From Chthoniobacterales bacterium (GTDB taxonomy: Bacteria; Verrucomicrobiota; Verrucomicrobiia; Chthoniobacterales; Terrimicrobiaceae): DNA of 64,000 bases. The notes below the pieces were generated by a model that was not told where the DNA came from, ran no database searches, and saw only the letters and a program-made list of their open reading frames with translations. A program made the translations under genes and the position numbers. Position 1 is the stretch's first letter. Every line of letters starts with the position of its first letter. Positions 1-64,000 of the stretch are shown one piece after another. The stretch is from contig JACSRU010000108.1 of NCBI GenBank assembly GCA_014879575.1, positions 24,334-88,333 on the forward strand, read 5' to 3'.

Positions 1-335
1 GTAGGTTTCCGAGTGCAGATAGTTGGTGAGCAGGCCCAGTTTCGCAAGCGATGTGCTGGCCGCGTTGTAGGTCGTCCGCGCACTCAGCAGGGTGTTTGTG
101 CCGCTGGAGTTTGCGGAGACCCAGGAGTTCAGGGCATCCTGCACGGTGATCTGCTGTTGCCGTGCCACCACCCGCCAGGCATCCCGTGAGGCATTTACCA
201 CGGAGGTGATGATGAGGGTGCTCAGAATTCCAATGATCGCGATGACGAGCAGCAACTCGATCAGCGAAAACCCCTGCCTCCTCTGGAATCGCAAAGGCAG
301 GGGGACGGAACCGCGCAACAAATCACAGGGCCACA
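1..335 (-). CDS. Type IV pilin-like / pseudopilin with prepilin N-terminal cleavage-methylation motif (C-terminus beyond window edge)
   Basis: Minus-strand translation from ATG at 335: MWPCDLLRGSVPLPLRFQRRQGFSLIELLLVIAIIGILSTLIITSVVNASRDAW...; GFSLIELLLVIAIIGIL is the canonical prepilin peptidase motif. Open at left edge. Confidence 0.85.
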
Positions 336-380
336 TGGCAGAAAGCTAACACGCGTTTCCAAAAAATCCCAACCGAAATC

Positions 381-3236
381 TCAGCTCCTCGTAATCTGTA
401 ACCCCGTCTGCGACACGGAGAAATCCACAAACCGGGCGCGGGGATTTGGCGGATACAACGTCAGTTGCTGACGCACCCGGTTGCCGGATTCCTCGTCTTT
501 GGAGAGGATCAACATATACCCCCCGCCTCCCGCGCCAAGCAACTTGACCCCGTCGGTCCAATCGCTGATCGAGCGGATGATCGCTGCGATTTCCGGCGGG
601 CTGGTTCCCTTGTCAAGCGACTCGTTCAGCAGACGGCTCTCATTCACAACGCGGCAGAGCGACGACCACGACTCACGCTGGATTGCCTGATAAGCCGCCA
701 GCGCGTGATCGCGGATGGCAAACAGTTTCTCCATGTGGGAAGAGTTGTTGAGCAACATTCCCCGGACGATCTCCTGGAGAATGGTCCGCGCGACGCGGGT
801 GATTCCCGTGTAGTAGAGCAAAGCCATGCGGTTGGCCGTTTGGGAGGCGAAGAGGTGTTCGGGGAGCCAGCGCACGAGCGGTTTTTGATCGAGGCCGGGA
901 GCGGTTTCGACGAGTTTGATGCCATGGTAGATGCCGCCCGCCTGATCCTGCCAGCCGCCCCCCGAGGTCAGCATTTGTTCGACAGCCAGGGTTTTCCGGA
1001 AGAGATCCTCCTGGTCCCAGGCGAGGCCACCGGTTGCACCCAGTGCGGCAAGAAGGGTGGCCGCGAGCACGCTGCTGGTGCCGAGTCCGGAGCCTTTGGG
1101 CGTCGCGGCGAGAAGGGTGACTTCGATGCCCCCGCCAAAATTTTTTAGGAGATTGGCGAGCGAGGAGGGGGGATTTTTGTGAAAACGCGGGTGAAATCCC
1201 GCGATGCAAAAGGCGGCCTTGGCCAGGGAAAATTCCCCGCTGAGGTTCGCGTGGGCTTCGAGTTCCTCGAAGGAACGGATCACCTGCTGGGCGCCGAGAT
1301 CAATCGAACGGATGACAAGGTGGGGTTCCTGGCAGATGCGCACAAAAACCTGCACGGGCGCCTGGCCGTTGAGATTTGCGCCAAGGTTAACAACCGCTCC
1401 GCCATGTTTGAGACAAAAAGGCGGCGTATCACTCCAGCCGCCGGCGAGATCCAGCCGGATCGGTGCCCGGGCCCAAAGGATTTGATCCTCGATCAGAGAG
1501 TTGTGGGGCTCGACCTTTCCGCACGATGTGACAATACGGTCTGCAAGGATTGCGAACGCCTTTTTTTCGGAGTCCGCACCATCCTCCCCGCGCGCGCGAA
1601 GCACGGCGGATGTGAAGGCGTGATCGTGCATGGACTCGATGGCATTCTCCCTTGAGGGATCCGGTTCCGGGACCGGATGGGAGGCCTGCGCGTAAAGCTG
1701 GGCCGCATTTTCGAGATCAATCCGGTAAAAGGGGTTCTCCGATCGGTGCTCCCAGAATTGCCACACGGCTTTTGCGGAAAATTCCTTTCTCTGCCGGAAA
1801 AGCCGCCCCAGGTGGACTTCTTCACCAAGTTCCTTTGCGCTGAAGCGTGGTGCCGCGAGCCATTTTTCCCGGGCGTCTTCTTCGTCCGAACCGTGGAGAA
1901 GCCATGTGATCCAATCGGAATCCGGCGCGCTTACCGCCGCGAACAACCTGGCCTCCTGGATGTCGGTCTCGGAATCCAGTCCGGCTTGCGCCAGGGAAAT
2001 CCCCCGTTTTTCAAACCAGTCCATCGCCGGTTCGCCCATCCAGAGCGCCTCGCGAAGCGACCCGGAAAAGACATCGTCAAACCCATACGCACGGACGACA
2101 TAATTTTCCTCACCGACGGGGACACAGTCCAGGCACTGCCCCGGGCGCAGCACAAACGTCCAGTTGCCCGCCGGGAGGCCCGTGAGGGCGTTCTCGTGCG
2201 CAGGTAAAAAATCCGCGGGAAGCGAGCAATTCTCGATCCAAAGCATTTTGTTTTCCGGAGAGCGGCGGGAGAATGCGAAATCCGAGTTCAGGACATACAT
2301 GTCCGGATGCGGTTTTCTCCAGAGGGTGCTTTGGCCGCTTCGGCCCGACCCGCAGTTTTGGAGGGCGGAAAGCGACTCAATGATCTGGCGGGTTGTGCCA
2401 AAATGGAAAAATCCGGCATTCTCGAGGACGATGACCCTTGCTCCCAGGCCGCTGATCATCGGGTCGGGCAGAAAGGGTGTCGCCCCAATGGCCGGCCCGA
2501 ACTCCGAATACAACTCGTAGGGTGAAACCTGACCGTTCGGGGACGCATCTCCCGTCCACCCACACCGACCCATCAATGCCTCGGTGGCCCGTTGGCTCAG
2601 GAGCCAGAGGCCGGTGTCCACGAAGAAGGCATGCGTCGGAGCCAACTCGCGGACTTTGTCCGCCGTCGGCTTCTGGATAAAAAAGGAAATCTCGCCGGAC
2701 GAATCCCTGGGGGAGAAAAAGACCCCGAAGTCCGCCGCGATTTCCGGGCTCACCGCCATTCCAAACCCCACGACATCGGCGGAAGGGATTGCCGGGAGGG
2801 TGTCCGGAATTTTGAGAAACACATCCCCGCTGGCGATGAGAACCCGCGCCGTCTCGGGAGAGTGATCCAGGATGCGCGTGTAGTCATCCGACTGCATATC
2901 CAGAAGCGTCTGATCCAGTCGCTGTCCGTGCGCCCAGCGCATCACGGGAACAGGCATCAGGACTTTGCCGGTTGCGCCATAGGCGGGAAGCCGCCGACTC
3001 TGACCACCGGCCAGTATGGCCAGCTTTTTTGATTTTCCGAGCCAGGAGTGAAATCCCATGCCGTCGTGCGCGGCGGCCTCGGCGAGCAGGTGAGCCGCCC
3101 CGCCACCGGAACCCAGTTTTTGTCCGGCAGGATCACTGGAAACAAACCACCGATACGAGGACTCCGGGAAAAGCCGGTGAAAGTTCGAAGCCATTGCCGG
3201 AGGCAACGAGAGGAGGTGTTGGACAGCGGGAGGCAT
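381..3236 (-). CDS. fkp: Bifunctional fucokinase / L-fucose-1-phosphate guanylyltransferase (FKP-like)
   Basis: ORF 381..3842; likely start at MPPAVQHLLSLPPAMASNFHRL..WFVSSDPAGQKLGSGGGAAHLL (Fkp-type N-terminus); GHMP kinase C-terminal half (APIRLDLAGGWSDTPPF, PKGSGLGTSSVLAATLLAAL). The upstream ORF extension overlaps the GT9 gene and looks non-coding. Confidence 0.82.
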   Translation of the reverse strand: MPPAVQHLLSLPPAMASNFHRLFPESSYRWFVSSDPAGQKLGSGGGAAHLLAEAAAHDGMGFHSWLGKSKKLAILAGGQSRRLPAYGATGKVLMPVPVMRWAHGQRLDQTLLDMQSDDYTRILDHSPETARVLIASGDVFLKIPDTLPAIPSADVVGFGMAVSPEIAADFGVFFSPRDSSGEISFFIQKPTADKVRELAPTHAFFVDTGLWLLSQRATEALMGRCGWTGDASPNGQVSPYELYSEFGPAIGATPFLPDPMISGLGARVIVLENAGFFHFGTTRQIIESLSALQNCGSGRSGQSTLWRKPHPDMYVLNSDFAFSRRSPENKMLWIENCSLPADFLPAHENALTGLPAGNWTFVLRPGQCLDCVPVGEENYVVRAYGFDDVFSGSLREALWMGEPAMDWFEKRGISLAQAGLDSETDIQEARLFAAVSAPDSDWITWLLHGSDEEDAREKWLAAPRFSAKELGEEVHLGRLFRQRKEFSAKAVWQFWEHRSENPFYRIDLENAAQLYAQASHPVPEPDPSRENAIESMHDHAFTSAVLRARGEDGADSEKKAFAILADRIVTSCGKVEPHNSLIEDQILWARAPIRLDLAGGWSDTPPFCLKHGGAVVNLGANLNGQAPVQVFVRICQEPHLVIRSIDLGAQQVIRSFEELEAHANLSGEFSLAKAAFCIAGFHPRFHKNPPSSLANLLKNFGGGIEVTLLAATPKGSGLGTSSVLAATLLAALGATGGLAWDQEDLFRKTLAVEQMLTSGGGWQDQAGGIYHGIKLVETAPGLDQKPLVRWLPEHLFASQTANRMALLYYTGITRVARTILQEIVRGMLLNNSSHMEKLFAIRDHALAAYQAIQRESWSSLCRVVNESRLLNESLDKGTSPPEIAAIIRSISDWTDGVKLLGAGGGGYMLILSKDEESGNRVRQQLTLYPPNPRARFVDFSVSQTGLQITRS

Positions 3237-3320
3237 CGCCGGAGACTGGGCATTTTCTCCGCAAAAGTCAGTTTCATTATTTTTAATGGATCGCGGAGAT
3301 TTTCCTGCCAACACTTCCGG

Positions 3321-4262
3321 ATGTCCGAACATGCGCGAAGCATCCTGATCATCCGGGGAGGGGCGATCGGGGATTTTTTGCTGACTCTGCCGGCCCTGCG
3401 GCTGCTTCGGGAGGGCTTTCCGGACTGCCGGATGGAAATCGTGGGATACCGGCATATTTGCGCGATTGCGGAGGGGAGGTATTATGCGGATGCGGTGCGC
3501 TCGATGGAATACGCCCCCCTGGCGGGATTTTTCAACCCCCGTTCGGAACTGGATCCGGAACTCTCCGCCTACTTTGCAAGTTTTGGGCAGGTCATTTCCT
3601 ACCTCTTTGATCCGGACGGATATTTTGCGGGCAATCTCCGGCGTTGCGGCGTGAAGAATTTGATCTGCGGGGATCCAAGGATCACCGGTGCGCGACCCGC
3701 TGTCCACCAACTCGCCGATCCGTTGGAGTCGCTTGCACTCTTCCTGGAGGATTCCTCTGCGGAGATTTTCCCCAATGCGAAAGATGTTGCCGAAGCGGAC
3801 TGTCTGCTGGCCGGATTTCGGAAGCCGCTTGTGGCCGTCCACCCGGGCAGCGGATCATCAAAAAAAAATTGGCCTCTTCCGGCGTGGAGGGAACTTTTGT
3901 CGCACCTCTGCGAAGCTGGTGTTTCGGTGCTCGTGGTCTCGGGGGAAAGCGATGTCGAGCGTGTGGCGGAGTTGCGCCGTGCCTTCGGCGCGCGGCTCCA
4001 CTGGCTCGAACATCTTTCCCTGCCGGTCCTTGGCGCCGTCCTCCAGCGGTGCGCGTATTTCATCGGACACGACAGCGGGATTTCGCACCTCGCCGCCGCA
4101 GCCGGGACGCCGGGCCTGCTCCTCTTTGGGCCGACGGACCCGGGAGTCTGGGCGCCGACAAATCCCGACGTGAATGTCTTGTGTGCTCCCGGGGGGATGT
4201 TGCAAAACCTTTCCGTGAGTGCCGTCCGTTCCCGTTTGCCTGATTTCCTGACACATCCATGA
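3321..4262 (+). CDS. Glycosyltransferase family 9 (heptosyltransferase-like)
   Basis: MSEHARSILIIRGGAIGDFLLTLPALRLLREGFP...VAVHPGSGSSKKNWP...FIGHDSGISHLAAAAGTPGLLLFGPTDPGVWAP; GT9 hallmarks. Overlaps the ruvC start by ATGA. Confidence 0.85.
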   Translation: MSEHARSILIIRGGAIGDFLLTLPALRLLREGFPDCRMEIVGYRHICAIAEGRYYADAVRSMEYAPLAGFFNPRSELDPELSAYFASFGQVISYLFDPDGYFAGNLRRCGVKNLICGDPRITGARPAVHQLADPLESLALFLEDSSAEIFPNAKDVAEADCLLAGFRKPLVAVHPGSGSSKKNWPLPAWRELLSHLCEAGVSVLVVSGESDVERVAELRRAFGARLHWLEHLSLPVLGAVLQRCAYFIGHDSGISHLAAAAGTPGLLLFGPTDPGVWAPTNPDVNVLCAPGGMLQNLSVSAVRSRLPDFLTHP

Positions 4263-4768
4263 AAGAAACCATCCTGGCCGTGGATCCCTCGCTCCGAGGC
4301 ACGGGGTTTGCCATCCTTGTGCGAGAGGGCGGAAAGGTGCGCTGCCAGCATTTTGCCGTCATCAAAAATCCTCCCCGGCTCCTGCAATCGGGATGCCTCG
4401 TGGCCATCTACGAACAGCTCAGCGACGCGATCACGCAATTTTCCCCGGAGGTTCTGGCGATCGAGAGCGTGATTTATATCCAGAGCTACCCGACTGCGAT
4501 CACGCTGGGATCCGCCCGGGGAGCCGCCCTGCTCGCCGCCGCCCAGCGCGGGATTCCCATCCACGAATACGCGCCCCGGCGGGTCAAACAGGCGGTGGTT
4601 GGGCGCGGAGGCGCACAAAAAAACCAGGTGGCTTTCATGGTGCGCGCCCTTCTCGGCATGACGGTCACCCCTCCGCCGGATGCCGCGGATGCCATTGCGG
4701 TTGGCCTCACCCATTTCCAATCGGCCGACGCGGCGGCCCGGCGAAAAGTTCCGCTCGATCCCGTATGA
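4259..4768 (+). CDS. ruvC: Crossover junction endodeoxyribonuclease RuvC
   Basis: MKETILAVDPSLRGTGFAIL...LAIESVIYIQSYPTAITLGSARGAALLAAAQRGIPIHEYAPRRVKQAVVGRGGAQKNQVAFMV...DAADAIAVGLTH; RuvC catalytic acidic residues present. Confidence 0.9.
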   Translation: MKETILAVDPSLRGTGFAILVREGGKVRCQHFAVIKNPPRLLQSGCLVAIYEQLSDAITQFSPEVLAIESVIYIQSYPTAITLGSARGAALLAAAQRGIPIHEYAPRRVKQAVVGRGGAQKNQVAFMVRALLGMTVTPPPDAADAIAVGLTHFQSADAAARRKVPLDPV

Positions 4769-5394
4769 AGGTCCTTCCGCTCGGACGCCTCGACTACCAG
4801 TCCGCACTGGACATCCAGAACCGGTATGTGGACGGGCTGATCGCCGGGACCGGCGGGGAGGTGCTCCTGTTGCTCGAACACGAACCGGTCTATACCATCG
4901 GACGCACCCGCGATCACTCCAGCCTCCGGGACAGCCTTCCGCACCCCGTCGTGGAAACCAACCGCGGTGGTCAGGCGACGTTTCATGGTCCCGGTCAGTT
5001 GGTCGGATACCCACTCCTCGACTTGAACCGCCGCGGACGCGACCTTCACAACTACCTCCGCTTTCTCGAGGAATTTTTGATCCGCCTCTGCGCGGAATAC
5101 GGCGCCGAAGCGGAGCGCCGCGAGGGACTCACCGGCGTCTGGATGGGACGAAAAAAAATCGCATCCCTGGGGGTCGGCGTGCGGAAGTGGGTGACCATGC
5201 ACGGATTCGCCCTGAATGTGCAGGCGGTGAGCCTCCCGGCCTTTCTTCACATCACCCCCTGCGGAATCGCAGGCGTCGAGATGACCTGCCTCGAGGACGC
5301 ATCCGGCCGTCGCATTTCCTTGGAGGATATCACCGCACGGGCCACGGAAATGTTCCCGGCACTCGCGGAGGAAATCCTTCAGTCGGACGCCTGA
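4765..5394 (+). CDS. lipB: Lipoyl(octanoyl) transferase
   Basis: MKVLPLGRLDYQSALDIQNRYV...LLLEHEPVYTIGRTRD...ETNRGGQATFHGPGQLVGYPLLDL...IASLGVGVRKWVTMHGFALNV; LipB signatures; ATGA overlap with ruvC. Confidence 0.92.
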   Translation: MKVLPLGRLDYQSALDIQNRYVDGLIAGTGGEVLLLLEHEPVYTIGRTRDHSSLRDSLPHPVVETNRGGQATFHGPGQLVGYPLLDLNRRGRDLHNYLRFLEEFLIRLCAEYGAEAERREGLTGVWMGRKKIASLGVGVRKWVTMHGFALNVQAVSLPAFLHITPCGIAGVEMTCLEDASGRRISLEDITARATEMFPALAEEILQSDA

Positions 5395-6260
5395 CTCCGG
5401 TTTCGAAGCATCACGGCCGCAAGCCGAATCGCCGCCAGCATGCTGTCTGCCCGCGCAATTCCCTGGCCGGCGATTCCGAAGGCGGTGCCATGATCCGGGC
5501 TGGTGCGGACAAACGGCAGACCCAGCGTCACATTCACGCCCTGATCAAAGGCATGGAGCTTCAACGGAATCAACCCCTGGTCGTGATACATGCAAAGCAC
5601 GCCATCGAACTCCCCCTCCACGGCCTGCCGAAAAATCGCGTCCGGCGCAAGCGGACCCGTGAAGATTGCGCCTCCCTGGCTTTCCAATTCCCCGATGGCG
5701 GGGGCAATGATCTGGATTTCCTCCCCGCCCAGATCGCCGCCTTCGCCGGCATGCGGATTGAGTCCCGCCACGGCGATTCTCGGTTTCTTGCAGCCGAGTT
5801 GACGGAGGAAGCCCGCGAGCAGCGTTCCGATGCGGATGATCTCGGATGTTTTCAGAAGGCCCGGCACTTCCACGAGGGGCACATGCGCGGTCACCAGGGC
5901 GACCGTCAGCCCCCCGCCGGTCAGGCACATGGCGAAGTTCCCCACCCCCGCCCGCGTCGCAAAAAATTCCGTCTGCCCCGGGAAGGCATATCCGACATCA
6001 TGCAGGCTCTTCTTCGAGACCGGTCCCGTAACGACCGCATCCCATTTTCCGGCAAGCAGGTTTTTCGCCGCGCCCTCCAGGGCATCCACCGCCGCGCGGG
6101 CGGATTCCCGGGTGGGGATTCCGGGTTTGTGGCCGGACATTTCCCCGATGACTTCATACACGAAATCCTCCGGAAGATCGCGGCTGGCCATGGCGGCGCG
6201 GAGGATCTCCGGACCGATGCCGGCGGGATCTCCGGCGGTGATGCCGATGGTGGGTTTCAC
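5379..6260 (-). CDS. pdxA: 4-hydroxythreonine-4-phosphate dehydrogenase
   Basis: MKPTIGITAGDPAGIGPEILRAAM...VTGPVSKKSLHDVGYAFPGQTEFFA...CMYHDQGLIPLKLHAFDQGVNVTLGLPFVRTSPDHGTAFGIAG. Confidence 0.92.
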   Translation of the reverse strand: MKPTIGITAGDPAGIGPEILRAAMASRDLPEDFVYEVIGEMSGHKPGIPTRESARAAVDALEGAAKNLLAGKWDAVVTGPVSKKSLHDVGYAFPGQTEFFATRAGVGNFAMCLTGGGLTVALVTAHVPLVEVPGLLKTSEIIRIGTLLAGFLRQLGCKKPRIAVAGLNPHAGEGGDLGGEEIQIIAPAIGELESQGGAIFTGPLAPDAIFRQAVEGEFDGVLCMYHDQGLIPLKLHAFDQGVNVTLGLPFVRTSPDHGTAFGIAGQGIARADSMLAAIRLAAVMLRNRSQASD

Positions 6261-7993
6261 CGGACGGGGGAGGGAAGGAATTTCTGGGCGAGGGGCATCC
6301 GGCGGCCGATCCCGAAGGCCCGCCCGGTGACCTTGAGCCCGGGAGCCGCCTGCCCGCGTTTGTATTCGTTCCGGTCAACCTGCCGGATCACCCAGCCGAC
6401 GGTTTCCGCATCAAACCCGTTTTGAACAATCCCTGCGAGGCCCAGATTTTCCTCCACATGGAGCCTGAGGATCTCGTCCAGGATCTCATACGGCGGGAGG
6501 GTGTCCTGATCGGTTTGATCGGGGCGGAGTTCGGCGCTTGGCGGCTTGGTGATGGTCCGCTCGGGGATGAGCGGGTGCCGGGCGTCCTGGTTCAGGAAGT
6601 CCGCCAGCTTATACACCATGGTCTTCGGAAGATCGGAGAGCACGGCGAGACCGCCGCACATGTCACCATACAACGTGCAGTAGCCCACGGCGAGCTCGCT
6701 CTTGTTGCCCGTCGTGAGGAGGAGGTGCCCGAATTTGTTCGACAACGCCATGAGCGTGAGGCCGCGAAGCCGGGCCTGCATGTTCTCTTCGGTGAGATCC
6801 GCGACCCGACCGGAAAATGCGGGTGCCATCTGGTCCTTGAAGGCCTCAAAACTTTTTTTGATCGGAATCTGCAGGCATTCCATTCCCAGATTTTTTGCGA
6901 GTTCGATGGCGTCCTCGATGCTGTGGGCGGAGGAAAACTCGGACGGCATCGCGACACCCAGGACATTGTCGGCTCCCAGAGCCTGCACCGCGATGCACGC
7001 GGTGACCGCACTGTCAATGCCTCCGCTGAGACCGAGCACCGCCGTGCGAAATCCGCATTTCCCCATGTAGTCCTTCAACCCGAGAACCAGCGCGTCCCGC
7101 AAATCGGCCAGGTCGTCGCGAGGGGAGGTTTCGGTGGGCCAGGGATTCAGGATCGAAACCCTGCGCTGGGAGACTCCGGGCGCATCCCGCAGCGGCGTGA
7201 ACTCCACCGCATGATTCATGTCGCCAATATCCAGCAGAAAGACCCCTTCCGAAAATCCGGGAGCCTGCACCCAGACGACTCCGTCCGCAGTGACGGCAAG
7301 GGACGAACCGTCGAAGACGAGTTGGTCATTGCCTCCGACGGCATTGCAGTAAAAGAACGGCACGCGATGGCGTCCGGCCTGCCGCCGGATCATCTCCCGC
7401 CGCAGGGCCGGTTTTCCCATTTGAAAGGGAGAAGCGCTCAGTGTCAGGATCGCCCCCGCCCCGGCCGCCACGAGATCATGCACAGGATCGCGAGGATACC
7501 GCCCTGCCGGAAGAAATTCGGGCGTCCAGATGTCCTCGCAGATTGCCACCCCGAGCCGGTGGCCCGCGATCTCAAGCGGCATCGGCTTGGGCCCCGGCTC
7601 AAAGTAGCGGGCTTCATCGAAAACGTCGTAGGTCGGCAGCAGGGATTTGCAGACTTTGCGCAGGGGCTTGTCCTTCTCGAGCACTGCGGCCGCGTTAAAA
7701 AATGGCCGCCCCTTTCCGGTGGCATTTCTTTCGACGCAGCCGACAAGCAGCGCCGCCTTCCCCACTTCCTTGTGCAAAACCTCGAGCATGTCGAGATTTC
7801 CCGGAACGAAGTCCGACTTGAAGAGCAAATCCTGGGGAGGATAGCCCGTGAGCGAAAGCTCCGGCGTAAGGACGACCTCCGCTCCCCGGCTTTCAAGATC
7901 CCGTGTGGCTTGCAGGATTTTTTCCGCGTTCCCCGCGAAGTCACCCACCGTCGTGTTGATTTGTGCGATGCCGATTTTCACCAGAACCCCCAT
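6257..7993 (-). CDS. nadE: Glutamine-dependent NAD+ synthetase
   Basis: N-terminal nitrilase domain (KIGIAQINTTVGDFAGNAEKI; VAICEDIW) and C-terminal synthetase (LGLSGGIDSAVTACIAVQALG; TTGNKSELAVGYCTLYGDMCGGLAVLSDLPKT). Confidence 0.92.
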   Translation of the reverse strand: MGVLVKIGIAQINTTVGDFAGNAEKILQATRDLESRGAEVVLTPELSLTGYPPQDLLFKSDFVPGNLDMLEVLHKEVGKAALLVGCVERNATGKGRPFFNAAAVLEKDKPLRKVCKSLLPTYDVFDEARYFEPGPKPMPLEIAGHRLGVAICEDIWTPEFLPAGRYPRDPVHDLVAAGAGAILTLSASPFQMGKPALRREMIRRQAGRHRVPFFYCNAVGGNDQLVFDGSSLAVTADGVVWVQAPGFSEGVFLLDIGDMNHAVEFTPLRDAPGVSQRRVSILNPWPTETSPRDDLADLRDALVLGLKDYMGKCGFRTAVLGLSGGIDSAVTACIAVQALGADNVLGVAMPSEFSSAHSIEDAIELAKNLGMECLQIPIKKSFEAFKDQMAPAFSGRVADLTEENMQARLRGLTLMALSNKFGHLLLTTGNKSELAVGYCTLYGDMCGGLAVLSDLPKTMVYKLADFLNQDARHPLIPERTITKPPSAELRPDQTDQDTLPPYEILDEILRLHVEENLGLAGIVQNGFDAETVGWVIRQVDRNEYKRGQAAPGLKVTGRAFGIGRRMPLAQKFLPSPVR

Positions 7994-8685
7994 TGCCGCG
8001 TGAGCATGATGTAGATCCCCAGACCAAGATTTGTGACAGCATGGGCCACCACGCAGGCTCCCAGACTCTTCGTGCGGACCATCAACCCGTTGTAGAGGAT
8101 TCCGGTCAGAAAGGCGGCCGGCCAGTCAGGCAGGGAATGCACGAGCATGAACAGCCCGGCCACCCCGAAAAAGGAAACCCGGCTGAAGGCACCCAGCGGA
8201 ATCGCCAAAAAATCCTCGCGAATCAGATAACGCATCAAAAACCCGCGCCAGAAAATTTCCTCGATCAGCGGAACAATGATCACCAGCCTCGCAAACCGCG
8301 CTGTGACCGTGAGCCAGTAGAGCATCGGACTTTCAGAAAAATGCGTGGGATCAAAGCCCTCCGTGCGCGCGGGCACCCCGGGCAACAAGGTGGGCAGGAG
8401 CCACAATCCGAGAGCCAGCAGCCCCACCCCCCACGCCGTCAGCCAGGCGACCCTCCTTCCGAAATCATAGTGCTTCCAGTAAAAGACAAGTGCGGCACCG
8501 CACGCGAGCGTCTGCAGCGGATACACCCAGAACTCCGGCTTCGAGAACAGGAGGGACTTCCCGCCGCCGAATTGCCGCACCGCCTCGGTGAGGGCCAAGC
8601 CCGCCAGGAACAGCGCAAACGGCACGACATAGGGCGCCATCGGGGATTTTCTGGATTCACTCATACCCGCTTCCTCATAGCCCAA
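7978..8685 (-). CDS. CPBP-family intramembrane metalloprotease (CAAX prenyl protease-related)
   Basis: Multi-TM protein with VPLIEEIFWRGFLMRYLI motif (EExxxR) and a later conserved His (VVAHAVTN). Confidence 0.72.
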   Translation of the reverse strand: MGYEEAGMSESRKSPMAPYVVPFALFLAGLALTEAVRQFGGGKSLLFSKPEFWVYPLQTLACGAALVFYWKHYDFGRRVAWLTAWGVGLLALGLWLLPTLLPGVPARTEGFDPTHFSESPMLYWLTVTARFARLVIIVPLIEEIFWRGFLMRYLIREDFLAIPLGAFSRVSFFGVAGLFMLVHSLPDWPAAFLTGILYNGLMVRTKSLGACVVAHAVTNLGLGIYIMLTRQWGFW

Positions 8686-8748
8686 TTTCCTGGTCGGGGG
8701 AACACTTTTGCTTTCCGTGATCTTTTGTCTCTGCTACCTTGCCGCGCC

Positions 8749-9201
8749 GTGACGAACAACCCCGTCTATCACTTCTTCCATACCCCCGGGAACGTGGGGC
8801 CGCTCATCCTGCGAATGATGACTGCCGGGATTTTCTTCTTTCACGGAACCCAGAAGGCCTTCGGTTGGTTTGGGGGTGTGGGGTGGTACGAAACGATCAC
8901 CGCTTGGTCGTCCGGTGCCGGACTCGGGATCCCCACCCTGGTTGTCTCCCTCATCATTATTTGCGAGCTTTTGATTTGTGTGGGGCTGTTTCTCGGATTC
9001 TTTACCCGACTTGCAGGGTTTGGCGTGGTTGTCATCATGTCTGGTGCCCTCTTCGCCGTCAGCAAAACCTCGCCGGCTTTCCCCGAACTGGAATTTCCCC
9101 TGATGGTCTGGTCCGCCGGCCTGGCTCTCTTCTGCCTCGGTGGCGGCACCTTTTCCATAGACCGCGCAATCAGCAAAAATCTCCTCCCGGCTGTCGGCTG
9201 A
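8749..9201 (+). CDS. DoxX family membrane protein
   Basis: From GTG: VTNNPVYHFFHTPGNVGPLILRMMTAGIFFFHGTQKAFGWFGG...LICVGLFLGFFTRLAGFGVVVIM; DoxX-type 4-TM layout. Confidence 0.78.
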   Translation: MTNNPVYHFFHTPGNVGPLILRMMTAGIFFFHGTQKAFGWFGGVGWYETITAWSSGAGLGIPTLVVSLIIICELLICVGLFLGFFTRLAGFGVVVIMSGALFAVSKTSPAFPELEFPLMVWSAGLALFCLGGGTFSIDRAISKNLLPAVG

Positions 9202-9208
9202 GACGGAC

Positions 9209-9529
9209 GTGAAAAAACCGGATGGCTCGCGCTGGCCGGGATCGGTCTTTTTAATGCCGCATTCTCTCTCGTCACCGGCTCGGTCGCTTCCCCTCGGACC
9301 TGTCACATTGTTTCGCCCGCTGAAATCCGGCGAAGCGCGCCTCGGAGATCACCTCGCCTGGTTTCTTGCCTCTCTCGAAGCCGATGATCAGGTGATCTTT
9401 TGTTCTTCGTCCAAGGAAGATCTCCCACTCTGTCGAAGACTCTCCGCCACGCATCCGGAGTTGGCAATTTTGTGCGTGGCACCCCGGGCCGGCCTCCGCC
9501 GAAATCCAAAAATCAACATTCGGGATTGA
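9209..9529 (+). pseudogene. Truncated glycosyltransferase fragment, ceramide glucosyltransferase / HpnI (GT21/GT2)-like
   Basis: GPVTLFRPLKSGEARLGDHLAWFLASLEADDQVIFCSSSKEDLPLCRRLSATHPELAILCVAPRAGLRRNPKIN resembles the GT21 N-terminal region (VSxLKPLKG...GxNPKVN), then stops (IRD*) just before tRNA-Gly. A TM-like segment (WLALAGIGLFNAAFSLVTGSVAS) sits just upstream in a different frame. Confidence 0.5.
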
Positions 9530-9567
9530 CGCCCCGAAACCGCCGGCGTTAAATCTGGCTCCCATTC

Positions 9568-9638
9568 GCGGGTATAGCTTAATGGTAAAGTTCCTGCCTT
9601 CCAAGCAGGCCATGAGGGTTCGATTCCCTCTACCCGCT
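9568..9638 (+). tRNA. tRNA-Gly (anticodon TCC)
   Basis: GCGGGTATAGCTTAATGGTAAAGTTCCTGCCTTCCAAGCAGGCCATGAGGGTTCGATTCCCTCTACCCGCT; perfect 7-bp acceptor stem (GCGGGTA/TACCCGC), TTCCAA anticodon loop, GGTTCGATTCC T-arm. Confidence 0.95.
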
Positions 9639-9669
9639 CCCCCTTTTTCGCGTCCTGGAGGGGATTTAT

Positions 9670-10452
9670 TTACAGGGCTTTTCGCCTGCGCGTGACAAGC
9701 GCGTGGGAGGCCATGTAGGTGACCACGCAAAATCCCAGCGTGACGAGCAACGAATACCCGAGGGAGGGAACGCCCGGGAGGGATGGGCTGCCAAGGGATT
9801 GGCGGATGGCAGCCACTCCGTAGGTCACCGGATTCATCCATCCGAGCCAGGCGATGAGGGAGCCGCCGGATGGCAACGGGAAGAGCGCGCCGGAGATCAT
9901 CCATAGGGGCATCAGGACCACGTTCATTATCGCATGAAATCCCTGGGTCGAGTCCATCGGCCATGCCACCAAAAATCCCAGACCTGTCATGCTGAAGCCA
10001 ACCAGCAGAAACGAAGCGAACAGCGGGGGCAGGAGCGGGAGCGGGAAGGAAATGCCCGCCAGGGGGGCCAGGACGCAGAAAAGAACCGCCTGGCCAATCG
10101 CGAGTGTCGTGCCCCCAAGAAATTTGCCCAACACAATCGCCCCCGGAGAAACCGGCGCCACCAACACGCCCTGCAGGAAGCCCTCCCGACGATCTTCAAT
10201 GACCGATATGGTCGAAAAAATCGCCGTGAAAAGCATGATGAGAACAAGCGTCCCTGGGAAAAAATAGGCGAGATACGAAAGTTCCTGGCTCCCCGACGGA
10301 CGGAAAGACGGACTGAATCCGGTGCCGAGCAGGATCCAGAAGACGAGTGGGGTCACCAGGGCGCCGACGATTCGATTGCGTTGACGGAGGAAACGCACGA
10401 CATCCCGGTGCCAAAGGGCTGCGGTTGGTCTCCAAAAGTATGTTCTATTCAT
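9670..10452 (-). CDS. ABC-2 type transporter permease (drug/polysaccharide exporter)
   Basis: MNRTYFWRPTAALWHRDVVRFLRQRNRIVGALVTPLVFWILLGTGF...GFLQGVLVAPVSPGAIVLGKFLGG...MNPVTYGVAAIRQ; overlaps the ATPase gene. Confidence 0.85.
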   Translation of the reverse strand: MNRTYFWRPTAALWHRDVVRFLRQRNRIVGALVTPLVFWILLGTGFSPSFRPSGSQELSYLAYFFPGTLVLIMLFTAIFSTISVIEDRREGFLQGVLVAPVSPGAIVLGKFLGGTTLAIGQAVLFCVLAPLAGISFPLPLLPPLFASFLLVGFSMTGLGFLVAWPMDSTQGFHAIMNVVLMPLWMISGALFPLPSGGSLIAWLGWMNPVTYGVAAIRQSLGSPSLPGVPSLGYSLLVTLGFCVVTYMASHALVTRRRKAL

Positions 10453-11362
10453 TGAGCTTCTTTCCTGTCTTGAAGAGAAAGACATCCTCCAGCGTGGGTT
10501 TGCCGACGGTGATCGAGGAGATCGAGGAGCCCAAATCTGCCGCGAGTCGGGCGGCAATGTCCTGTGCGCCATGCGCGGAGGCCCGCACCTCCCCTTCAAG
10601 AGCCTGCGGGGCGAGTCCGCATTTTGAATGCAGATATTTTATCACACCAACGACATCGCCGGTGGCCACGCGCAAAACCTCCGGGCCGGCTGCCGCCAGC
10701 AGATTTTCCGGAGCATCCACGCCCGCCAGCTCTCCTCCGCTCAGGATGCCCACGCGGTCGGCCTGCGCGGACTCCTCCATGAGATGGCTCGTGAAGACAA
10801 CCGTCATTCCCTGTGAGGAACGGAGGTGGCCAATGAGCGTCCAAAGATCCATCCGGGCAGCGGGATCAAGTCCGGTGGAGGGCTCGTCCAAAAGCAGAAT
10901 TTCCGGACGGGCCAGGAGGCACTTGGCAATTTCGACGCGTCGTTGCTGCCCGCCGGACAGCGTCTCGACGAGTGCGTCGAGCTTTTCCTCCAGCCGGAGT
11001 CCGGCGGCAACCTCCGCAATGCGCTGATTGAGCGGCTTCCCATGCAATCCGTAGAGAGCCCCCCCATAGCGGAGGTTCTCGCGGGCGGTTAATTTTTTGT
11101 CGAGACTGGGAGATTGGAAAACCACCCCGATCCTGGCCCGGACCAGGGCCGCCTCCCGCACCACGTCGTGCCCGCCAATACACGCCACCCCGCCATCCGG
11201 TGGCACCAACGTGGTCAGAATTCGAAAGAGCGTCGTCTTGCCACTCCCGTTCGGTCCCAACAGGGCAAAAAGTTCCCCCGTGCGAATCTCCAGATCCAAA
11301 CCCGGAAGAACCGTCTGGTCACCGAATTTTTTGATCAGCCCCCTTATGGTAACAGCCATCAT
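10445..11362 (-). CDS. ABC transporter ATP-binding protein (ABC-2 exporter class)
   Basis: MMAVTIRGLIKKFGDQTVLPGLDLEIRTGELFALLGPNGSGKTTLFRIL...LSGGQQRRVEIAKCLLARPEILLLDEPSTGLDP; Walker A/B and signature present. The upstream part of ORF 10445..11947 runs antisense through acpP and is not coding. Confidence 0.88.
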   Translation of the reverse strand: MMAVTIRGLIKKFGDQTVLPGLDLEIRTGELFALLGPNGSGKTTLFRILTTLVPPDGGVACIGGHDVVREAALVRARIGVVFQSPSLDKKLTARENLRYGGALYGLHGKPLNQRIAEVAAGLRLEEKLDALVETLSGGQQRRVEIAKCLLARPEILLLDEPSTGLDPAARMDLWTLIGHLRSSQGMTVVFTSHLMEESAQADRVGILSGGELAGVDAPENLLAAAGPEVLRVATGDVVGVIKYLHSKCGLAPQALEGEVRASAHGAQDIAARLAADLGSSISSITVGKPTLEDVFLFKTGKKLNE

Positions 11363-11590
11363 TTTAGTATCCGCGAACCCTTGCAAATCTCCCCCTCGGA
11401 CGCGAATGAAAAATTGGGCGGCCATTCCAGAGGTGGGAATTTGTTTGTTCCCGTGTTGCCGAACAAAAAAATACGCTTGACCTCTTCTGCCGATGAGTAA
11501 TTTTCGCCACCCGCACACGACGAACGAAAAATACTTGTTGCCAAAGTGCGGGCCGCTCAATACTGCATCACTCAACCAACCAATCCAGCC

Positions 11591-11836
11591 ATGTCCGAAA
11601 AAACCATTGAAGAAAAAGTCAAAGATATCATCGTCGATCAACTCGGCGTCAACCCGGAGCAGGTCACGCCCACAGCCTCGTTCATCGAAGATCTCGGAGC
11701 CGACTCGCTCGACACCGTCGAACTCGTCATGGCATTCGAAGAAGAGTTCGGCGTGGAAGTCCCGGATGAGGACGCGGAAAAGCTCCAAAGCGTCGGCGAC
11801 GTCATCAAATACATCGAGGAAAAGTCCGCAAAGTAG
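11591..11836 (+). CDS. acpP: Acyl carrier protein
   Basis: [89 protein letters not shown] phosphopantetheine site. Confidence 0.97.
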
Positions 11837-11862
11837 GGCGTCCGTCCGTTTTTCCATCTTGC

Positions 11863-11892
11863 GAACACCCCGCCTTTGTGCGGGGTGTTTTC
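11863..11892 (+). terminator. Rho-independent terminator downstream of acpP
   Basis: AACACCCCGC-CTTTGT-GCGGGGTGTTTT: 10-bp GC-rich stem followed by a short T run about 27 nt after the acpP stop. Confidence 0.85.
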
Positions 11893-12118
11893 GTTCCCGC
11901 ACGTCGGCACTCCGGCCTGCCAGCGGGGCGCGAAAGTTCCTCAGCAAGCCCGATTCGGCCCGGCCTGTTTCTTAGGAAAAGAAAATCAAATCGGCAATGG
12001 ACGCGTGAATTTGTCGCCTGCTAGGTAATTGAGGCGTGAGCCCGCCGCTTCTTTCCTCTCCACTCCCGGGCTTTTTCGTGCGGGGAAATGTCGGGAGCAT
12101 CCGGAAAATTTGTTTACC

Positions 12119-12913
12119 ATGAATCCAGACATTGAAGTCCGCACCTATTTTGCCCGTCATCGCAATGCGCTTGTGGCGCGCGGGGATTTTTCCGAGTTGT
12201 TCGCCGCCTGGTATCTGCACCGCATGGACAGCGGGACATCCTTGCCGCCGGAGTGCGATCCCTTCGGGCGGGACGCCCTTGCGGCACTGACTCTGCATTG
12301 CGCGGGACGGCCCAGGAAGGAGACCTGCGCATGGACGGTGTGCCTGCAGGAGCCCCGCATGAACATCTTCGCCGCGTGCGACAATACAAGCGGCACGGTG
12401 GTGGCCAATGTCTTCACGGAAAACGTCCGGGAAATCTCCAAGGGAGCCTTTTATTCGGATGTCATTGATTCCGGGAAGCCACCCCGGAGGAGCGTGATTG
12501 ATTTCGAGGGCAACGATTTCTTCAAGGCGGTCGAACAATTTTACTCGAAGAGCGAGCAACGTTCCGCCCGATTTTTTTGGCATGGGGAGGAGGATCTGGT
12601 CATGGTTGCCGCCCAGCCGGATTGCGATTTGGAATGGCTTGAGTCCCTGGATGCCGCCGCCATCGCCACGTTGGATGCCGATGTGGAACTCGCGCTGCTC
12701 GAAAAGCGATTTTACCGTTTCGAATGTGGTTGCAACCAGGAACGCATGCTGGATTTTCTGAGGCCGATTTTCCGGAGGGAGGGCGAGGAGCTCTTTGCAG
12801 GCGAAGAAACGCTCCGAGTCCAGTGCCCGCGATGCGGCGCCCGCCATTTGATCACCCGGGAGTCCCTCGAAGCCCACGAAACGTCCAGCCGGCCTCCCTC
12901 CGCCTCCCCGTAG
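12119..12913 (+). CDS. hslO: Hsp33 family molecular chaperone (redox-regulated)
   Basis: C-terminal zinc motif CGC...CPRCG (CxC-x(n)-CxxC): FECGCNQERMLDFLRPIF..RVQCPRCGARHLITRESLEA; central region consistent with Hsp33. Confidence 0.72.
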   Translation: MNPDIEVRTYFARHRNALVARGDFSELFAAWYLHRMDSGTSLPPECDPFGRDALAALTLHCAGRPRKETCAWTVCLQEPRMNIFAACDNTSGTVVANVFTENVREISKGAFYSDVIDSGKPPRRSVIDFEGNDFFKAVEQFYSKSEQRSARFFWHGEEDLVMVAAQPDCDLEWLESLDAAAIATLDADVELALLEKRFYRFECGCNQERMLDFLRPIFRREGEELFAGEETLRVQCPRCGARHLITRESLEAHETSSRPPSASP

Positions 12914-12920
12914 ATCGGAA

Positions 12921-15089
12921 CTACAGCGAAAAGTCGCCCATATAGAGCGGGAGACGGAGGCGGGCAAAAGCGCGTCCCGCCGAGAGAATCTCTTCGCCCA
13001 GCAATTGGTAGCGTTCGGCGAAGCCGGTAAACCTCGCAAGACCCAGCGGATGGAAGGAGCTTTCCAGCAACACAAGGCGCGCTTGTTGTGTCCATGTCCG
13101 CCAGGAGGCGAGCGCATCCTGGATTTCCTTGTCGTCGAAGGTCACGGGGGATTCCAATTGAAAGCCCCTTTCGATGGCTTCCAAGCGCGCCTCGAAAAAT
13201 CTGTCCAGGGCCTTGGTTTTTTCCTGTCCGGACTGTCGGATGTCGGAAGGAAGGTCGGAGGGCAATCGGTCGAGTGTGATGACGAATCCCGCGCCCAGCC
13301 CGGCAATGGAAAGCGCGAGCGCTTTGAGTCGGCCGGGTTCTTCCGGAGGGCAAATCGGCGGTTCGAGGTGTTTCAATCGCACCTGCACCTCGTCGGGAAT
13401 GAGTGCCAGGCGGGTTTCCTCCCAAAGCGGACGGGTCTCGCGGCGCAGGATTTTTCGGCAGAGCCGCAGTGCTTCCACGAATCTGTCCCGGATTTCCCGC
13501 TGGGGAAGCGACGGCCAGATCAAGCGCTGGACCAGGGCCGCGAGCAGGAGGGCAAGAACCAGTCCGAAAAAGAACTCCACGACCGCCTGGAAGCCGACGG
13601 GGTGCTGTGCGTTCAGTCCCAGAATCCCCACCAGCATAAGCATGCCAAGTTGCATCGGGATTGTCATGCCCCGGGTCGTAAATGACAGGAAGCCCCAGAC
13701 AAACAACCAGACAAAGAGCAGCGTGTTCATGACCGCGTAACTCGAAAGCATCGGAGCCGCCGCCAGGAGCAAAAGACTGACTGCCCCAACGACGCTCACG
13801 CACAAAGGAACCAGGTGGAATGCCCGCCGATCCCCCTGCCCCCCGGGACTCGCGGCATTCATGGCGGTGAAAACCCAGGCTCCCAAGATAAACATCGTCC
13901 CACCGGGCGGGTGGAGCCAGTTGTCGATAAGGAAAGCCAGGATCACAACCACCCCGGATTTGATCCCGGTCCGAATCCAAAAAAGCGGGGGCCGCGGAGA
14001 GAGCATCGGAGCGGGATGGAACTCGCGTTGGAGCGGGTTTTTCGGCAGGGAGTCCATGAGTTCCTGCGTCTTCACGATCTGGGCCCGGATGTCGTCAAAG
14101 GCGGCGACATGAAGCCCCACGACAAGAGCCTGATCGGGGGGAAGAAGCCGGGTCACCTGTTTGTCCCGCATCTCGAGAAACCTCGCATCCAGCACCTCAA
14201 AGGCGGCGGCAACCTTCGTCCGGTGGAATGCCCGGGATGCGCCTGTTGACGAGCGGCCGGAGAGATCGCCGAGCGCGGACTCCAACGCGCGACGGAGATC
14301 CCCGAAAGCCTCCCCCGCATGGACGAGAAGCGGAGACTCCGGAGGGATCCCCTTGCGCAAGGTTCCGATGGCGCAGGCCATTTTTCCCAGGCAAACCGTC
14401 AGTTCAAAATACGTCCCCAGTCTTTGTCGGAAAAAAAAGCTCTCCCGTGCGCCAAACGTGAGCAACGTTCGCAGGCCGGTAATCCGCGCGGCAAATTCCT
14501 GTGCCCGGGAGGCGCCTCTCTGTGTTTCCCCCGGAGCGCAGATGGGGGAGGTATCCGCGAAGCAGCTTCTCAAATCGCCGAAACAAGCCCGCAGGTGTTC
14601 GTGGAATTCCAAGCGGGCATAGCGCGGCCAGAGGACGCCTTGGACAACCATCGTGACGAGGATTCCCACGCCAATTTCCTCGATTCTCGTCAACAGGAAC
14701 GTCCACGAGTTTTCCGGGTGCCTCATCCCATTGCTGGCGACCACAAGGGCGGTCATTCCGCACAACAAAAATGCGTAGGGATAACGGCTCTGGCCAAAGA
14801 GGGCCGTGCAGGTGCCGATCACCAGACCAAGCAACACAAGGAAAACCACCGGATTCTGTTCGAGGGCGCCGGTGATCAAATACCCGATCAGCCCGCCCGC
14901 AACCGTCCCGATGAGGCGAAAGACGGATTTTTCCGCAACCGCTCCCACATACTGCGCCGTCATCAGCACAAAAACCGTGAAGAGCGCCCAGCCGGGCATT
15001 TCCAACCGGGCCCACAAGGAAATGAAAACCACCGCTGTTCCCGCCAACCCAAACTTCAACCCGTAGCGGATTGCGGGGCTGTTTCCCAT
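12921..15089 (-). CDS. FUSC family / aromatic-acid exporter-like membrane protein
   Basis: Two TM blocks (SVFRLIGTVAGGLIGYLITGALEQ; WLHPPGGTMFILGAWVFTAMNAASPGGQGDRRAFHLV) separated by a large soluble domain; YccS/FusB-like layout. Confidence 0.75.
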   Translation of the reverse strand: MGNSPAIRYGLKFGLAGTAVVFISLWARLEMPGWALFTVFVLMTAQYVGAVAEKSVFRLIGTVAGGLIGYLITGALEQNPVVFLVLLGLVIGTCTALFGQSRYPYAFLLCGMTALVVASNGMRHPENSWTFLLTRIEEIGVGILVTMVVQGVLWPRYARLEFHEHLRACFGDLRSCFADTSPICAPGETQRGASRAQEFAARITGLRTLLTFGARESFFFRQRLGTYFELTVCLGKMACAIGTLRKGIPPESPLLVHAGEAFGDLRRALESALGDLSGRSSTGASRAFHRTKVAAAFEVLDARFLEMRDKQVTRLLPPDQALVVGLHVAAFDDIRAQIVKTQELMDSLPKNPLQREFHPAPMLSPRPPLFWIRTGIKSGVVVILAFLIDNWLHPPGGTMFILGAWVFTAMNAASPGGQGDRRAFHLVPLCVSVVGAVSLLLLAAAPMLSSYAVMNTLLFVWLFVWGFLSFTTRGMTIPMQLGMLMLVGILGLNAQHPVGFQAVVEFFFGLVLALLLAALVQRLIWPSLPQREIRDRFVEALRLCRKILRRETRPLWEETRLALIPDEVQVRLKHLEPPICPPEEPGRLKALALSIAGLGAGFVITLDRLPSDLPSDIRQSGQEKTKALDRFFEARLEAIERGFQLESPVTFDDKEIQDALASWRTWTQQARLVLLESSFHPLGLARFTGFAERYQLLGEEILSAGRAFARLRLPLYMGDFSL

Positions 15090-15109
15090 GATCGAAATCT
15101 CCCCCCGGG

Positions 15110-15946
15110 CTATTTCACCGCCGCCCAGGAGTCCTCGATGGTGCGGAGACGGGATTGTTTGCGGCCCAATTGTGGAACGCAGGCGATGAGCGCCTTGGTG
15201 TAGGGGTGCTGTGGGTTTTTGAGCAGGCTTTCGGTGTCGCCATATTCGACGATCTCGCCGCGGAACATGACGGCAACGCGCTCGCAGAGGCCGCGAATGA
15301 TTGCGAAGTTGTGGGTGATCAGAATGAGGGACATCCCAAATTCGCCGCGCAGCCTGCGAAGTTCGGAGAGAATCTGCGCCTGGATCGTGACGTCCAACGC
15401 GGTGGTCGGTTCGTCAGCGACAAGCAACCGGGGACGGCAGCTGAGAGCCATGGCGATCATGGCGCGTTGCTGCATGCCGCCGCTGAGTTGGTGCGGATAG
15501 TCGTGCATGCGCTTTTCCGGATCAACGATGCCGACGGCACCCAGCCACTTGATGATTTCGGCATCCACATCCGAAATATCCGGACGGTGCAGGTGGATTC
15601 CCTCGGCAATCTGGCTGCGGATCGAATAGACGGGATTCAGTGAGGTGGCGGGTTCCTGAAAAACGTAGGCAATTCCGCCACCGCGCATGAGCCGGATCTG
15701 GCGGGGCGTCATCTTCAGGACATCGCGGCCCAGGAAGAGAATTTTTCCGCTGACGTATTCCGCAGGCGGCGTCGGGATCAGCCGGGTAAGCGAGAGGGCG
15801 GTGACGCTTTTCCCACTGCCGCTCTCGCCGACAATGGCGAGCGAGTCGCCCTCCTTCATGGAAAGTGACACTTTCTTCACGGCATCAACCGTGCCGTTTT
15901 CCGTTCGAAATCGGATCGAGAGATTGTGAAGTTCCAGAAGGTTCAT
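15110..15946 (-). CDS. Oligopeptide/dipeptide ABC transporter ATP-binding protein (OppD/DppD-like)
   Basis: [47 protein letters not shown]...[44 protein letters not shown]. Confidence 0.88.
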
Positions 15947-15954
15947 GGGAGGCT

Positions 15955-16845
15955 TTAACGGGTGGTGGCGGCGCGCCGGAGGGCGTCGCCGGCCAGGTAG
16001 AAGGCCAGCGAGGCGGTGAAAATTGCCAGACCCGGAAAAACAATCAGCCACCACGCGTCCAGGAAGTAGGTTTTGCCATCCGCAATGATGTTTCCCCAGG
16101 TCGCCTGCGGCGGCGGCACACCAAAACTGAGAAAGCTCAGCCCGGACTCCACCAGGATCGCATCGGGGATGCTGATCACGGCGGTGACAAAGATCGGCGC
16201 AAAGGCATTTGGAAGAATGTGACGAAAAATGATCCGCAGGCGGCTCTGCCCGAGCGCCCTTGCGGCGCGCACATACTCGCTCTCGCGCAGGGTGAGAAAT
16301 TCCGCGCGCACAAGCCGGGCGGTGCCGGTCCATCCGACCAGTCCGATGACCGTGATGATGATCCAGATGTTTGGGCCAATGATGGCAATGGCTGTCAGGA
16401 TCAGAAAGAAGGACGGAAAACAAAGCAGGGCATCAACGACGCGCATCGCGACATTGTCCACCCACCCGCCAATATAGCCGGAAACCGCACCAATGAAAAT
16501 CCCGATCCCCAGAGAAACGGCCATCGCGACAAATCCGACCGTCAGGGAAATTGTCGAGCCGGCAATCATCCGGGAAAAGACATCCCTCCCGAGATTATCG
16601 GTCCCGAGCCAGTTCACGGAGTTGGGCGGCAGGAGTTTGCGTTCCAAAAACGTGGCGTTCGGATCCAAGGGCATCGGGAGATGCCACCACGAACAGACGC
16701 CCCCCACGATGGCCACCGCGAAAAACAAAAGGATCCCGCCCGTGGCACAGATCGCCAGCCGATCCCGGAAATACCTGCGCGCGACCCGCCGGAAGGGACT
16801 GTCCGACGGGACCGGTTGCGGGATGGCGTCAACGGTGGTTGTCAC
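15955..16845 (-). CDS. Oligopeptide/dipeptide ABC transporter permease (OppC/DppC-like)
   Basis: RRVARRYFRDRLAICATGGILLFFAVAIV...LGTDNLGRDVFSRMIAGSTISLTVGFVAM...ILVESGLSFLSFGVPPPQATWGNIIADG. Confidence 0.88.
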   Translation of the reverse strand: MTTTVDAIPQPVPSDSPFRRVARRYFRDRLAICATGGILLFFAVAIVGGVCSWWHLPMPLDPNATFLERKLLPPNSVNWLGTDNLGRDVFSRMIAGSTISLTVGFVAMAVSLGIGIFIGAVSGYIGGWVDNVAMRVVDALLCFPSFFLILTAIAIIGPNIWIIITVIGLVGWTGTARLVRAEFLTLRESEYVRAARALGQSRLRIIFRHILPNAFAPIFVTAVISIPDAILVESGLSFLSFGVPPPQATWGNIIADGKTYFLDAWWLIVFPGLAIFTASLAFYLAGDALRRAATTR

Positions 16846-16930
16846 GATGGTTTCTGGAACGACGGGCGAGAATGGCGAAGCCCGGCGAGGTTGTCACGCC
16901 TGTTGAACGGGGCGCGGAATTTCCGCGCGG

Positions 16931-17668
16931 CTAGCCGCCCGTTGCCTTCGCATACAACTCTTCGACGAACGGCCAGTTCACGACCTTCCACCATGCGGTC
17001 ACGTATTCGGGGCGGCGGTTTTGATACTTCAGGTAATAGGCGTGTTCCCAGACATCGAGACCGAGCAGCGCCTTCTGGCCCTCCAGCAGGGGCGGATCCT
17101 GGTTCGGTGTGGAGAGGATCGCCAACTTGCCGTCTTTGAGAACCAGCCAAGCCCAGCCGCTGCCGAAACGTTTCAGAGCCGCTTCGTTGAATTGTTTTTG
17201 AAATTCCGCAAACGAGCCGAATGTTTTCTCAATCGCCGCCGCCAGTGGCCCGGCGGGCTCCCCGCCGCCCTTGGGCGACATCATCAGCCAGAAAAGCGTG
17301 TGGTTGACATGGCCGCCCACATTGTCCCGCAAACCTTTGCGGATCGCCTCGGGTGCCTTGTCGAGTTGGAGGAGCAATTCCTCGGGAGAGAGCTTGGAGA
17401 GTTCCGGATGGTCGGCCAGAAGTTTGTTCGCATTGGTGATGTAGGCCTGGTGATGCTTGTCATGATGCAGCCGCATGGTTTCCGCATCAATTGTGGGCTC
17501 CAATGCCTCATAGGGGTAGGGCAAAGGCGGGAGTTTGTAGGGGCCGGAGGGCCCCGCAGGAGCCGGAGCGGCTGACTGGGCCATCAGGCGGTCGCTGAAA
17601 AATGCGGTGACAGCCGAGGCAAGGCTGAGACGGAAGATGCTGCGGCGGGTATATTTCTGTGTATTCAT
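16931..17668 (-). CDS. Superoxide dismutase (Fe/Mn family) with predicted Tat signal peptide
   Basis: [37 protein letters not shown]... then [38 protein letters not shown]...[33 protein letters not shown] metal ligands present. Confidence 0.9.
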
Positions 17669-17729
17669 AACAAGAAGGCAAAATACCCAGCGCGACGCCC
17701 GGCGCAAGTGCTGTCCAGAAATTTGGGGG

Positions 17730-18686
17730 TCAAGGTATCTCGGTCAGTGCCTTGACATGCGAGACGGCCGCCGAGGCCAAACCCTCGGGGCTGTAACCGC
17801 CCTCCAGCACGGAAACAATACGGCCCCGGCACCACTTCTGCGCGGTCGAGACGCACCGGCGCGTCATTTCGGCAAACGTTTCATCCGTCCACCGCAAATC
17901 CCCCACCGGGTCATTTTCCCGGGCATCAAAGCCTGCGGAAATCAGCAAAAACTCCGGCTGGAAAGCGTCCAGTGTCGGGGTGACCTGCTCATCCCACACG
18001 CGCAGTGCCTCCGGGCCGCCGGAATTTTTCGGCAGCGGAAGGTGGAGCGTCGTGCCCTCGCCGGCGCCGCGTCCCCGTTCCTCCGCGATGCCGGTGAACG
18101 GATAAATCCCCGCCTCGTGGAGCGAAATGTAAAGGACCTGCGGATCTTCCCGGAAAATTTCCTCGGTTCCATTGCCATGATGCACGTCCCAATCCACGAT
18201 GGCCACCCGCCCGAGATGGTGCCGGAGCAGGAGATGGCGCGCGGCAATCGCCACATGATTGAAAATGCAAAACCCCATGCCGCGTTCAGCGGTCGCATGG
18301 TGACCGGGCGGGCGAACCGCGCAAAATACTGCGGCCAACTCGCCGCGCATCACAAAATCCACGGCCTGGAGCACCGCTCCACTGGCCTCAAGAGCCACGT
18401 CGTAACTCTCCGGACAAATCACGGTGTCGCCCGTGCGCAGTTGATCGGCAAAATTTTCGACATCCTGACGAACGATATCCAGATACCACGGCGCGTGCGC
18501 CAGGAGGATGTCCTCCGGTGTGGCCTTGCGTCCGGGGACCTTCACAAAGGTATCCGGCAGATCCTCCAGGGCGGCGGAGAGGGCGCGGTAACGTGCGGGG
18601 GATTCCGGATGCCAGGGGCCGGTGTCGTGACGCTCGTAACAGGCGTCAAAATGGATGCCCACCCGACGCGGTTTCCTCCGGCTCAT
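17730..18686 (-). CDS. Histone deacetylase superfamily protein (AcuC/acetylpolyamine amidohydrolase-like)
   Basis: [53 protein letters not shown]...[24 protein letters not shown]...[22 protein letters not shown]. Confidence 0.9.
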
Positions 18687-20563
18687 GCGACGCCCCGGAT
18701 TCCCTTGCGTTTCAAAAATTGCGGACGCGAGCGCAGGATGCCCGCCAGCGGAATCCGGAATTCCTCCTCGCCTTCCTCTCCGGGGATTCGCCGGCCACCG
18801 ACCGCCAGGAAAAGATTCTTCATCGGATGGTTCTCGGCCAAAACACTGGCCCAAAAATATTTTACCCCGCGCGCCCTGGCGATGAGGGCGAGTTTTCCGA
18901 GAAGAAATCCCGCCATACCGATGTGGCGCGAATCCTCATGCACCACGAAAGCCACCTCGGCTCCCTTTTCGTCGCGATCGAGGTAGTAGCGGCCGATGGC
19001 CCGCAATTCCTCGTGTTCCCGGGATCCCCCAAACAGACCGAACGCCAGATCTTTTTTTTGATCCACCGCCGCCAGTTTGTAGGCGGATTCCCCGGTCATG
19101 CGGTGCCGCTGGTAGCCGTAGCGCAGGCGGACGGTTTCCTCATCGTGGGAATAAAAAAATTCCTGAATCGTCCGCATGTCACTCGCATACAACGGGCGCA
19201 GGAGAAAACGCTGTCGGCCGAAATTCACCCAGGCACTCTCGACGCCATCCGGGGAAAATGCGGGATCCGCCGGGGGCATGGTGAAAAATTTTGGCAACCA
19301 TCCGCGTGACCGCGCGCCGGCCAGCAACTTTTCGCGGTGGTCCGGGTGGGCAACCTCGACGAGTCGCGCCACCCGCTCGCGAATGCTGCGTCCATGAAGG
19401 CTGGCCACCCCAAATTCCGTGACCACATAGTGGACATCCCCGCGTCCGGTGCAGACCCCGCTGCCGGATTCCAGTTCCGCCACAATGCGGGAGTGCCCGC
19501 CTTCGTCGGAAGTCGAGGTGAGCGCGATGATGGGTCTTCCGCCCTTGCTGCGCCCCGCGCCCCGGACAAAATCCTGCAACGCTCCGATGCCCCCGTAAAA
19601 GCGGTGCCCGCTCGAGTCCCGCACGACCTGGCCGGTGAGATCAACCTCGCGGGCGCCATTGATCGCCACCATGCGATGATTGCGCGCGATATTCGCAGGA
19701 TTGTAAACCCACTCGCTCGCATGCAATTCGATCGCGTTGTTGCCGTCCACAAATTGATACAGCTTCCGGCTCCCGATCACATGGCTGGCGATGATTTTCC
19801 CCGGGTGAAAGGATTTTTTCGATCCATCCGCCGCCCCGCATTTCACCAGGTCCATGAGCGCGTCGTTGAACAGGCCGCTGTGGATGCCGAGATGCCGGTG
19901 CTTGCGCAAGGCTCTCGCCACGGCCTCCGGTGTGTTGCCAAGGCCGACCTGGATGGTGGCGCCATCGTCAATCAATTGCGCCGCATAGCGCCCGATGCGG
20001 GCATGACGTTCATCGAGGATCGGTTTTTTTGCCTCGGGAAGGCGGGCGGCGTGATCGAGGGCGAAAGTGATTTTTTTGACGGATATTTTGGAATCCCCCC
20101 CGGTTCTCGGCATGTGCGGATTGATCTGCGCCACCACCACCCGGGCGCAATCAATGGCGGATCGCACCACATCCACACTGACCCCCAGCGTGCAGAATCC
20201 CCGGGCATCCGGCGGACTCACTTGGATGAGTGCCACGTCCAGGGGCAGGGGGCCCTGCCGAAACAAGGACGCCACTTCCGAAAGCGGACACGGGGTGTAG
20301 TCCGCCTGCCCCCGCTCGACAGCCTCCCGCAGCGGACGGGTCAGAAAAAAGGAATTCGTCCGGATCACCTCCCCATACCGGGGCTCAATCCAGGGCGATT
20401 CCCCCAAGCCATAGATATGAACCAACTCGACATCCTGGAATCCCCCCGAGGCGGCAAGAAACGAATCCACCAGGGCAAACGGCACAGAGGCACCCCCGCC
20501 GATAAAGACGCGGCATCCGGGGCGGACGATCTGCGGCCAGTCCTGGGGGGTGAGTGATTTCAT
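18683..20563 (-). CDS. Acetyl-CoA hydrolase/transferase fused to C-terminal GNAT acetyltransferase domain
   Basis: CoA-transferase half (PGCRVFIGGGASVPFALVDSF...VGLGNTPEAVARALRKH...HFGVASLHGRSIRERV-type ACH C-domain) then a GNAT-like C-terminus (FGLFGGSREHEELRAIGRYYLDRDEKGAEVAFVVHEDSRHIGMAGFLLGKLALIARARGVKYFWASVLAENHPMKNLF). Confidence 0.85.
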   Translation of the reverse strand: MKSLTPQDWPQIVRPGCRVFIGGGASVPFALVDSFLAASGGFQDVELVHIYGLGESPWIEPRYGEVIRTNSFFLTRPLREAVERGQADYTPCPLSEVASLFRQGPLPLDVALIQVSPPDARGFCTLGVSVDVVRSAIDCARVVVAQINPHMPRTGGDSKISVKKITFALDHAARLPEAKKPILDERHARIGRYAAQLIDDGATIQVGLGNTPEAVARALRKHRHLGIHSGLFNDALMDLVKCGAADGSKKSFHPGKIIASHVIGSRKLYQFVDGNNAIELHASEWVYNPANIARNHRMVAINGAREVDLTGQVVRDSSGHRFYGGIGALQDFVRGAGRSKGGRPIIALTSTSDEGGHSRIVAELESGSGVCTGRGDVHYVVTEFGVASLHGRSIRERVARLVEVAHPDHREKLLAGARSRGWLPKFFTMPPADPAFSPDGVESAWVNFGRQRFLLRPLYASDMRTIQEFFYSHDEETVRLRYGYQRHRMTGESAYKLAAVDQKKDLAFGLFGGSREHEELRAIGRYYLDRDEKGAEVAFVVHEDSRHIGMAGFLLGKLALIARARGVKYFWASVLAENHPMKNLFLAVGGRRIPGEEGEEEFRIPLAGILRSRPQFLKRKGIRGVA

Positions 20564-20886
20564 GATGAAAATTTTGGGACCGTCCCGCACGGAAGATGCC
20601 GGCTTTTCAACGGTTCGGATCGCCAGTCGCCCGGCAGGAACAGGCTCAACGATGGTGGATTGTAATCCGTGCGGCTGCTAGGCAAATTTTCCCGATGGGG
20701 GTTGTGGGCTCTTCCGGAAAGTTTCGTCATTTCGGGAGTTGCCCCATGATGTGGCCGGGTTGTTTCCGGCGGCTTCCAGGGGGCTTTGTGGCACTCGGAT
20801 GCGTGATGTGGCGGTTGACGCGCGGATTTGGGCAACTTGGTGCACGCTTGCGTCCGGACAAAAAATGCGAAATTCTCCGAGGTTTC

Positions 20887-23298
20887 ATGGCCAATCGTTC
20901 GCGCAATCACCGGGCAGCCGATTTTTTCATGGGACTCGCTCTGGTCCTCATGGGGGGGTATTTGTTTGTCGCGCTTCTGACGTATTCGGCGGGAGATGTG
21001 CCCAGTTGGGCAAGGTTGATTTACACCAAAAGTTCGGCCTCACCGGTGTCTCACAACCTGGGGGGACTCGTGGGGACGCTGCTTGCGGGGCATGTGCTCT
21101 TTCTTTTTGGCGCGGCGGGTTATCTTCTGGCGGTCGGGTTGGTTGGCTACGGACTCGCGAAGTGGTTTGTGCCGCACTATTCGCTCAAGGACAAAGCCGG
21201 CTGGGGGGTGGTGATGCTCCTCCTCGCGACGTGTCTGTTTCAAATCCAACCTTGGGCGTTGCAAAGCTGGAAAAAGGTGATCGGTATCGCTGGGCCCGGC
21301 GGATGGATTGGCGTGAATCTGGGGGAAAATGCCATCCGGAAGCCTTTTGGAACGGCTTCCGTGGTCCTTTTGATCATCATTTATTTGATGAGCCTGGTGT
21401 TCGCGATTTCGAGTCATCCGTTCCGGGACATGCATTCCGTATGGAAGTCGTTTCTTGGCTGGATCGAGGCCAGAAGGCAGGCCCGCCTCCAGCGTCTCGA
21501 TCACGACCGCCGGATCGAGGAAGAGGGCCGACGCCTCGAACAAAGAAAACAGAAGCTCGAGAAAAAACTCAAAAAATCCACTTCTGAACCCCTGCAAAAA
21601 ATTGAGCCCCCGCTTCCGGATATCGAGCCGGAAATCATTGATGCGACGGCGCCCCTGCCTGCTTCCAAAAAGCCCAAACTCTCCGATGTCCACCAAGGGA
21701 AGACGGGCACCTTCCCTCCCGGGCTCAAGGATGTCCACCTGGAGAATTACACACTGCCCGGATTGGATCTCCTGGAGCCTCCGGATGAGGAGGGACGCAC
21801 GCCCCTGGATCGCGATGAACTCCTCAAAATCCAGGGCCTGATCATCGAGACCCTCCAGCAATTTGGGATCAAAACCACGCCCGGCACGATCACCAAAGGC
21901 CCGACGATCACCCGTTACGAGCTGTATCCGGATGTCGGAGTGCGCGTGGATAAAATTGTTTCGCTCGAAAGGGACATCGCCCGCGCCACACGGGCCGAAA
22001 GAATCAACACCCTCGCCCCGATCCCCGGCAAGGATACGGTGGGAATCGAGATTGCCAATTCGAAGAAGGTGAAGGTCACGCTCCACGAACTCTTTGAGAA
22101 GGACGCCTGGCGCGAGACCTCCGCGCGCCTCCCGCTGGCACTCGGGATGGATGTGTATGGGCATACAATCATTGGGGACCTCGCGAAGATGCCCCATTGT
22201 CTCGTTGCGGGAACGACCGGAAGCGGCAAGAGCGTCTGCATCAACTCGATCATCGCCAGCCTGCTCTTCCGGTATTCCCCGGAGCACCTCCGCTTCATCA
22301 TGATTGATCCGAAGGTTGTGGAAATGCAGATCTACAACAAGCTGCCCCACCTCATCACACCGGTCGTCACCGATCCGAAAAAAGTGCTTCTGGCCCTGCG
22401 CTGGTTGGTGGATGAGATGGAATTGCGTTACCGGATCTTTGCCAAATGCGGCGTCAAAAACATCGCGGCCTTCAACGAGCGCCCCCTCCCGAAGTCCCAG
22501 GCGGAACTCGATACCGAGGAGTCGGCGGAAGTTCCGGAATCTTCTGCGGAAGTCGCGGAGGATCTGCCGGACGAGGAATCCCCGGACGAGGAGCCACCAC
22601 CGATCCGGGTTCCCCGTTCCGAGGAACTTATTGTGCCCGATCGCATGCCATTTATCGTGATGATTATTGATGAGTTGGCGGATCTGATGCAGACGGCTCC
22701 CGCAGATGTCGAGAGCGCGATTGCCCGCATCACCCAGATGGCCCGCGCGGCGGGCATCCATATGATCGTCGCCACACAAACGCCGAGAGCTGATGTCGTG
22801 ACCGGCATCATCAAGGCAAACATCCCGAGCCGGATCGCCTTCCAAGTGGCTTCAAAAATCGACAGTCGCGTGATCCTTGATGAGAACGGCGCCGAAAAGC
22901 TCCTCGGCCAGGGCGACATGCTCTACCTGCCTCCGGGAACTTCCAAATACACCCGGGCGCAGGGGGTGCTTGTCACCGAAGAGGAGATCCACCGGATTGT
23001 GGAGTTTGTCGCCAATCAGGCGGAGCCGAAATTCGACCCGGGCATCCACGACAAGATGACCAGTCCGACGATGTCGGAGGAGGATGTGAGCGACGCCGAC
23101 GAGGAACTGGTCACAAAATGTCTCGAGATCATCCGCCAGGAAAACCGCGCCTCGACATCCATGCTCCAGCGGCGGCTCAAACTCGGCTACACGCGCGCGG
23201 CCCGGGTCATGGATATTTTGGAACAACGGGGGATTGTGGGTCCCAAGGACGGGGCGAAAGATCGCGACATCCTCGTGGATTTGAATGAAGACTATTAA
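20887..23298 (+). CDS. ftsK: DNA translocase FtsK/SpoIIIE
   Basis: N-terminal TM region, MPHCLVAGTTGSGKSVCINSIIASLLFRYSPEHLRFIMIDPKVVEM, PFIVMIIDELADLM, C-terminal gamma winged helix (SMLQRRLKLGYTRAARVMDILEQRGIVG). Confidence 0.95.
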   Translation: MANRSRNHRAADFFMGLALVLMGGYLFVALLTYSAGDVPSWARLIYTKSSASPVSHNLGGLVGTLLAGHVLFLFGAAGYLLAVGLVGYGLAKWFVPHYSLKDKAGWGVVMLLLATCLFQIQPWALQSWKKVIGIAGPGGWIGVNLGENAIRKPFGTASVVLLIIIYLMSLVFAISSHPFRDMHSVWKSFLGWIEARRQARLQRLDHDRRIEEEGRRLEQRKQKLEKKLKKSTSEPLQKIEPPLPDIEPEIIDATAPLPASKKPKLSDVHQGKTGTFPPGLKDVHLENYTLPGLDLLEPPDEEGRTPLDRDELLKIQGLIIETLQQFGIKTTPGTITKGPTITRYELYPDVGVRVDKIVSLERDIARATRAERINTLAPIPGKDTVGIEIANSKKVKVTLHELFEKDAWRETSARLPLALGMDVYGHTIIGDLAKMPHCLVAGTTGSGKSVCINSIIASLLFRYSPEHLRFIMIDPKVVEMQIYNKLPHLITPVVTDPKKVLLALRWLVDEMELRYRIFAKCGVKNIAAFNERPLPKSQAELDTEESAEVPESSAEVAEDLPDEESPDEEPPPIRVPRSEELIVPDRMPFIVMIIDELADLMQTAPADVESAIARITQMARAAGIHMIVATQTPRADVVTGIIKANIPSRIAFQVASKIDSRVILDENGAEKLLGQGDMLYLPPGTSKYTRAQGVLVTEEEIHRIVEFVANQAEPKFDPGIHDKMTSPTMSEEDVSDADEELVTKCLEIIRQENRASTSMLQRRLKLGYTRAARVMDILEQRGIVGPKDGAKDRDILVDLNEDY

Positions 23299-23302
23299 GG
23301 AA

Positions 23303-23917
23303 ATGGACACACCGGATTTTTTTGTGGGAGCCCGGCTCGGTGGGGCAAGGGTGAAGGCGGGTATTTCGCTCGAAAAGGCGGCGAAGGACACGCGGATTCG
23401 GGTGCAACGACTGCGCGAAATCGAGGCGGATGACTTTTCCGGCTTCTCGCATCCAACCTATTCGCGGCTTTTTCTGTTGGATTATGCGGAATACCTTGGC
23501 ATTTCCCCGGACGAAATCCGCCCGCTGTTGCCGGATCGGGCGGGCGCGGGAGCCGGTGGCTTCGAATACATCGACGCCCTGGCCCGCGATCCCTCGTCCC
23601 CGGTATCTCCCAGGCCATACAAGAGGCCGAATCTTTTCAAAATTTTCGTCATTGTGGCGGCTGCCCTCATCCTGGCGGCGGTGGGGTTGTATGTTTATGC
23701 CACAGTGAAGAAGATCGGGCGCGTCGCCGCCTCTTCCTCCCTCGGAATCAAGCCGCCCGCAGGGAAGTCACTCCAATCCGCACCCTCCGGGGACACGGCA
23801 TCGGAACCTTCCGCAGTGCGAAATTCTGAGGAAAGTGCCCCGCCCGAGCCCGCCCCGCCTGCTGTCGAACCCTCCGACGCCGAAGATCAACCCGCGCCGC
23901 CGCCTTCCCTCCCCTGA
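23303..23917 (+). CDS. RodZ-like helix-turn-helix membrane protein
   Basis: Cytoplasmic HTH (LGGARVKAGISLEKAAKDTRIRVQRLREIEADDFSGFSHPTYSRLFLLDYAEYLG), then TM (FKIFVIVAAALILAAVGLYVYATV) and a Pro/Ala-rich tail. Confidence 0.78.
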   Translation: MDTPDFFVGARLGGARVKAGISLEKAAKDTRIRVQRLREIEADDFSGFSHPTYSRLFLLDYAEYLGISPDEIRPLLPDRAGAGAGGFEYIDALARDPSSPVSPRPYKRPNLFKIFVIVAAALILAAVGLYVYATVKKIGRVAASSSLGIKPPAGKSLQSAPSGDTASEPSAVRNSEESAPPEPAPPAVEPSDAEDQPAPPPSLP

Positions 23918-23932
23918 CTCTCCGACCAGACC

Positions 23933-25291
23933 ATGAGCTACAAAATTGGAATGATCAGCCTTGGCTGCGCAAAGAATCTCGTTGATGCGGAGATCATGCT
24001 GGGAGGCGCGCGGGAGGAAGGATTGGAAATTACGGCGGATCCCGGCGAGGCCGATGTGGTGGTGGTGAATACCTGTGGGTTCATAGACTCGGCAAAGCAG
24101 GAATCCGTTGACGCCATCCTCGAGTCCCACCGATTGCGCGGACTCCGGACCCGTCCGGGACAAAAGCTGGTGGTGAGTGGGTGCATGTCCCAGCGGTTTT
24201 CCACGGAACTCGCCAGCGAGATCCCCGAAGTGGACGCCTTCATCGGACTCGACCAGGTCGCGGAGGCCGGAAAAATTTTTCGGCAGATCCTGGAGCGGGA
24301 CGAAAGGGCCTTGAACCTCGTGACGCCGAAGTCGCGTTACATCCCCGACTACGCGACTCCCCGGTTCCGTTTGACCCCGCGCCATACCGCCTATGTAAAA
24401 ATTGCCGAGGGCTGCAACCACCCCTGCAGTTTTTGCGTGATCCCCCAAATGCGGGGGCGCCACCGCAGCCGCACGGTGGACTCGGTGGTGCGCGAGATTC
24501 GGCAATTGGTGGATGACGGGGTGAAGGAACTCAACCTCATCAGCCAGGATACGACGTATTTTGGCATGGATCTCTGGGAGGAAAAGGCGGGGCCCCGGCA
24601 GCCTGTGGATTCCACGCGGGGTGCTTCGTTGGTCCACCTTCTCGATGAACTCGCCGGGGTGGACGGGGATTTCTGGATTCGCCTCCTCTATACGCATCCG
24701 GCCCATTGGAGCAATGAACTCATCGCGGCCATCGCCCGGAATCCGAAGATCGCGCGCTACGTGGACATGCCACTCCAACACATCCACCCGGAAATGTTGA
24801 AAGCCATGCGCCGCGAGACCTCCCGCGAGCACATTGTGGATCTCATCGCGCGCCTGCGCGCCGGAATTCCGGGCCTGGGACTGCGGACGACGTTTATCGT
24901 CGGATTCCCCGGTGAGACCGAAGACCACTTTGAGTCCCTGCTCGAGTTCATCCGCACAACAAAATTTGAACGTCTCGGAGTTTTCAATTACTCACAGGAG
25001 GACGGCTCCCGGGCGGCAAAGATGGACGGCCAGATTCCCGTCCGCACCAAAAATCGTCGTCATCGTGAGGCGATGAAGCTGCAACAGGCCATCGCGCAGG
25101 AGTCCGCAGCCGCCGCCGTAGGCCAGTCGCTCAAGGTGCTTGTCGAGCAGCCAAATATCGGACGCACCGAACACGATGCCCCCGAGGTGGACTGCCGCGT
25201 GATCCTCACCGAAACCTGCGAGCCGGGAACATTCGTCACCGCAAAGGTTATCGGCTCGCAGATCTATGACCTGATCGCCCAACCATTCTAA
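23933..25291 (+). CDS. rimO: Ribosomal protein S12 methylthiotransferase RimO
   Basis: MSYKIGMISLGCAKNLVDAEIMLGGA...VVNTCGFIDSAKQESVDAI...YVKIAEGCNHPCSFCVIPQMRGRHRSR; radical SAM CxxxCxxC plus TRAM-like C-terminus. Confidence 0.93.
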   Translation: MSYKIGMISLGCAKNLVDAEIMLGGAREEGLEITADPGEADVVVVNTCGFIDSAKQESVDAILESHRLRGLRTRPGQKLVVSGCMSQRFSTELASEIPEVDAFIGLDQVAEAGKIFRQILERDERALNLVTPKSRYIPDYATPRFRLTPRHTAYVKIAEGCNHPCSFCVIPQMRGRHRSRTVDSVVREIRQLVDDGVKELNLISQDTTYFGMDLWEEKAGPRQPVDSTRGASLVHLLDELAGVDGDFWIRLLYTHPAHWSNELIAAIARNPKIARYVDMPLQHIHPEMLKAMRRETSREHIVDLIARLRAGIPGLGLRTTFIVGFPGETEDHFESLLEFIRTTKFERLGVFNYSQEDGSRAAKMDGQIPVRTKNRRHREAMKLQQAIAQESAAAAVGQSLKVLVEQPNIGRTEHDAPEVDCRVILTETCEPGTFVTAKVIGSQIYDLIAQPF

Positions 25292-25309
25292 GAACCAGGA
25301 AAGCAGAGG

Positions 25310-25546
25310 GGGTCAGTCCCATAACTTATAATAGACTCCGAACCTGAAAATGCCGAGGATGGCCTCATGATCAAATGTGTTTCAATCCCGCCACAAAAGT
25401 CTCCCCATCGAGGAAGGGCGATCGCTGCCTGGGTTGGTCAACTCCATTTACCTGAACTCTGTCTGCGGGAGGCTTGCCCCCTTGCTGAATTGCGGACCTT
25501 TCCTTGAGCCGCGATTACGAGAAATTATAAAATATGGGACTGACCC
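25310..25546. mobile_element. Small non-coding element bounded by 23-bp imperfect inverted repeats (MITE/REP-like)
   Basis: Left end 25310..25332 GGGTCAGTCCCATAACTTATAAT; right end 25524..25546 ATTATAAAATATGGGACTGACCC (reverse complement GGGTCAGTCCCATATTTTATAAT); 21/23 matches. No credible ORF inside. Confidence 0.72.
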
Positions 25547-26676
25547 TTTTTTGTCACCTCATCCTTCTCGTCGCTGCTGTTTCTGCTGCGACAGGAGGGC
25601 AGGATGCCGGCCGGGTTGTGGAATCCGAGGAAGGGAAGTTCCGAATCGAAATGGTGGCCGAGGGGCTCGAGGCACCGTGGGGCATGGAGAAGCTTCCCGA
25701 CGGGCGCTTCCTCGTCACCGAGCGCCCTGGACGGCTGCGGGTGATTGAGAACGGAAAGCTGCTCGAGGCTCCGGTCGAGGGAGTTCCAGAAGTGCGCGCC
25801 AAGGGCCAGGGCGGGTTGCTGGATATCCGCCTTCATCCCGATTATGAAAAAAACAGATGGCTCTACCTCACTTTTTCCAAGCCGTTGCCAAAGGGGACGC
25901 TCACCTCGGTGGTCCGGGCGCGGCTCACGGACAATCGCCTGACAGACACGGAAACCCTCTTCGATCCCCCTGCGGAAGAGGCGTCAGAAGGAGGTGCTCA
26001 TTTTGGGAGTCGCGTGGTGTTCGACGGCAAGGGGCATGTGTTTTTTTCCATTGGCGACCGGGGGGATGTCACCACCCCGGCCAACCAGGCCCAACGATTG
26101 GATAATGTAAAAGGCAAGGTGCTCCGGTTGAAGGACGATGGAACGATTCCGGGGGACAATCCGTTTGTGCATCAGCCCGGAGCCAATGCCGCCATCTGGT
26201 CCTACGGGAACCGCAATCCGCAGGGCCTTGCCATTCAACCGGGAAGCGGACTGTTGTGGGCCACCGAACATGGTCCACGCGGTGGGGATGAACTCAACAT
26301 CATCCGCAGGGGAGAGAACTACGGGTGGCCGGTCGCGACCTACGGCATCAACTACAGCGGCATTCCAATCACGGACAGTCCCTCCGCGCCCGGTATGCGG
26401 GATCCGGTCAAACAATGGACGCCCTCCCCCGGTGTTTGCGGGATGGCATTTTACGTCGGTGATGCCTTTCCGGGATGGAGGGGCAACCTGTTCGTTGCGT
26501 CCCTCGCCCAGGCCCGGTTGTTTCGTCTGAAACTCGAAGGGGAAACCGTAGTTCACCAGGAAGAGCTTCTCAGTGGCACGGGTCGCATTCGGGATGTAAG
26601 GTGCTTTGACGACGGCACCCTTTACGTCATCTATGACCGGCCTGGGTGCATCGTGCGGCTGGTTCCGGCGTGGTAA
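25534..26676 (+). CDS. PQQ-dependent aldose sugar dehydrogenase-like protein, predicted secreted
   Basis: MGLTLFCHLILLVAAVSA signal-like N-terminus; EGLEAPWGMEKLPDGRFLVTERPGRLRVI...GQGGLLDIRLHPDYEKNRWLYLTFS...NRNPQGLAIQPGSGLLWATEHGPRGGDELNIIRRGENYGWPVATYGINYSG. Confidence 0.88.
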   Translation: MGLTLFCHLILLVAAVSAATGGQDAGRVVESEEGKFRIEMVAEGLEAPWGMEKLPDGRFLVTERPGRLRVIENGKLLEAPVEGVPEVRAKGQGGLLDIRLHPDYEKNRWLYLTFSKPLPKGTLTSVVRARLTDNRLTDTETLFDPPAEEASEGGAHFGSRVVFDGKGHVFFSIGDRGDVTTPANQAQRLDNVKGKVLRLKDDGTIPGDNPFVHQPGANAAIWSYGNRNPQGLAIQPGSGLLWATEHGPRGGDELNIIRRGENYGWPVATYGINYSGIPITDSPSAPGMRDPVKQWTPSPGVCGMAFYVGDAFPGWRGNLFVASLAQARLFRLKLEGETVVHQEELLSGTGRIRDVRCFDDGTLYVIYDRPGCIVRLVPAW

Positions 26677-26735
26677 CTCCCGCAGCCAGTGGTGTTTACG
26701 ATTGGCCTCTTTGAGGAGGAGAGCCTGCGTTCCTG

Positions 26736-27977
26736 CTACTTATTGTCGAGCGTGGCCACGCCGGGTAGGGACTTGCCTTCGAGCAATTCGAGCGAGGCTC
26801 CGCCGCCCGTGGAGCAATGGCTGACCTTGTCGGCCACGAGGAATTTCTTTGCGGCCGTGGCGGTATCTCCTCCTCCGACCACTGTGATTGCGCCCTTGGC
26901 TGTGGCGGATGCCACGGCTTCGGCCATGGACTTTGTGCCCTCCGCAAAACGGTCAAATTCAAAGACCCCGGCGGGACCGTTCCAGATGATCGTCCTGGCC
27001 CGTGCGATGACATCGGCAAAGAGTGCCCGGCTTTTTGGCCCGACATCCAGCCCCATCCATCCGTCGGGGATGCCGGTCGTATCGTCGGCCGCCTGGATCT
27101 CGGCATCCGGCGCAAATTTTTCCGCACAGACAAAATCCACAGGCAGGTGGATTTGGACGCCTTTTTCCTTCGCCTTGACGAGCAGATCGCGGACGATCTT
27201 AGCGCCCTCGGGATCGAAGAGGCTGTTGCCGATGGGCATGTTCTCAAGGACATGCTTGAAGGTATAGGCCATGCCGCCGCCGATGATGATTTCGTTGGCA
27301 TTGTCGAGCAGGTTGCTAATGAGCGGGATTTTGTCGGCCACCTTTGCGCCGCCGAGAATCGCCAGCAGGGGGCGTTTCGGGTGTTCGAGGACTGCCGCAA
27401 AGGCATCCAGTTCCTTTTGCATCAGGAAACCGGCCACCTTGTTCGGGAGGGCCACGCCGACGACCGAAGAGTGCGCCCGATGCGCGGTGCCGAAGGCGTC
27501 ACTCACAAAGACATCCCCCAGCTTCGTCAGGCTCGCGCGGAATGCGGCCACTTTGGCAGGATCCGCCTTTGTGGAGGTGCCCTCCTCGTTCTTCCGCTTC
27601 CCTTCCTCCTCGATGTGGAAGCGCAGGTTCTCGAGCAGGATGACTTCGCCCGGCTGAATCGCCGCACAGGCGGTCTCGACCTCGAGGCCCACGCAATCCG
27701 GCAGAAATTTGACCGGCCTTCCGAGAAGTTCGGAGAGCTTCTCCGCCACCGGCTTAAGCGAAAATTTTTCCACGCGGGAGCCATTGGGTCGGCCCAGGTG
27801 GCTCATCAGAATCACCGAAGCTCCCTGGTCGAGGGCATACTGGATGGTTGGCAGGGCGGCGGTGATGCGTTGCGGATTGGTGATTGCGCCGGTGGCTTTG
27901 TCCTGCGGGACATTGAAGTCCACGCGCATGAGGACACGTTTCTTGGCGAGCGGGATGTCAGTGATGGATTTTTTCAT
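26736..27977 (-). CDS. pgk: Phosphoglycerate kinase
   Basis: [54 protein letters not shown]...[36 protein letters not shown]. Confidence 0.96.
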
Positions 27978-27985
27978 GGGTGCTT

Positions 27986-28043
27986 AAAAAAACCCGCCGG
28001 AACGTGGCCGGATCCTTGCGGGATCCCGCGACATCCGGCGGGT
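27986..28043 (-). terminator. Terminator/attenuator-like nested hairpin between gapA and pgk
   Basis: On the minus strand: ACCCGCCGGA ... TCCGGCGGGT (perfect 10-bp stem) enclosing an inner GGATCC..GGATCC hairpin, followed by a run of seven U's and then the pgk start codon about 8 nt later. Confidence 0.7.
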
Positions 28044-28074
28044 GGTGAGTCATCGCGGTTGTGTCAACCGTTCG

Positions 28075-29082
<1,008 letters not shown>

Positions 29083-29165
29083 TTATTGGTTATGTCCGGT
29101 GGGAGCCATTTCATTAAAGAATCCCCCTCGCCGAGCGTCAATCCGCAATCACAAGGAATCTTGAG

Positions 29166-30161
29166 CTAGAGCAAACAAGCGGCATCCAGGGCGGCGAGTT
29201 CCTCCGGGGAAAAGGCGGTGTTTTTCAGGGCGCCAACATTTTCATCAATCTGGGCGGGGCGGCTGGCACCGATGAGAACTGTCGTCACGGACGGGCGCGA
29301 CAAAGCCCACGCCAGAGCAAGCTGGGCAAGCGACTGGCCCCGGGTTTCCGCGATCGCGGCGAGAGCGCGCACCTTCCGAAGCGTGTCTTCGGTGATGCGG
29401 TCGGCCTTCAAAAATCCATGCGGTTTGCTGGCTCGCGAGCCTTCTTCGATTCCATGCAGGTAGCGATTGGTGAGAAGCCCCTGAGCCAGGGGGCAGAAGG
29501 CAATGCACCCGACCCCGGCGTCCATCAACACCTGGGAGAGTCCACTGGTCTCGACCCGTCGGTCGATCAGATTATACGCAGGCTGGTGGATCAGCAGGGG
29601 GACGCCAGCGGCGGAGAGCAAGTCTGCGGCGCGCCGGGTGAGTTCCGGCGGATAGTTTGAAACCCCCGCGTAAAGTGCCTTCCCGGAGCGCACGGCCTGC
29701 ACGAGGGCGCCGACGGTTTCCTCAAGCGGAGTCTCGGCATCCGGGCGGTGACTGTAGAAAATGTCCACGAAGTCGAGCTGCATCCGCCGAAGGCTTTGAT
29801 CGAGGCTCGAGAGAAGGGATTTCCGCGAGCCACCGTCCCCATACGGTCCCGCCCACATGCGATAGCCAGCCTTCGTGGACACGATCAGTTCGTCGCGGTG
29901 ACAGGAGAGGTCCGAGCGCAGGATGCGCCCAAACGTCTCCTCCGCGCTCCCCGGAGGCGGGCCATAATTATTTGCCAGATCGAAATGCGTGATGCCCAGA
30001 TCGAAGGCCCGGAGAATCATGGCCCGGCTGGTCTCGTGAACATCCACGCCCCCGAAGTTGTGCCAGAGTCCGAGCGAAATCGCGGGGAGGCGCACTCCGC
30101 TGTGCCCGCAACGCCGGTAGTCCATGTGATCATAGCGCGAGGTGGACGCAGTGTGGCTCAT
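29166..30161 (-). CDS. Aldo/keto reductase (YghZ / L-glyceraldehyde-3-phosphate reductase-like)
   Basis: MDYRRCGHSGVRLPAISLGLWHNFGGVD...HFDLANNYGPPPGSAEETFGRIL...DEL IVSTKAGYRMWAGPYGDGGSRK SLLSSLDQSLRRMQLDFVDIFYSHRPD. Confidence 0.88.
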   Translation of the reverse strand: MSHTASTSRYDHMDYRRCGHSGVRLPAISLGLWHNFGGVDVHETSRAMILRAFDLGITHFDLANNYGPPPGSAEETFGRILRSDLSCHRDELIVSTKAGYRMWAGPYGDGGSRKSLLSSLDQSLRRMQLDFVDIFYSHRPDAETPLEETVGALVQAVRSGKALYAGVSNYPPELTRRAADLLSAAGVPLLIHQPAYNLIDRRVETSGLSQVLMDAGVGCIAFCPLAQGLLTNRYLHGIEEGSRASKPHGFLKADRITEDTLRKVRALAAIAETRGQSLAQLALAWALSRPSVTTVLIGASRPAQIDENVGALKNTAFSPEELAALDAACLL

Positions 30162-30297
30162 TAGGCAAAAATTCCTTCAATCCTCGAAAAGCGCAAGTCC
30201 CGTTCGAAGGCGGGGGGCAAAATCCTCCGCCCGGCAATCGGTTCATGTCGCGGTTGTCAGCCGACAGAGTTTGTGCCTACGCTCCCGCATTCTTCCC

Positions 30298-31725
30298 ATG
30301 AAAAAAATCCTGTTGGCCCTGGTGATTTTCCTTCCCGCGCTTTCCGCTCAATTCGTCGGTGAGGTGCCGGGCGATGACAACGGTGCCGGGCACTCCCGGT
30401 TTTGGACGTATTACAATCCGCATCCTTCGAGCTTTATCGGCTCGCGCGAATGGTGGGAAGGGACCACCCTCTCCGGAGACTGGTGGGGAATCCGCAATTA
30501 CTTCGACGATTCCGGCTTCGAAGTTTCGGCCAGCTATACGAACAACATCGCCGGAAATCCCGTGGGGGGAAAAAGTGCCGGATTCACCTACACGGACAAC
30601 GTCAGTTTTGGCGTCCAATTCAACTTCGAGGAACTGGCCGGATGGAAGGGGCTTACCCTGACTCTCAGCGGACTGAATCGCGCCGGTTCCAGCCTCTCGC
30701 AGAATGCCATTGGCAATCAGTTCACCGTCCAGCAGGTCTATGGCGGGCAGACGGCGATGTTCTACGCTCTCTTCTTCGAGCAACGCTTGCTCGACGAAAA
30801 AATCAGCCTCAAGGCCGGGCGGTTCTCGACGGGTGATGATTTTGCCTCATCGCCCATTTACTGGCTCTACATGAACAACGGGATTGATGGCAATCCGCAG
30901 GCACTTCCTGTGAACACCCAGTTCTCGGCCTATCCCTGGGCGGTTTGGGCGGCCCGCCTGCGCGTGGAGCCGACTCCGGAGACCCACGTCATGCTCGGTG
31001 CCTACCAGGTCTCGACGCGTGTTTTTGACCGGGACTACCACGGGATGGACTGGAGTATCCGGGCCAATGACGGAGTCCTCCTGATCAGCCAGGTGGGATG
31101 GACGCCGGAATTTTTCAAGCGGGCGGTGGAAAAGTCTGCTGCGTCGGACGGCAAATCCGCCCTTTCGACAAGGGCGCGTTCCGAAGGGAAATCCTTCAAA
31201 GCGATCTCCCCCGAGACCGAAATGAGGGGACTCCCCGGGCACTATTGGGTCGGCGTGTATTATTCGCCCTGGCAATTCGCCCAGTTCGGAACCACCGAAA
31301 CCGCCTCGCATTCCTACGGATTCTACTGGCATGCGGACCAGATGGTCTGGCAGGAGGCGCCGGGGAGCGATGAAGGCCTGACCCTCTGGTCGGCGTTCGT
31401 GCTCTCCCCCCAACAAAACATTGCCAAGCTCCCGTTCCAGGCCAATGCCGGCATCGTTTACAAGGGACTGCTTCCGGGGCGCACCCAGGATGAGACGCTC
31501 TTCGGACTGGCTTATGGAAAATTCAGCCGGAACTACGCCCGGACGGTCGAGGCCGCAGGAAATGGCTACCCCCAATACGAAATGGCTCTGGAGTGGGGTT
31601 ACCGCATCAACTTCACAAAATTCGCCTACATCCAGCCCGACCTGCAGTGGGTCATCAATCCGGGCGGCACAGGCCGGATCCCCAATGCCCTCGTGCTCGG
31701 CGCCCAAATGAGCGTGACATTTTGA
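30298..31725 (+). CDS. Carbohydrate porin, OprB family
   Basis: MKKILLALVIFLPALSAQ signal; TTLSGDWWGIRNYFDDSGFEVSASYTNNIAGNPVGG...GRFSTGDDFASSPIYWLYMNNGIDGNP...; ends with aromatic ALVLGAQMSVTF. Confidence 0.82.
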   Translation: MKKILLALVIFLPALSAQFVGEVPGDDNGAGHSRFWTYYNPHPSSFIGSREWWEGTTLSGDWWGIRNYFDDSGFEVSASYTNNIAGNPVGGKSAGFTYTDNVSFGVQFNFEELAGWKGLTLTLSGLNRAGSSLSQNAIGNQFTVQQVYGGQTAMFYALFFEQRLLDEKISLKAGRFSTGDDFASSPIYWLYMNNGIDGNPQALPVNTQFSAYPWAVWAARLRVEPTPETHVMLGAYQVSTRVFDRDYHGMDWSIRANDGVLLISQVGWTPEFFKRAVEKSAASDGKSALSTRARSEGKSFKAISPETEMRGLPGHYWVGVYYSPWQFAQFGTTETASHSYGFYWHADQMVWQEAPGSDEGLTLWSAFVLSPQQNIAKLPFQANAGIVYKGLLPGRTQDETLFGLAYGKFSRNYARTVEAAGNGYPQYEMALEWGYRINFTKFAYIQPDLQWVINPGGTGRIPNALVLGAQMSVTF

Positions 31726-32480
31726 GCCGTCCCCCGCGCATCTTCCGCACCCCCTGGCGGATCTGCCTGTTGGCATTCCTATCCGTGCTTGCCGGCACAG
31801 GCATTGGCCGCTGCGGGGATCTGTCCAAGGATACGAATGAACTGATCTCGTGGCTGCTGAAGGACGGACGGGAGATGAAGGAGATTCCCTTTCCGGTCGT
31901 GCTCGCCGCCGTGACGGGCCGGAAAGTCATCCCCATCGAGCCGGAGGCCGACAAAGTCCTGCTCGAGCGTCTGGCCGGGGTTCTCAACAAGGTTCTGGCC
32001 GACCTGAACGATCCCGCCCGGGAAATCCACCGGGCAGGCCGGATCAATGAAGCCAGCCGGTTCATCGAGGACCAACTCCGCCAGGAGCTGAATCGCCAGC
32101 CCGGCTGGAAGTGCTCGATTCCGAAAACGAACGCCGGAGAGGAACAACGCAGCGGGTATCCGGATCTCCAACTCGAATTGGAAAATGGCGATGTCGTCTT
32201 CCTGGATCCGAAGCTCCATGAGGAAAACTCGCGCACCAGCACGCTGAGAACCTTCTACTACGAACCAAAAATCACGACAAACAAGGTCCACAGGGACGCC
32301 CGCCACATGTTGGTGGCGATCCGGCACAATGGAAAAACGGGCGCGGATCTCCGCCTGTTGGGATGGGAACTTGTGGACGTTTCGCGGATTTGCGTGAAAC
32401 TCAAGGCGGAATTCCAGGCCTCCAATAACGACATGTATCAGAAGGAAAACGTCGTCGCCGAAGGCGGCACCAACCCCTGA
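31722..32480 (+). CDS. Uncharacterised protein with PD-(D/E)XK restriction-endonuclease-like motif and possible signal peptide
   Basis: TTG start overlaps the OprB stop (TTGA). N-terminus SRPPRIFRTPWRICLLAFLSVLAGTGIG is signal-like; core GYPDLQLELENGDVVFLDPKLHEENSRTSTLRTFYYEPKITTNKVHRDARHMLVAIRHN carries PD-x(13)-D-P-K. Confidence 0.58.
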   Translation: MSRPPRIFRTPWRICLLAFLSVLAGTGIGRCGDLSKDTNELISWLLKDGREMKEIPFPVVLAAVTGRKVIPIEPEADKVLLERLAGVLNKVLADLNDPAREIHRAGRINEASRFIEDQLRQELNRQPGWKCSIPKTNAGEEQRSGYPDLQLELENGDVVFLDPKLHEENSRTSTLRTFYYEPKITTNKVHRDARHMLVAIRHNGKTGADLRLLGWELVDVSRICVKLKAEFQASNNDMYQKENVVAEGGTNP

Positions 32481-32546
32481 CCCGCAAAATTTTCCCATTT
32501 TACTTTTTCAGGAATCCGCCTTTGATGCACAGTTCGCCTGTTCATC

Positions 32547-35531
32547 ATGTTCAACTGGATTCTCAAGAAAATCATCGGCTCAAAGAACCAGCGGGAAATC
32601 CGTCGGTTACAGCCCGTTATTCGGCAAATCAACGAAATCGAGGCCGGCTTCCAAGGGCTGTCGGACGAAGGCTACCGGGCCAAAACGCAGGAGTGGAAGG
32701 ATCGCCTCTCAAAAATCGAGGATTCGCCAACGCTGAAGGCGGAGCTTGAGGCGTTGCTTCCCGAGGCCTTTGCCCTGGTGAAAAGTGCCGCGCGGCGTCT
32801 CGTGGGCCGCGACATCACCGTTTGCGACCAGCCTCTCAAATGGAACATGGTTCACTTCGACGTTCAGTTGATCGGCGGGATGATCCTGCACCGCGGGCGC
32901 ATCGCGGAAATGGCGACCGGCGAGGGGAAAACCCTGGTTGCCACGCTGGCCGTTTATCTCAATGCCCTGAGCGGGCGGGGGGTCCACGTCGTGACCGTGA
33001 ACGACTATCTGGCCAAGCGCGATGCCGAGTGGATGGGTCAGCTCTACGGTTTTCTTGGGCTCACGGTGGGGATCATCCAGAACGACCAGCCGCCCGAGCA
33101 CCGGCGCGCCCAATACCAGTGCGACATCACCTACGGGACCAATAGCGAGTTCGGTTTCGACTACCTCCGCGACAACGGCATGGCCACCAGCCGGGAACAA
33201 CAGGTGCAGCGGGGCCACTTTTTTGCCATCGTGGACGAAGTGGATTCCATCCTCATTGACGAGGCGCGAACCCCGCTGATCATCAGCGGACCCGCGACGA
33301 TCTCCACCCACCAATACGACCGGTTCAAGCCCCTCATCGAACAACTCGTCCGCAAGCAGACCATGCTCTGCAACCGGCTCGCCACCGAGGCCAGAGAGTC
33401 GCTCGAAGCCGGCCACCGTGAGGAGGCCGGTCGCACGCTCTTCAAGCTCAAGCTCGGCCAGCCCCGCAACAAGGCCCTGCTCCGCATCATGGAAGATCCC
33501 GACATGCGCAAGGTCATGGACAAGGCCGAACTCGAATTTTACAAGGACACCGACGGCAAGGCCGCCCTTGTCGCGCTCAAGGAGGAATTGTTTTTCACCA
33601 TCGAGGAACGCCAGCACGATGCCGACCTTACGGAACTCGGGCGCGGGTATCTGAACCCGGACGATCCAAATGCGTTCGTGCTACCGGATCTCCTCACGGA
33701 GTTTGCCGACATCGAGAATGATCCCGCGCTGGATGCCGCCGGCAAGGCCCGGAAAAAGGGCGAGCGCCAGCAGCATTGCGATGCCCAGGCCGAGCGGATC
33801 CATAATATTTCGCAACTGCTCAAGGCCTATTGCCTCTACGAAAAAGATGTCGAGTATGTGGTGGAGGAAAACAAGGTGGTGATCGTGGACACCTTCACCG
33901 GACGCAAAATGCCCGGACGCCGCTGGAGCGATGGCCTGCACCAGGCGGTCGAGGCAAAGGAGGGCGTCCAGATCGACCGCGAGACCCAGACGCTCGCGAC
34001 GATCACCATCCAGAACTATTTCCGCCTCTACGAAAAACTTGCCGGCATGACCGGCACGGCCGAGACCGAGGTCAACGAATTCCACGACATCTATCAACTC
34101 GACGTGAACGTCATCCCCACGAACCGGAAAGTCGCCCGCGTGGATGAAAACGACCGGATCTTCAAAACCCGCCGCGAAAAATACAACGCCTCCATCGAGG
34201 CGATTCGCGAAGCCCACGGGCGGGGGCAGCCGGTCCTCGTCGGCACGGCGAGCGTCGAATCCAGCGAGTTGCTCAGCCGCATGCTGAAGCTGCAGAAAAT
34301 CCCGCATACCGTCCTCAATGCGAAATACCACATGCAGGAGGCCGAGATTGTCACGCGGGCGGGCCTTCGCGGCGCCGTCACCATTTCCACGAACATGGCC
34401 GGACGCGGCACCGACATCAAACTCGGCGAGGGAGTTGGCGAGTTGGGCGGCCTCTATGTCATCGGAACCGAACGCCACGAATCCCGCCGCATTGACCGGC
34501 AGCTTCGCGGACGCTGTGCCCGCCAGGGAGATCCCGGACGCTCGCGGTTCTATGTGAGCTTCGAGGATGACCTGATGCGGAATTTTGGCGCGAGCGACCG
34601 CATGACAAAGATCATGGAAACTTTTGGCCTCAAGGAGGGCGAGGAACTCGAGCATCCGTGGCTGAACAAAAGCGTGGAAACCGCGCAGAAACGGGTCGAG
34701 CAACGGAACTACCAAATGCGGCGGCGCACGCTCGAGTTCGACGATGTGATGAACCAGCAGCGCGAGGTCGTTTACGGCTACCGCAACGAGGTCATGGATT
34801 CGGAAAACCCCCGGCAGTTGATCCAGGAAGTGATCACCGAGGTGGTTCCGAAGAAGGTCGCCGATTTTCTTGAGGCACCGGAGGGCGAGGAGCCCGACGC
34901 GGACGGTCTCCTCCAGTGGTTGAATTCGACATTTCCCCTGGGCCTCAGCCGTGAGAAAGCCGCGCTGGACACCCGCTCGGTCGAGGAAAACGGCCAGTTC
35001 CTCATGCAGACGATCCGCGATGCCTACACGCGCAAGGCCGAGCTGGAGAATCCGGATGCCCTGCGAGGCCTGGAGCGTTACATCATTCTCAATGCCGTGG
35101 ACCGGCTCTGGCAGGAACACCTCTACGCGATGGACGGCCTCCGCGAGGCGGTTTACCTCCGCGCCTTTGGCCAGAAGGATCCCCTCGTCGAGTATAAAAA
35201 TGACGCCTACGGAATGTTCGTCGAACTGATGGAAAACATCCGGCTGGAAGTCCTGAACAATCTCTTCCGCAGCACGACAAATCTCCAGGCCTTTGAGCAG
35301 CTGCTCGCCAGCCTGCCGCAAAATCTCCTGCGTGCGGATCCTGCGGGACGCGCCCGTCCGGCGGGTGCTCCCTCTGCGGGGAGCATCGAGGGAGGGCTGT
35401 CGGAAGATGCCCCGGACGTCCCAAAATTGGAACTGCCCATCCGCCGCGAGTTGCCGAAGGTCGGACGGAACGATCCGTGTCCGTGCGGAAGCGGCAAGAA
35501 ATTCAAATCCTGCTGCGGACGCAACGCCTGA
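32547..35531 (+). CDS. secA: Preprotein translocase subunit SecA
   Basis: [21 protein letters not shown]...[32 protein letters not shown]...C-terminal [22 protein letters not shown]. Confidence 0.97.
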
Positions 35532-35588
35532 TCCGTTGACGGCGCGGGCAGCGAATGCCGCGGCCACAGGGTCCGTGCGGACGGGCGT

Positions 35589-36854
35589 TCAGCGAACCTG
35601 GCCGGTTCCGCGGATGAGATATTTGTAGGAGGTGAGTTCCTCGAGGCCCATCGGCCCGCGGGCGTGGAGTTTGTCGGTGCTGATCCCGATCTCCGCGCCG
35701 AACCCAAACTCCCCGCCATCGGTGAACCGGGTCGAGGCGTTCCAATAGACCGTCGCGGAATCCACTTCGCGCAGAAACTGAGCGGCGACATCTGCGTCTT
35801 CCGTGACAATTGCGTCGCTGTGATGCGACCCGTAGGTTTCCATGTGGGCCACCGCCTCCTCCAGGCTCCCAACGACGCGCACCGAAAGGATGAGATCGAG
35901 GTATTCCGTGCGCCAGGAGGTTTCGTCCGCTGGACCGAGGGGTTCGTAGCCGAGGTCCGCAAGAAGCTGGAAGGCTTCGGGATCGGCCCGCATCTCGACG
36001 GGATATTTTTGAAAGGCGGGGGCGACCCTGGCCAGGAAGGCGGGGGCGATTTCGCGGTGGACAAGCAGGGTTTCCATGGCGTTGCAGACTCCGGGCCGCT
36101 GGCATTTTGCGTTGAGCGCGATGTCGAGTGCCATGTCGAGATTGGCCCTTTTGTCCACATAGACGTGGCAAACCCCGTGGTAATGTTTGATGACCGGCAT
36201 CCGGGCATGCGAAACGACATTCTCGATGAGCGAGTGCCCGCCGCGGGGGATGATCACATCCAAAAACTCATCCATCTGGGCCAGAATCCGCACGGCTTCG
36301 CGATCCGTGGTGGGAACGAGTTGGACGGAATGTTCCGGCAACCCGGCTTTCGCACCGCCGGTCTGAAGGGCGGAGGCGATGGCGAGATTCGAGGAAATGG
36401 CCTCGGAGCCTCCGCGCAGGATAACGGCGTTTCCGGTCTTGAGGCATAGAACCGCCGCGTCGCTTGTCACGTTCGGGCGCGACTCGTAGATGATCCCGAT
36501 AACGCCGATCGGAGTCCGGATTTTCGTGATTTGAATTCCGCTTGGCTGGGTCCACTCGCGGAGGATTTCTCCCACAGGATCTTTCAGGTCCGCCACCTGG
36601 CGGATTCCCTTCGCCATCCCGGCGATGCGTTCGGGAGTCAGGCGCAAGCGGTCAATGGCCGCCTTGTTCAGCCCCTCCGCACGGGCTACATCCTGCGCGT
36701 TGGCGCGGAGGAGGGCGTCCGTTTCGGCGACCAGCCCGCTCGCCATGGCCTGCAGGATTTCGGATTTTTTGGCGGAGGAAAGTTTTGCCAGCTCGCGCGA
36801 AGCGGCGCGTGCCCGGACTCCGATTTCCAGGATTGAGGATTCAAGGGCTTTCAT
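35589..36854 (-). CDS. proA: Glutamate-5-semialdehyde dehydrogenase (gamma-glutamyl phosphate reductase)
   Basis: PIGVIGIIYESRPNVTSDAAVLCLKTGNAVILRGGSEA...VIIPRGGHSLIENVV...RFTDGGEFGFGAEIGISTDKLHARGPMGLEELTSYKYLIRGTGQVR; ATGA overlap with ald. Confidence 0.95.
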   Translation of the reverse strand: MKALESSILEIGVRARAASRELAKLSSAKKSEILQAMASGLVAETDALLRANAQDVARAEGLNKAAIDRLRLTPERIAGMAKGIRQVADLKDPVGEILREWTQPSGIQITKIRTPIGVIGIIYESRPNVTSDAAVLCLKTGNAVILRGGSEAISSNLAIASALQTGGAKAGLPEHSVQLVPTTDREAVRILAQMDEFLDVIIPRGGHSLIENVVSHARMPVIKHYHGVCHVYVDKRANLDMALDIALNAKCQRPGVCNAMETLLVHREIAPAFLARVAPAFQKYPVEMRADPEAFQLLADLGYEPLGPADETSWRTEYLDLILSVRVVGSLEEAVAHMETYGSHHSDAIVTEDADVAAQFLREVDSATVYWNASTRFTDGGEFGFGAEIGISTDKLHARGPMGLEELTSYKYLIRGTGQVR

Positions 36855-37951
36855 TCGGTAAAAGGGACATGGGGCAGGCCATGTGCGTCGGCGACAGCTT
36901 TGCAGGTGACTTTTCCGGCGATGATGTTGAGTCCGCCGGCAAGTCCCGGTTGGCGGAGAAGGGCTTCCCGCAGCGGAAAATCGGCAAGGGTTTCGATGTA
37001 GCGGTTGGTGACATTCGTCAGGGCCTGGGTCGCGGTGCGGGCATAGGCACCCGGCATGTTGGCGACACAGTAGTGCGTGATCCCTTCCTCCACAAATGTC
37101 GGATCGTGGTGGGTGGTCGGACGCGAGGTCTCCACGCACCCGCCCTGGTCGATCGCGATGTCCACAAGCACGCTGCCGGGCTTCATCAGGCGCAGCATCC
37201 CGCGGGAAATGAGCTTGGGAGCTTTTGCCCCGGGGACCAGCACGGCGCCGATCAGCAAATCCACCCCCGGCAGGAGTTCCAGGATGCTGGCTTCGCTGGA
37301 ATAAAGCGTGTGGGCGGAATGCATCGTGATATCCAAAAACCGCATGCGTTCCAGGTCCACCTCAAGGATGGTCACGTCGGCGCCAAGCCCCGTGGCCATG
37401 CGGGCGGCATTCACTCCGGCGGTTCCGCCGCCGATGACCATGACTTTCCCGGGGAGAACACCGGGAACCCCGCCGAGAAGAACGCCTTTGCCCCCGTTGT
37501 TTTTCGCCAAAAAATATCCGCCGACGAGGACGGACATCCGGCCCGCGATTTCGCTCATGGGTTCCAGGAGCGGCAGGCGGTGGTTCACCTCGACCGTCTC
37601 GTAGGCGATACAGGTGGCGCCGGTGCCGATCAGGGCTTCCGTCAGACTTCGGTTTGCGGCCAGGTGCAGGTAGGTAAAAAGGATCTGATCTTTCCGGAGC
37701 AGCCCATATTCCGAAGGGAGAGGCTCCTTGACTTTCACGATCATGTCCGCCCGCTCAAAAATCTCTTCGTGCCGCTCCAGCACCTCCACCCCGGCAACCC
37801 GGTAGTCCTCGTCGCCGAATCCGATTCCGGCTCCCGCCCGGCTCTCGACAATGACTTTGTGACCGCGCTTGACGAGTTGATAAGCGGCCGACGGCAACAG
37901 GGCCACCCGGTATTCCTGTTCTTTGATTTCCCTGGGAACGCCAATGATCAT
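36851..37951 (-). CDS. ald: Alanine dehydrogenase
   Basis: MIIGVPREIKEQEYRVALLPSAAYQLVKRGHKVIVESRAGAGIGFGDEDY...VLLGGVPGVLPGKVMVIGGGTAGVNAARMATGLGADVTILEV. Confidence 0.95.
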   Translation of the reverse strand: MIIGVPREIKEQEYRVALLPSAAYQLVKRGHKVIVESRAGAGIGFGDEDYRVAGVEVLERHEEIFERADMIVKVKEPLPSEYGLLRKDQILFTYLHLAANRSLTEALIGTGATCIAYETVEVNHRLPLLEPMSEIAGRMSVLVGGYFLAKNNGGKGVLLGGVPGVLPGKVMVIGGGTAGVNAARMATGLGADVTILEVDLERMRFLDITMHSAHTLYSSEASILELLPGVDLLIGAVLVPGAKAPKLISRGMLRLMKPGSVLVDIAIDQGGCVETSRPTTHHDPTFVEEGITHYCVANMPGAYARTATQALTNVTNRYIETLADFPLREALLRQPGLAGGLNIIAGKVTCKAVADAHGLPHVPFTE

Positions 37952-38064
37952 TGGGCGACTATTGCGCATGGACCCCGCTCCCGCAAGAATACGGTTATTT
38001 TGTCGTTGCCCACCCCATGCATTGGTTGGACATGCGGGCGGGAAATGGGTTATATGTCCGGGCC

Positions 38065-38913
38065 ATGCACCGGGGTTTTGTTTTTTTGCCGCTGGCCGTT
38101 TGCCTGCAAGTCGCCGGTCTCCGGGCGCAGGACATCGACGCCGAACTCAAGCAGAGCGGAGAGGATCACATGCGCGAGGAACTCGGCGTGAATCCCATCA
38201 CCACTCCCTCGATCCAGGAGCTCCTGAATCAACTCCAGAACTTCCGTCCCATCCCGCTGGATTTGATTGATGCCGCCAAGCGGGATGCCGTGTTCAACAA
38301 CCGGCTCCAGACGGCCATGCACTTTGGTTCGCTGGTTGCCGACGGGTTCCTGCTCACCTTGGCGGAGCGTCCGAAGGATGTGCAGGATGTCGGCAAGGCA
38401 CTCATCCGCCAGGCCCGGGCTCTGGGGGTCGGCGAGCGCCTCACCAAGCGGAGCAAGAGCCTCCTCGAACTCAGCGACAAGGGGGACTGGTTGGGCATGC
38501 GACAGGAACTCGTCCGCACCCAGCAGGATGTCGAGACCTCGATGCTTGAACTGCGCGACGAGGAAATGGCGCACATGATCAGCCTCGGGGGCTGGCTCCG
38601 CGGATTCCAGCTGGCCGCCAACAGCACGGTCACCCTCTACACACCGAACAAGGCGAAAATTCTCGGGAATGCGGAAATTGTGGAATATTTCCTCGACCGA
38701 CTCTCGACCTTGCATCCGCGGCTGAAGAAGACGGCATTCGTTAAAACCCTTACCGAACGGCTCCGGGGAATCCTCAACCAAATCACCGAAACCCAGGGCC
38801 AAATCCTCACGCCCGAGCAGGTCGCAAAGGTTCGCGATCTTGCCAACGAGGCAGAGGCGGCCACCATGTCGAAGGTTGACGAAGAGGGGAACTTCGAGGA
38901 ACCGAAACCGTAA
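38065..38913 (+). CDS. Uncharacterised secreted/periplasmic protein, helical
   Basis: MHRGFVFLPLAVCLQVAGLRAQDIDAELKQSGEDHMREELGVNPITTPSIQELLNQLQNFRPIPLDLIDAA...; signal peptide-like start, no family recognised. Confidence 0.6.
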   Translation: MHRGFVFLPLAVCLQVAGLRAQDIDAELKQSGEDHMREELGVNPITTPSIQELLNQLQNFRPIPLDLIDAAKRDAVFNNRLQTAMHFGSLVADGFLLTLAERPKDVQDVGKALIRQARALGVGERLTKRSKSLLELSDKGDWLGMRQELVRTQQDVETSMLELRDEEMAHMISLGGWLRGFQLAANSTVTLYTPNKAKILGNAEIVEYFLDRLSTLHPRLKKTAFVKTLTERLRGILNQITETQGQILTPEQVAKVRDLANEAEAATMSKVDEEGNFEEPKP

Positions 38914-39028
38914 GTTCCGCACGGCGGAAACGGGTTTCTCCAACGGATTCTCGCAAACTCCTCCGCGTGGATTTTCTTCCCCTTCAGGCTTTATCCGATG
39001 TAATGGCATGGTATATACCCCCTCTTCC

Positions 39029-42010
39029 ATGGCCGAGCCCGTCCGCTTCCAACACTTTGAGGTCCCGCTGCGTGAGGACGGGTCGCTGCACGAACTCGGA
39101 CGCGGTGCCATGGGGATCACCTACAAGGCATTTGATACGAATCTGCGTTGTTTTGTCGCCCTCAAGGTGATCAATGCGGCGTATTTGAGCAGCGACGTGG
39201 CGAAGCAAAGATTCCTGCGGGAAGCCCGCTCGGCGGCCGCCTTGCGCCATCCGAATGTCGCCACGGTTTTCCATCTTGGCGAGGAGGGCGGAGATTGTTT
39301 TTACGCCATGGAATATGTGGATGGCGAGACCGTCGAGGCGATGATGAAGCGCGAGGGGGCCATCCCGGCCTCCGTTTCGTTGGAAATCATCCTGCAGGTT
39401 TCCCGGGCTCTCGGCGCCGCCCACAAGCAGGGACTCGTCCACCGCGACATCAAACCTTCCAACCTCATGGTCGTTCGTGAGGAGGAGGGGGAGTTCACGG
39501 TCAAGGTGATTGACTTTGGTCTCGCAAAAAGTGCGGCGGGAACCGAGGGGGACGGCGAGGCGACTCTCACGGTGGCGGGCTTTCTCGGCACACCGCATTT
39601 TGCGAGTCCCGAGCAACTCGAGGAACGTGAGCTGGACGTGCGGTCGGACATCTACTCCCTCGGCGTCACGCTTTTTTACATGCTGGCGGGGAGGGCGCCG
39701 TTCAGCGGTTCGTTGGCGCAGGTGATGAGCCAGCACCTTCACCGCGATCCCCCGCTGGAAATCCTCTCCGACCAACCCGAGCCGGTTGTGGGCCTGCTCC
39801 GCCACATGCTGGCGAAGGATCCTGCCGCCCGTCCGCAGACTCCCGCCGACCTCCGCAGGGAAGTCGAGGCCTGCCTGGAAAAATTAAAGTCCTGGCAGCC
39901 GGGCACCGGGGTGCCCGCGTGTGTTGATGAGGAAAATTTTGAGACCCAGGCACTCCCTTCGCCCCTGGTCGAATCACCGTCCGAGTTGGGGAAAGGCACC
40001 CTGCTTGCCGGAAGATACCGGCTCATGGAAGAGGGGCCCGCGTCGGACTTCGGACGGGTCTTCCGGGCGGAATCCCCTGAGCACGCCGCCGAGGTCGAGA
40101 TCCTTGTTCTGGACCCCTCTCTCTTGGCGTCTTCCGAGGCCTGCACCCGGATCGAGGACCAGATGCTGGCTCTCCAAAAGCTCACAGCCCCCGCCCTCCA
40201 AAAAATTTTTTCGCTGGAGCGCCTGGAGAACAACACGACCTTCCTTGTGCTCGAGGGGATCTCCGGCCCCTCCCTTCTCGACCTGATGCGGCAGAGGAAA
40301 GCTCTGCCACTTTCCGAAGCAAGGATGCTTCTCGGGCACCTGGCACCCGCATTTCAGGAGTTGCAGTCCGCCGGAATTCCCTGTCCGGATATCGCCTCCC
40401 GCGAAATTACGCTCGGCCGGGCGGAGCTTTCCCGCCCGGTGACCGAGTGGACGGGGCTTGGGCTCAAGTTCAACCCGATTTCCCCGGGAACCCCGGTGGC
40501 GAATCCCGAGGTCACCCTTGTCAGTTCGGACTTCGGGGTGCTTGTGGAAAGCGGCGCATTTTTTGGAAAGGAAAACCGAGCCTACGTCTATGCCTTGGCA
40601 ACTCTCGCTTATGAAATGTTGGGCGGGATCCGTGGTTCCTCTTCCGCCCGGACAGTTCCGATCCCGGGGCTCTCCGAGCAGGCCAATGCCGCCCTGCGAC
40701 AGGCATTGGATCCCACAGTTTCATTTGACTCGATCCCGGCATTTCTTGGCGCATTGGACGCCGGGGCGTCTCCGGGTGCCGATGCCTCGAAGGGGGAGCC
40801 CGTCCGACGCGCCACCCCGCCGGCTCTTCCTTCGGCGCCGTCGTCAGCAAGTCCTCTTCTGAAGATTGCCGGTGTGCTGGGAATCCTTCTCCTGCTTGGA
40901 GGGCTTGGCGGAGGAGGATATTATTTTTTCGTCGTGAGGCAGTCCCTTCCCGTTTCGACCGCGCCCGCTTCCCCGGATCCCACACCTTCTCCGGTTCCAG
41001 CTGCCACCCCGGTTCCCGCTCCGTCTCCCGTGGTGGCGACGCCCACTCCAACTCCCTCCCCCCCCTCCGACCCCCTGCCGTCAGCCATCGCGCATGCCCG
41101 CGTGACCGCACAAAATGATCCGGCCGCCGCTCTTGTGGCCCTGCTGGACTTGCAAAAATCCCATCCGAATCGTCCGGAGGCAAGGGAAGCGATCCAGGAA
41201 TTCCTGGAGACAACCCTCGCCCGGCGGGAATCCCTGACCCCTGGCCAAATCACCGCACTCTTGGAGCCGCTGGAATCCGCCGCCGGTCAGGATTTTGTTG
41301 AGGCCCAAGTGTTCCTCGGGACGGAATTGCGCGAGTCCGATCCGGAAGGTGCCGTCAAATGGATGCTGGCGGCCGCAAACAACGGAAATGTCGAAGCCAT
41401 GCACCACGCAGGACTTCTCCTCTCCAATGATATTGGCACCCTGAAAAAGAATCCGAAGGAGGCCGTGAAATGGTTCCAGCGCGCCGCAGAGAAGGGCGAT
41501 CCCAAGTCAATGTTTGCCCTCGGAGAATGCTATCAGCTCAGCAAGGGGGTCACCCGGGATCCCAGGTTGGCGATCGAGTGGCTCCGCAAGGCCGCGGACC
41601 TCAAGGAACCAAGGGCGCTCAGCCGCCTGGGGGATATTTATGTCAAAGGGATTCCGGGAATTGTTCAGCCGGATCTCAAGACGGCCTTCGCCTACTTCTC
41701 GGCCGCCAAGGATCTCGATTTTGCGGAGGCCTATGGAAACCTGGGCGCCCTCTTCATCACGGCACCCCCCGGAATGAAGGATGAAAAGATGGCTGTGGAA
41801 CTTTTCAAGCAGGGGATTGAAAAAGGGGATCCCCGTTCACAGTTTTTCTATGCCGTCTGCCTGGAGGAGGGGCGCGGGGGACTCGTAAAAGACGCCGAAG
41901 CCGCCCGGGAGGCGTATGTCAAAGCCGCCGAACTCGGCGTCCAGGGCGCCCAAGACTGGTGCCGCGAGCACAAGGTGCCTTTTACTCCGCCGATCCGTCC
42001 GTCACGATAG
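39029..42010 (+). CDS. Serine/threonine protein kinase with second degenerate kinase-like domain, TM helix and Sel1 repeats
   Basis: Kinase 1: HELGRGAMGITYKA, VALKVINA, LVHRDIKPSNLMVV, VIDFGLAKS, GTPHFASPEQ. Region 2: LAGRYRLMEEGPASDFGRVFRA...CPDIASREITLGR...SSDFGVLVES. TM: LLKIAGVLGILLLLGGLGGGGYYFFVV. Sel1-like repeats: DFVEAQVFLGTELRE.., NVEAMHHAGLLLSND.., DPKSMFALGECYQLSKGV.. Confidence 0.85.
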   Translation: MAEPVRFQHFEVPLREDGSLHELGRGAMGITYKAFDTNLRCFVALKVINAAYLSSDVAKQRFLREARSAAALRHPNVATVFHLGEEGGDCFYAMEYVDGETVEAMMKREGAIPASVSLEIILQVSRALGAAHKQGLVHRDIKPSNLMVVREEEGEFTVKVIDFGLAKSAAGTEGDGEATLTVAGFLGTPHFASPEQLEERELDVRSDIYSLGVTLFYMLAGRAPFSGSLAQVMSQHLHRDPPLEILSDQPEPVVGLLRHMLAKDPAARPQTPADLRREVEACLEKLKSWQPGTGVPACVDEENFETQALPSPLVESPSELGKGTLLAGRYRLMEEGPASDFGRVFRAESPEHAAEVEILVLDPSLLASSEACTRIEDQMLALQKLTAPALQKIFSLERLENNTTFLVLEGISGPSLLDLMRQRKALPLSEARMLLGHLAPAFQELQSAGIPCPDIASREITLGRAELSRPVTEWTGLGLKFNPISPGTPVANPEVTLVSSDFGVLVESGAFFGKENRAYVYALATLAYEMLGGIRGSSSARTVPIPGLSEQANAALRQALDPTVSFDSIPAFLGALDAGASPGADASKGEPVRRATPPALPSAPSSASPLLKIAGVLGILLLLGGLGGGGYYFFVVRQSLPVSTAPASPDPTPSPVPAATPVPAPSPVVATPTPTPSPPSDPLPSAIAHARVTAQNDPAAALVALLDLQKSHPNRPEAREAIQEFLETTLARRESLTPGQITALLEPLESAAGQDFVEAQVFLGTELRESDPEGAVKWMLAAANNGNVEAMHHAGLLLSNDIGTLKKNPKEAVKWFQRAAEKGDPKSMFALGECYQLSKGVTRDPRLAIEWLRKAADLKEPRALSRLGDIYVKGIPGIVQPDLKTAFAYFSAAKDLDFAEAYGNLGALFITAPPGMKDEKMAVELFKQGIEKGDPRSQFFYAVCLEEGRGGLVKDAEAAREAYVKAAELGVQGAQDWCREHKVPFTPPIRPSR

Positions 42011-42083
42011 CCAAAAATAACAAAAATTTCCTGTGGCGGTGGGTTGCCGTCACCGTTTATACCAATCCTCTCGAAGAATCCTG

Positions 42084-43265
42084 ATGAACATCCACGAATA
42101 CCAAGCGAAAGAACTCCTCGATAAATTCGGGGTTCCAAACAGCCCGGGAGGAGTCGCCTCCACTCCGGAACAAGCGGAAAAGGTCGCGCGATCCCTCGGC
42201 ACAAACAATCTGGTCGTCAAATCCCAGATTCATGCCGGAGGTCGTGGGAAGGGAACCTTCACCAGCGGATTCCAGGGGGGCGTCCACCTCTGCAAGACCG
42301 CGAACCAGGTCCGCGACATCGCGGAGCAAATGCTGGGCAAGACACTCGTCACCCACCAGACCGGACCTGAGGGACGCGTTGTCAGAAAAGTTCTCGTCTC
42401 AAAATCCGTCGAGATTGCCCGCGAGCTTTATTTTGCGATTCTCATCGACCGGGCCACCTCCATTCCCATGATCGTCGCCAGCACCGAGGGCGGGGTTGAC
42501 ATCGAATCCGTGGCCGCCACGACTCCGGAAAAAATCATCCGCATGTCGGTGGATCCGCTCTACGGCCTGCTTCCCTACCAGACCCGCAAGCTGGCCAAGC
42601 TCCTCGGCATGACCTCGACGGAAATGCGGCTGGCCTGCAAGCTCTTTGCCGGTCTCTACAAACTTTTCATCCGGAGCGATTGCTCGATGGTCGAGGTCAA
42701 TCCCCTGGTGGTTACAAAGGGCGGCGAGGTGCTCGCCCTGGATTCGAAGATCAATTTCGACGACAACGCACTCTTCCGCCATCCGGACATCCTCGCCTAC
42801 CGGGATATCGAGGAGGAAAACCCCCGCGAAGTCGAGGCCTCGAAATTCAACCTCAATTATATCGGACTCGATGGAAACATCGCCTGTCTCGTCAATGGAG
42901 CCGGGCTGGCCATGGCGACCATGGACATCATCAAGCACCACGGCGGCGAACCCGCCAACTTCCTTGATGTCGGCGGCGGCGCCACCGAACAACAGGTCAC
43001 CGAGGCCTTCAAAATCCTCATCTCCGACAAGCGCGTCAAGGCGATCCTCGTGAATATCTTCGGCGGGATCATGAAGTGCGATATCATCGCCCAAGGCATC
43101 ATCAACGCGGTCAGGGCCGTGAATCTCCCCGTGCCACTCGTCGTCCGCCTGGAAGGCACCAACGTGGAAGCCGGACGCAAACTTTTGAATGACTCCAAAC
43201 TCCCGCTGCTGGCGGCCACCGACATCGCCGATGCCGCCAAAAAAGTCGTCGCAGCCGTAAAATAA
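42084..43265 (+). CDS. sucC: Succinate--CoA ligase (ADP-forming) subunit beta
   Basis: [31 protein letters not shown]...[14 protein letters not shown]...[30 protein letters not shown]...[17 protein letters not shown]. Confidence 0.96.
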
Positions 43266-43290
43266 CGCCTGATTCCCACCTTTTGTAAAA

Positions 43291-44169
43291 ATGGCCATTC
43301 TCGTTGACAAATCCACTCGCCTGCTCGTGCAGGGCATCACTGGTAAAGCCGGAGGTTTTCACGCCCGTTCCTGCATGGAATACGGCACCCATCTCGTCGC
43401 TGGCGTCACTCCCGCCCGGGGTGGCGAGGTCTTTGCCGATAAAATTCCCGTCTTCGACACAGTGTTTGAAGCCCGGCAGCAAACCGGTTGCAACGCCACC
43501 ATGATCTTCGTGCCGGCGGAATTCGCGGCGGACTCCATCATGGAAGCCGTGGACTCCGGCATCGAACTCATCATCTGCATCACCGAGGGAATCCCCGTGA
43601 TCGACATGATGCGGGTCAAGGCCGCCATGACAGGCGGCAAAAGCCGTCTCATCGGACCCAATTGCCCCGGCATCATCACGCCCGGACAATGCAAAATCGG
43701 CATCATGCCCGGCTATATCCATAAACCAGGAAAGGTCGGCGTCGTTTCCCGCTCGGGAACCCTCACGTACGAAGCCGTCTGGCAGCTCTCCGCCCGGGGC
43801 CACGGCCAATCAACTTGCGTGGGCATCGGCGGAGATCCGATCAATGGCACCTCGCACCTCGACGTTGTCAAAATGTTCAATGACGATCCCGATACGGAAG
43901 CCATGATTCTCATCGGAGAAATCGGAGGAACCGCTGAGGAGGAAGCCGCCGCCTGGCTTGCGGAAAATTGCAAAAAACCCGTCGCCGCCTTCATCGCGGG
44001 CGCCACGGCGCCCCCCGGACGCCGGATGGGACATGCCGGTGCCATCGTCAGCGGCGGCAAGGGAACCGCCGCCGGAAAAATCGAAGCACTCCGCGCCGCC
44101 AATATCGAGATTGCCGAAACCCCGGCAGACATGGCGGACGCGCTCCTCCGTCGCATGGCAAGAGCCTGA
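43291..44169 (+). CDS. sucD: Succinate--CoA ligase subunit alpha
   Basis: [45 protein letters not shown]...[42 protein letters not shown]...[14 protein letters not shown]. Confidence 0.96.
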
Positions 44170-44250
44170 GCCTGTCGCCCGTCGTTGGAAAATTTTGGCA
44201 GGTTGTCTTCGATCTGATCGCCTTCGCCACCCGACTTTCCGCATCCCGAC

Positions 44251-44590
44251 ATGAAGACCTCCACCCCCCTGGTCTGTTGTCTGTCGCACTACCTGGCCGG
44301 ACTTTTTGCGCCCGGGCTTACTCCGGTATCCTTTCGCACGCGGGCGGCGTATCTGCTGCGGGACTTGGTGGACTGCCAGGTGGTCTGTTTCGCCGAATTG
44401 CGGCGCGATACCCGGCAGATGGATGTGGATTTCGATCCTTACTCACCCGAGCTCAACGCCGCTCTGGAGGGCTTCGGACGCCACATGGCACAATACCCCT
44501 GCTTCAACTTCGACCCCGATGTGGCCGGGGGACGCCCCTTCCTGCGCGGCGACTTTCTGAGCGATGAGGAGTTTTATGCCTCACCCATTA
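44251..44590 (+). pseudogene. Truncated N-terminal fragment of a LuxR/HTH-regulator-like gene
   Basis: ORF 44251..44679: MKTSTPLVCCLSHYLAGLFAPGLTPVSFRTRAAYLLRDLVDCQVVCFAELRRDTRQMDVDFDPYSPELNAALEGFGRHMAQYPCFNFDPDVAGGRPFLRGDFLSDEEFYASPI, then a tail antisense to the epimerase C-terminus. No HTH domain remains. Confidence 0.45.
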
Positions 44591-44593
44591 AAC

Positions 44594-45619
44594 CTAAAAG
44601 GGAAAACGCCTTTTCCGGCGCTCCGCCTTTTTCTCCGAAACCGCAAATTCCGGCCCTCCGTGTTGGCGCAGCCACTTAACGGTTTGCGCAATTCCCTCTT
44701 CGAGCGTAAACGGTCCCTTTCCCAGCACGGCAAAAGTTTTTTCCATCGGTGTCGGGTAATCGCTCGTCATACTCCGGTAGCGGGAGGATGTCAGATAGAA
44801 TGGCCGCCCCTGGATCGCGGTGACGACATCTCCCGCAAGCGCGATGGCGCGGAGGATGGGACGGGGGATCTTCGGCGCGGGCTTCCCCGCCAGGGCGCGG
44901 CAGAATCCATCCGCCCAGCCGTAAATGTCGGCCACCTCGTCGCCGACGTAGTATGTCTGGCCGGCGATCGTTTCTTCCGGCAGGTCCACCGCACGCAACA
45001 TTTGCCAAACCACATTTCCGACATAGGCGTAGCACCGCCGCACGGGAGCACCGCCCGGATGGAAGTAGAGTCCCTTGGCGGCGATCCGCCAAAATTCCTG
45101 CGGATACCGCCAATGCCAGGGCCCCCAGACATTCGTGGGACGCAGGAGCGTCCAACAACACGAAAGCCCGGCTGCGCGCGTCAGCTGCTCTGTGATGACC
45201 TTGCTCTGGCCATAGACGGTATGCGGAAAATAATCCGTATCCGACTCCGGAAGACGTCCGGGACCGGCGACGTATTGCGAAGAAACAATCACAGCGCGCC
45301 TGACCGACGGGGTTGCCCGCACGGCGGAGAGAAAATGAGCCGTGCCGTCGGTGTTTGCCCGGTAGCCCTCCTCGACGGTGGTCGCCTCATCGCAATCCGC
45401 CCGCGCGGCAAGATGGAACACGACATCGGGCTGGAAGCCTGTCATGGCGGAAACAAGCGCCTTCTCGTCGAGAAGATCGCCCTGCACCCAATACGCCCCC
45501 TGGAGATCTTCGCGGGGCGCCACCGCATCGAAATTCCGCACCTCTTCCCCGCGACGGAGAAGTTCCTCCACAAGGTTGGTGCCGATAAATCCGCTGCCGC
45601 CTGTGAGAAAAATTTTCAT
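44594..45619 (-). CDS. NAD-dependent epimerase/dehydratase (3-beta-HSD-like SDR)
   Basis: MKIFLTGGSGFIGTNLVEELLRRGEEVRNFDAV...VVFHLAARADCDEATTVEEGYRANTDGTAHFL...VYGQSKVITEQL. Confidence 0.88.
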   Translation of the reverse strand: MKIFLTGGSGFIGTNLVEELLRRGEEVRNFDAVAPREDLQGAYWVQGDLLDEKALVSAMTGFQPDVVFHLAARADCDEATTVEEGYRANTDGTAHFLSAVRATPSVRRAVIVSSQYVAGPGRLPESDTDYFPHTVYGQSKVITEQLTRAAGLSCCWTLLRPTNVWGPWHWRYPQEFWRIAAKGLYFHPGGAPVRRCYAYVGNVVWQMLRAVDLPEETIAGQTYYVGDEVADIYGWADGFCRALAGKPAPKIPRPILRAIALAGDVVTAIQGRPFYLTSSRYRSMTSDYPTPMEKTFAVLGKGPFTLEEGIAQTVKWLRQHGGPEFAVSEKKAERRKRRFPF

Positions 45620-45631
45620 GGGTCTGTGTTT

Positions 45632-46822
45632 CTACTGCAACGTGGCATACAGGTTCTGGATTCGGTGAACCATTGTCTCAAGAGGAAAATTCTTTTCGAT
45701 GCGTTTCCTGCCGGCGGCGCCCATTCTGGAGCGCAAATTCGGATCGGCGGCGAGTCGGGAAAGTGCCGCGGCCATCGCCGACGGGTCAGAGGGAGGAACC
45801 AGGAGGCCGGTTTCTCCCTCGGCCACCTGTTCGGGCGTGCCTCCAATGTTTGTCCCAATGACCGGACGTCCGAGTACCATCGCCTCCATCACGACACCTC
45901 CGAAAGGCTCGGGCTGGGCGGAGGGGAGAACGAAAATGTCGGCTGCCGCGTAGGCTGGACGGGCATCGGACAATTCTCCCGTAAAAACCGCTTCGACGCC
46001 AAGCGTGGTCGCCAGGGCTTTCATCCGATCAATCTGATCCTCGGAACCAGGCGCCGGGCCGCCTGCCAAAAGACACTTGATGGAAAGTCCCTGGCGCCTG
46101 GCAAGCGCGGCGGCCTCAAGCAGGAACTCCTGACCCTTTCGGAGAAATTTGATGCGTCCCACGGCGCAGGCAACGATGTCTGCCTCCGCAAACCCCCAGC
46201 GTGCCCGGGCGGCGGCGCGTTCCTCCGGCGAAATCTCCGGAAAATCTTCGAGGGCAAATCCATTGTGGAGCACCTCGATTTTCTGTGACGCGGGAAATTG
46301 TCCCGCTATCGGTCGGGAAACGCACAAGACACGCGAGGAGAGGCTGAGGATATAACGCGAATAGGGTTTCCAGAGCGCGCCAAATTCCTGAAACCAGTCC
46401 CGAATGTGCCAAAGATGCGGGACGCCTGCAAGACGCGCGGCGAGCGCCGAGGAACAGATCACGCCGGTGTTTGTATGAACGAGGGCGATTTCCTCTCGGC
46501 GAAGCCGTGCCGCAAGGCGAAGGACGGAAGGAAGGAAACCCAGAAGCCAGGGAACCAATCGGGGAGATTTGAGAATCGGACGGGTGATCACCCGCAGCCC
46601 AGGAAAAACCAGCACTCTCACACCCAACGCAGTCAACAGGTCCTGCAATGGCCCGCTTTCCGGCAGCATAACCAGCGGCTCGAAGCGCGAACGGTCCAAG
46701 TGCTTGCAGAGACGCAGGACCGATCGGCTGGCTCCGTAGATGTCGGCACTGTTGTGAATGATGAGAATGCGCACGGCGGCAAGACGATGGCGCAAATCGT
46801 TCCATTTGGAAAGTGCCGCCAT
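45632..46822 (-). CDS. Glycosyltransferase family 4
   Basis: VRILIIHNSADIYGASRSVLRLCKHLDRSRFEPLVMLPESGPL...FVLPSAQPEPFGGVVMEAMVLGRPVIGTNIGGTPEQVAEGETGLLVPPSDPSAMAAAL. Confidence 0.88.
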   Translation of the reverse strand: MAALSKWNDLRHRLAAVRILIIHNSADIYGASRSVLRLCKHLDRSRFEPLVMLPESGPLQDLLTALGVRVLVFPGLRVITRPILKSPRLVPWLLGFLPSVLRLAARLRREEIALVHTNTGVICSSALAARLAGVPHLWHIRDWFQEFGALWKPYSRYILSLSSRVLCVSRPIAGQFPASQKIEVLHNGFALEDFPEISPEERAAARARWGFAEADIVACAVGRIKFLRKGQEFLLEAAALARRQGLSIKCLLAGGPAPGSEDQIDRMKALATTLGVEAVFTGELSDARPAYAAADIFVLPSAQPEPFGGVVMEAMVLGRPVIGTNIGGTPEQVAEGETGLLVPPSDPSAMAAALSRLAADPNLRSRMGAAGRKRIEKNFPLETMVHRIQNLYATLQ

Positions 46823-46902
46823 GAACCGGCAGGATACCCGCTGCGTAAGGGAGAAAATTTTTTCTGTGACTGTCGGCGCGGGCGATGTGCTAGCGTGCCG
46901 GA

Positions 46903-48732
46903 ATGTGTGGTATCGCCGGAATGGTCTCTCTTGGGTGCGCGGATCGCGCGGCGGTGGCATCCATGACGGAATGTCTGGTCCACCGCGGTCCCGACGACGG
47001 AGGCCTTTGGAACGATGAGCATTGTGCGCTCGGGCATCGCCGCCTGCGGATTCTCGATCTTTCTCCCACAGGCGCCCAGCCGATGCGCAACCCCGGGCGC
47101 GGCGTAACCATCGCGTTCAACGGGGAAATTTTCAATTTCCGGGATCTGCAGAGGGAACTCTCGAGTCGGGGCCACCGTTTTTCCGGCACAAGCGACACCG
47201 AGGTGCTTCTCCAGGGATATTGCGAATGGGGCGCGGAAGTGGTCAACAAGCTCCGGGGAATGTTCGCCTTTGCCATCTGGGATGCCCCGGCGAAGAGCTT
47301 GCTTTTGGCAAGGGATCGATATGGAAAAAAACCCCTCTTTTACCGATTCCACGGGGGCACCCTGCAGTTCGCCTCAGAACTCAATGCGTTGCTTCGGGGT
47401 TTGGGAGAACGTCCGCCTTTATCCCACGTCGGCTTTGCCAGCTATCTGAGATTTGGGTATGTTCCGGGGGCCTCCACCGTGCTGGAGGGAATCCACTGCG
47501 TCCGACCCGGAGAAATGTTGCTTTGGCAATCGGGGACACTCGAGCACCGGATTCTCTGCGGGAATCAGGAATCCAGAGCCGACGCGGGAGAGCGGCGGGA
47601 GGATTCCCTTCAGGAATTAAAAACCACGCTTCGCTCAGCCGTGGAGGAACGCCTGGTGAGTGATGTCCCCTTGGGATGTTTTCTCAGTGGCGGGATTGAC
47701 TCCAGCCTGATCGTCGCCATGGCGCGGGAGATTCACGGTCCGGGCCTGAAGACATTTACCGTTTCGTTTCCTGGCACATCCAGAGATGAGGGTGCGGCGG
47801 CCCGGAGGATCGCCGAAAGGCTGGAGACGGACCATTGTCAGATCGACATCCATCCGTCCGACATGGAGCGCGACTACATCGGCACCCTGGCACGGTGTCC
47901 GGAACCTCTCGGCGATGATTCCTTTGTTCCCACCTTCTTCATCAGCAGAGCCACCCGGGAGCATGTGACCGTGGCATTGTCAGGGGACGGTGGCGATGAA
48001 CTCTTCGGAGGGTATCCCAAATACCAGTGGCTTCACATCGGACACCAGGCGCATCTTGCCGCGCGCATGATTCCCCGAAGCCTGCGCGCCCTGCTTCCCG
48101 ACCGCTATGCCAAGGCAACCGAGGCCCTGAGTCTCCCCGGCGAAGGGGATCGCGCGCTGTGGTTTTCGTCGCTTTGGAAAGAGGACGAGTTGTCAGCGAT
48201 TCTGCGGAATCCCGCCACTGCCATCGCGGGCCGGGAGGTTTTTCTCGCGGAATGGGAGACTCACCGGGGGGAGTCTCCCCAAGAGCGATTTTCCAGGACC
48301 GATATCGCCACCTACCTCGAGGGATCCATTCTGACAAAGGTGGACCGCGCCAGCATGGCGACCAGCCTCGAAGTGCGCAGTCCCTTGCTGGATGAACGCA
48401 TTCTGGATTTGACCGTGGCCCGGGGGCTTCGCAGCACGCCTCTCGGACAGCGGAAAGGTGCCCTTAGGGAGATTCTCACAGGATACCTCCCGTCCGATTT
48501 CTTTACCGGCCCAAAACGTGGATTCGGGTTGCCGATTGACGAATGGTTCCGCGGCGGGCTGCGCGGGATACTCGAAGAATACACCTCCGAACACCGCCTC
48601 CGCGACGAGGGGCTGCTCAACCCCGAGGCGGTGGCCCGCTTGCGGAACCTACACCTGTCCGGACGGCGAAACTACGGCAGGAAACTCCATGCCCTGGTCG
48701 CATGGCAAATCTGGAAGGAATCTTTAAGATGA
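46903..48732 (+). CDS. asnB: Asparagine synthase (glutamine-hydrolysing), cluster-associated
   Basis: MCGIAGMVSLG...CLVHRGPDDGGLWNDEHCALGHRRLRILDLSPTGAQPM...PLGCFLSGGIDSSLIVAMA...VALSGDGGDELFGGYPKY. Confidence 0.93.
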   Translation: MCGIAGMVSLGCADRAAVASMTECLVHRGPDDGGLWNDEHCALGHRRLRILDLSPTGAQPMRNPGRGVTIAFNGEIFNFRDLQRELSSRGHRFSGTSDTEVLLQGYCEWGAEVVNKLRGMFAFAIWDAPAKSLLLARDRYGKKPLFYRFHGGTLQFASELNALLRGLGERPPLSHVGFASYLRFGYVPGASTVLEGIHCVRPGEMLLWQSGTLEHRILCGNQESRADAGERREDSLQELKTTLRSAVEERLVSDVPLGCFLSGGIDSSLIVAMAREIHGPGLKTFTVSFPGTSRDEGAAARRIAERLETDHCQIDIHPSDMERDYIGTLARCPEPLGDDSFVPTFFISRATREHVTVALSGDGGDELFGGYPKYQWLHIGHQAHLAARMIPRSLRALLPDRYAKATEALSLPGEGDRALWFSSLWKEDELSAILRNPATAIAGREVFLAEWETHRGESPQERFSRTDIATYLEGSILTKVDRASMATSLEVRSPLLDERILDLTVARGLRSTPLGQRKGALREILTGYLPSDFFTGPKRGFGLPIDEWFRGGLRGILEEYTSEHRLRDEGLLNPEAVARLRNLHLSGRRNYGRKLHALVAWQIWKESLR

Positions 48733-49722
48733 CGGCCGCCGGGCGGTGATCGAAATGCCGCCGTGTGGATGGCGTGGATCCACGGCAAATCCCGCCTCAT
48801 CGAGCCAGCGCGCCACCGTGGCATATTTCTGCGGATGGTCGTGCGCGGGGGAATACATGTCGAACGTGTCGAGCCTCACCCATTCGCGGAAATCTTCGTC
48901 ACTCAGGGGCACGTCCTGCAAATACGCCGAGGCGACCGGCAGCATGCGCATGACGATTTTTCCCGGCAGGCCGCATTTGCGCGCGATCTTGTTGATCGGC
49001 CAGCAAAGGGATTCCAGCACATGAGAAAATTTCTCCACGCCATCGCGGTCGAGCGTTTTGGTCCAGGGGCGGAACAGATACTTGAACCCGACTGTCCCCA
49101 GATACGACTTCCAGTCCCGCTCATAAATCCAATATCCCAGCCGACCGCCGGGACGAACCATCTTCGCAATATCGAGGATGGAACGCTTGGGGTCCGGCGT
49201 GTGCTGGATCACCCCAATGCAATAGACAAAATCAAACGATCCCGGGGGAAACGGCAGTTCGTAAATGGACGCCTGGACAACCTCCAGACGATCCGACGCA
49301 CCCAGATTGTCGCGACAGGCCTCGACAGCCTGACTCAGGTCCACCGCCACCACATCCGCCCCGGCTGCCAGGGCGATCTCCGCAAAACGCCCCGCCCCGC
49401 AACCCACATCCAACACCCGCTTGCCGCGAAGATCCTCCTCTTTCCACTCAGTGATGGAATAAAACCGTTCCCGCGAAAACGTGCTGCCATTCTGCGAGTC
49501 CAACTGCAGACGTGCGTATTTCTTCCATTGATACCCGAAGGAATCCGCATAATTTGACGCGGGAACGAACCGCGGAATCCCTCCCACGATATCATACGAT
49601 GTCCCTTCCCCGGCGACGAGACGGCCGGAGAGAATTTCGCCGCCGGACTCCTCCTCGTCCAAGAGCCTGAGCGACGCGCAAGTTTTCGGACAAGCCAGAC
49701 GTCCGGGGAATTCACGTTTCAT
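48724..49722 (-). CDS. Class I SAM-dependent methyltransferase
   Basis: MKREFPGRLACPKT...; LRGKRVLDVGCGAGRFAEIALAAGADVVAVDLSQAVEAC...FDFVYCIGVIQHTPDPKRSILDIAKMVRPGGRLGYWIY. Confidence 0.87.
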   Translation of the reverse strand: MKREFPGRLACPKTCASLRLLDEEESGGEILSGRLVAGEGTSYDIVGGIPRFVPASNYADSFGYQWKKYARLQLDSQNGSTFSRERFYSITEWKEEDLRGKRVLDVGCGAGRFAEIALAAGADVVAVDLSQAVEACRDNLGASDRLEVVQASIYELPFPPGSFDFVYCIGVIQHTPDPKRSILDIAKMVRPGGRLGYWIYERDWKSYLGTVGFKYLFRPWTKTLDRDGVEKFSHVLESLCWPINKIARKCGLPGKIVMRMLPVASAYLQDVPLSDEDFREWVRLDTFDMYSPAHDHPQKYATVARWLDEAGFAVDPRHPHGGISITARRPSS

Positions 49723-49804
49723 GGCCGGAAAAGGAACAAATATTCTCTCTCGAAGCAAGGATTGCTTCTTGCGCCGGATGCGGAAGGCGGTATCACGACA
49801 CGGA

Positions 49805-50572
49805 ATGGACCAGACGGTTTTTGAAACGGTTTACCGCGGGAGGCAGGGTGCCCTGAACCACATGGCCTACATGCGGACGGGCAAGGTGCTCCTCGCTCTC
49901 CGCGCCTTGGCCCAGGCGGGAATCCGACTCTCCGGAAAATCCGTCTTCGATTACGGATTCGGCGCGGGAACCTTTTACCGATATTGTCCGAAGGACTCCC
50001 GGCTCTTTGGCGTGGAAATGGACGAACAGAATGTTCGCGATGTCCAAACGATGTTGACAGACGGCGGCTGGCAGGCGGATTTGCAAAAGATTGACCTTGC
50101 GGAGTGGAATCTCCATCCGCTTTTGAAGAAAAGCTACGATGTTTTTCTTTGCAGTCACGTCTTGGAACATCTGCCGGATCCGGTGGATTTTTTGCGGGCG
50201 GTCCGCCCCGCCGTTGCGCCGGACGGCGTGTTCCTGGGACTGGTGCCGGTGAATGAATGGGTCACCAACCCCCACCACGTTCATTCCCCGGATCGGGCCA
50301 TGGTGACACGATGGATGGAGGCCGCCGGATATGAGCTGCTGAGCTACGAGGAAAACGATCCCTTCACCTATCATACGATGGCGCTCTTCGCGGTGGATAG
50401 CGGCTGGCGGCGCGTGGCGGCACAAGCCGTGAGCCTCGGGCTGGGCATCCCGGCTTCCCTCATGGGCGGGAGGGCCTGGTTTGCCCTCGGCACGGTCTTC
50501 GCCAAACTCACCGGAGCCCGCCCGGTCCAGGCCGTCTTTCTCTGCCGCCCGCTCAGCGCCCCGGCCAGATGA
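49805..50572 (+). CDS. Class I SAM-dependent methyltransferase
   Basis: MDQTVFETVYRGRQGALNHMAYMRTGKVLLALRALAQAGIRLSGKSVFDYGFGAGTFYRYC...YDVFLCSHVLEHLPDPVDFLRAVRPAVAPDGVFLG. Confidence 0.82.
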   Translation: MDQTVFETVYRGRQGALNHMAYMRTGKVLLALRALAQAGIRLSGKSVFDYGFGAGTFYRYCPKDSRLFGVEMDEQNVRDVQTMLTDGGWQADLQKIDLAEWNLHPLLKKSYDVFLCSHVLEHLPDPVDFLRAVRPAVAPDGVFLGLVPVNEWVTNPHHVHSPDRAMVTRWMEAAGYELLSYEENDPFTYHTMALFAVDSGWRRVAAQAVSLGLGIPASLMGGRAWFALGTVFAKLTGARPVQAVFLCRPLSAPAR

Positions 50573-50677
50573 AGGAAGGACGGGGAACATCAAACCGCAC
50601 CCGGGCCCGAATGTAAAAAAGCCCACAAAACAAATCAGCTGAAAATTGAGGTGCCCTTCCCTTGTGCCGCCACACAT

Positions 50678-51679
50678 TCAAAATCGATTAACGACAGAGT
50701 CTTTCGATGAACCGGATTTCATCTGGTCATAAATCCAAGCGTAGGTTTTTTCCAAGCCTTCGCGAAGGGTAATGGATGGCTCCCACCCGAGTTTTTCTTT
50801 GATAAGTGCATTGTCGCTGCTCCGTCCGCGAACTCCTTTTGGCGCATCGAGTTTGTAGGATCGCTTGAGTTTGATCCCGGCAATGTCCTCAACGAGATCA
50901 ACGAGCTGGTTGATGGAGACCATTTCTGCGCTGCCAAGATTGATCGGTTCAAGGATGTCGCTCTTAGTGATGGCTTGTGTGCCAATAAGGCAGTCGTCAA
51001 TGTACATGAAACTGCGGGTCTGGAGACCGTCGCCCCAAATCTCGATACCGTGACTGCCTGCGAGCTTCGCGGCAATCACTTTGCGACAGATCGCCGCAGG
51101 TGCCTTCTCCCGTCCGCCGTCAAAGGTGCCGTGCGGACCGTAAACATTGTGGTAGCGGGCTACGCGGGTTTCCAACCCAAAGTCTTCCCGAAAGTGGCGG
51201 CACATGCGCTCGCTAAAAAGTTTCTCCCAACCATATCCGTCCTCGGGATCGGCAGGGTAGGCATCGGCTTCTTTGAGACCGGGATTGTCGGTTTCCTTTT
51301 GTTTATAGCCGGCGTAAACGCAGGCGGAAGAGGAGTAGAAAAAACGCACCGCTCCACAGTGCTGCGCAGCCATGAGCATATGGGTGTTAATTAACACGCT
51401 GAGCATGCACAATCCTTTGTTGAGTTCAATAAATCCCATGCCTCCCATATCAGCGGCAAGGTTATAGACCCACTCGCAGCCATTCACGGCCTGAATGCAG
51501 GCATCAGATTTTTCGAGATTCAGTGTATGGTTGTCGGCTTCGGAGGAACGCTGATACCACTGCCATTGAGGTTTTTTGTCCACAGCCCGGACCTTATGGC
51601 CCTGCTCTAAAAGTGATTTAACGAGATGCCCGCCGATAAAACCTCCGGCACCAGTTACAAGAATGTAGGGTTTGTGCAT
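50678..51679 (-). CDS. NAD-dependent epimerase, GDP-mannose 3,5-epimerase-like SDR
   Basis: MHKPYILVTGAGGFIGGHLVKSLLEQGHKVRAVDKKP...NLAADMGGMGFIELNKGLCMLSVLINTHMLMAAQHCGAVRFFYSSSACVYAGYKQ...YHNVYGPHGTFDGGREKAPAAICRKV. Confidence 0.85.
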   Translation of the reverse strand: MHKPYILVTGAGGFIGGHLVKSLLEQGHKVRAVDKKPQWQWYQRSSEADNHTLNLEKSDACIQAVNGCEWVYNLAADMGGMGFIELNKGLCMLSVLINTHMLMAAQHCGAVRFFYSSSACVYAGYKQKETDNPGLKEADAYPADPEDGYGWEKLFSERMCRHFREDFGLETRVARYHNVYGPHGTFDGGREKAPAAICRKVIAAKLAGSHGIEIWGDGLQTRSFMYIDDCLIGTQAITKSDILEPINLGSAEMVSINQLVDLVEDIAGIKLKRSYKLDAPKGVRGRSSDNALIKEKLGWEPSITLREGLEKTYAWIYDQMKSGSSKDSVVNRF

Positions 51680-51696
51680 AATAAATTAAATGTTAC

Positions 51697-52608
51697 TTAT
51701 CGTCCCACCCAACGATGAGATGGCCTGTTGAATTGAAATTCTTGGCGGACAGTCGGGTTCTTTCTGGTCATGACCTGATAGCGGCCCGGTTGAGTTGAGT
51801 ACGCGCCGGCGAATGCCTTGCGGAATCGATAGTGGATGATTACAAGTTGACGAAGAATTTGCATCCAGCTTGGAGCCGACTTACGCAAGCTCTCTTTTTC
51901 CCTCAATGCATTTGGTCGAATGTTCATGTTGTCACCGGTGTCCGTGAATGCGGTTGTTGCAAATCCCAAGCTCTCCATACGGACATTCGCCGAACATAGG
52001 GAGTGCCCCCACACAGCGTCCCCAACGTCCTTCCATTTTTTGTCGAAATACAAATTTCGATTTCGAAAAACACAAGCTTTGGAAAAGACTGAAGCTGTCG
52101 CAAACGAGAGATTTCCGCTCACCAAGGTGTGAGCCTTCTGCGGAGCAAGCCCCTTCCTGTGGCACATGTACGACCCGTCGCTGTAGATGACGATGGTGTC
52201 GCCGAAGACGGTCTCAACCTTTGGATGATTTAAAAAAAATTTGCTTACTGCAACCAACGCCCCCGGCAAATATTGTTCATCGCAATTGAGATAAGCGAAC
52301 ACATCCCCAGTCGCGCGGAGAAACCCCTTGTTCACGGCATCATACATGCCCTCGTCGGGTTCGCTGTGAATCACTATCCGGTAATGCGGGGGGTGAGGGA
52401 CGGCGGGAGACGCCTCGAAGACCAAGCACCCCTCCCGATAAAAATCCGCTCCAACCTCCCGGGCGAAATCCTCAATTCCCGGCGACCCGGCATCCTGAAC
52501 AATATGCTCGATGGTCAGCCCATTCGCCCCCTGATCCCGCACGCTGGCGACGGCAAGGCGGAGCCAGTCAAGCTGGCGGAAACTTGGCGTGACGATGGAA
52601 ATGAGCAT
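51697..52608 (-). CDS. Glycosyltransferase family 2
   Basis: MLISIVTPSFRQLDWLRLAVASVRDQGANGLTIEHIVQDAGSPGIEDF...SEPDEGMYDAVNKGFLRATGDVFAYLNCDEQYLPGAL. Confidence 0.87.
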   Translation of the reverse strand: MLISIVTPSFRQLDWLRLAVASVRDQGANGLTIEHIVQDAGSPGIEDFAREVGADFYREGCLVFEASPAVPHPPHYRIVIHSEPDEGMYDAVNKGFLRATGDVFAYLNCDEQYLPGALVAVSKFFLNHPKVETVFGDTIVIYSDGSYMCHRKGLAPQKAHTLVSGNLSFATASVFSKACVFRNRNLYFDKKWKDVGDAVWGHSLCSANVRMESLGFATTAFTDTGDNMNIRPNALREKESLRKSAPSWMQILRQLVIIHYRFRKAFAGAYSTQPGRYQVMTRKNPTVRQEFQFNRPSHRWVGR

Positions 52609-52666
52609 GGGTTACGAAAGTTTTCTCACCACGTCCCCGCAGTCGTCAAACAAACACCGAAACAAA

Positions 52667-54025
52667 TCACTCCGGAAGCGAACGGGACCGGGGGCGGGAA
52701 ACGACTTCGAGTCCACGCCGGGCGTAATCGATAATGTGCCCCTGATGGATCAACCAGGAAAGATCGCCAGCCAGCGCGGCTTCGCGGGCACTCTCCTCAA
52801 CAGGAGAGGTTCGCAGGGCCAGCAGGGCCTTCCATTGTTCAGGCCGGGGGGTGGAGGCATGGGATTCCAGATAATCCAAAATTTGCGCCAGGCCTTCGGC
52901 CACAGGCGCACCCGTCCGGTCGAGATGCCGCGGTCTGGCAACGGAGATGTAGGTGATATTCTCGTGCGCCTTGAAAATCTGGAGCCCCTTGGCCGAGAGT
53001 TCCTGCCCGACAATGTGCGCCAGCGGCAGCGGGAAGCGGCGCAGATCGCCAACAACCTTTTGCACGAGTTGTCGAATGGCCGCGCAGGAATGGAGGAGGA
53101 CGGCGGCTCCTGAAACGGAAAGCTGCGAGCCAACCGGCACAATCCGCGTGGCGGCATGCGTCTTCCGGAAGTGTTGCTCCACCGCCTTCAAGTCCGGCAA
53201 TCTTTCTCCTGCGTCTGGATTTTCCTGCGGATAAAATTCCTCCCGGGAACTCTGTTCGGTTTTCCATTTTTCGAGGAATTCCGGATCTCTGACCATGCGG
53301 ATCCGGCTCTTAAAGGCGTCAAACGGAACCTTCGAAAAGCGTTCGGCATGGAGGCGTAGCAGCCGACTCTGGTAGTCATGATAGTTCGGCGGACCAAGGA
53401 TTGTGTCGCTCATCCCGCAGACTGCGATGACGGAATATGCGCCTTTTGGCGGATCCACCGGGATCACCTCGCGCCGGTAGAATTTTTCGAGATGCCGGTT
53501 CAGGACATGGCGCACGGCCTCCGCCTCGCTCGTCCAGAGGCTCCGGTCCTCGGTAAATTGAAAAAGTGCCGTGGGCTGTTCCGAAGTGCGGTGGAGTTCC
53601 ACGAGGTATCGCTCGGGCTTTTCGAGGATCAAGAAGGCCAGATCGAACAAGGGATAGGCCTTTCCGCCTGTTTTCAACTGTTTGGACAGCCCGTCAATAC
53701 CCCGGGGATCGGGAACAAGCGTCGCCGTCCATCCCTGAAGAACAGGCGCAACCGGGGCGGCTGGACGGCGGATCTCTCTCCCGAAATCCCGGCGTCCCTT
53801 TCGGCGATCAGATCCGCGTTCCGGCCTTCGCCCTTGGAACTTGGAGTTCGGACTGCGCCCTTCCCTCCGTCCGGCGGGTCGGGAATCCTCGACGCGGTCG
53901 CCAAAGCGTTCAATGAGCGGGGCATTCCGGTCTCGGGAGGCCTCGGGCTTGGCCCAGGAGGGAAGAAAACTCTGCGCCAAGTCGATTTCAGAAAATCCGC
54001 CATCGGAGGAGGCTTTTTCACTCAT
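52667..54025 (-). CDS. Uncharacterised protein with Arg/Gly-rich low-complexity N-terminus
   Basis: Long ORF; N-term DLAQSFLPSWAKPEASRDRNAP...RPAGRREGRSPNSKFQGRRPERGSDRRKGRRDFGREIRR, then a globular region with GMSDTILGPPNYHDYQSRLLRLHAERFSKVPFDAFKSRIRMVRD. No family recognised. Confidence 0.7.
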   Translation of the reverse strand: MSEKASSDGGFSEIDLAQSFLPSWAKPEASRDRNAPLIERFGDRVEDSRPAGRREGRSPNSKFQGRRPERGSDRRKGRRDFGREIRRPAAPVAPVLQGWTATLVPDPRGIDGLSKQLKTGGKAYPLFDLAFLILEKPERYLVELHRTSEQPTALFQFTEDRSLWTSEAEAVRHVLNRHLEKFYRREVIPVDPPKGAYSVIAVCGMSDTILGPPNYHDYQSRLLRLHAERFSKVPFDAFKSRIRMVRDPEFLEKWKTEQSSREEFYPQENPDAGERLPDLKAVEQHFRKTHAATRIVPVGSQLSVSGAAVLLHSCAAIRQLVQKVVGDLRRFPLPLAHIVGQELSAKGLQIFKAHENITYISVARPRHLDRTGAPVAEGLAQILDYLESHASTPRPEQWKALLALRTSPVEESAREAALAGDLSWLIHQGHIIDYARRGLEVVSRPRSRSLPE

Positions 54026-54056
54026 GGGAATCGTTGGGGCCGGTTGTTGGAAAAGC

Positions 54057-54935
54057 CTACCGGGTGACCGGGGCGGGAGCCACGGCGGGCGGCGATGTCG
54101 GTGTGGCAGCCGCCGTCAGCGGACGATCCATGGCAAGCAACTCCGAAACCGTCACAAATTGGAAGCCCTTTTCCTTCAGCGCATCAATCGTTTCTGCCAT
54201 TGCCGCGACGGTGGTCGGATGGATGTCATGGGAGAGGATGATGGAACCCGGCTTCGCCCGCTTCACGATTTCCTCTTTCACGTGCGCCGCGTTGCGGACT
54301 TTCCAATCCAGGGGATCCACATCCCACATGATCACCTTCATCCCGAATTCTTCGTTCAGACGTTTGGTGATGGTCGCATTGGTCGCACCATAGGGCGGGC
54401 GGACGATTGTGGGTTTTTTGCCGATGGCGGCTTCGATGGCCGCATTGGCCTGGTTGACCTGCGCGGCCACTCCGGCTCCGCCGCCTTTTGAAAAGGATTT
54501 GTGATCCCAGCTATGGTTGCCGATCTCATGCCCCTCGGCAGCCGCCCGCTGGAGCACTTCGGGATTCGCGTTTACGCACTGCCCAAGGACAAAAAAGGTG
54601 GCCTTGACTCCCTTTTCCTTGAGGATGTCCAGCAACTTGGGAGTGAGGGTCGCGTGAGGCCCATCATCAAAAGTCAGCGCGACATACGGCCCCTCGACAT
54701 TGCAGGAATTATAGCTCAACCGTTTTGATCCCGTCCCAGGCTCAGGTGCCGGAGCCTGCATCGGGGGCGTGGTGTCGCCCTGGGCCGGATATCCCGAAAC
54801 GGTCGGCTGTGGCACTTCTTCCTGCGGAACGGCAACCACCTGAGGCCTCTGCACCGGCTGGGTCTGGGCGGATTGACAGGCGGCGGAAAGAAGCGCAGCC
54901 ACTGCGGGAATAACAAGCCAAGTGCGGGATTTCAT
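54057..54935 (-). CDS. Polysaccharide deacetylase (NodB domain), predicted lipoprotein
   Basis: MKSRTWLVIPAVAALLSAACQSAQ (lipobox); YVALTFDDGPHATLTPKLLDILKEKGVKATFFVLGQCVNANPEVLQRAAAEGHEIGNHSWDHKSF...IVRPPYGATN. Confidence 0.93.
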   Translation of the reverse strand: MKSRTWLVIPAVAALLSAACQSAQTQPVQRPQVVAVPQEEVPQPTVSGYPAQGDTTPPMQAPAPEPGTGSKRLSYNSCNVEGPYVALTFDDGPHATLTPKLLDILKEKGVKATFFVLGQCVNANPEVLQRAAAEGHEIGNHSWDHKSFSKGGGAGVAAQVNQANAAIEAAIGKKPTIVRPPYGATNATITKRLNEEFGMKVIMWDVDPLDWKVRNAAHVKEEIVKRAKPGSIILSHDIHPTTVAAMAETIDALKEKGFQFVTVSELLAMDRPLTAAATPTSPPAVAPAPVTR

Positions 54936-54960
54936 GGAACGATGCAGAGAGATTTCCGAT

Positions 54961-55827
54961 CTATCGCACAAACCGCTCCAAAATCACACCAAGATTTTTG
55001 ACGCTTTCCGCCGGCCACAGATCGCGGGGAGTCACCAGGGCATTGTCCAGGCTGCGATGCTCCGGCCAATCGGAAACAAGCGGCACGTGCGGAATGGCCT
55101 TCGCGAGGATCGTTTTGGCGGTTTCCACGTTCGCGTGAAGGTGGGCTCCCACGGCATCCGCCGTCACGGGCTCCTCATCCGTCTTCCAACAATCGTAATC
55201 CGTGATCATGGCCAGTGTGGCGAGCGCGATCTCCGCCTCCCTTGCCAGCTTGGCCTCCGGGAGGTTTGTCATTCCAATCACGGAAAATCCCAGCTGCCGG
55301 TTCACGAGCGACTCGGCCCGCGTCGAGAAGGCGGGGCCATCCATGCTCACATAGGTTCCGCCATTGTGGAAGCGCCGCCCCGATTCCGCGCAGGCATCGG
55401 CCAAAATCGCGCGCAACCCCCCGCTGATCGGCTCCGCAAAGGACGGATGCGCCACAATGCCGTTGCCAAAAAACGTGTGGGCCTCCCGGCGGCTCATCCT
55501 GTCAAACAACTGGTCCGGGAGCACAATGTCCCTCGGGCGATACTGCTCCTGGAGACTTCCGACCGCTGTCACGGCGATGATCCAACGGACCCCCAACGAG
55601 CGCAGCGCCCAGATATTCGCCCGGTGGTTGATCTCATGCGGCGCGATCCGGTGCCCTCGTCCGTGCCTTGGCAGAAAAAATACGGAGCGTCCATGCAACA
55701 TGCCCCCGATAATGACATCCGAGGGGTTTCCAAATGGTGTCGGCACAACGATGTCCGCCACCTCGGCAAACCCCTCGATCTGATACAATCCGCTGCCTCC
55801 GATGATTCCGATGGATGGTATGTTCAT
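54961..55827 (-). CDS. mtaP: S-methyl-5'-thioadenosine phosphorylase
   Basis: MNIPSIGIIGGSGLYQIEGFAEVADIVVPTPFGNPSDVIIGGMLHGRSVFFLPRHGRGHRIAPHEINHRANIWALRSLGV...GMTNLPEAKLAREAEI. Confidence 0.93.
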   Translation of the reverse strand: MNIPSIGIIGGSGLYQIEGFAEVADIVVPTPFGNPSDVIIGGMLHGRSVFFLPRHGRGHRIAPHEINHRANIWALRSLGVRWIIAVTAVGSLQEQYRPRDIVLPDQLFDRMSRREAHTFFGNGIVAHPSFAEPISGGLRAILADACAESGRRFHNGGTYVSMDGPAFSTRAESLVNRQLGFSVIGMTNLPEAKLAREAEIALATLAMITDYDCWKTDEEPVTADAVGAHLHANVETAKTILAKAIPHVPLVSDWPEHRSLDNALVTPRDLWPAESVKNLGVILERFVR

Positions 55828-56762
55828 TTCTTTATGCGGGATTTTTCGGCCTGCGGAAGGAAGTCGCTTCCCTCGCCCCCAAGGTCGGTTTTTTCGAGAA
55901 GCGAGAGGAACTCCCGAAGTGCCGGTGTGCCGGCGGAGGATTTCTTCACGAGCGTCCCCAGTGGCCGCCACATCTCGATATCGAGGATTTCCAGACTGAT
56001 CAACTGTCCGGTTTCGACTTCCGTGCGCACCGAGGTGCGCGGCACGATGGAAATCGCGGTCTCGATCTCGACCGCCCGCTTCACCGTCTCGATGTTGTCG
56101 AACTCGAAGGCCACCTTCACCCGGGCTCCCGCCAGGCGGAGCCGACGGTCCACCTCGCGGCGCGTCGGAAGATCCGGCTCGAAGGCAATGAACTTCTCCC
56201 CACCAAGGTCGGACAGGGAAAGCTTTCTCTTCGCTGCCAGCGGATGGCTGGGCGCACAAATGACAACCAGCCGATCGCGCCAGAAAACCGATGCCGTGAT
56301 CCCCCGTCGCGAGGCCGGATACGCCACCAGCCCGACATCCGCCCGGTTTTCCTGCACCGCCGCATAAACCTGCGCCGACCGGCGGTAATCCATCCGAACC
56401 TCCACGAGGGGAAACTCCCTCCGGAAGCGCTTGAGGTAGGGCGGCAATTCATGCAGGCCAATGCTGAAAATCGTCGCTATGCGCAGTTCGCCGGAGACGA
56501 CCTCCTGGAGCCTCTGCATGCGGGCCCCCAACTCCTCGTAGGCTCCGATAATCTCCCGGCTCGAAGCCAGAAAAGTCTGGCCCTCGGGCGTGAGATAGAA
56601 TGCCCGGCGCCCCCGATCAATCAGCCGGACTTGGAATTGTTCCTCAATGGAACGAACCTGTTGGCTCACCGCGCTCTGCGTGATACCATTCCGCTCAGCC
56701 GCTTTGGAAAAACTTTCCGTATCCGCCAAATCGCAGAAAACTTTAAATGTTTGAATTTGCAT
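55824..56762 (-). CDS. LysR family transcriptional regulator
   Basis: MQIQTFKVFCDLADTESFSKAAERNGITQSAVSQQVRSIEEQFQVRLIDRGRRAFYLTPEGQTFL; 4-bp overlap with mtaP. Confidence 0.92.
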   Translation of the reverse strand: MQIQTFKVFCDLADTESFSKAAERNGITQSAVSQQVRSIEEQFQVRLIDRGRRAFYLTPEGQTFLASSREIIGAYEELGARMQRLQEVVSGELRIATIFSIGLHELPPYLKRFRREFPLVEVRMDYRRSAQVYAAVQENRADVGLVAYPASRRGITASVFWRDRLVVICAPSHPLAAKRKLSLSDLGGEKFIAFEPDLPTRREVDRRLRLAGARVKVAFEFDNIETVKRAVEIETAISIVPRTSVRTEVETGQLISLEILDIEMWRPLGTLVKKSSAGTPALREFLSLLEKTDLGGEGSDFLPQAEKSRIKK

Positions 56763-56820
56763 CCGACTTCTCAGGAATAAGATAAACTTATATTTGCGGA
56801 AAAGCTAGAACGGATTTTTC

Positions 56821-57576
56821 ATGAACAATTTTTCCTCCCATCTGGAACACCTGAAATTTCGCATCCGCTCGGCGGCGGAAGCCTGCGGACGCGATCCGGC
56901 CGGCGTCCGGCTCGTGGCGGTGTCGAAGACCCATCCGGCGGAGGCGGTGCGCGAGGTGGCGGCGTGCGGACAGGTTGCCTTCGGGGAGAGCAAAATCCAG
57001 GAAGCCCAGGGAAAAATCCCCATTCTGCCCGCCTCGTTGGAGTGGCATTTCATCGGGCATTTGCAGTCGAATAAAATCCGCAAAGCCCTGCCTCTCTTCC
57101 AACTTTTTCATGGCGTGGATGATGGGAATCTGGCGCGGCAGATGGAGAGAATCTGTGAGGAATCCGGGAGAACCTGCCGAATCCTTCTGGAGGTGAATGT
57201 GTCGGGCGAGGCATCGAAGTTTGGGTTCGATCCAGGGCGTCTTCGCGAGGTCCTGCCCGGTTTGCTGGCACTGCGGCGCGTTCAAATTCTCGGCCTCATG
57301 ACGATGGCTCCCTATTCGGAAGACCCCCTCGCGGCCAAACCGTATTTTTCCGCCCTCCGCCGCCTGCGGGACGATCTGCGCGCGCAAACCGGCGCGGCGC
57401 TCCCCGAGTTATCCATGGGCATGAGCGGGGACTTCGAGGCCGCCATCGCCGAGGGCAGCACGATCATCCGCGTGGGTTCCGCCATTTTTGGAGAGCGCCC
57501 GAAGCCCCCCCCCGATTGCCAATTCCTGAATTTCTTGCGCCAGATCATGGATTCTTCCCGCGGAATAATGTATTAG
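56821..57576 (+). CDS. YggS family pyridoxal phosphate-dependent protein
   Basis: AACGRDPAGVRLVAVSKTHPAEAVREVAACGQVAFGESKIQEAQGKI...EWHFIGHLQSNKIRKALPLFQLFHGVDDG...ELSMGMSGDFEAAIAEGSTIIRVGSAIFGER. Confidence 0.93.
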   Translation: MNNFSSHLEHLKFRIRSAAEACGRDPAGVRLVAVSKTHPAEAVREVAACGQVAFGESKIQEAQGKIPILPASLEWHFIGHLQSNKIRKALPLFQLFHGVDDGNLARQMERICEESGRTCRILLEVNVSGEASKFGFDPGRLREVLPGLLALRRVQILGLMTMAPYSEDPLAAKPYFSALRRLRDDLRAQTGAALPELSMGMSGDFEAAIAEGSTIIRVGSAIFGERPKPPPDCQFLNFLRQIMDSSRGIMY

Positions 57577-57613
57577 AGATTCTAATGTTTCTTTCCAACA
57601 AACACGCCTTCCG

Positions 57614-59101
57614 ATGAAACCCGTCGCCTTCCACAACACCGTTCTGCGGGATGGACACCAGTCCATGGCCGCCACCCGCATGAAAACCAGTCAAATGCTG
57701 TCGGCCGCGCCGATCCTGGATGCGATGGGATTTCGGATGTTGGAAACCTGGGGCGGGGCCACCATTGACACAAGTCTGAGATTCCTGGGAGAGCAACCGT
57801 TTGACCGCGTGCGCGCGCTGCGAAAAGTCGCGCCGAAGACCCCGCAGGGGATGCTTCTGCGCGGACAAAACATCGTCCAATACAAATGTTTTCCCGACGA
57901 TGTCGTGGAGCTGTTTGTCAAATGCACCGCCGAGGCGGGAATCGAAGTGTTCCGGATTTTTGACGGGCTGAACGATCCGAGGAACCTGGCGCCGGCGATT
58001 GCGGCGGTGAAAAAGGCGGGAAAAACCGCACGGGGAGAGATTTGTTATACGACGAGTCCGGCGCACACGCCCGAGGCCTTTCTGAGGTTTTCCGAGGAAC
58101 TCAAGGACATGGGCTGTGTCGAGATCGGCATCAAGGACATGTCCGGCGTGATCACCCCCCGCGTTGCCGCAGAGCTTGTCGCCGGCATTATCAAGCGGAC
58201 CGGTCTCCCGGTCACGCTCCACAGCCACGAGACGGCCGGCCTCGCCGCCGCCTCCTACGTTGCGGCGACCGATGCGGGCGCGACGGCGATCGAAACTTCC
58301 ATCTCGCCGTTTGCAAATGGCACCTCGCAGCCGGATACCCTTCGCATGCTCGCTTTGCTGGATGGCAATCCGCGCCAACCATCGTTCGACCGGAAGAAAT
58401 TGGCGGAATTACGGGAATATTTCACGAAGGTTTACAAGGAATTGGACGCCTTCACCTCCCCTGCGAACGAGACGGTGGACAGCGACACGCTCGTCTATCA
58501 GGTTCCCGGCGGCATGCTCTCGAACTTCCGCGTCCAACTCAAGGACATGGGCATGAGCGAGCGTATTGATGAAGTGCTGGCCGAAATTCCCCGTGTCCGC
58601 GAGTGTCTGGGCTGGGCGCCGCTGGTGACCCCGATTTCCCAGATCGTCGGCACGCAGGCGATGCTCAACGTCAAATTCGGACGTTGGAAAAATTTCTCGC
58701 CGGCCGCGATGGACATTGCCCTCGGCAACTACGGACGCACGCCGGCACCGGTGGACAGGGAAGTTCTCGCCCTCGCGGAAAAGAACACCGGAAAGAGTCC
58801 GATGTCCTCGCGCCCGGCTGATTCTCTCAAGCCGAATGTGGACAACCTCCGAAAACAACTGGCCGAGAAAGGGCTTCCGACAACCGATGAGGCTGTTGTC
58901 CTCTTCGCCATGTTCCCGATGGAGTATGAGAAATTGATCAAAAAACCGGAGGCGATCCAGGATCCTGCCGCTGCGGCGAAGCCTTCTGCGACGGGTCCCG
59001 CGTCCGCACCTCCTGCCCCTCGTCCCACGGGACGCCATCAACGTCTTCAGATCACCGTCAATGGCCGGAGAGCCGAAGCCCTGGTCGAAGAAATCCCGTA
59101 A
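57614..59101 (+). CDS. Carboxyltransferase alpha/5S-type subunit (oxaloacetate decarboxylase / methylmalonyl-CoA carboxyltransferase family)
   Basis: VAFHNTVLRDGHQSMAATRMKTSQMLSAAPILDAMGFRMLETWGGATIDTSLRFLGEQPFDRVRALRKV...FRIFDGLNDPRNL...HSHETAGLAAASYVAATDAGATAIETSISPFANGTSQPDT. Confidence 0.9.
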   Translation: MKPVAFHNTVLRDGHQSMAATRMKTSQMLSAAPILDAMGFRMLETWGGATIDTSLRFLGEQPFDRVRALRKVAPKTPQGMLLRGQNIVQYKCFPDDVVELFVKCTAEAGIEVFRIFDGLNDPRNLAPAIAAVKKAGKTARGEICYTTSPAHTPEAFLRFSEELKDMGCVEIGIKDMSGVITPRVAAELVAGIIKRTGLPVTLHSHETAGLAAASYVAATDAGATAIETSISPFANGTSQPDTLRMLALLDGNPRQPSFDRKKLAELREYFTKVYKELDAFTSPANETVDSDTLVYQVPGGMLSNFRVQLKDMGMSERIDEVLAEIPRVRECLGWAPLVTPISQIVGTQAMLNVKFGRWKNFSPAAMDIALGNYGRTPAPVDREVLALAEKNTGKSPMSSRPADSLKPNVDNLRKQLAEKGLPTTDEAVVLFAMFPMEYEKLIKKPEAIQDPAAAAKPSATGPASAPPAPRPTGRHQRLQITVNGRRAEALVEEIP

Positions 59102-59102
59102 A

Positions 59103-61139
59103 ATGCCATCCCATTCCATGAAACTGACTCTCGATGAATTTTCCCCCGCCACCTACGAGGATTGGCGGCGGGCGGCGGAGGAATCCCTCAAAGGCGCGCC
59201 GTTTGACAAAAAACTGATCACCCCGACGCCGGAGGGCATCAAACTCCAGCCCATTTATGGAAAGGCGGATGTCGAGGCTCTCGCGCTTCCCGAATCCTGG
59301 CCCGGGCTCCCGCCCTTCGTGCGGGGGGCATCGGCTGCGGGGAACAAGAAGCGTCCCTGGCTTGTCGCCCAGGAACTCCCCTATGGATGCGCGGAAAAGT
59401 TTCAGGCCGCACTCAGAAACGATCTGCGAAGAGGTCAGAATTGCGTGTCCCTCCTTCTGGACGCCGCAACGCGCCGGTGCCTGGACCCGGACGAGGCCGA
59501 CGGGGAGGAGGTCGGAAAATGCGGACTCTCCCTTGCGACGCTCGGGGATGCCGCCCGCGCGTTTGCGGGTGTGGATTTCCATGCGGTGCCCGTTCTGGCT
59601 TTTGCCGGCGCCAGCGCCCTTCCTCTCGCCGGACTCCTGCAGGCGGTCACTGGCGACAAGGGCTTCTCGGGTGCCGTGCTGGCAGACCCGCTGACTGAGT
59701 GGGCCCGCGATGGAAAGCTCGCCATGAGCCTGGATGAGGCGTATGCGGAAATGGCCGCGCTTTCCCAATGGGCGGTCGGCAAGAAAATCCGCACGGCGGG
59801 CATCCAGGCCAACCTCTGGGCGGATGCCGGGGGCACCGCCGTCGAGGAGCTGGCCTTCGGCCTTGCGACAGGGGCCGCCTATTTCCGCGCGCTTGCCACG
59901 GCTGGAATCCCCGACAACGAAATCGCGCCGCGCTTTGTCATGGCACTTTCCCTCGGTTCGAATCTTTTTATGGAGATCGCCAAGTTGCGGGCGGCCCGCA
60001 TGCTCTGGAGCCGGATTGTCGAATCTTTCGGCGTCCCCGCCGCACCGCTTTTCCTCCACGGTCGTTCCAGCCTGTTCAACAAATCCGTTCTCGATCCGCA
60101 CACAAACATGCTGCGTGCCACGGCGGAAGGCTTTGCAGGCGTTGTGGGTGGTGTGGACAGCATGCATGTCGCCGCCTTTGATGAACTCATTCGCACGCCG
60201 GATGAATTCTCCACCCGTATCGCGCGCAATCTCCATGTCATCCTCTCGGAAGAGTGCGGGTTTGCGGAAGTGGCGGACGCGGCCGGCGGTTCGTGGTATG
60301 TCGAATCGCTGACCATCGAACTCGCCAGGAAGGCCTGGGAGTTGTTCCAGGAAGTCGAGAAACGCGGTGGCATGGCCGTCGCGCTTCGTGAGGGCTTCCC
60401 CCAGGCGGCTGTTGCCGCGAGTGCGAAGGCCCGGCGGGATGCCGTTTCCAAACGCCGCACGGCGATCCTCGGAGTCAACCTCTTTCCGAATCCCGCCGAG
60501 ATCCCGCTGAGCCCGGATCCGGAGGCTGGGAGTTTTGCGATCCGCGCGGAGGGCGTCGCGGCAACACGGAAGGGAGGCGTGCGCCTCTCCTCACCCAGTG
60601 TCGGGGAAGTCGCCCGGGCATTTCAAGCCGGCGCCACCATTGGAGAAATTCGCAAGGCGCTGCCGCGGAAGGCCGCGCCGGCACCCGAGATTTCCCGCGT
60701 GGAAATCCTCCGGGCCGCCGAAGGCTATGAACGCCTCCGGGCCGCCACGAAAAATGCGCCGCCCAAGGTCTGGCTCGCAAAGTTCGGGCCTCCCAAACAA
60801 TCCAAGGCGCGCGCCGATTTCTCCTCCGGATTCTTCTCGGCCGGCGGTTTCGAGGTTCTCCAAACAACCGCCGGTGCCAAATCCCCCGGGGAGGCATTGG
60901 AACAGGCTCTGGATTCGAAGGCCGGGATTGTTGTCGTCTGCTCGACGGATGACACGTATCCGGAAATCATCCCCGCCTTCGTGCCGGCCCTGAAAGCCAA
61001 AATGCCGGGCGTGAAGGTTCTCCTGGCCGGGTTTCCCGCCGACCAGATCGAGGCCCATAAGGCCTCGGGCGTCGAGGATTTCATCCACCTCAAGGTGGAT
61101 TGCCTCGCCTTCCTCAACCGCCTCATCAAAGAACTCTGA
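59103..61139 (+). CDS. mutA: Methylmalonyl-CoA mutase small subunit
   Basis: [44 protein letters not shown]...[14 protein letters not shown]...[30 protein letters not shown]; followed directly by the large subunit. Confidence 0.9.
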
Positions 61140-61186
61140 CCCACAAAGAAAATCCCGATCTCCCGCGCGAATCATTCCCTGATGCC

Positions 61187-63361
<2,175 letters not shown>

Positions 63362-63651
63362 CCACAAGCGTTTCCGGAAGTCACTTCCTGCGCTCCGAAA
63401 AACCTTCCTGTTTTGCACGGCCTGCTGGTGAATCACTCGACTTTTTTTCCCAAGGAAATAAAGTCCCCTCATGGCGCGCGGCACCAACATTTGTCCTTAT
63501 TGCGAGATTCCCGTGGAGATGTCACAATGACGCTGTCCGCCGTGCCGACAACAGATTCTTTTGGAAGCGCGGGGCACCATGGTTCTGTGGACCTTGGGAG
63601 AAATTCGCTCCGGAATCCTCGGGGGGCTGCCGGCCCATTTGTCGGAGCATT

Positions 63652-63673
63652 TTATAAAATATGGGACTGACCC
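63652..63673. repeat. Second copy of the GGGTCAGTCCC element terminus
   Basis: TTATAAAATATGGGACTGACCC, identical over 22 nt to 25525..25546. Confidence 0.85.
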
Positions 63674-63793
63674 CTTATGGGAGTATCCTTGCGGTTTTGA
63701 GCGGGGTCTTGTTGGCGCTTTGTTATGCGCCGGTGGGCTGGGGGGATCTTTGTTGGTTGGCACTTGTTCCCCTGATTTCCGCAGCGTGGCTGC
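63661..63793 (+). CDS. N-terminal fragment of a membrane protein, apolipoprotein N-acyltransferase (Lnt)-like
   Basis: ATG within the repeat: MGLTPYGSILAVLSGVLLALCYAPVGWGDLCWLALVPLISAAW; Lnt-like first TM segments, then similarity is lost at the junction near 63790. Confidence 0.45.
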
Positions 63794-64000
63794 TCAGGCC
63801 GCCTTGCGTCCGAGCTCGCGCAGCCGCGCCTGCCAGCGGGCGACGCCGGCGGCGCCGAGTTGCTCGACCATCCCGATCAGCGTCGTGTGCACCGGCGCGA
63901 TACCGACCATGCCGAGCATGTTGCGCTCCAGCGCCTTCACGCTGTGGGCGCGGAAGTACCAGCGGTACACGAGCGCCGGCATGCCCATGGTCACCACCAC
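63794..64000 (-). CDS. C-terminal part of an NAD(P)H oxidoreductase, flavodoxin-fold-like (continues past right edge)
   Basis: VVTMGMPALVYRWYFRAHSVKALERNMLGMVGIAPVHTTLIGMVEQLGAAGVARWQARLRELGRKAA*; recalled resemblance to NAD(P)H quinone oxidoreductase C-termini. Confidence 0.5.
   Translation of the reverse strand: MVVTMGMPALVYRWYFRAHSVKALERNMLGMVGIAPVHTTLIGMVEQLGAAGVARWQARLRELGRKAA

Follow-up and report, generated by a model that had tools for sequence, protein, structure and literature searches.

Positions 63652–63673 of the window (the whole stretch of DNA analyzed, 64,000 nucleotides) raise the question of whether a mobile repeat can supply a host gene with its start codon. The 22-mer at this site, TTATAAAATATGGGACTGACCC, was confirmed to be an exact match of 25525–25546, both copies being on the + strand, as an earlier note on this DNA had reported. 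The 22-mer had zero matches in 100 dinucleotide-preserving shuffles of the window, and an inverted copy with two mismatches is located at 25310–25331. An ATG begins nine bases into the 22-mer (63661–63663 in the second copy), and the tip read outward encodes M-G-L-T-P-S. This sequence forms the terminal inverted repeat (consensus AATTATAAnTTATGGGACTGACCCCTTCT), or outward tip, of elements that carry a Y1/REP-associated-type transposase and of their internally deleted derivatives, which together make up a family at the species level. Based on the analyses below, we consider it probable that the tip of this Y1 element acts as a replacement start at four genes, with the native start lost and the tip ATG in frame.

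The events that we envisage are that an element end landed at a gene's first codons, or that a neighboring deletion left the end there, and that the native start was lost. Either insertion or an end-adjacent deletion, we infer, would have removed the old start. Alleles would then have survived where the tip ATG was in frame and usable as a new start, and translation in the cell would begin at the repeat's ATG. At all four genes the residues affected would be the N-terminal ones of a signal peptide or first transmembrane helix, which may tolerate replacement.

Two window genes that probably begin on the repeat

The features of the window that bear on this question are as follows.

25310–25546, + strand: non-autonomous (MITE-like) element of 237 bp, transposase bases 0–60 joined to ~340–466 between inverted ends
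25310–25332, − strand: left inverted end of the 237-bp element
25374–25502, + strand: remnant of the Y1 transposase frame (HVFQSRYKSLLIEEGRS... region), 60–70% identical (tblastn 1.3e-11 and 4.8e-9)
25525–25546, + strand: right inverted end, with the ATG (25534) on which the dehydrogenase gene starts
25534–26676, + strand: secreted PQQ-type glucose/sorbosone dehydrogenase, 380 aa (PF07995, E = 2.6e-125), with a predicted signal peptide beginning MGLT from the repeat
63652–63676, + strand: single outward end (terminal inverted repeat) of the Y1 family, with no partner end upstream
63661–63788, + strand: lnt (apolipoprotein N-acyltransferase), 5' part, with the repeat's ATG as its start and its continuation on contig C127
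63789–64000 (~212 bases), no strand assigned: probable chimeric contig end, 71% GC, with a Variovorax-like NAD(P)H oxidoreductase C-terminus on the − strand

The dehydrogenase frame is open over the whole 380 aa, and there was no other in-frame ATG, GTG or TTG before the conserved region. Relatives of this protein start with MTILRKLPTIPRPGAFSSSFCLLLATLATLGAG (73% identical overall) or MQPWQLPLRHAVIFLLLGCGLASA, whereas here it starts with MGLTLFCHLILLVAAVSAATGG. The earlier note had taken both genes on the repeat to encode membrane proteins; this was borne out for Lnt at 63661, but the product of the gene at 25534 is the secreted dehydrogenase.

The 237-bp element lies ~18 bases from the stop of an upstream rimO-like gene, and its frame remnant reads VFQSRHKSLPIEEGRSLPGLVNSIYLN where the transposase has VFQSRYKSLLIEEGRSLLGLVNYIHLN. 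A sibling of the same structure, 243 bp in length, is present at C10:9771–10013, with 164 of 189 positions identical inside and 22 of 24 at each end. Both copies are short, contain no intact transposase and share their ends with an autonomous element; judged by this structure, they are MITE-like deletion derivatives of the transposase gene. The element at 25310 does not have the native first codons of the dehydrogenase on its other side. As such, a simple insertion does not explain their loss, and an end-adjacent deletion or other rearrangement must have removed them.

At the second gene, the ATG at 63661 opens MGLTPYGSILAVLSGVLLALCYAPVGWGDLCWLALVPL, which aligned with the Lnt N-termini of relatives and had a weak match to the LNT_N profile (E = 0.0099), in agreement with the Lnt-like start proposed in the earlier note. 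The starts in relatives are MFRAW-ILAFLSG, MKRFWPW-FAALLSG and MSRILPW-LLSVLSG, compared with MGLTPYGSILAVLSG here, and the orthologue alignment would place the native lnt start within the repeat or immediately beside it. At both window genes, therefore, comparison with orthologue N-termini indicated that the native start has been replaced by that of the repeat.

The lnt gene is single-copy in this genome. Its apparent break at ~63789 is explained by a contig end that is probably foreign: the window ends where contig C7 ends, the oxidoreductase at the contig tail had its best plasmid matches in Variovorax (62–68%), and contig C127 begins with the rest of lnt, intact and in frame (TIGR00546 positions 62–393). 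From these sequences, the break is most likely an assembly chimera and not biology, a warning that a gene seemingly broken at a contig end may be a chimera.

No matching left end was found upstream of 63652, as had been noted previously; the best inverted candidates needed 10 edits, a level reached by every shuffle, and a hidden left partner was rejected as not above chance. A tblastn search for a transposase remnant upstream of 63652 gave no significant match. The likeness of this end to other copies runs ~11 nt further in (TCGGA.GCA..), to the ends on the transposase 5' side at L018 and L049. A short frame, MARGTNICPYCEIPVEMSQ (zinc-ribbon-like, CPYC), at 63471–63530 lies between a methylmalonyl-CoA mutase-like gene and the 63652 end and is possibly a gene remnant. 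The two window copies are identical over 22 bases because both carry A in place of T two bases ahead of the ATG. This change was absent from the other ends, and both ends that have it are start-donating.

Probable start replacements across the genome

Pattern searches of the whole assembly (3.6 Mb, 178 contigs) identified 25 exact occurrences of the core TATGGGACTGACCC, and 0 of its reversed control. With one mismatch allowed over TATAANTTATGGGACTGACCC there were 31 ends, and ~31 was used as the total. The exact end was absent from the three congeneric genomes searched and from 389 other genomes of the phylum sample; one exact match outside this genome was in a Kiritimatiellae MAG. In that distant class, contig JAHDSS010000418.1 (L060, 297–1652) has one exact 24-nt end copy and three degenerate copies, each preceded by CACAGAGGCRCAGAGG-like repeats, and there was no transposase match within 8 kb of them.

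Comparison with repeat-free orthologues identified four genes, lnt, the dehydrogenase gene and genes on C10 and C82, in which the native start is absent and the repeat's ATG is in frame. These comparisons indicate that four ends have replaced native start codons in frame. The C10 gene (9783, − strand) encodes a small membrane protein that begins MGLTPSPLWKVVLFSSLMLVLAAASNA, compared with MPSLPVPSRRLLRVAAFSVAMLVLAAASNA in the one orthologue found (58% identical), and it has an in-frame ATG also a few codons later. The C82 gene (449, + strand) encodes a phosphatase-like secreted protein that begins MGPTPFQHFLLFMMCFPSLLSAE, compared with MKSRTLLLALACALPGLLSAE in an orthologue and MKIHPALLALFGMFPAILSAE in the genome's own paralogue; a second in-frame ATG occurs a few codons downstream. 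All four replaced-start genes encode an exported or membrane protein whose signal peptide or first transmembrane helix is kept. Codon usage supported the ATG frame directly downstream of the end at 63661, 25534 and C82, and was mostly consistent with it at C10.

The earlier note had suggested a recurrent mode of start-codon or promoter capture. The start-codon part of this suggestion was supported at the four genes, but no suitable promoter was found. The sole outward sigma70-like match, at 25504–25533, abuts the ATG at 25534, so its start point would fall past the ATG, and no outward promoter was found upstream of 63661; promoter capture was therefore not supported. By eye, there was no Shine-Dalgarno sequence at the usual distance from the ATG at 63661 or 25534.

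An alternative is that the ends adjoin these genes by chance, the genes being 5'-truncated and dead, or starting at a downstream non-ATG codon, with the MGLT reading having no role. The lack of an outward promoter suited to the ATG is in keeping with such an explanation, as are three other in-frame ends, upstream of genes on C10 (+ strand, a TPR protein), C177 (galactopyranose mutase-like) and C51, at which a plausible native start follows; these three were for that reason not counted as captures. However, the dehydrogenase frame is open throughout and has no alternative in-frame start before its conserved region, and lnt has no second copy and continues intact on C127. In addition, the four start-less genes are all in frame with the end's ATG, for which the chance would be 1 in 81 if frame had no bearing, although the cases were partly found by their frame. 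We consider chance adjacency unlikely.

For the preferred reading, in which the tip ATG has become the start, the frame count has the same limit: candidates were recognized by in-frame reading, so that four of four in frame fits use of the tip ATG but is partly ascertained. Among the other ends no out-of-frame 5' truncation was noticed, and the remaining same-strand neighbors each start from a codon of their own further downstream; recA-, nuoH- and hpf-like genes, identified by eye, are among them.

How many such cases would be expected depends on what is assumed about survival. The tally of the ATG as a gene start, which the earlier note had proposed, gave four of ~31 ends. Under uniform insertion, 0.1–0.2 in-frame landings in the first 10–20 codons are expected among 31 ends, far below the four observed. 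If gene-breaking insertions are purged, such that only intergenic or in-frame insertions survive, 0.8–1.6 captures are expected; the observed number is ~2–5 times this expectation, and the Poisson tail for four captures is ~0.01–0.08. The excess being modest once gene-breaking insertions are purged, no special targeting of gene starts is shown. The simplest reading is a survivor effect without targeting, in which the end's ATG rescues some insertions.

These numbers also bear on a more active form of capture, in which the element would prefer gene starts for insertion, or its tip would carry a promoter as well. The count of replaced starts relative to the uniform expectation would favor it, and several other ends lie ~90–130 nt upstream of the recA-, nuoH- and hpf-like genes. 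However, 0.8–1.6 captures are expected under purging, the perfect TATAAT (-10-like) within the tip is oriented inward, facing the transposase, and the closest related family has no ATG at its tip. Active capture is, in our view, very unlikely.

The element family and its transposase

That the repeat is mobile, as had been supposed, was supported by the ~31 ends and the transposase genes linked to them. Y1 transposase genes (Y1_Tnp, PF01797) adjoin ends on three contigs. On C43 the Y1_Tnp gene is 80 bp from an end, and an open frame of 296 residues begins 34 bases in from an end. A truncated transposase copy on C52 lies between two inverted ends, and another on C134 adjoins one end. The C43 transposase matched the NF047646 profile (REP_Tyr_transpos) at E 9.8e-17 and 61.2 bits, below the cut-off of 80, and its best PDB match was 4er8 TnpArep (E 7e-4). 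As in RAYT systems, the repeats both flank a transposase gene (C43, C52 and C134) and are dispersed in the genome (~31 ends).

Across the order, Y1 transposase homologues are bracketed by inverted ends with a AAGGGGTCAG-like tip, the inner sequence differing. The closest relative (62% identity) and most others have no ATG at the corresponding place of their ends, and the generality of the tip ATG across relatives was thereby rejected. What the relatives have in common with the family in this genome is limited to the AAGGGGTCAG tip; the ATG is a feature of this family. In the order-wide relatives (L171–L188), TTGAC often comes next on the inner side of the AAGGGGTCAG-like tip and may be a -35 box of the transposase.

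This genome also has a second Y1 family, with inverted ends AAGGGGTCAGGCATGACATATTAACA (L137 at G000:C82, 88–231; L154 and L156 on C135; L065 on C144). One derivative, at C82, is 144 bp long, C135 has a transposase gene of this family, and the outward end of this TGTCATGCCTGACCC family also carries ATGs (ATGTCATGCCTGACCCC).

A canonical REP is defined by a 5' GT[AG]G tag and a hairpin stem of at least 7 bp (PMC6006769). The ends of the family studied here have no GT[AG]G tag, their flank consensus being GA(N)G instead, and the end folds to a 3-bp stem (z -0.4), no better than shuffles. It is extremely improbable that the repeat is a canonical REP or REPIN, acting as a regulatory or mRNA-stability hairpin and not as an element end: the REP-associated kind of transposase and the REPIN-like paired inverted ends lean that way, but the tag and stem are lacking, and two ends pair with each other at the scale of an element and bracket transposase genes.

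Relation to known elements

In common with RAYT/TnpA-REP (NF047646) and its REPs and REPINs, the family has a Y1 HUH-type transposase (with an NHYHLAL motif and, further downstream, the tyrosine of NYIHLNPVRAG), inverted repeats on either side of the transposase gene, and non-autonomous copies, both paired and single, that are dispersed. It differs in that the transposase scores below the NCBIfam cut-off, that tag and stable hairpin are missing, and that the ends are 24–29-bp inverted repeats with a AAGGGGTCAG tip. The 237–243-bp derivative, of which two copies have the same structure, resembles bacterial MITEs formed by internal deletion in keeping both ends and two transposase pieces; unlike those of bacterial MITEs, the parent is of Y1 type and many copies are single ends.

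Mobile repeats fused in frame to genes are already known. Rickettsia palindromic elements are found in frame within genes and become part of host proteins (reviewed in PMC10969869), but they insert inside reading frames, whereas in this genome the start codon and first residues are taken over by an element end. The enterobacterial repeat RU-2 forms the N-terminus of YP_0349, with ~30 residues from the repeat (PMC2759123). Here a small repeat likewise supplies a protein N-terminus, but the contribution is 4–6 residues and four genes share the one tip. A literature search, of partial coverage, found no account of a Y1-element end as a recurrent start-codon donor.

A stronger claim would be that the tip is a portable translation start: it would make insertion at the 5' end of a gene less costly, and it would have been fixed repeatedly as the true start in genes for exported proteins, the normally essential lnt among them. 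We regard this as quite unlikely; if it is correct, the element-tip sequence itself would be under selection for a host-compatible reading.

These data describe Y1 elements with AAGGGGTCAG tips as a group found across the order. They also provide, in four genes of one genome with repeat-free orthologues, probable cases of mobile-element ends serving as start codon and first residues, one of them in lnt. The N-terminal regions of exported proteins appear to tolerate replacement, so that a transposon end with an in-frame ATG can be fixed there.
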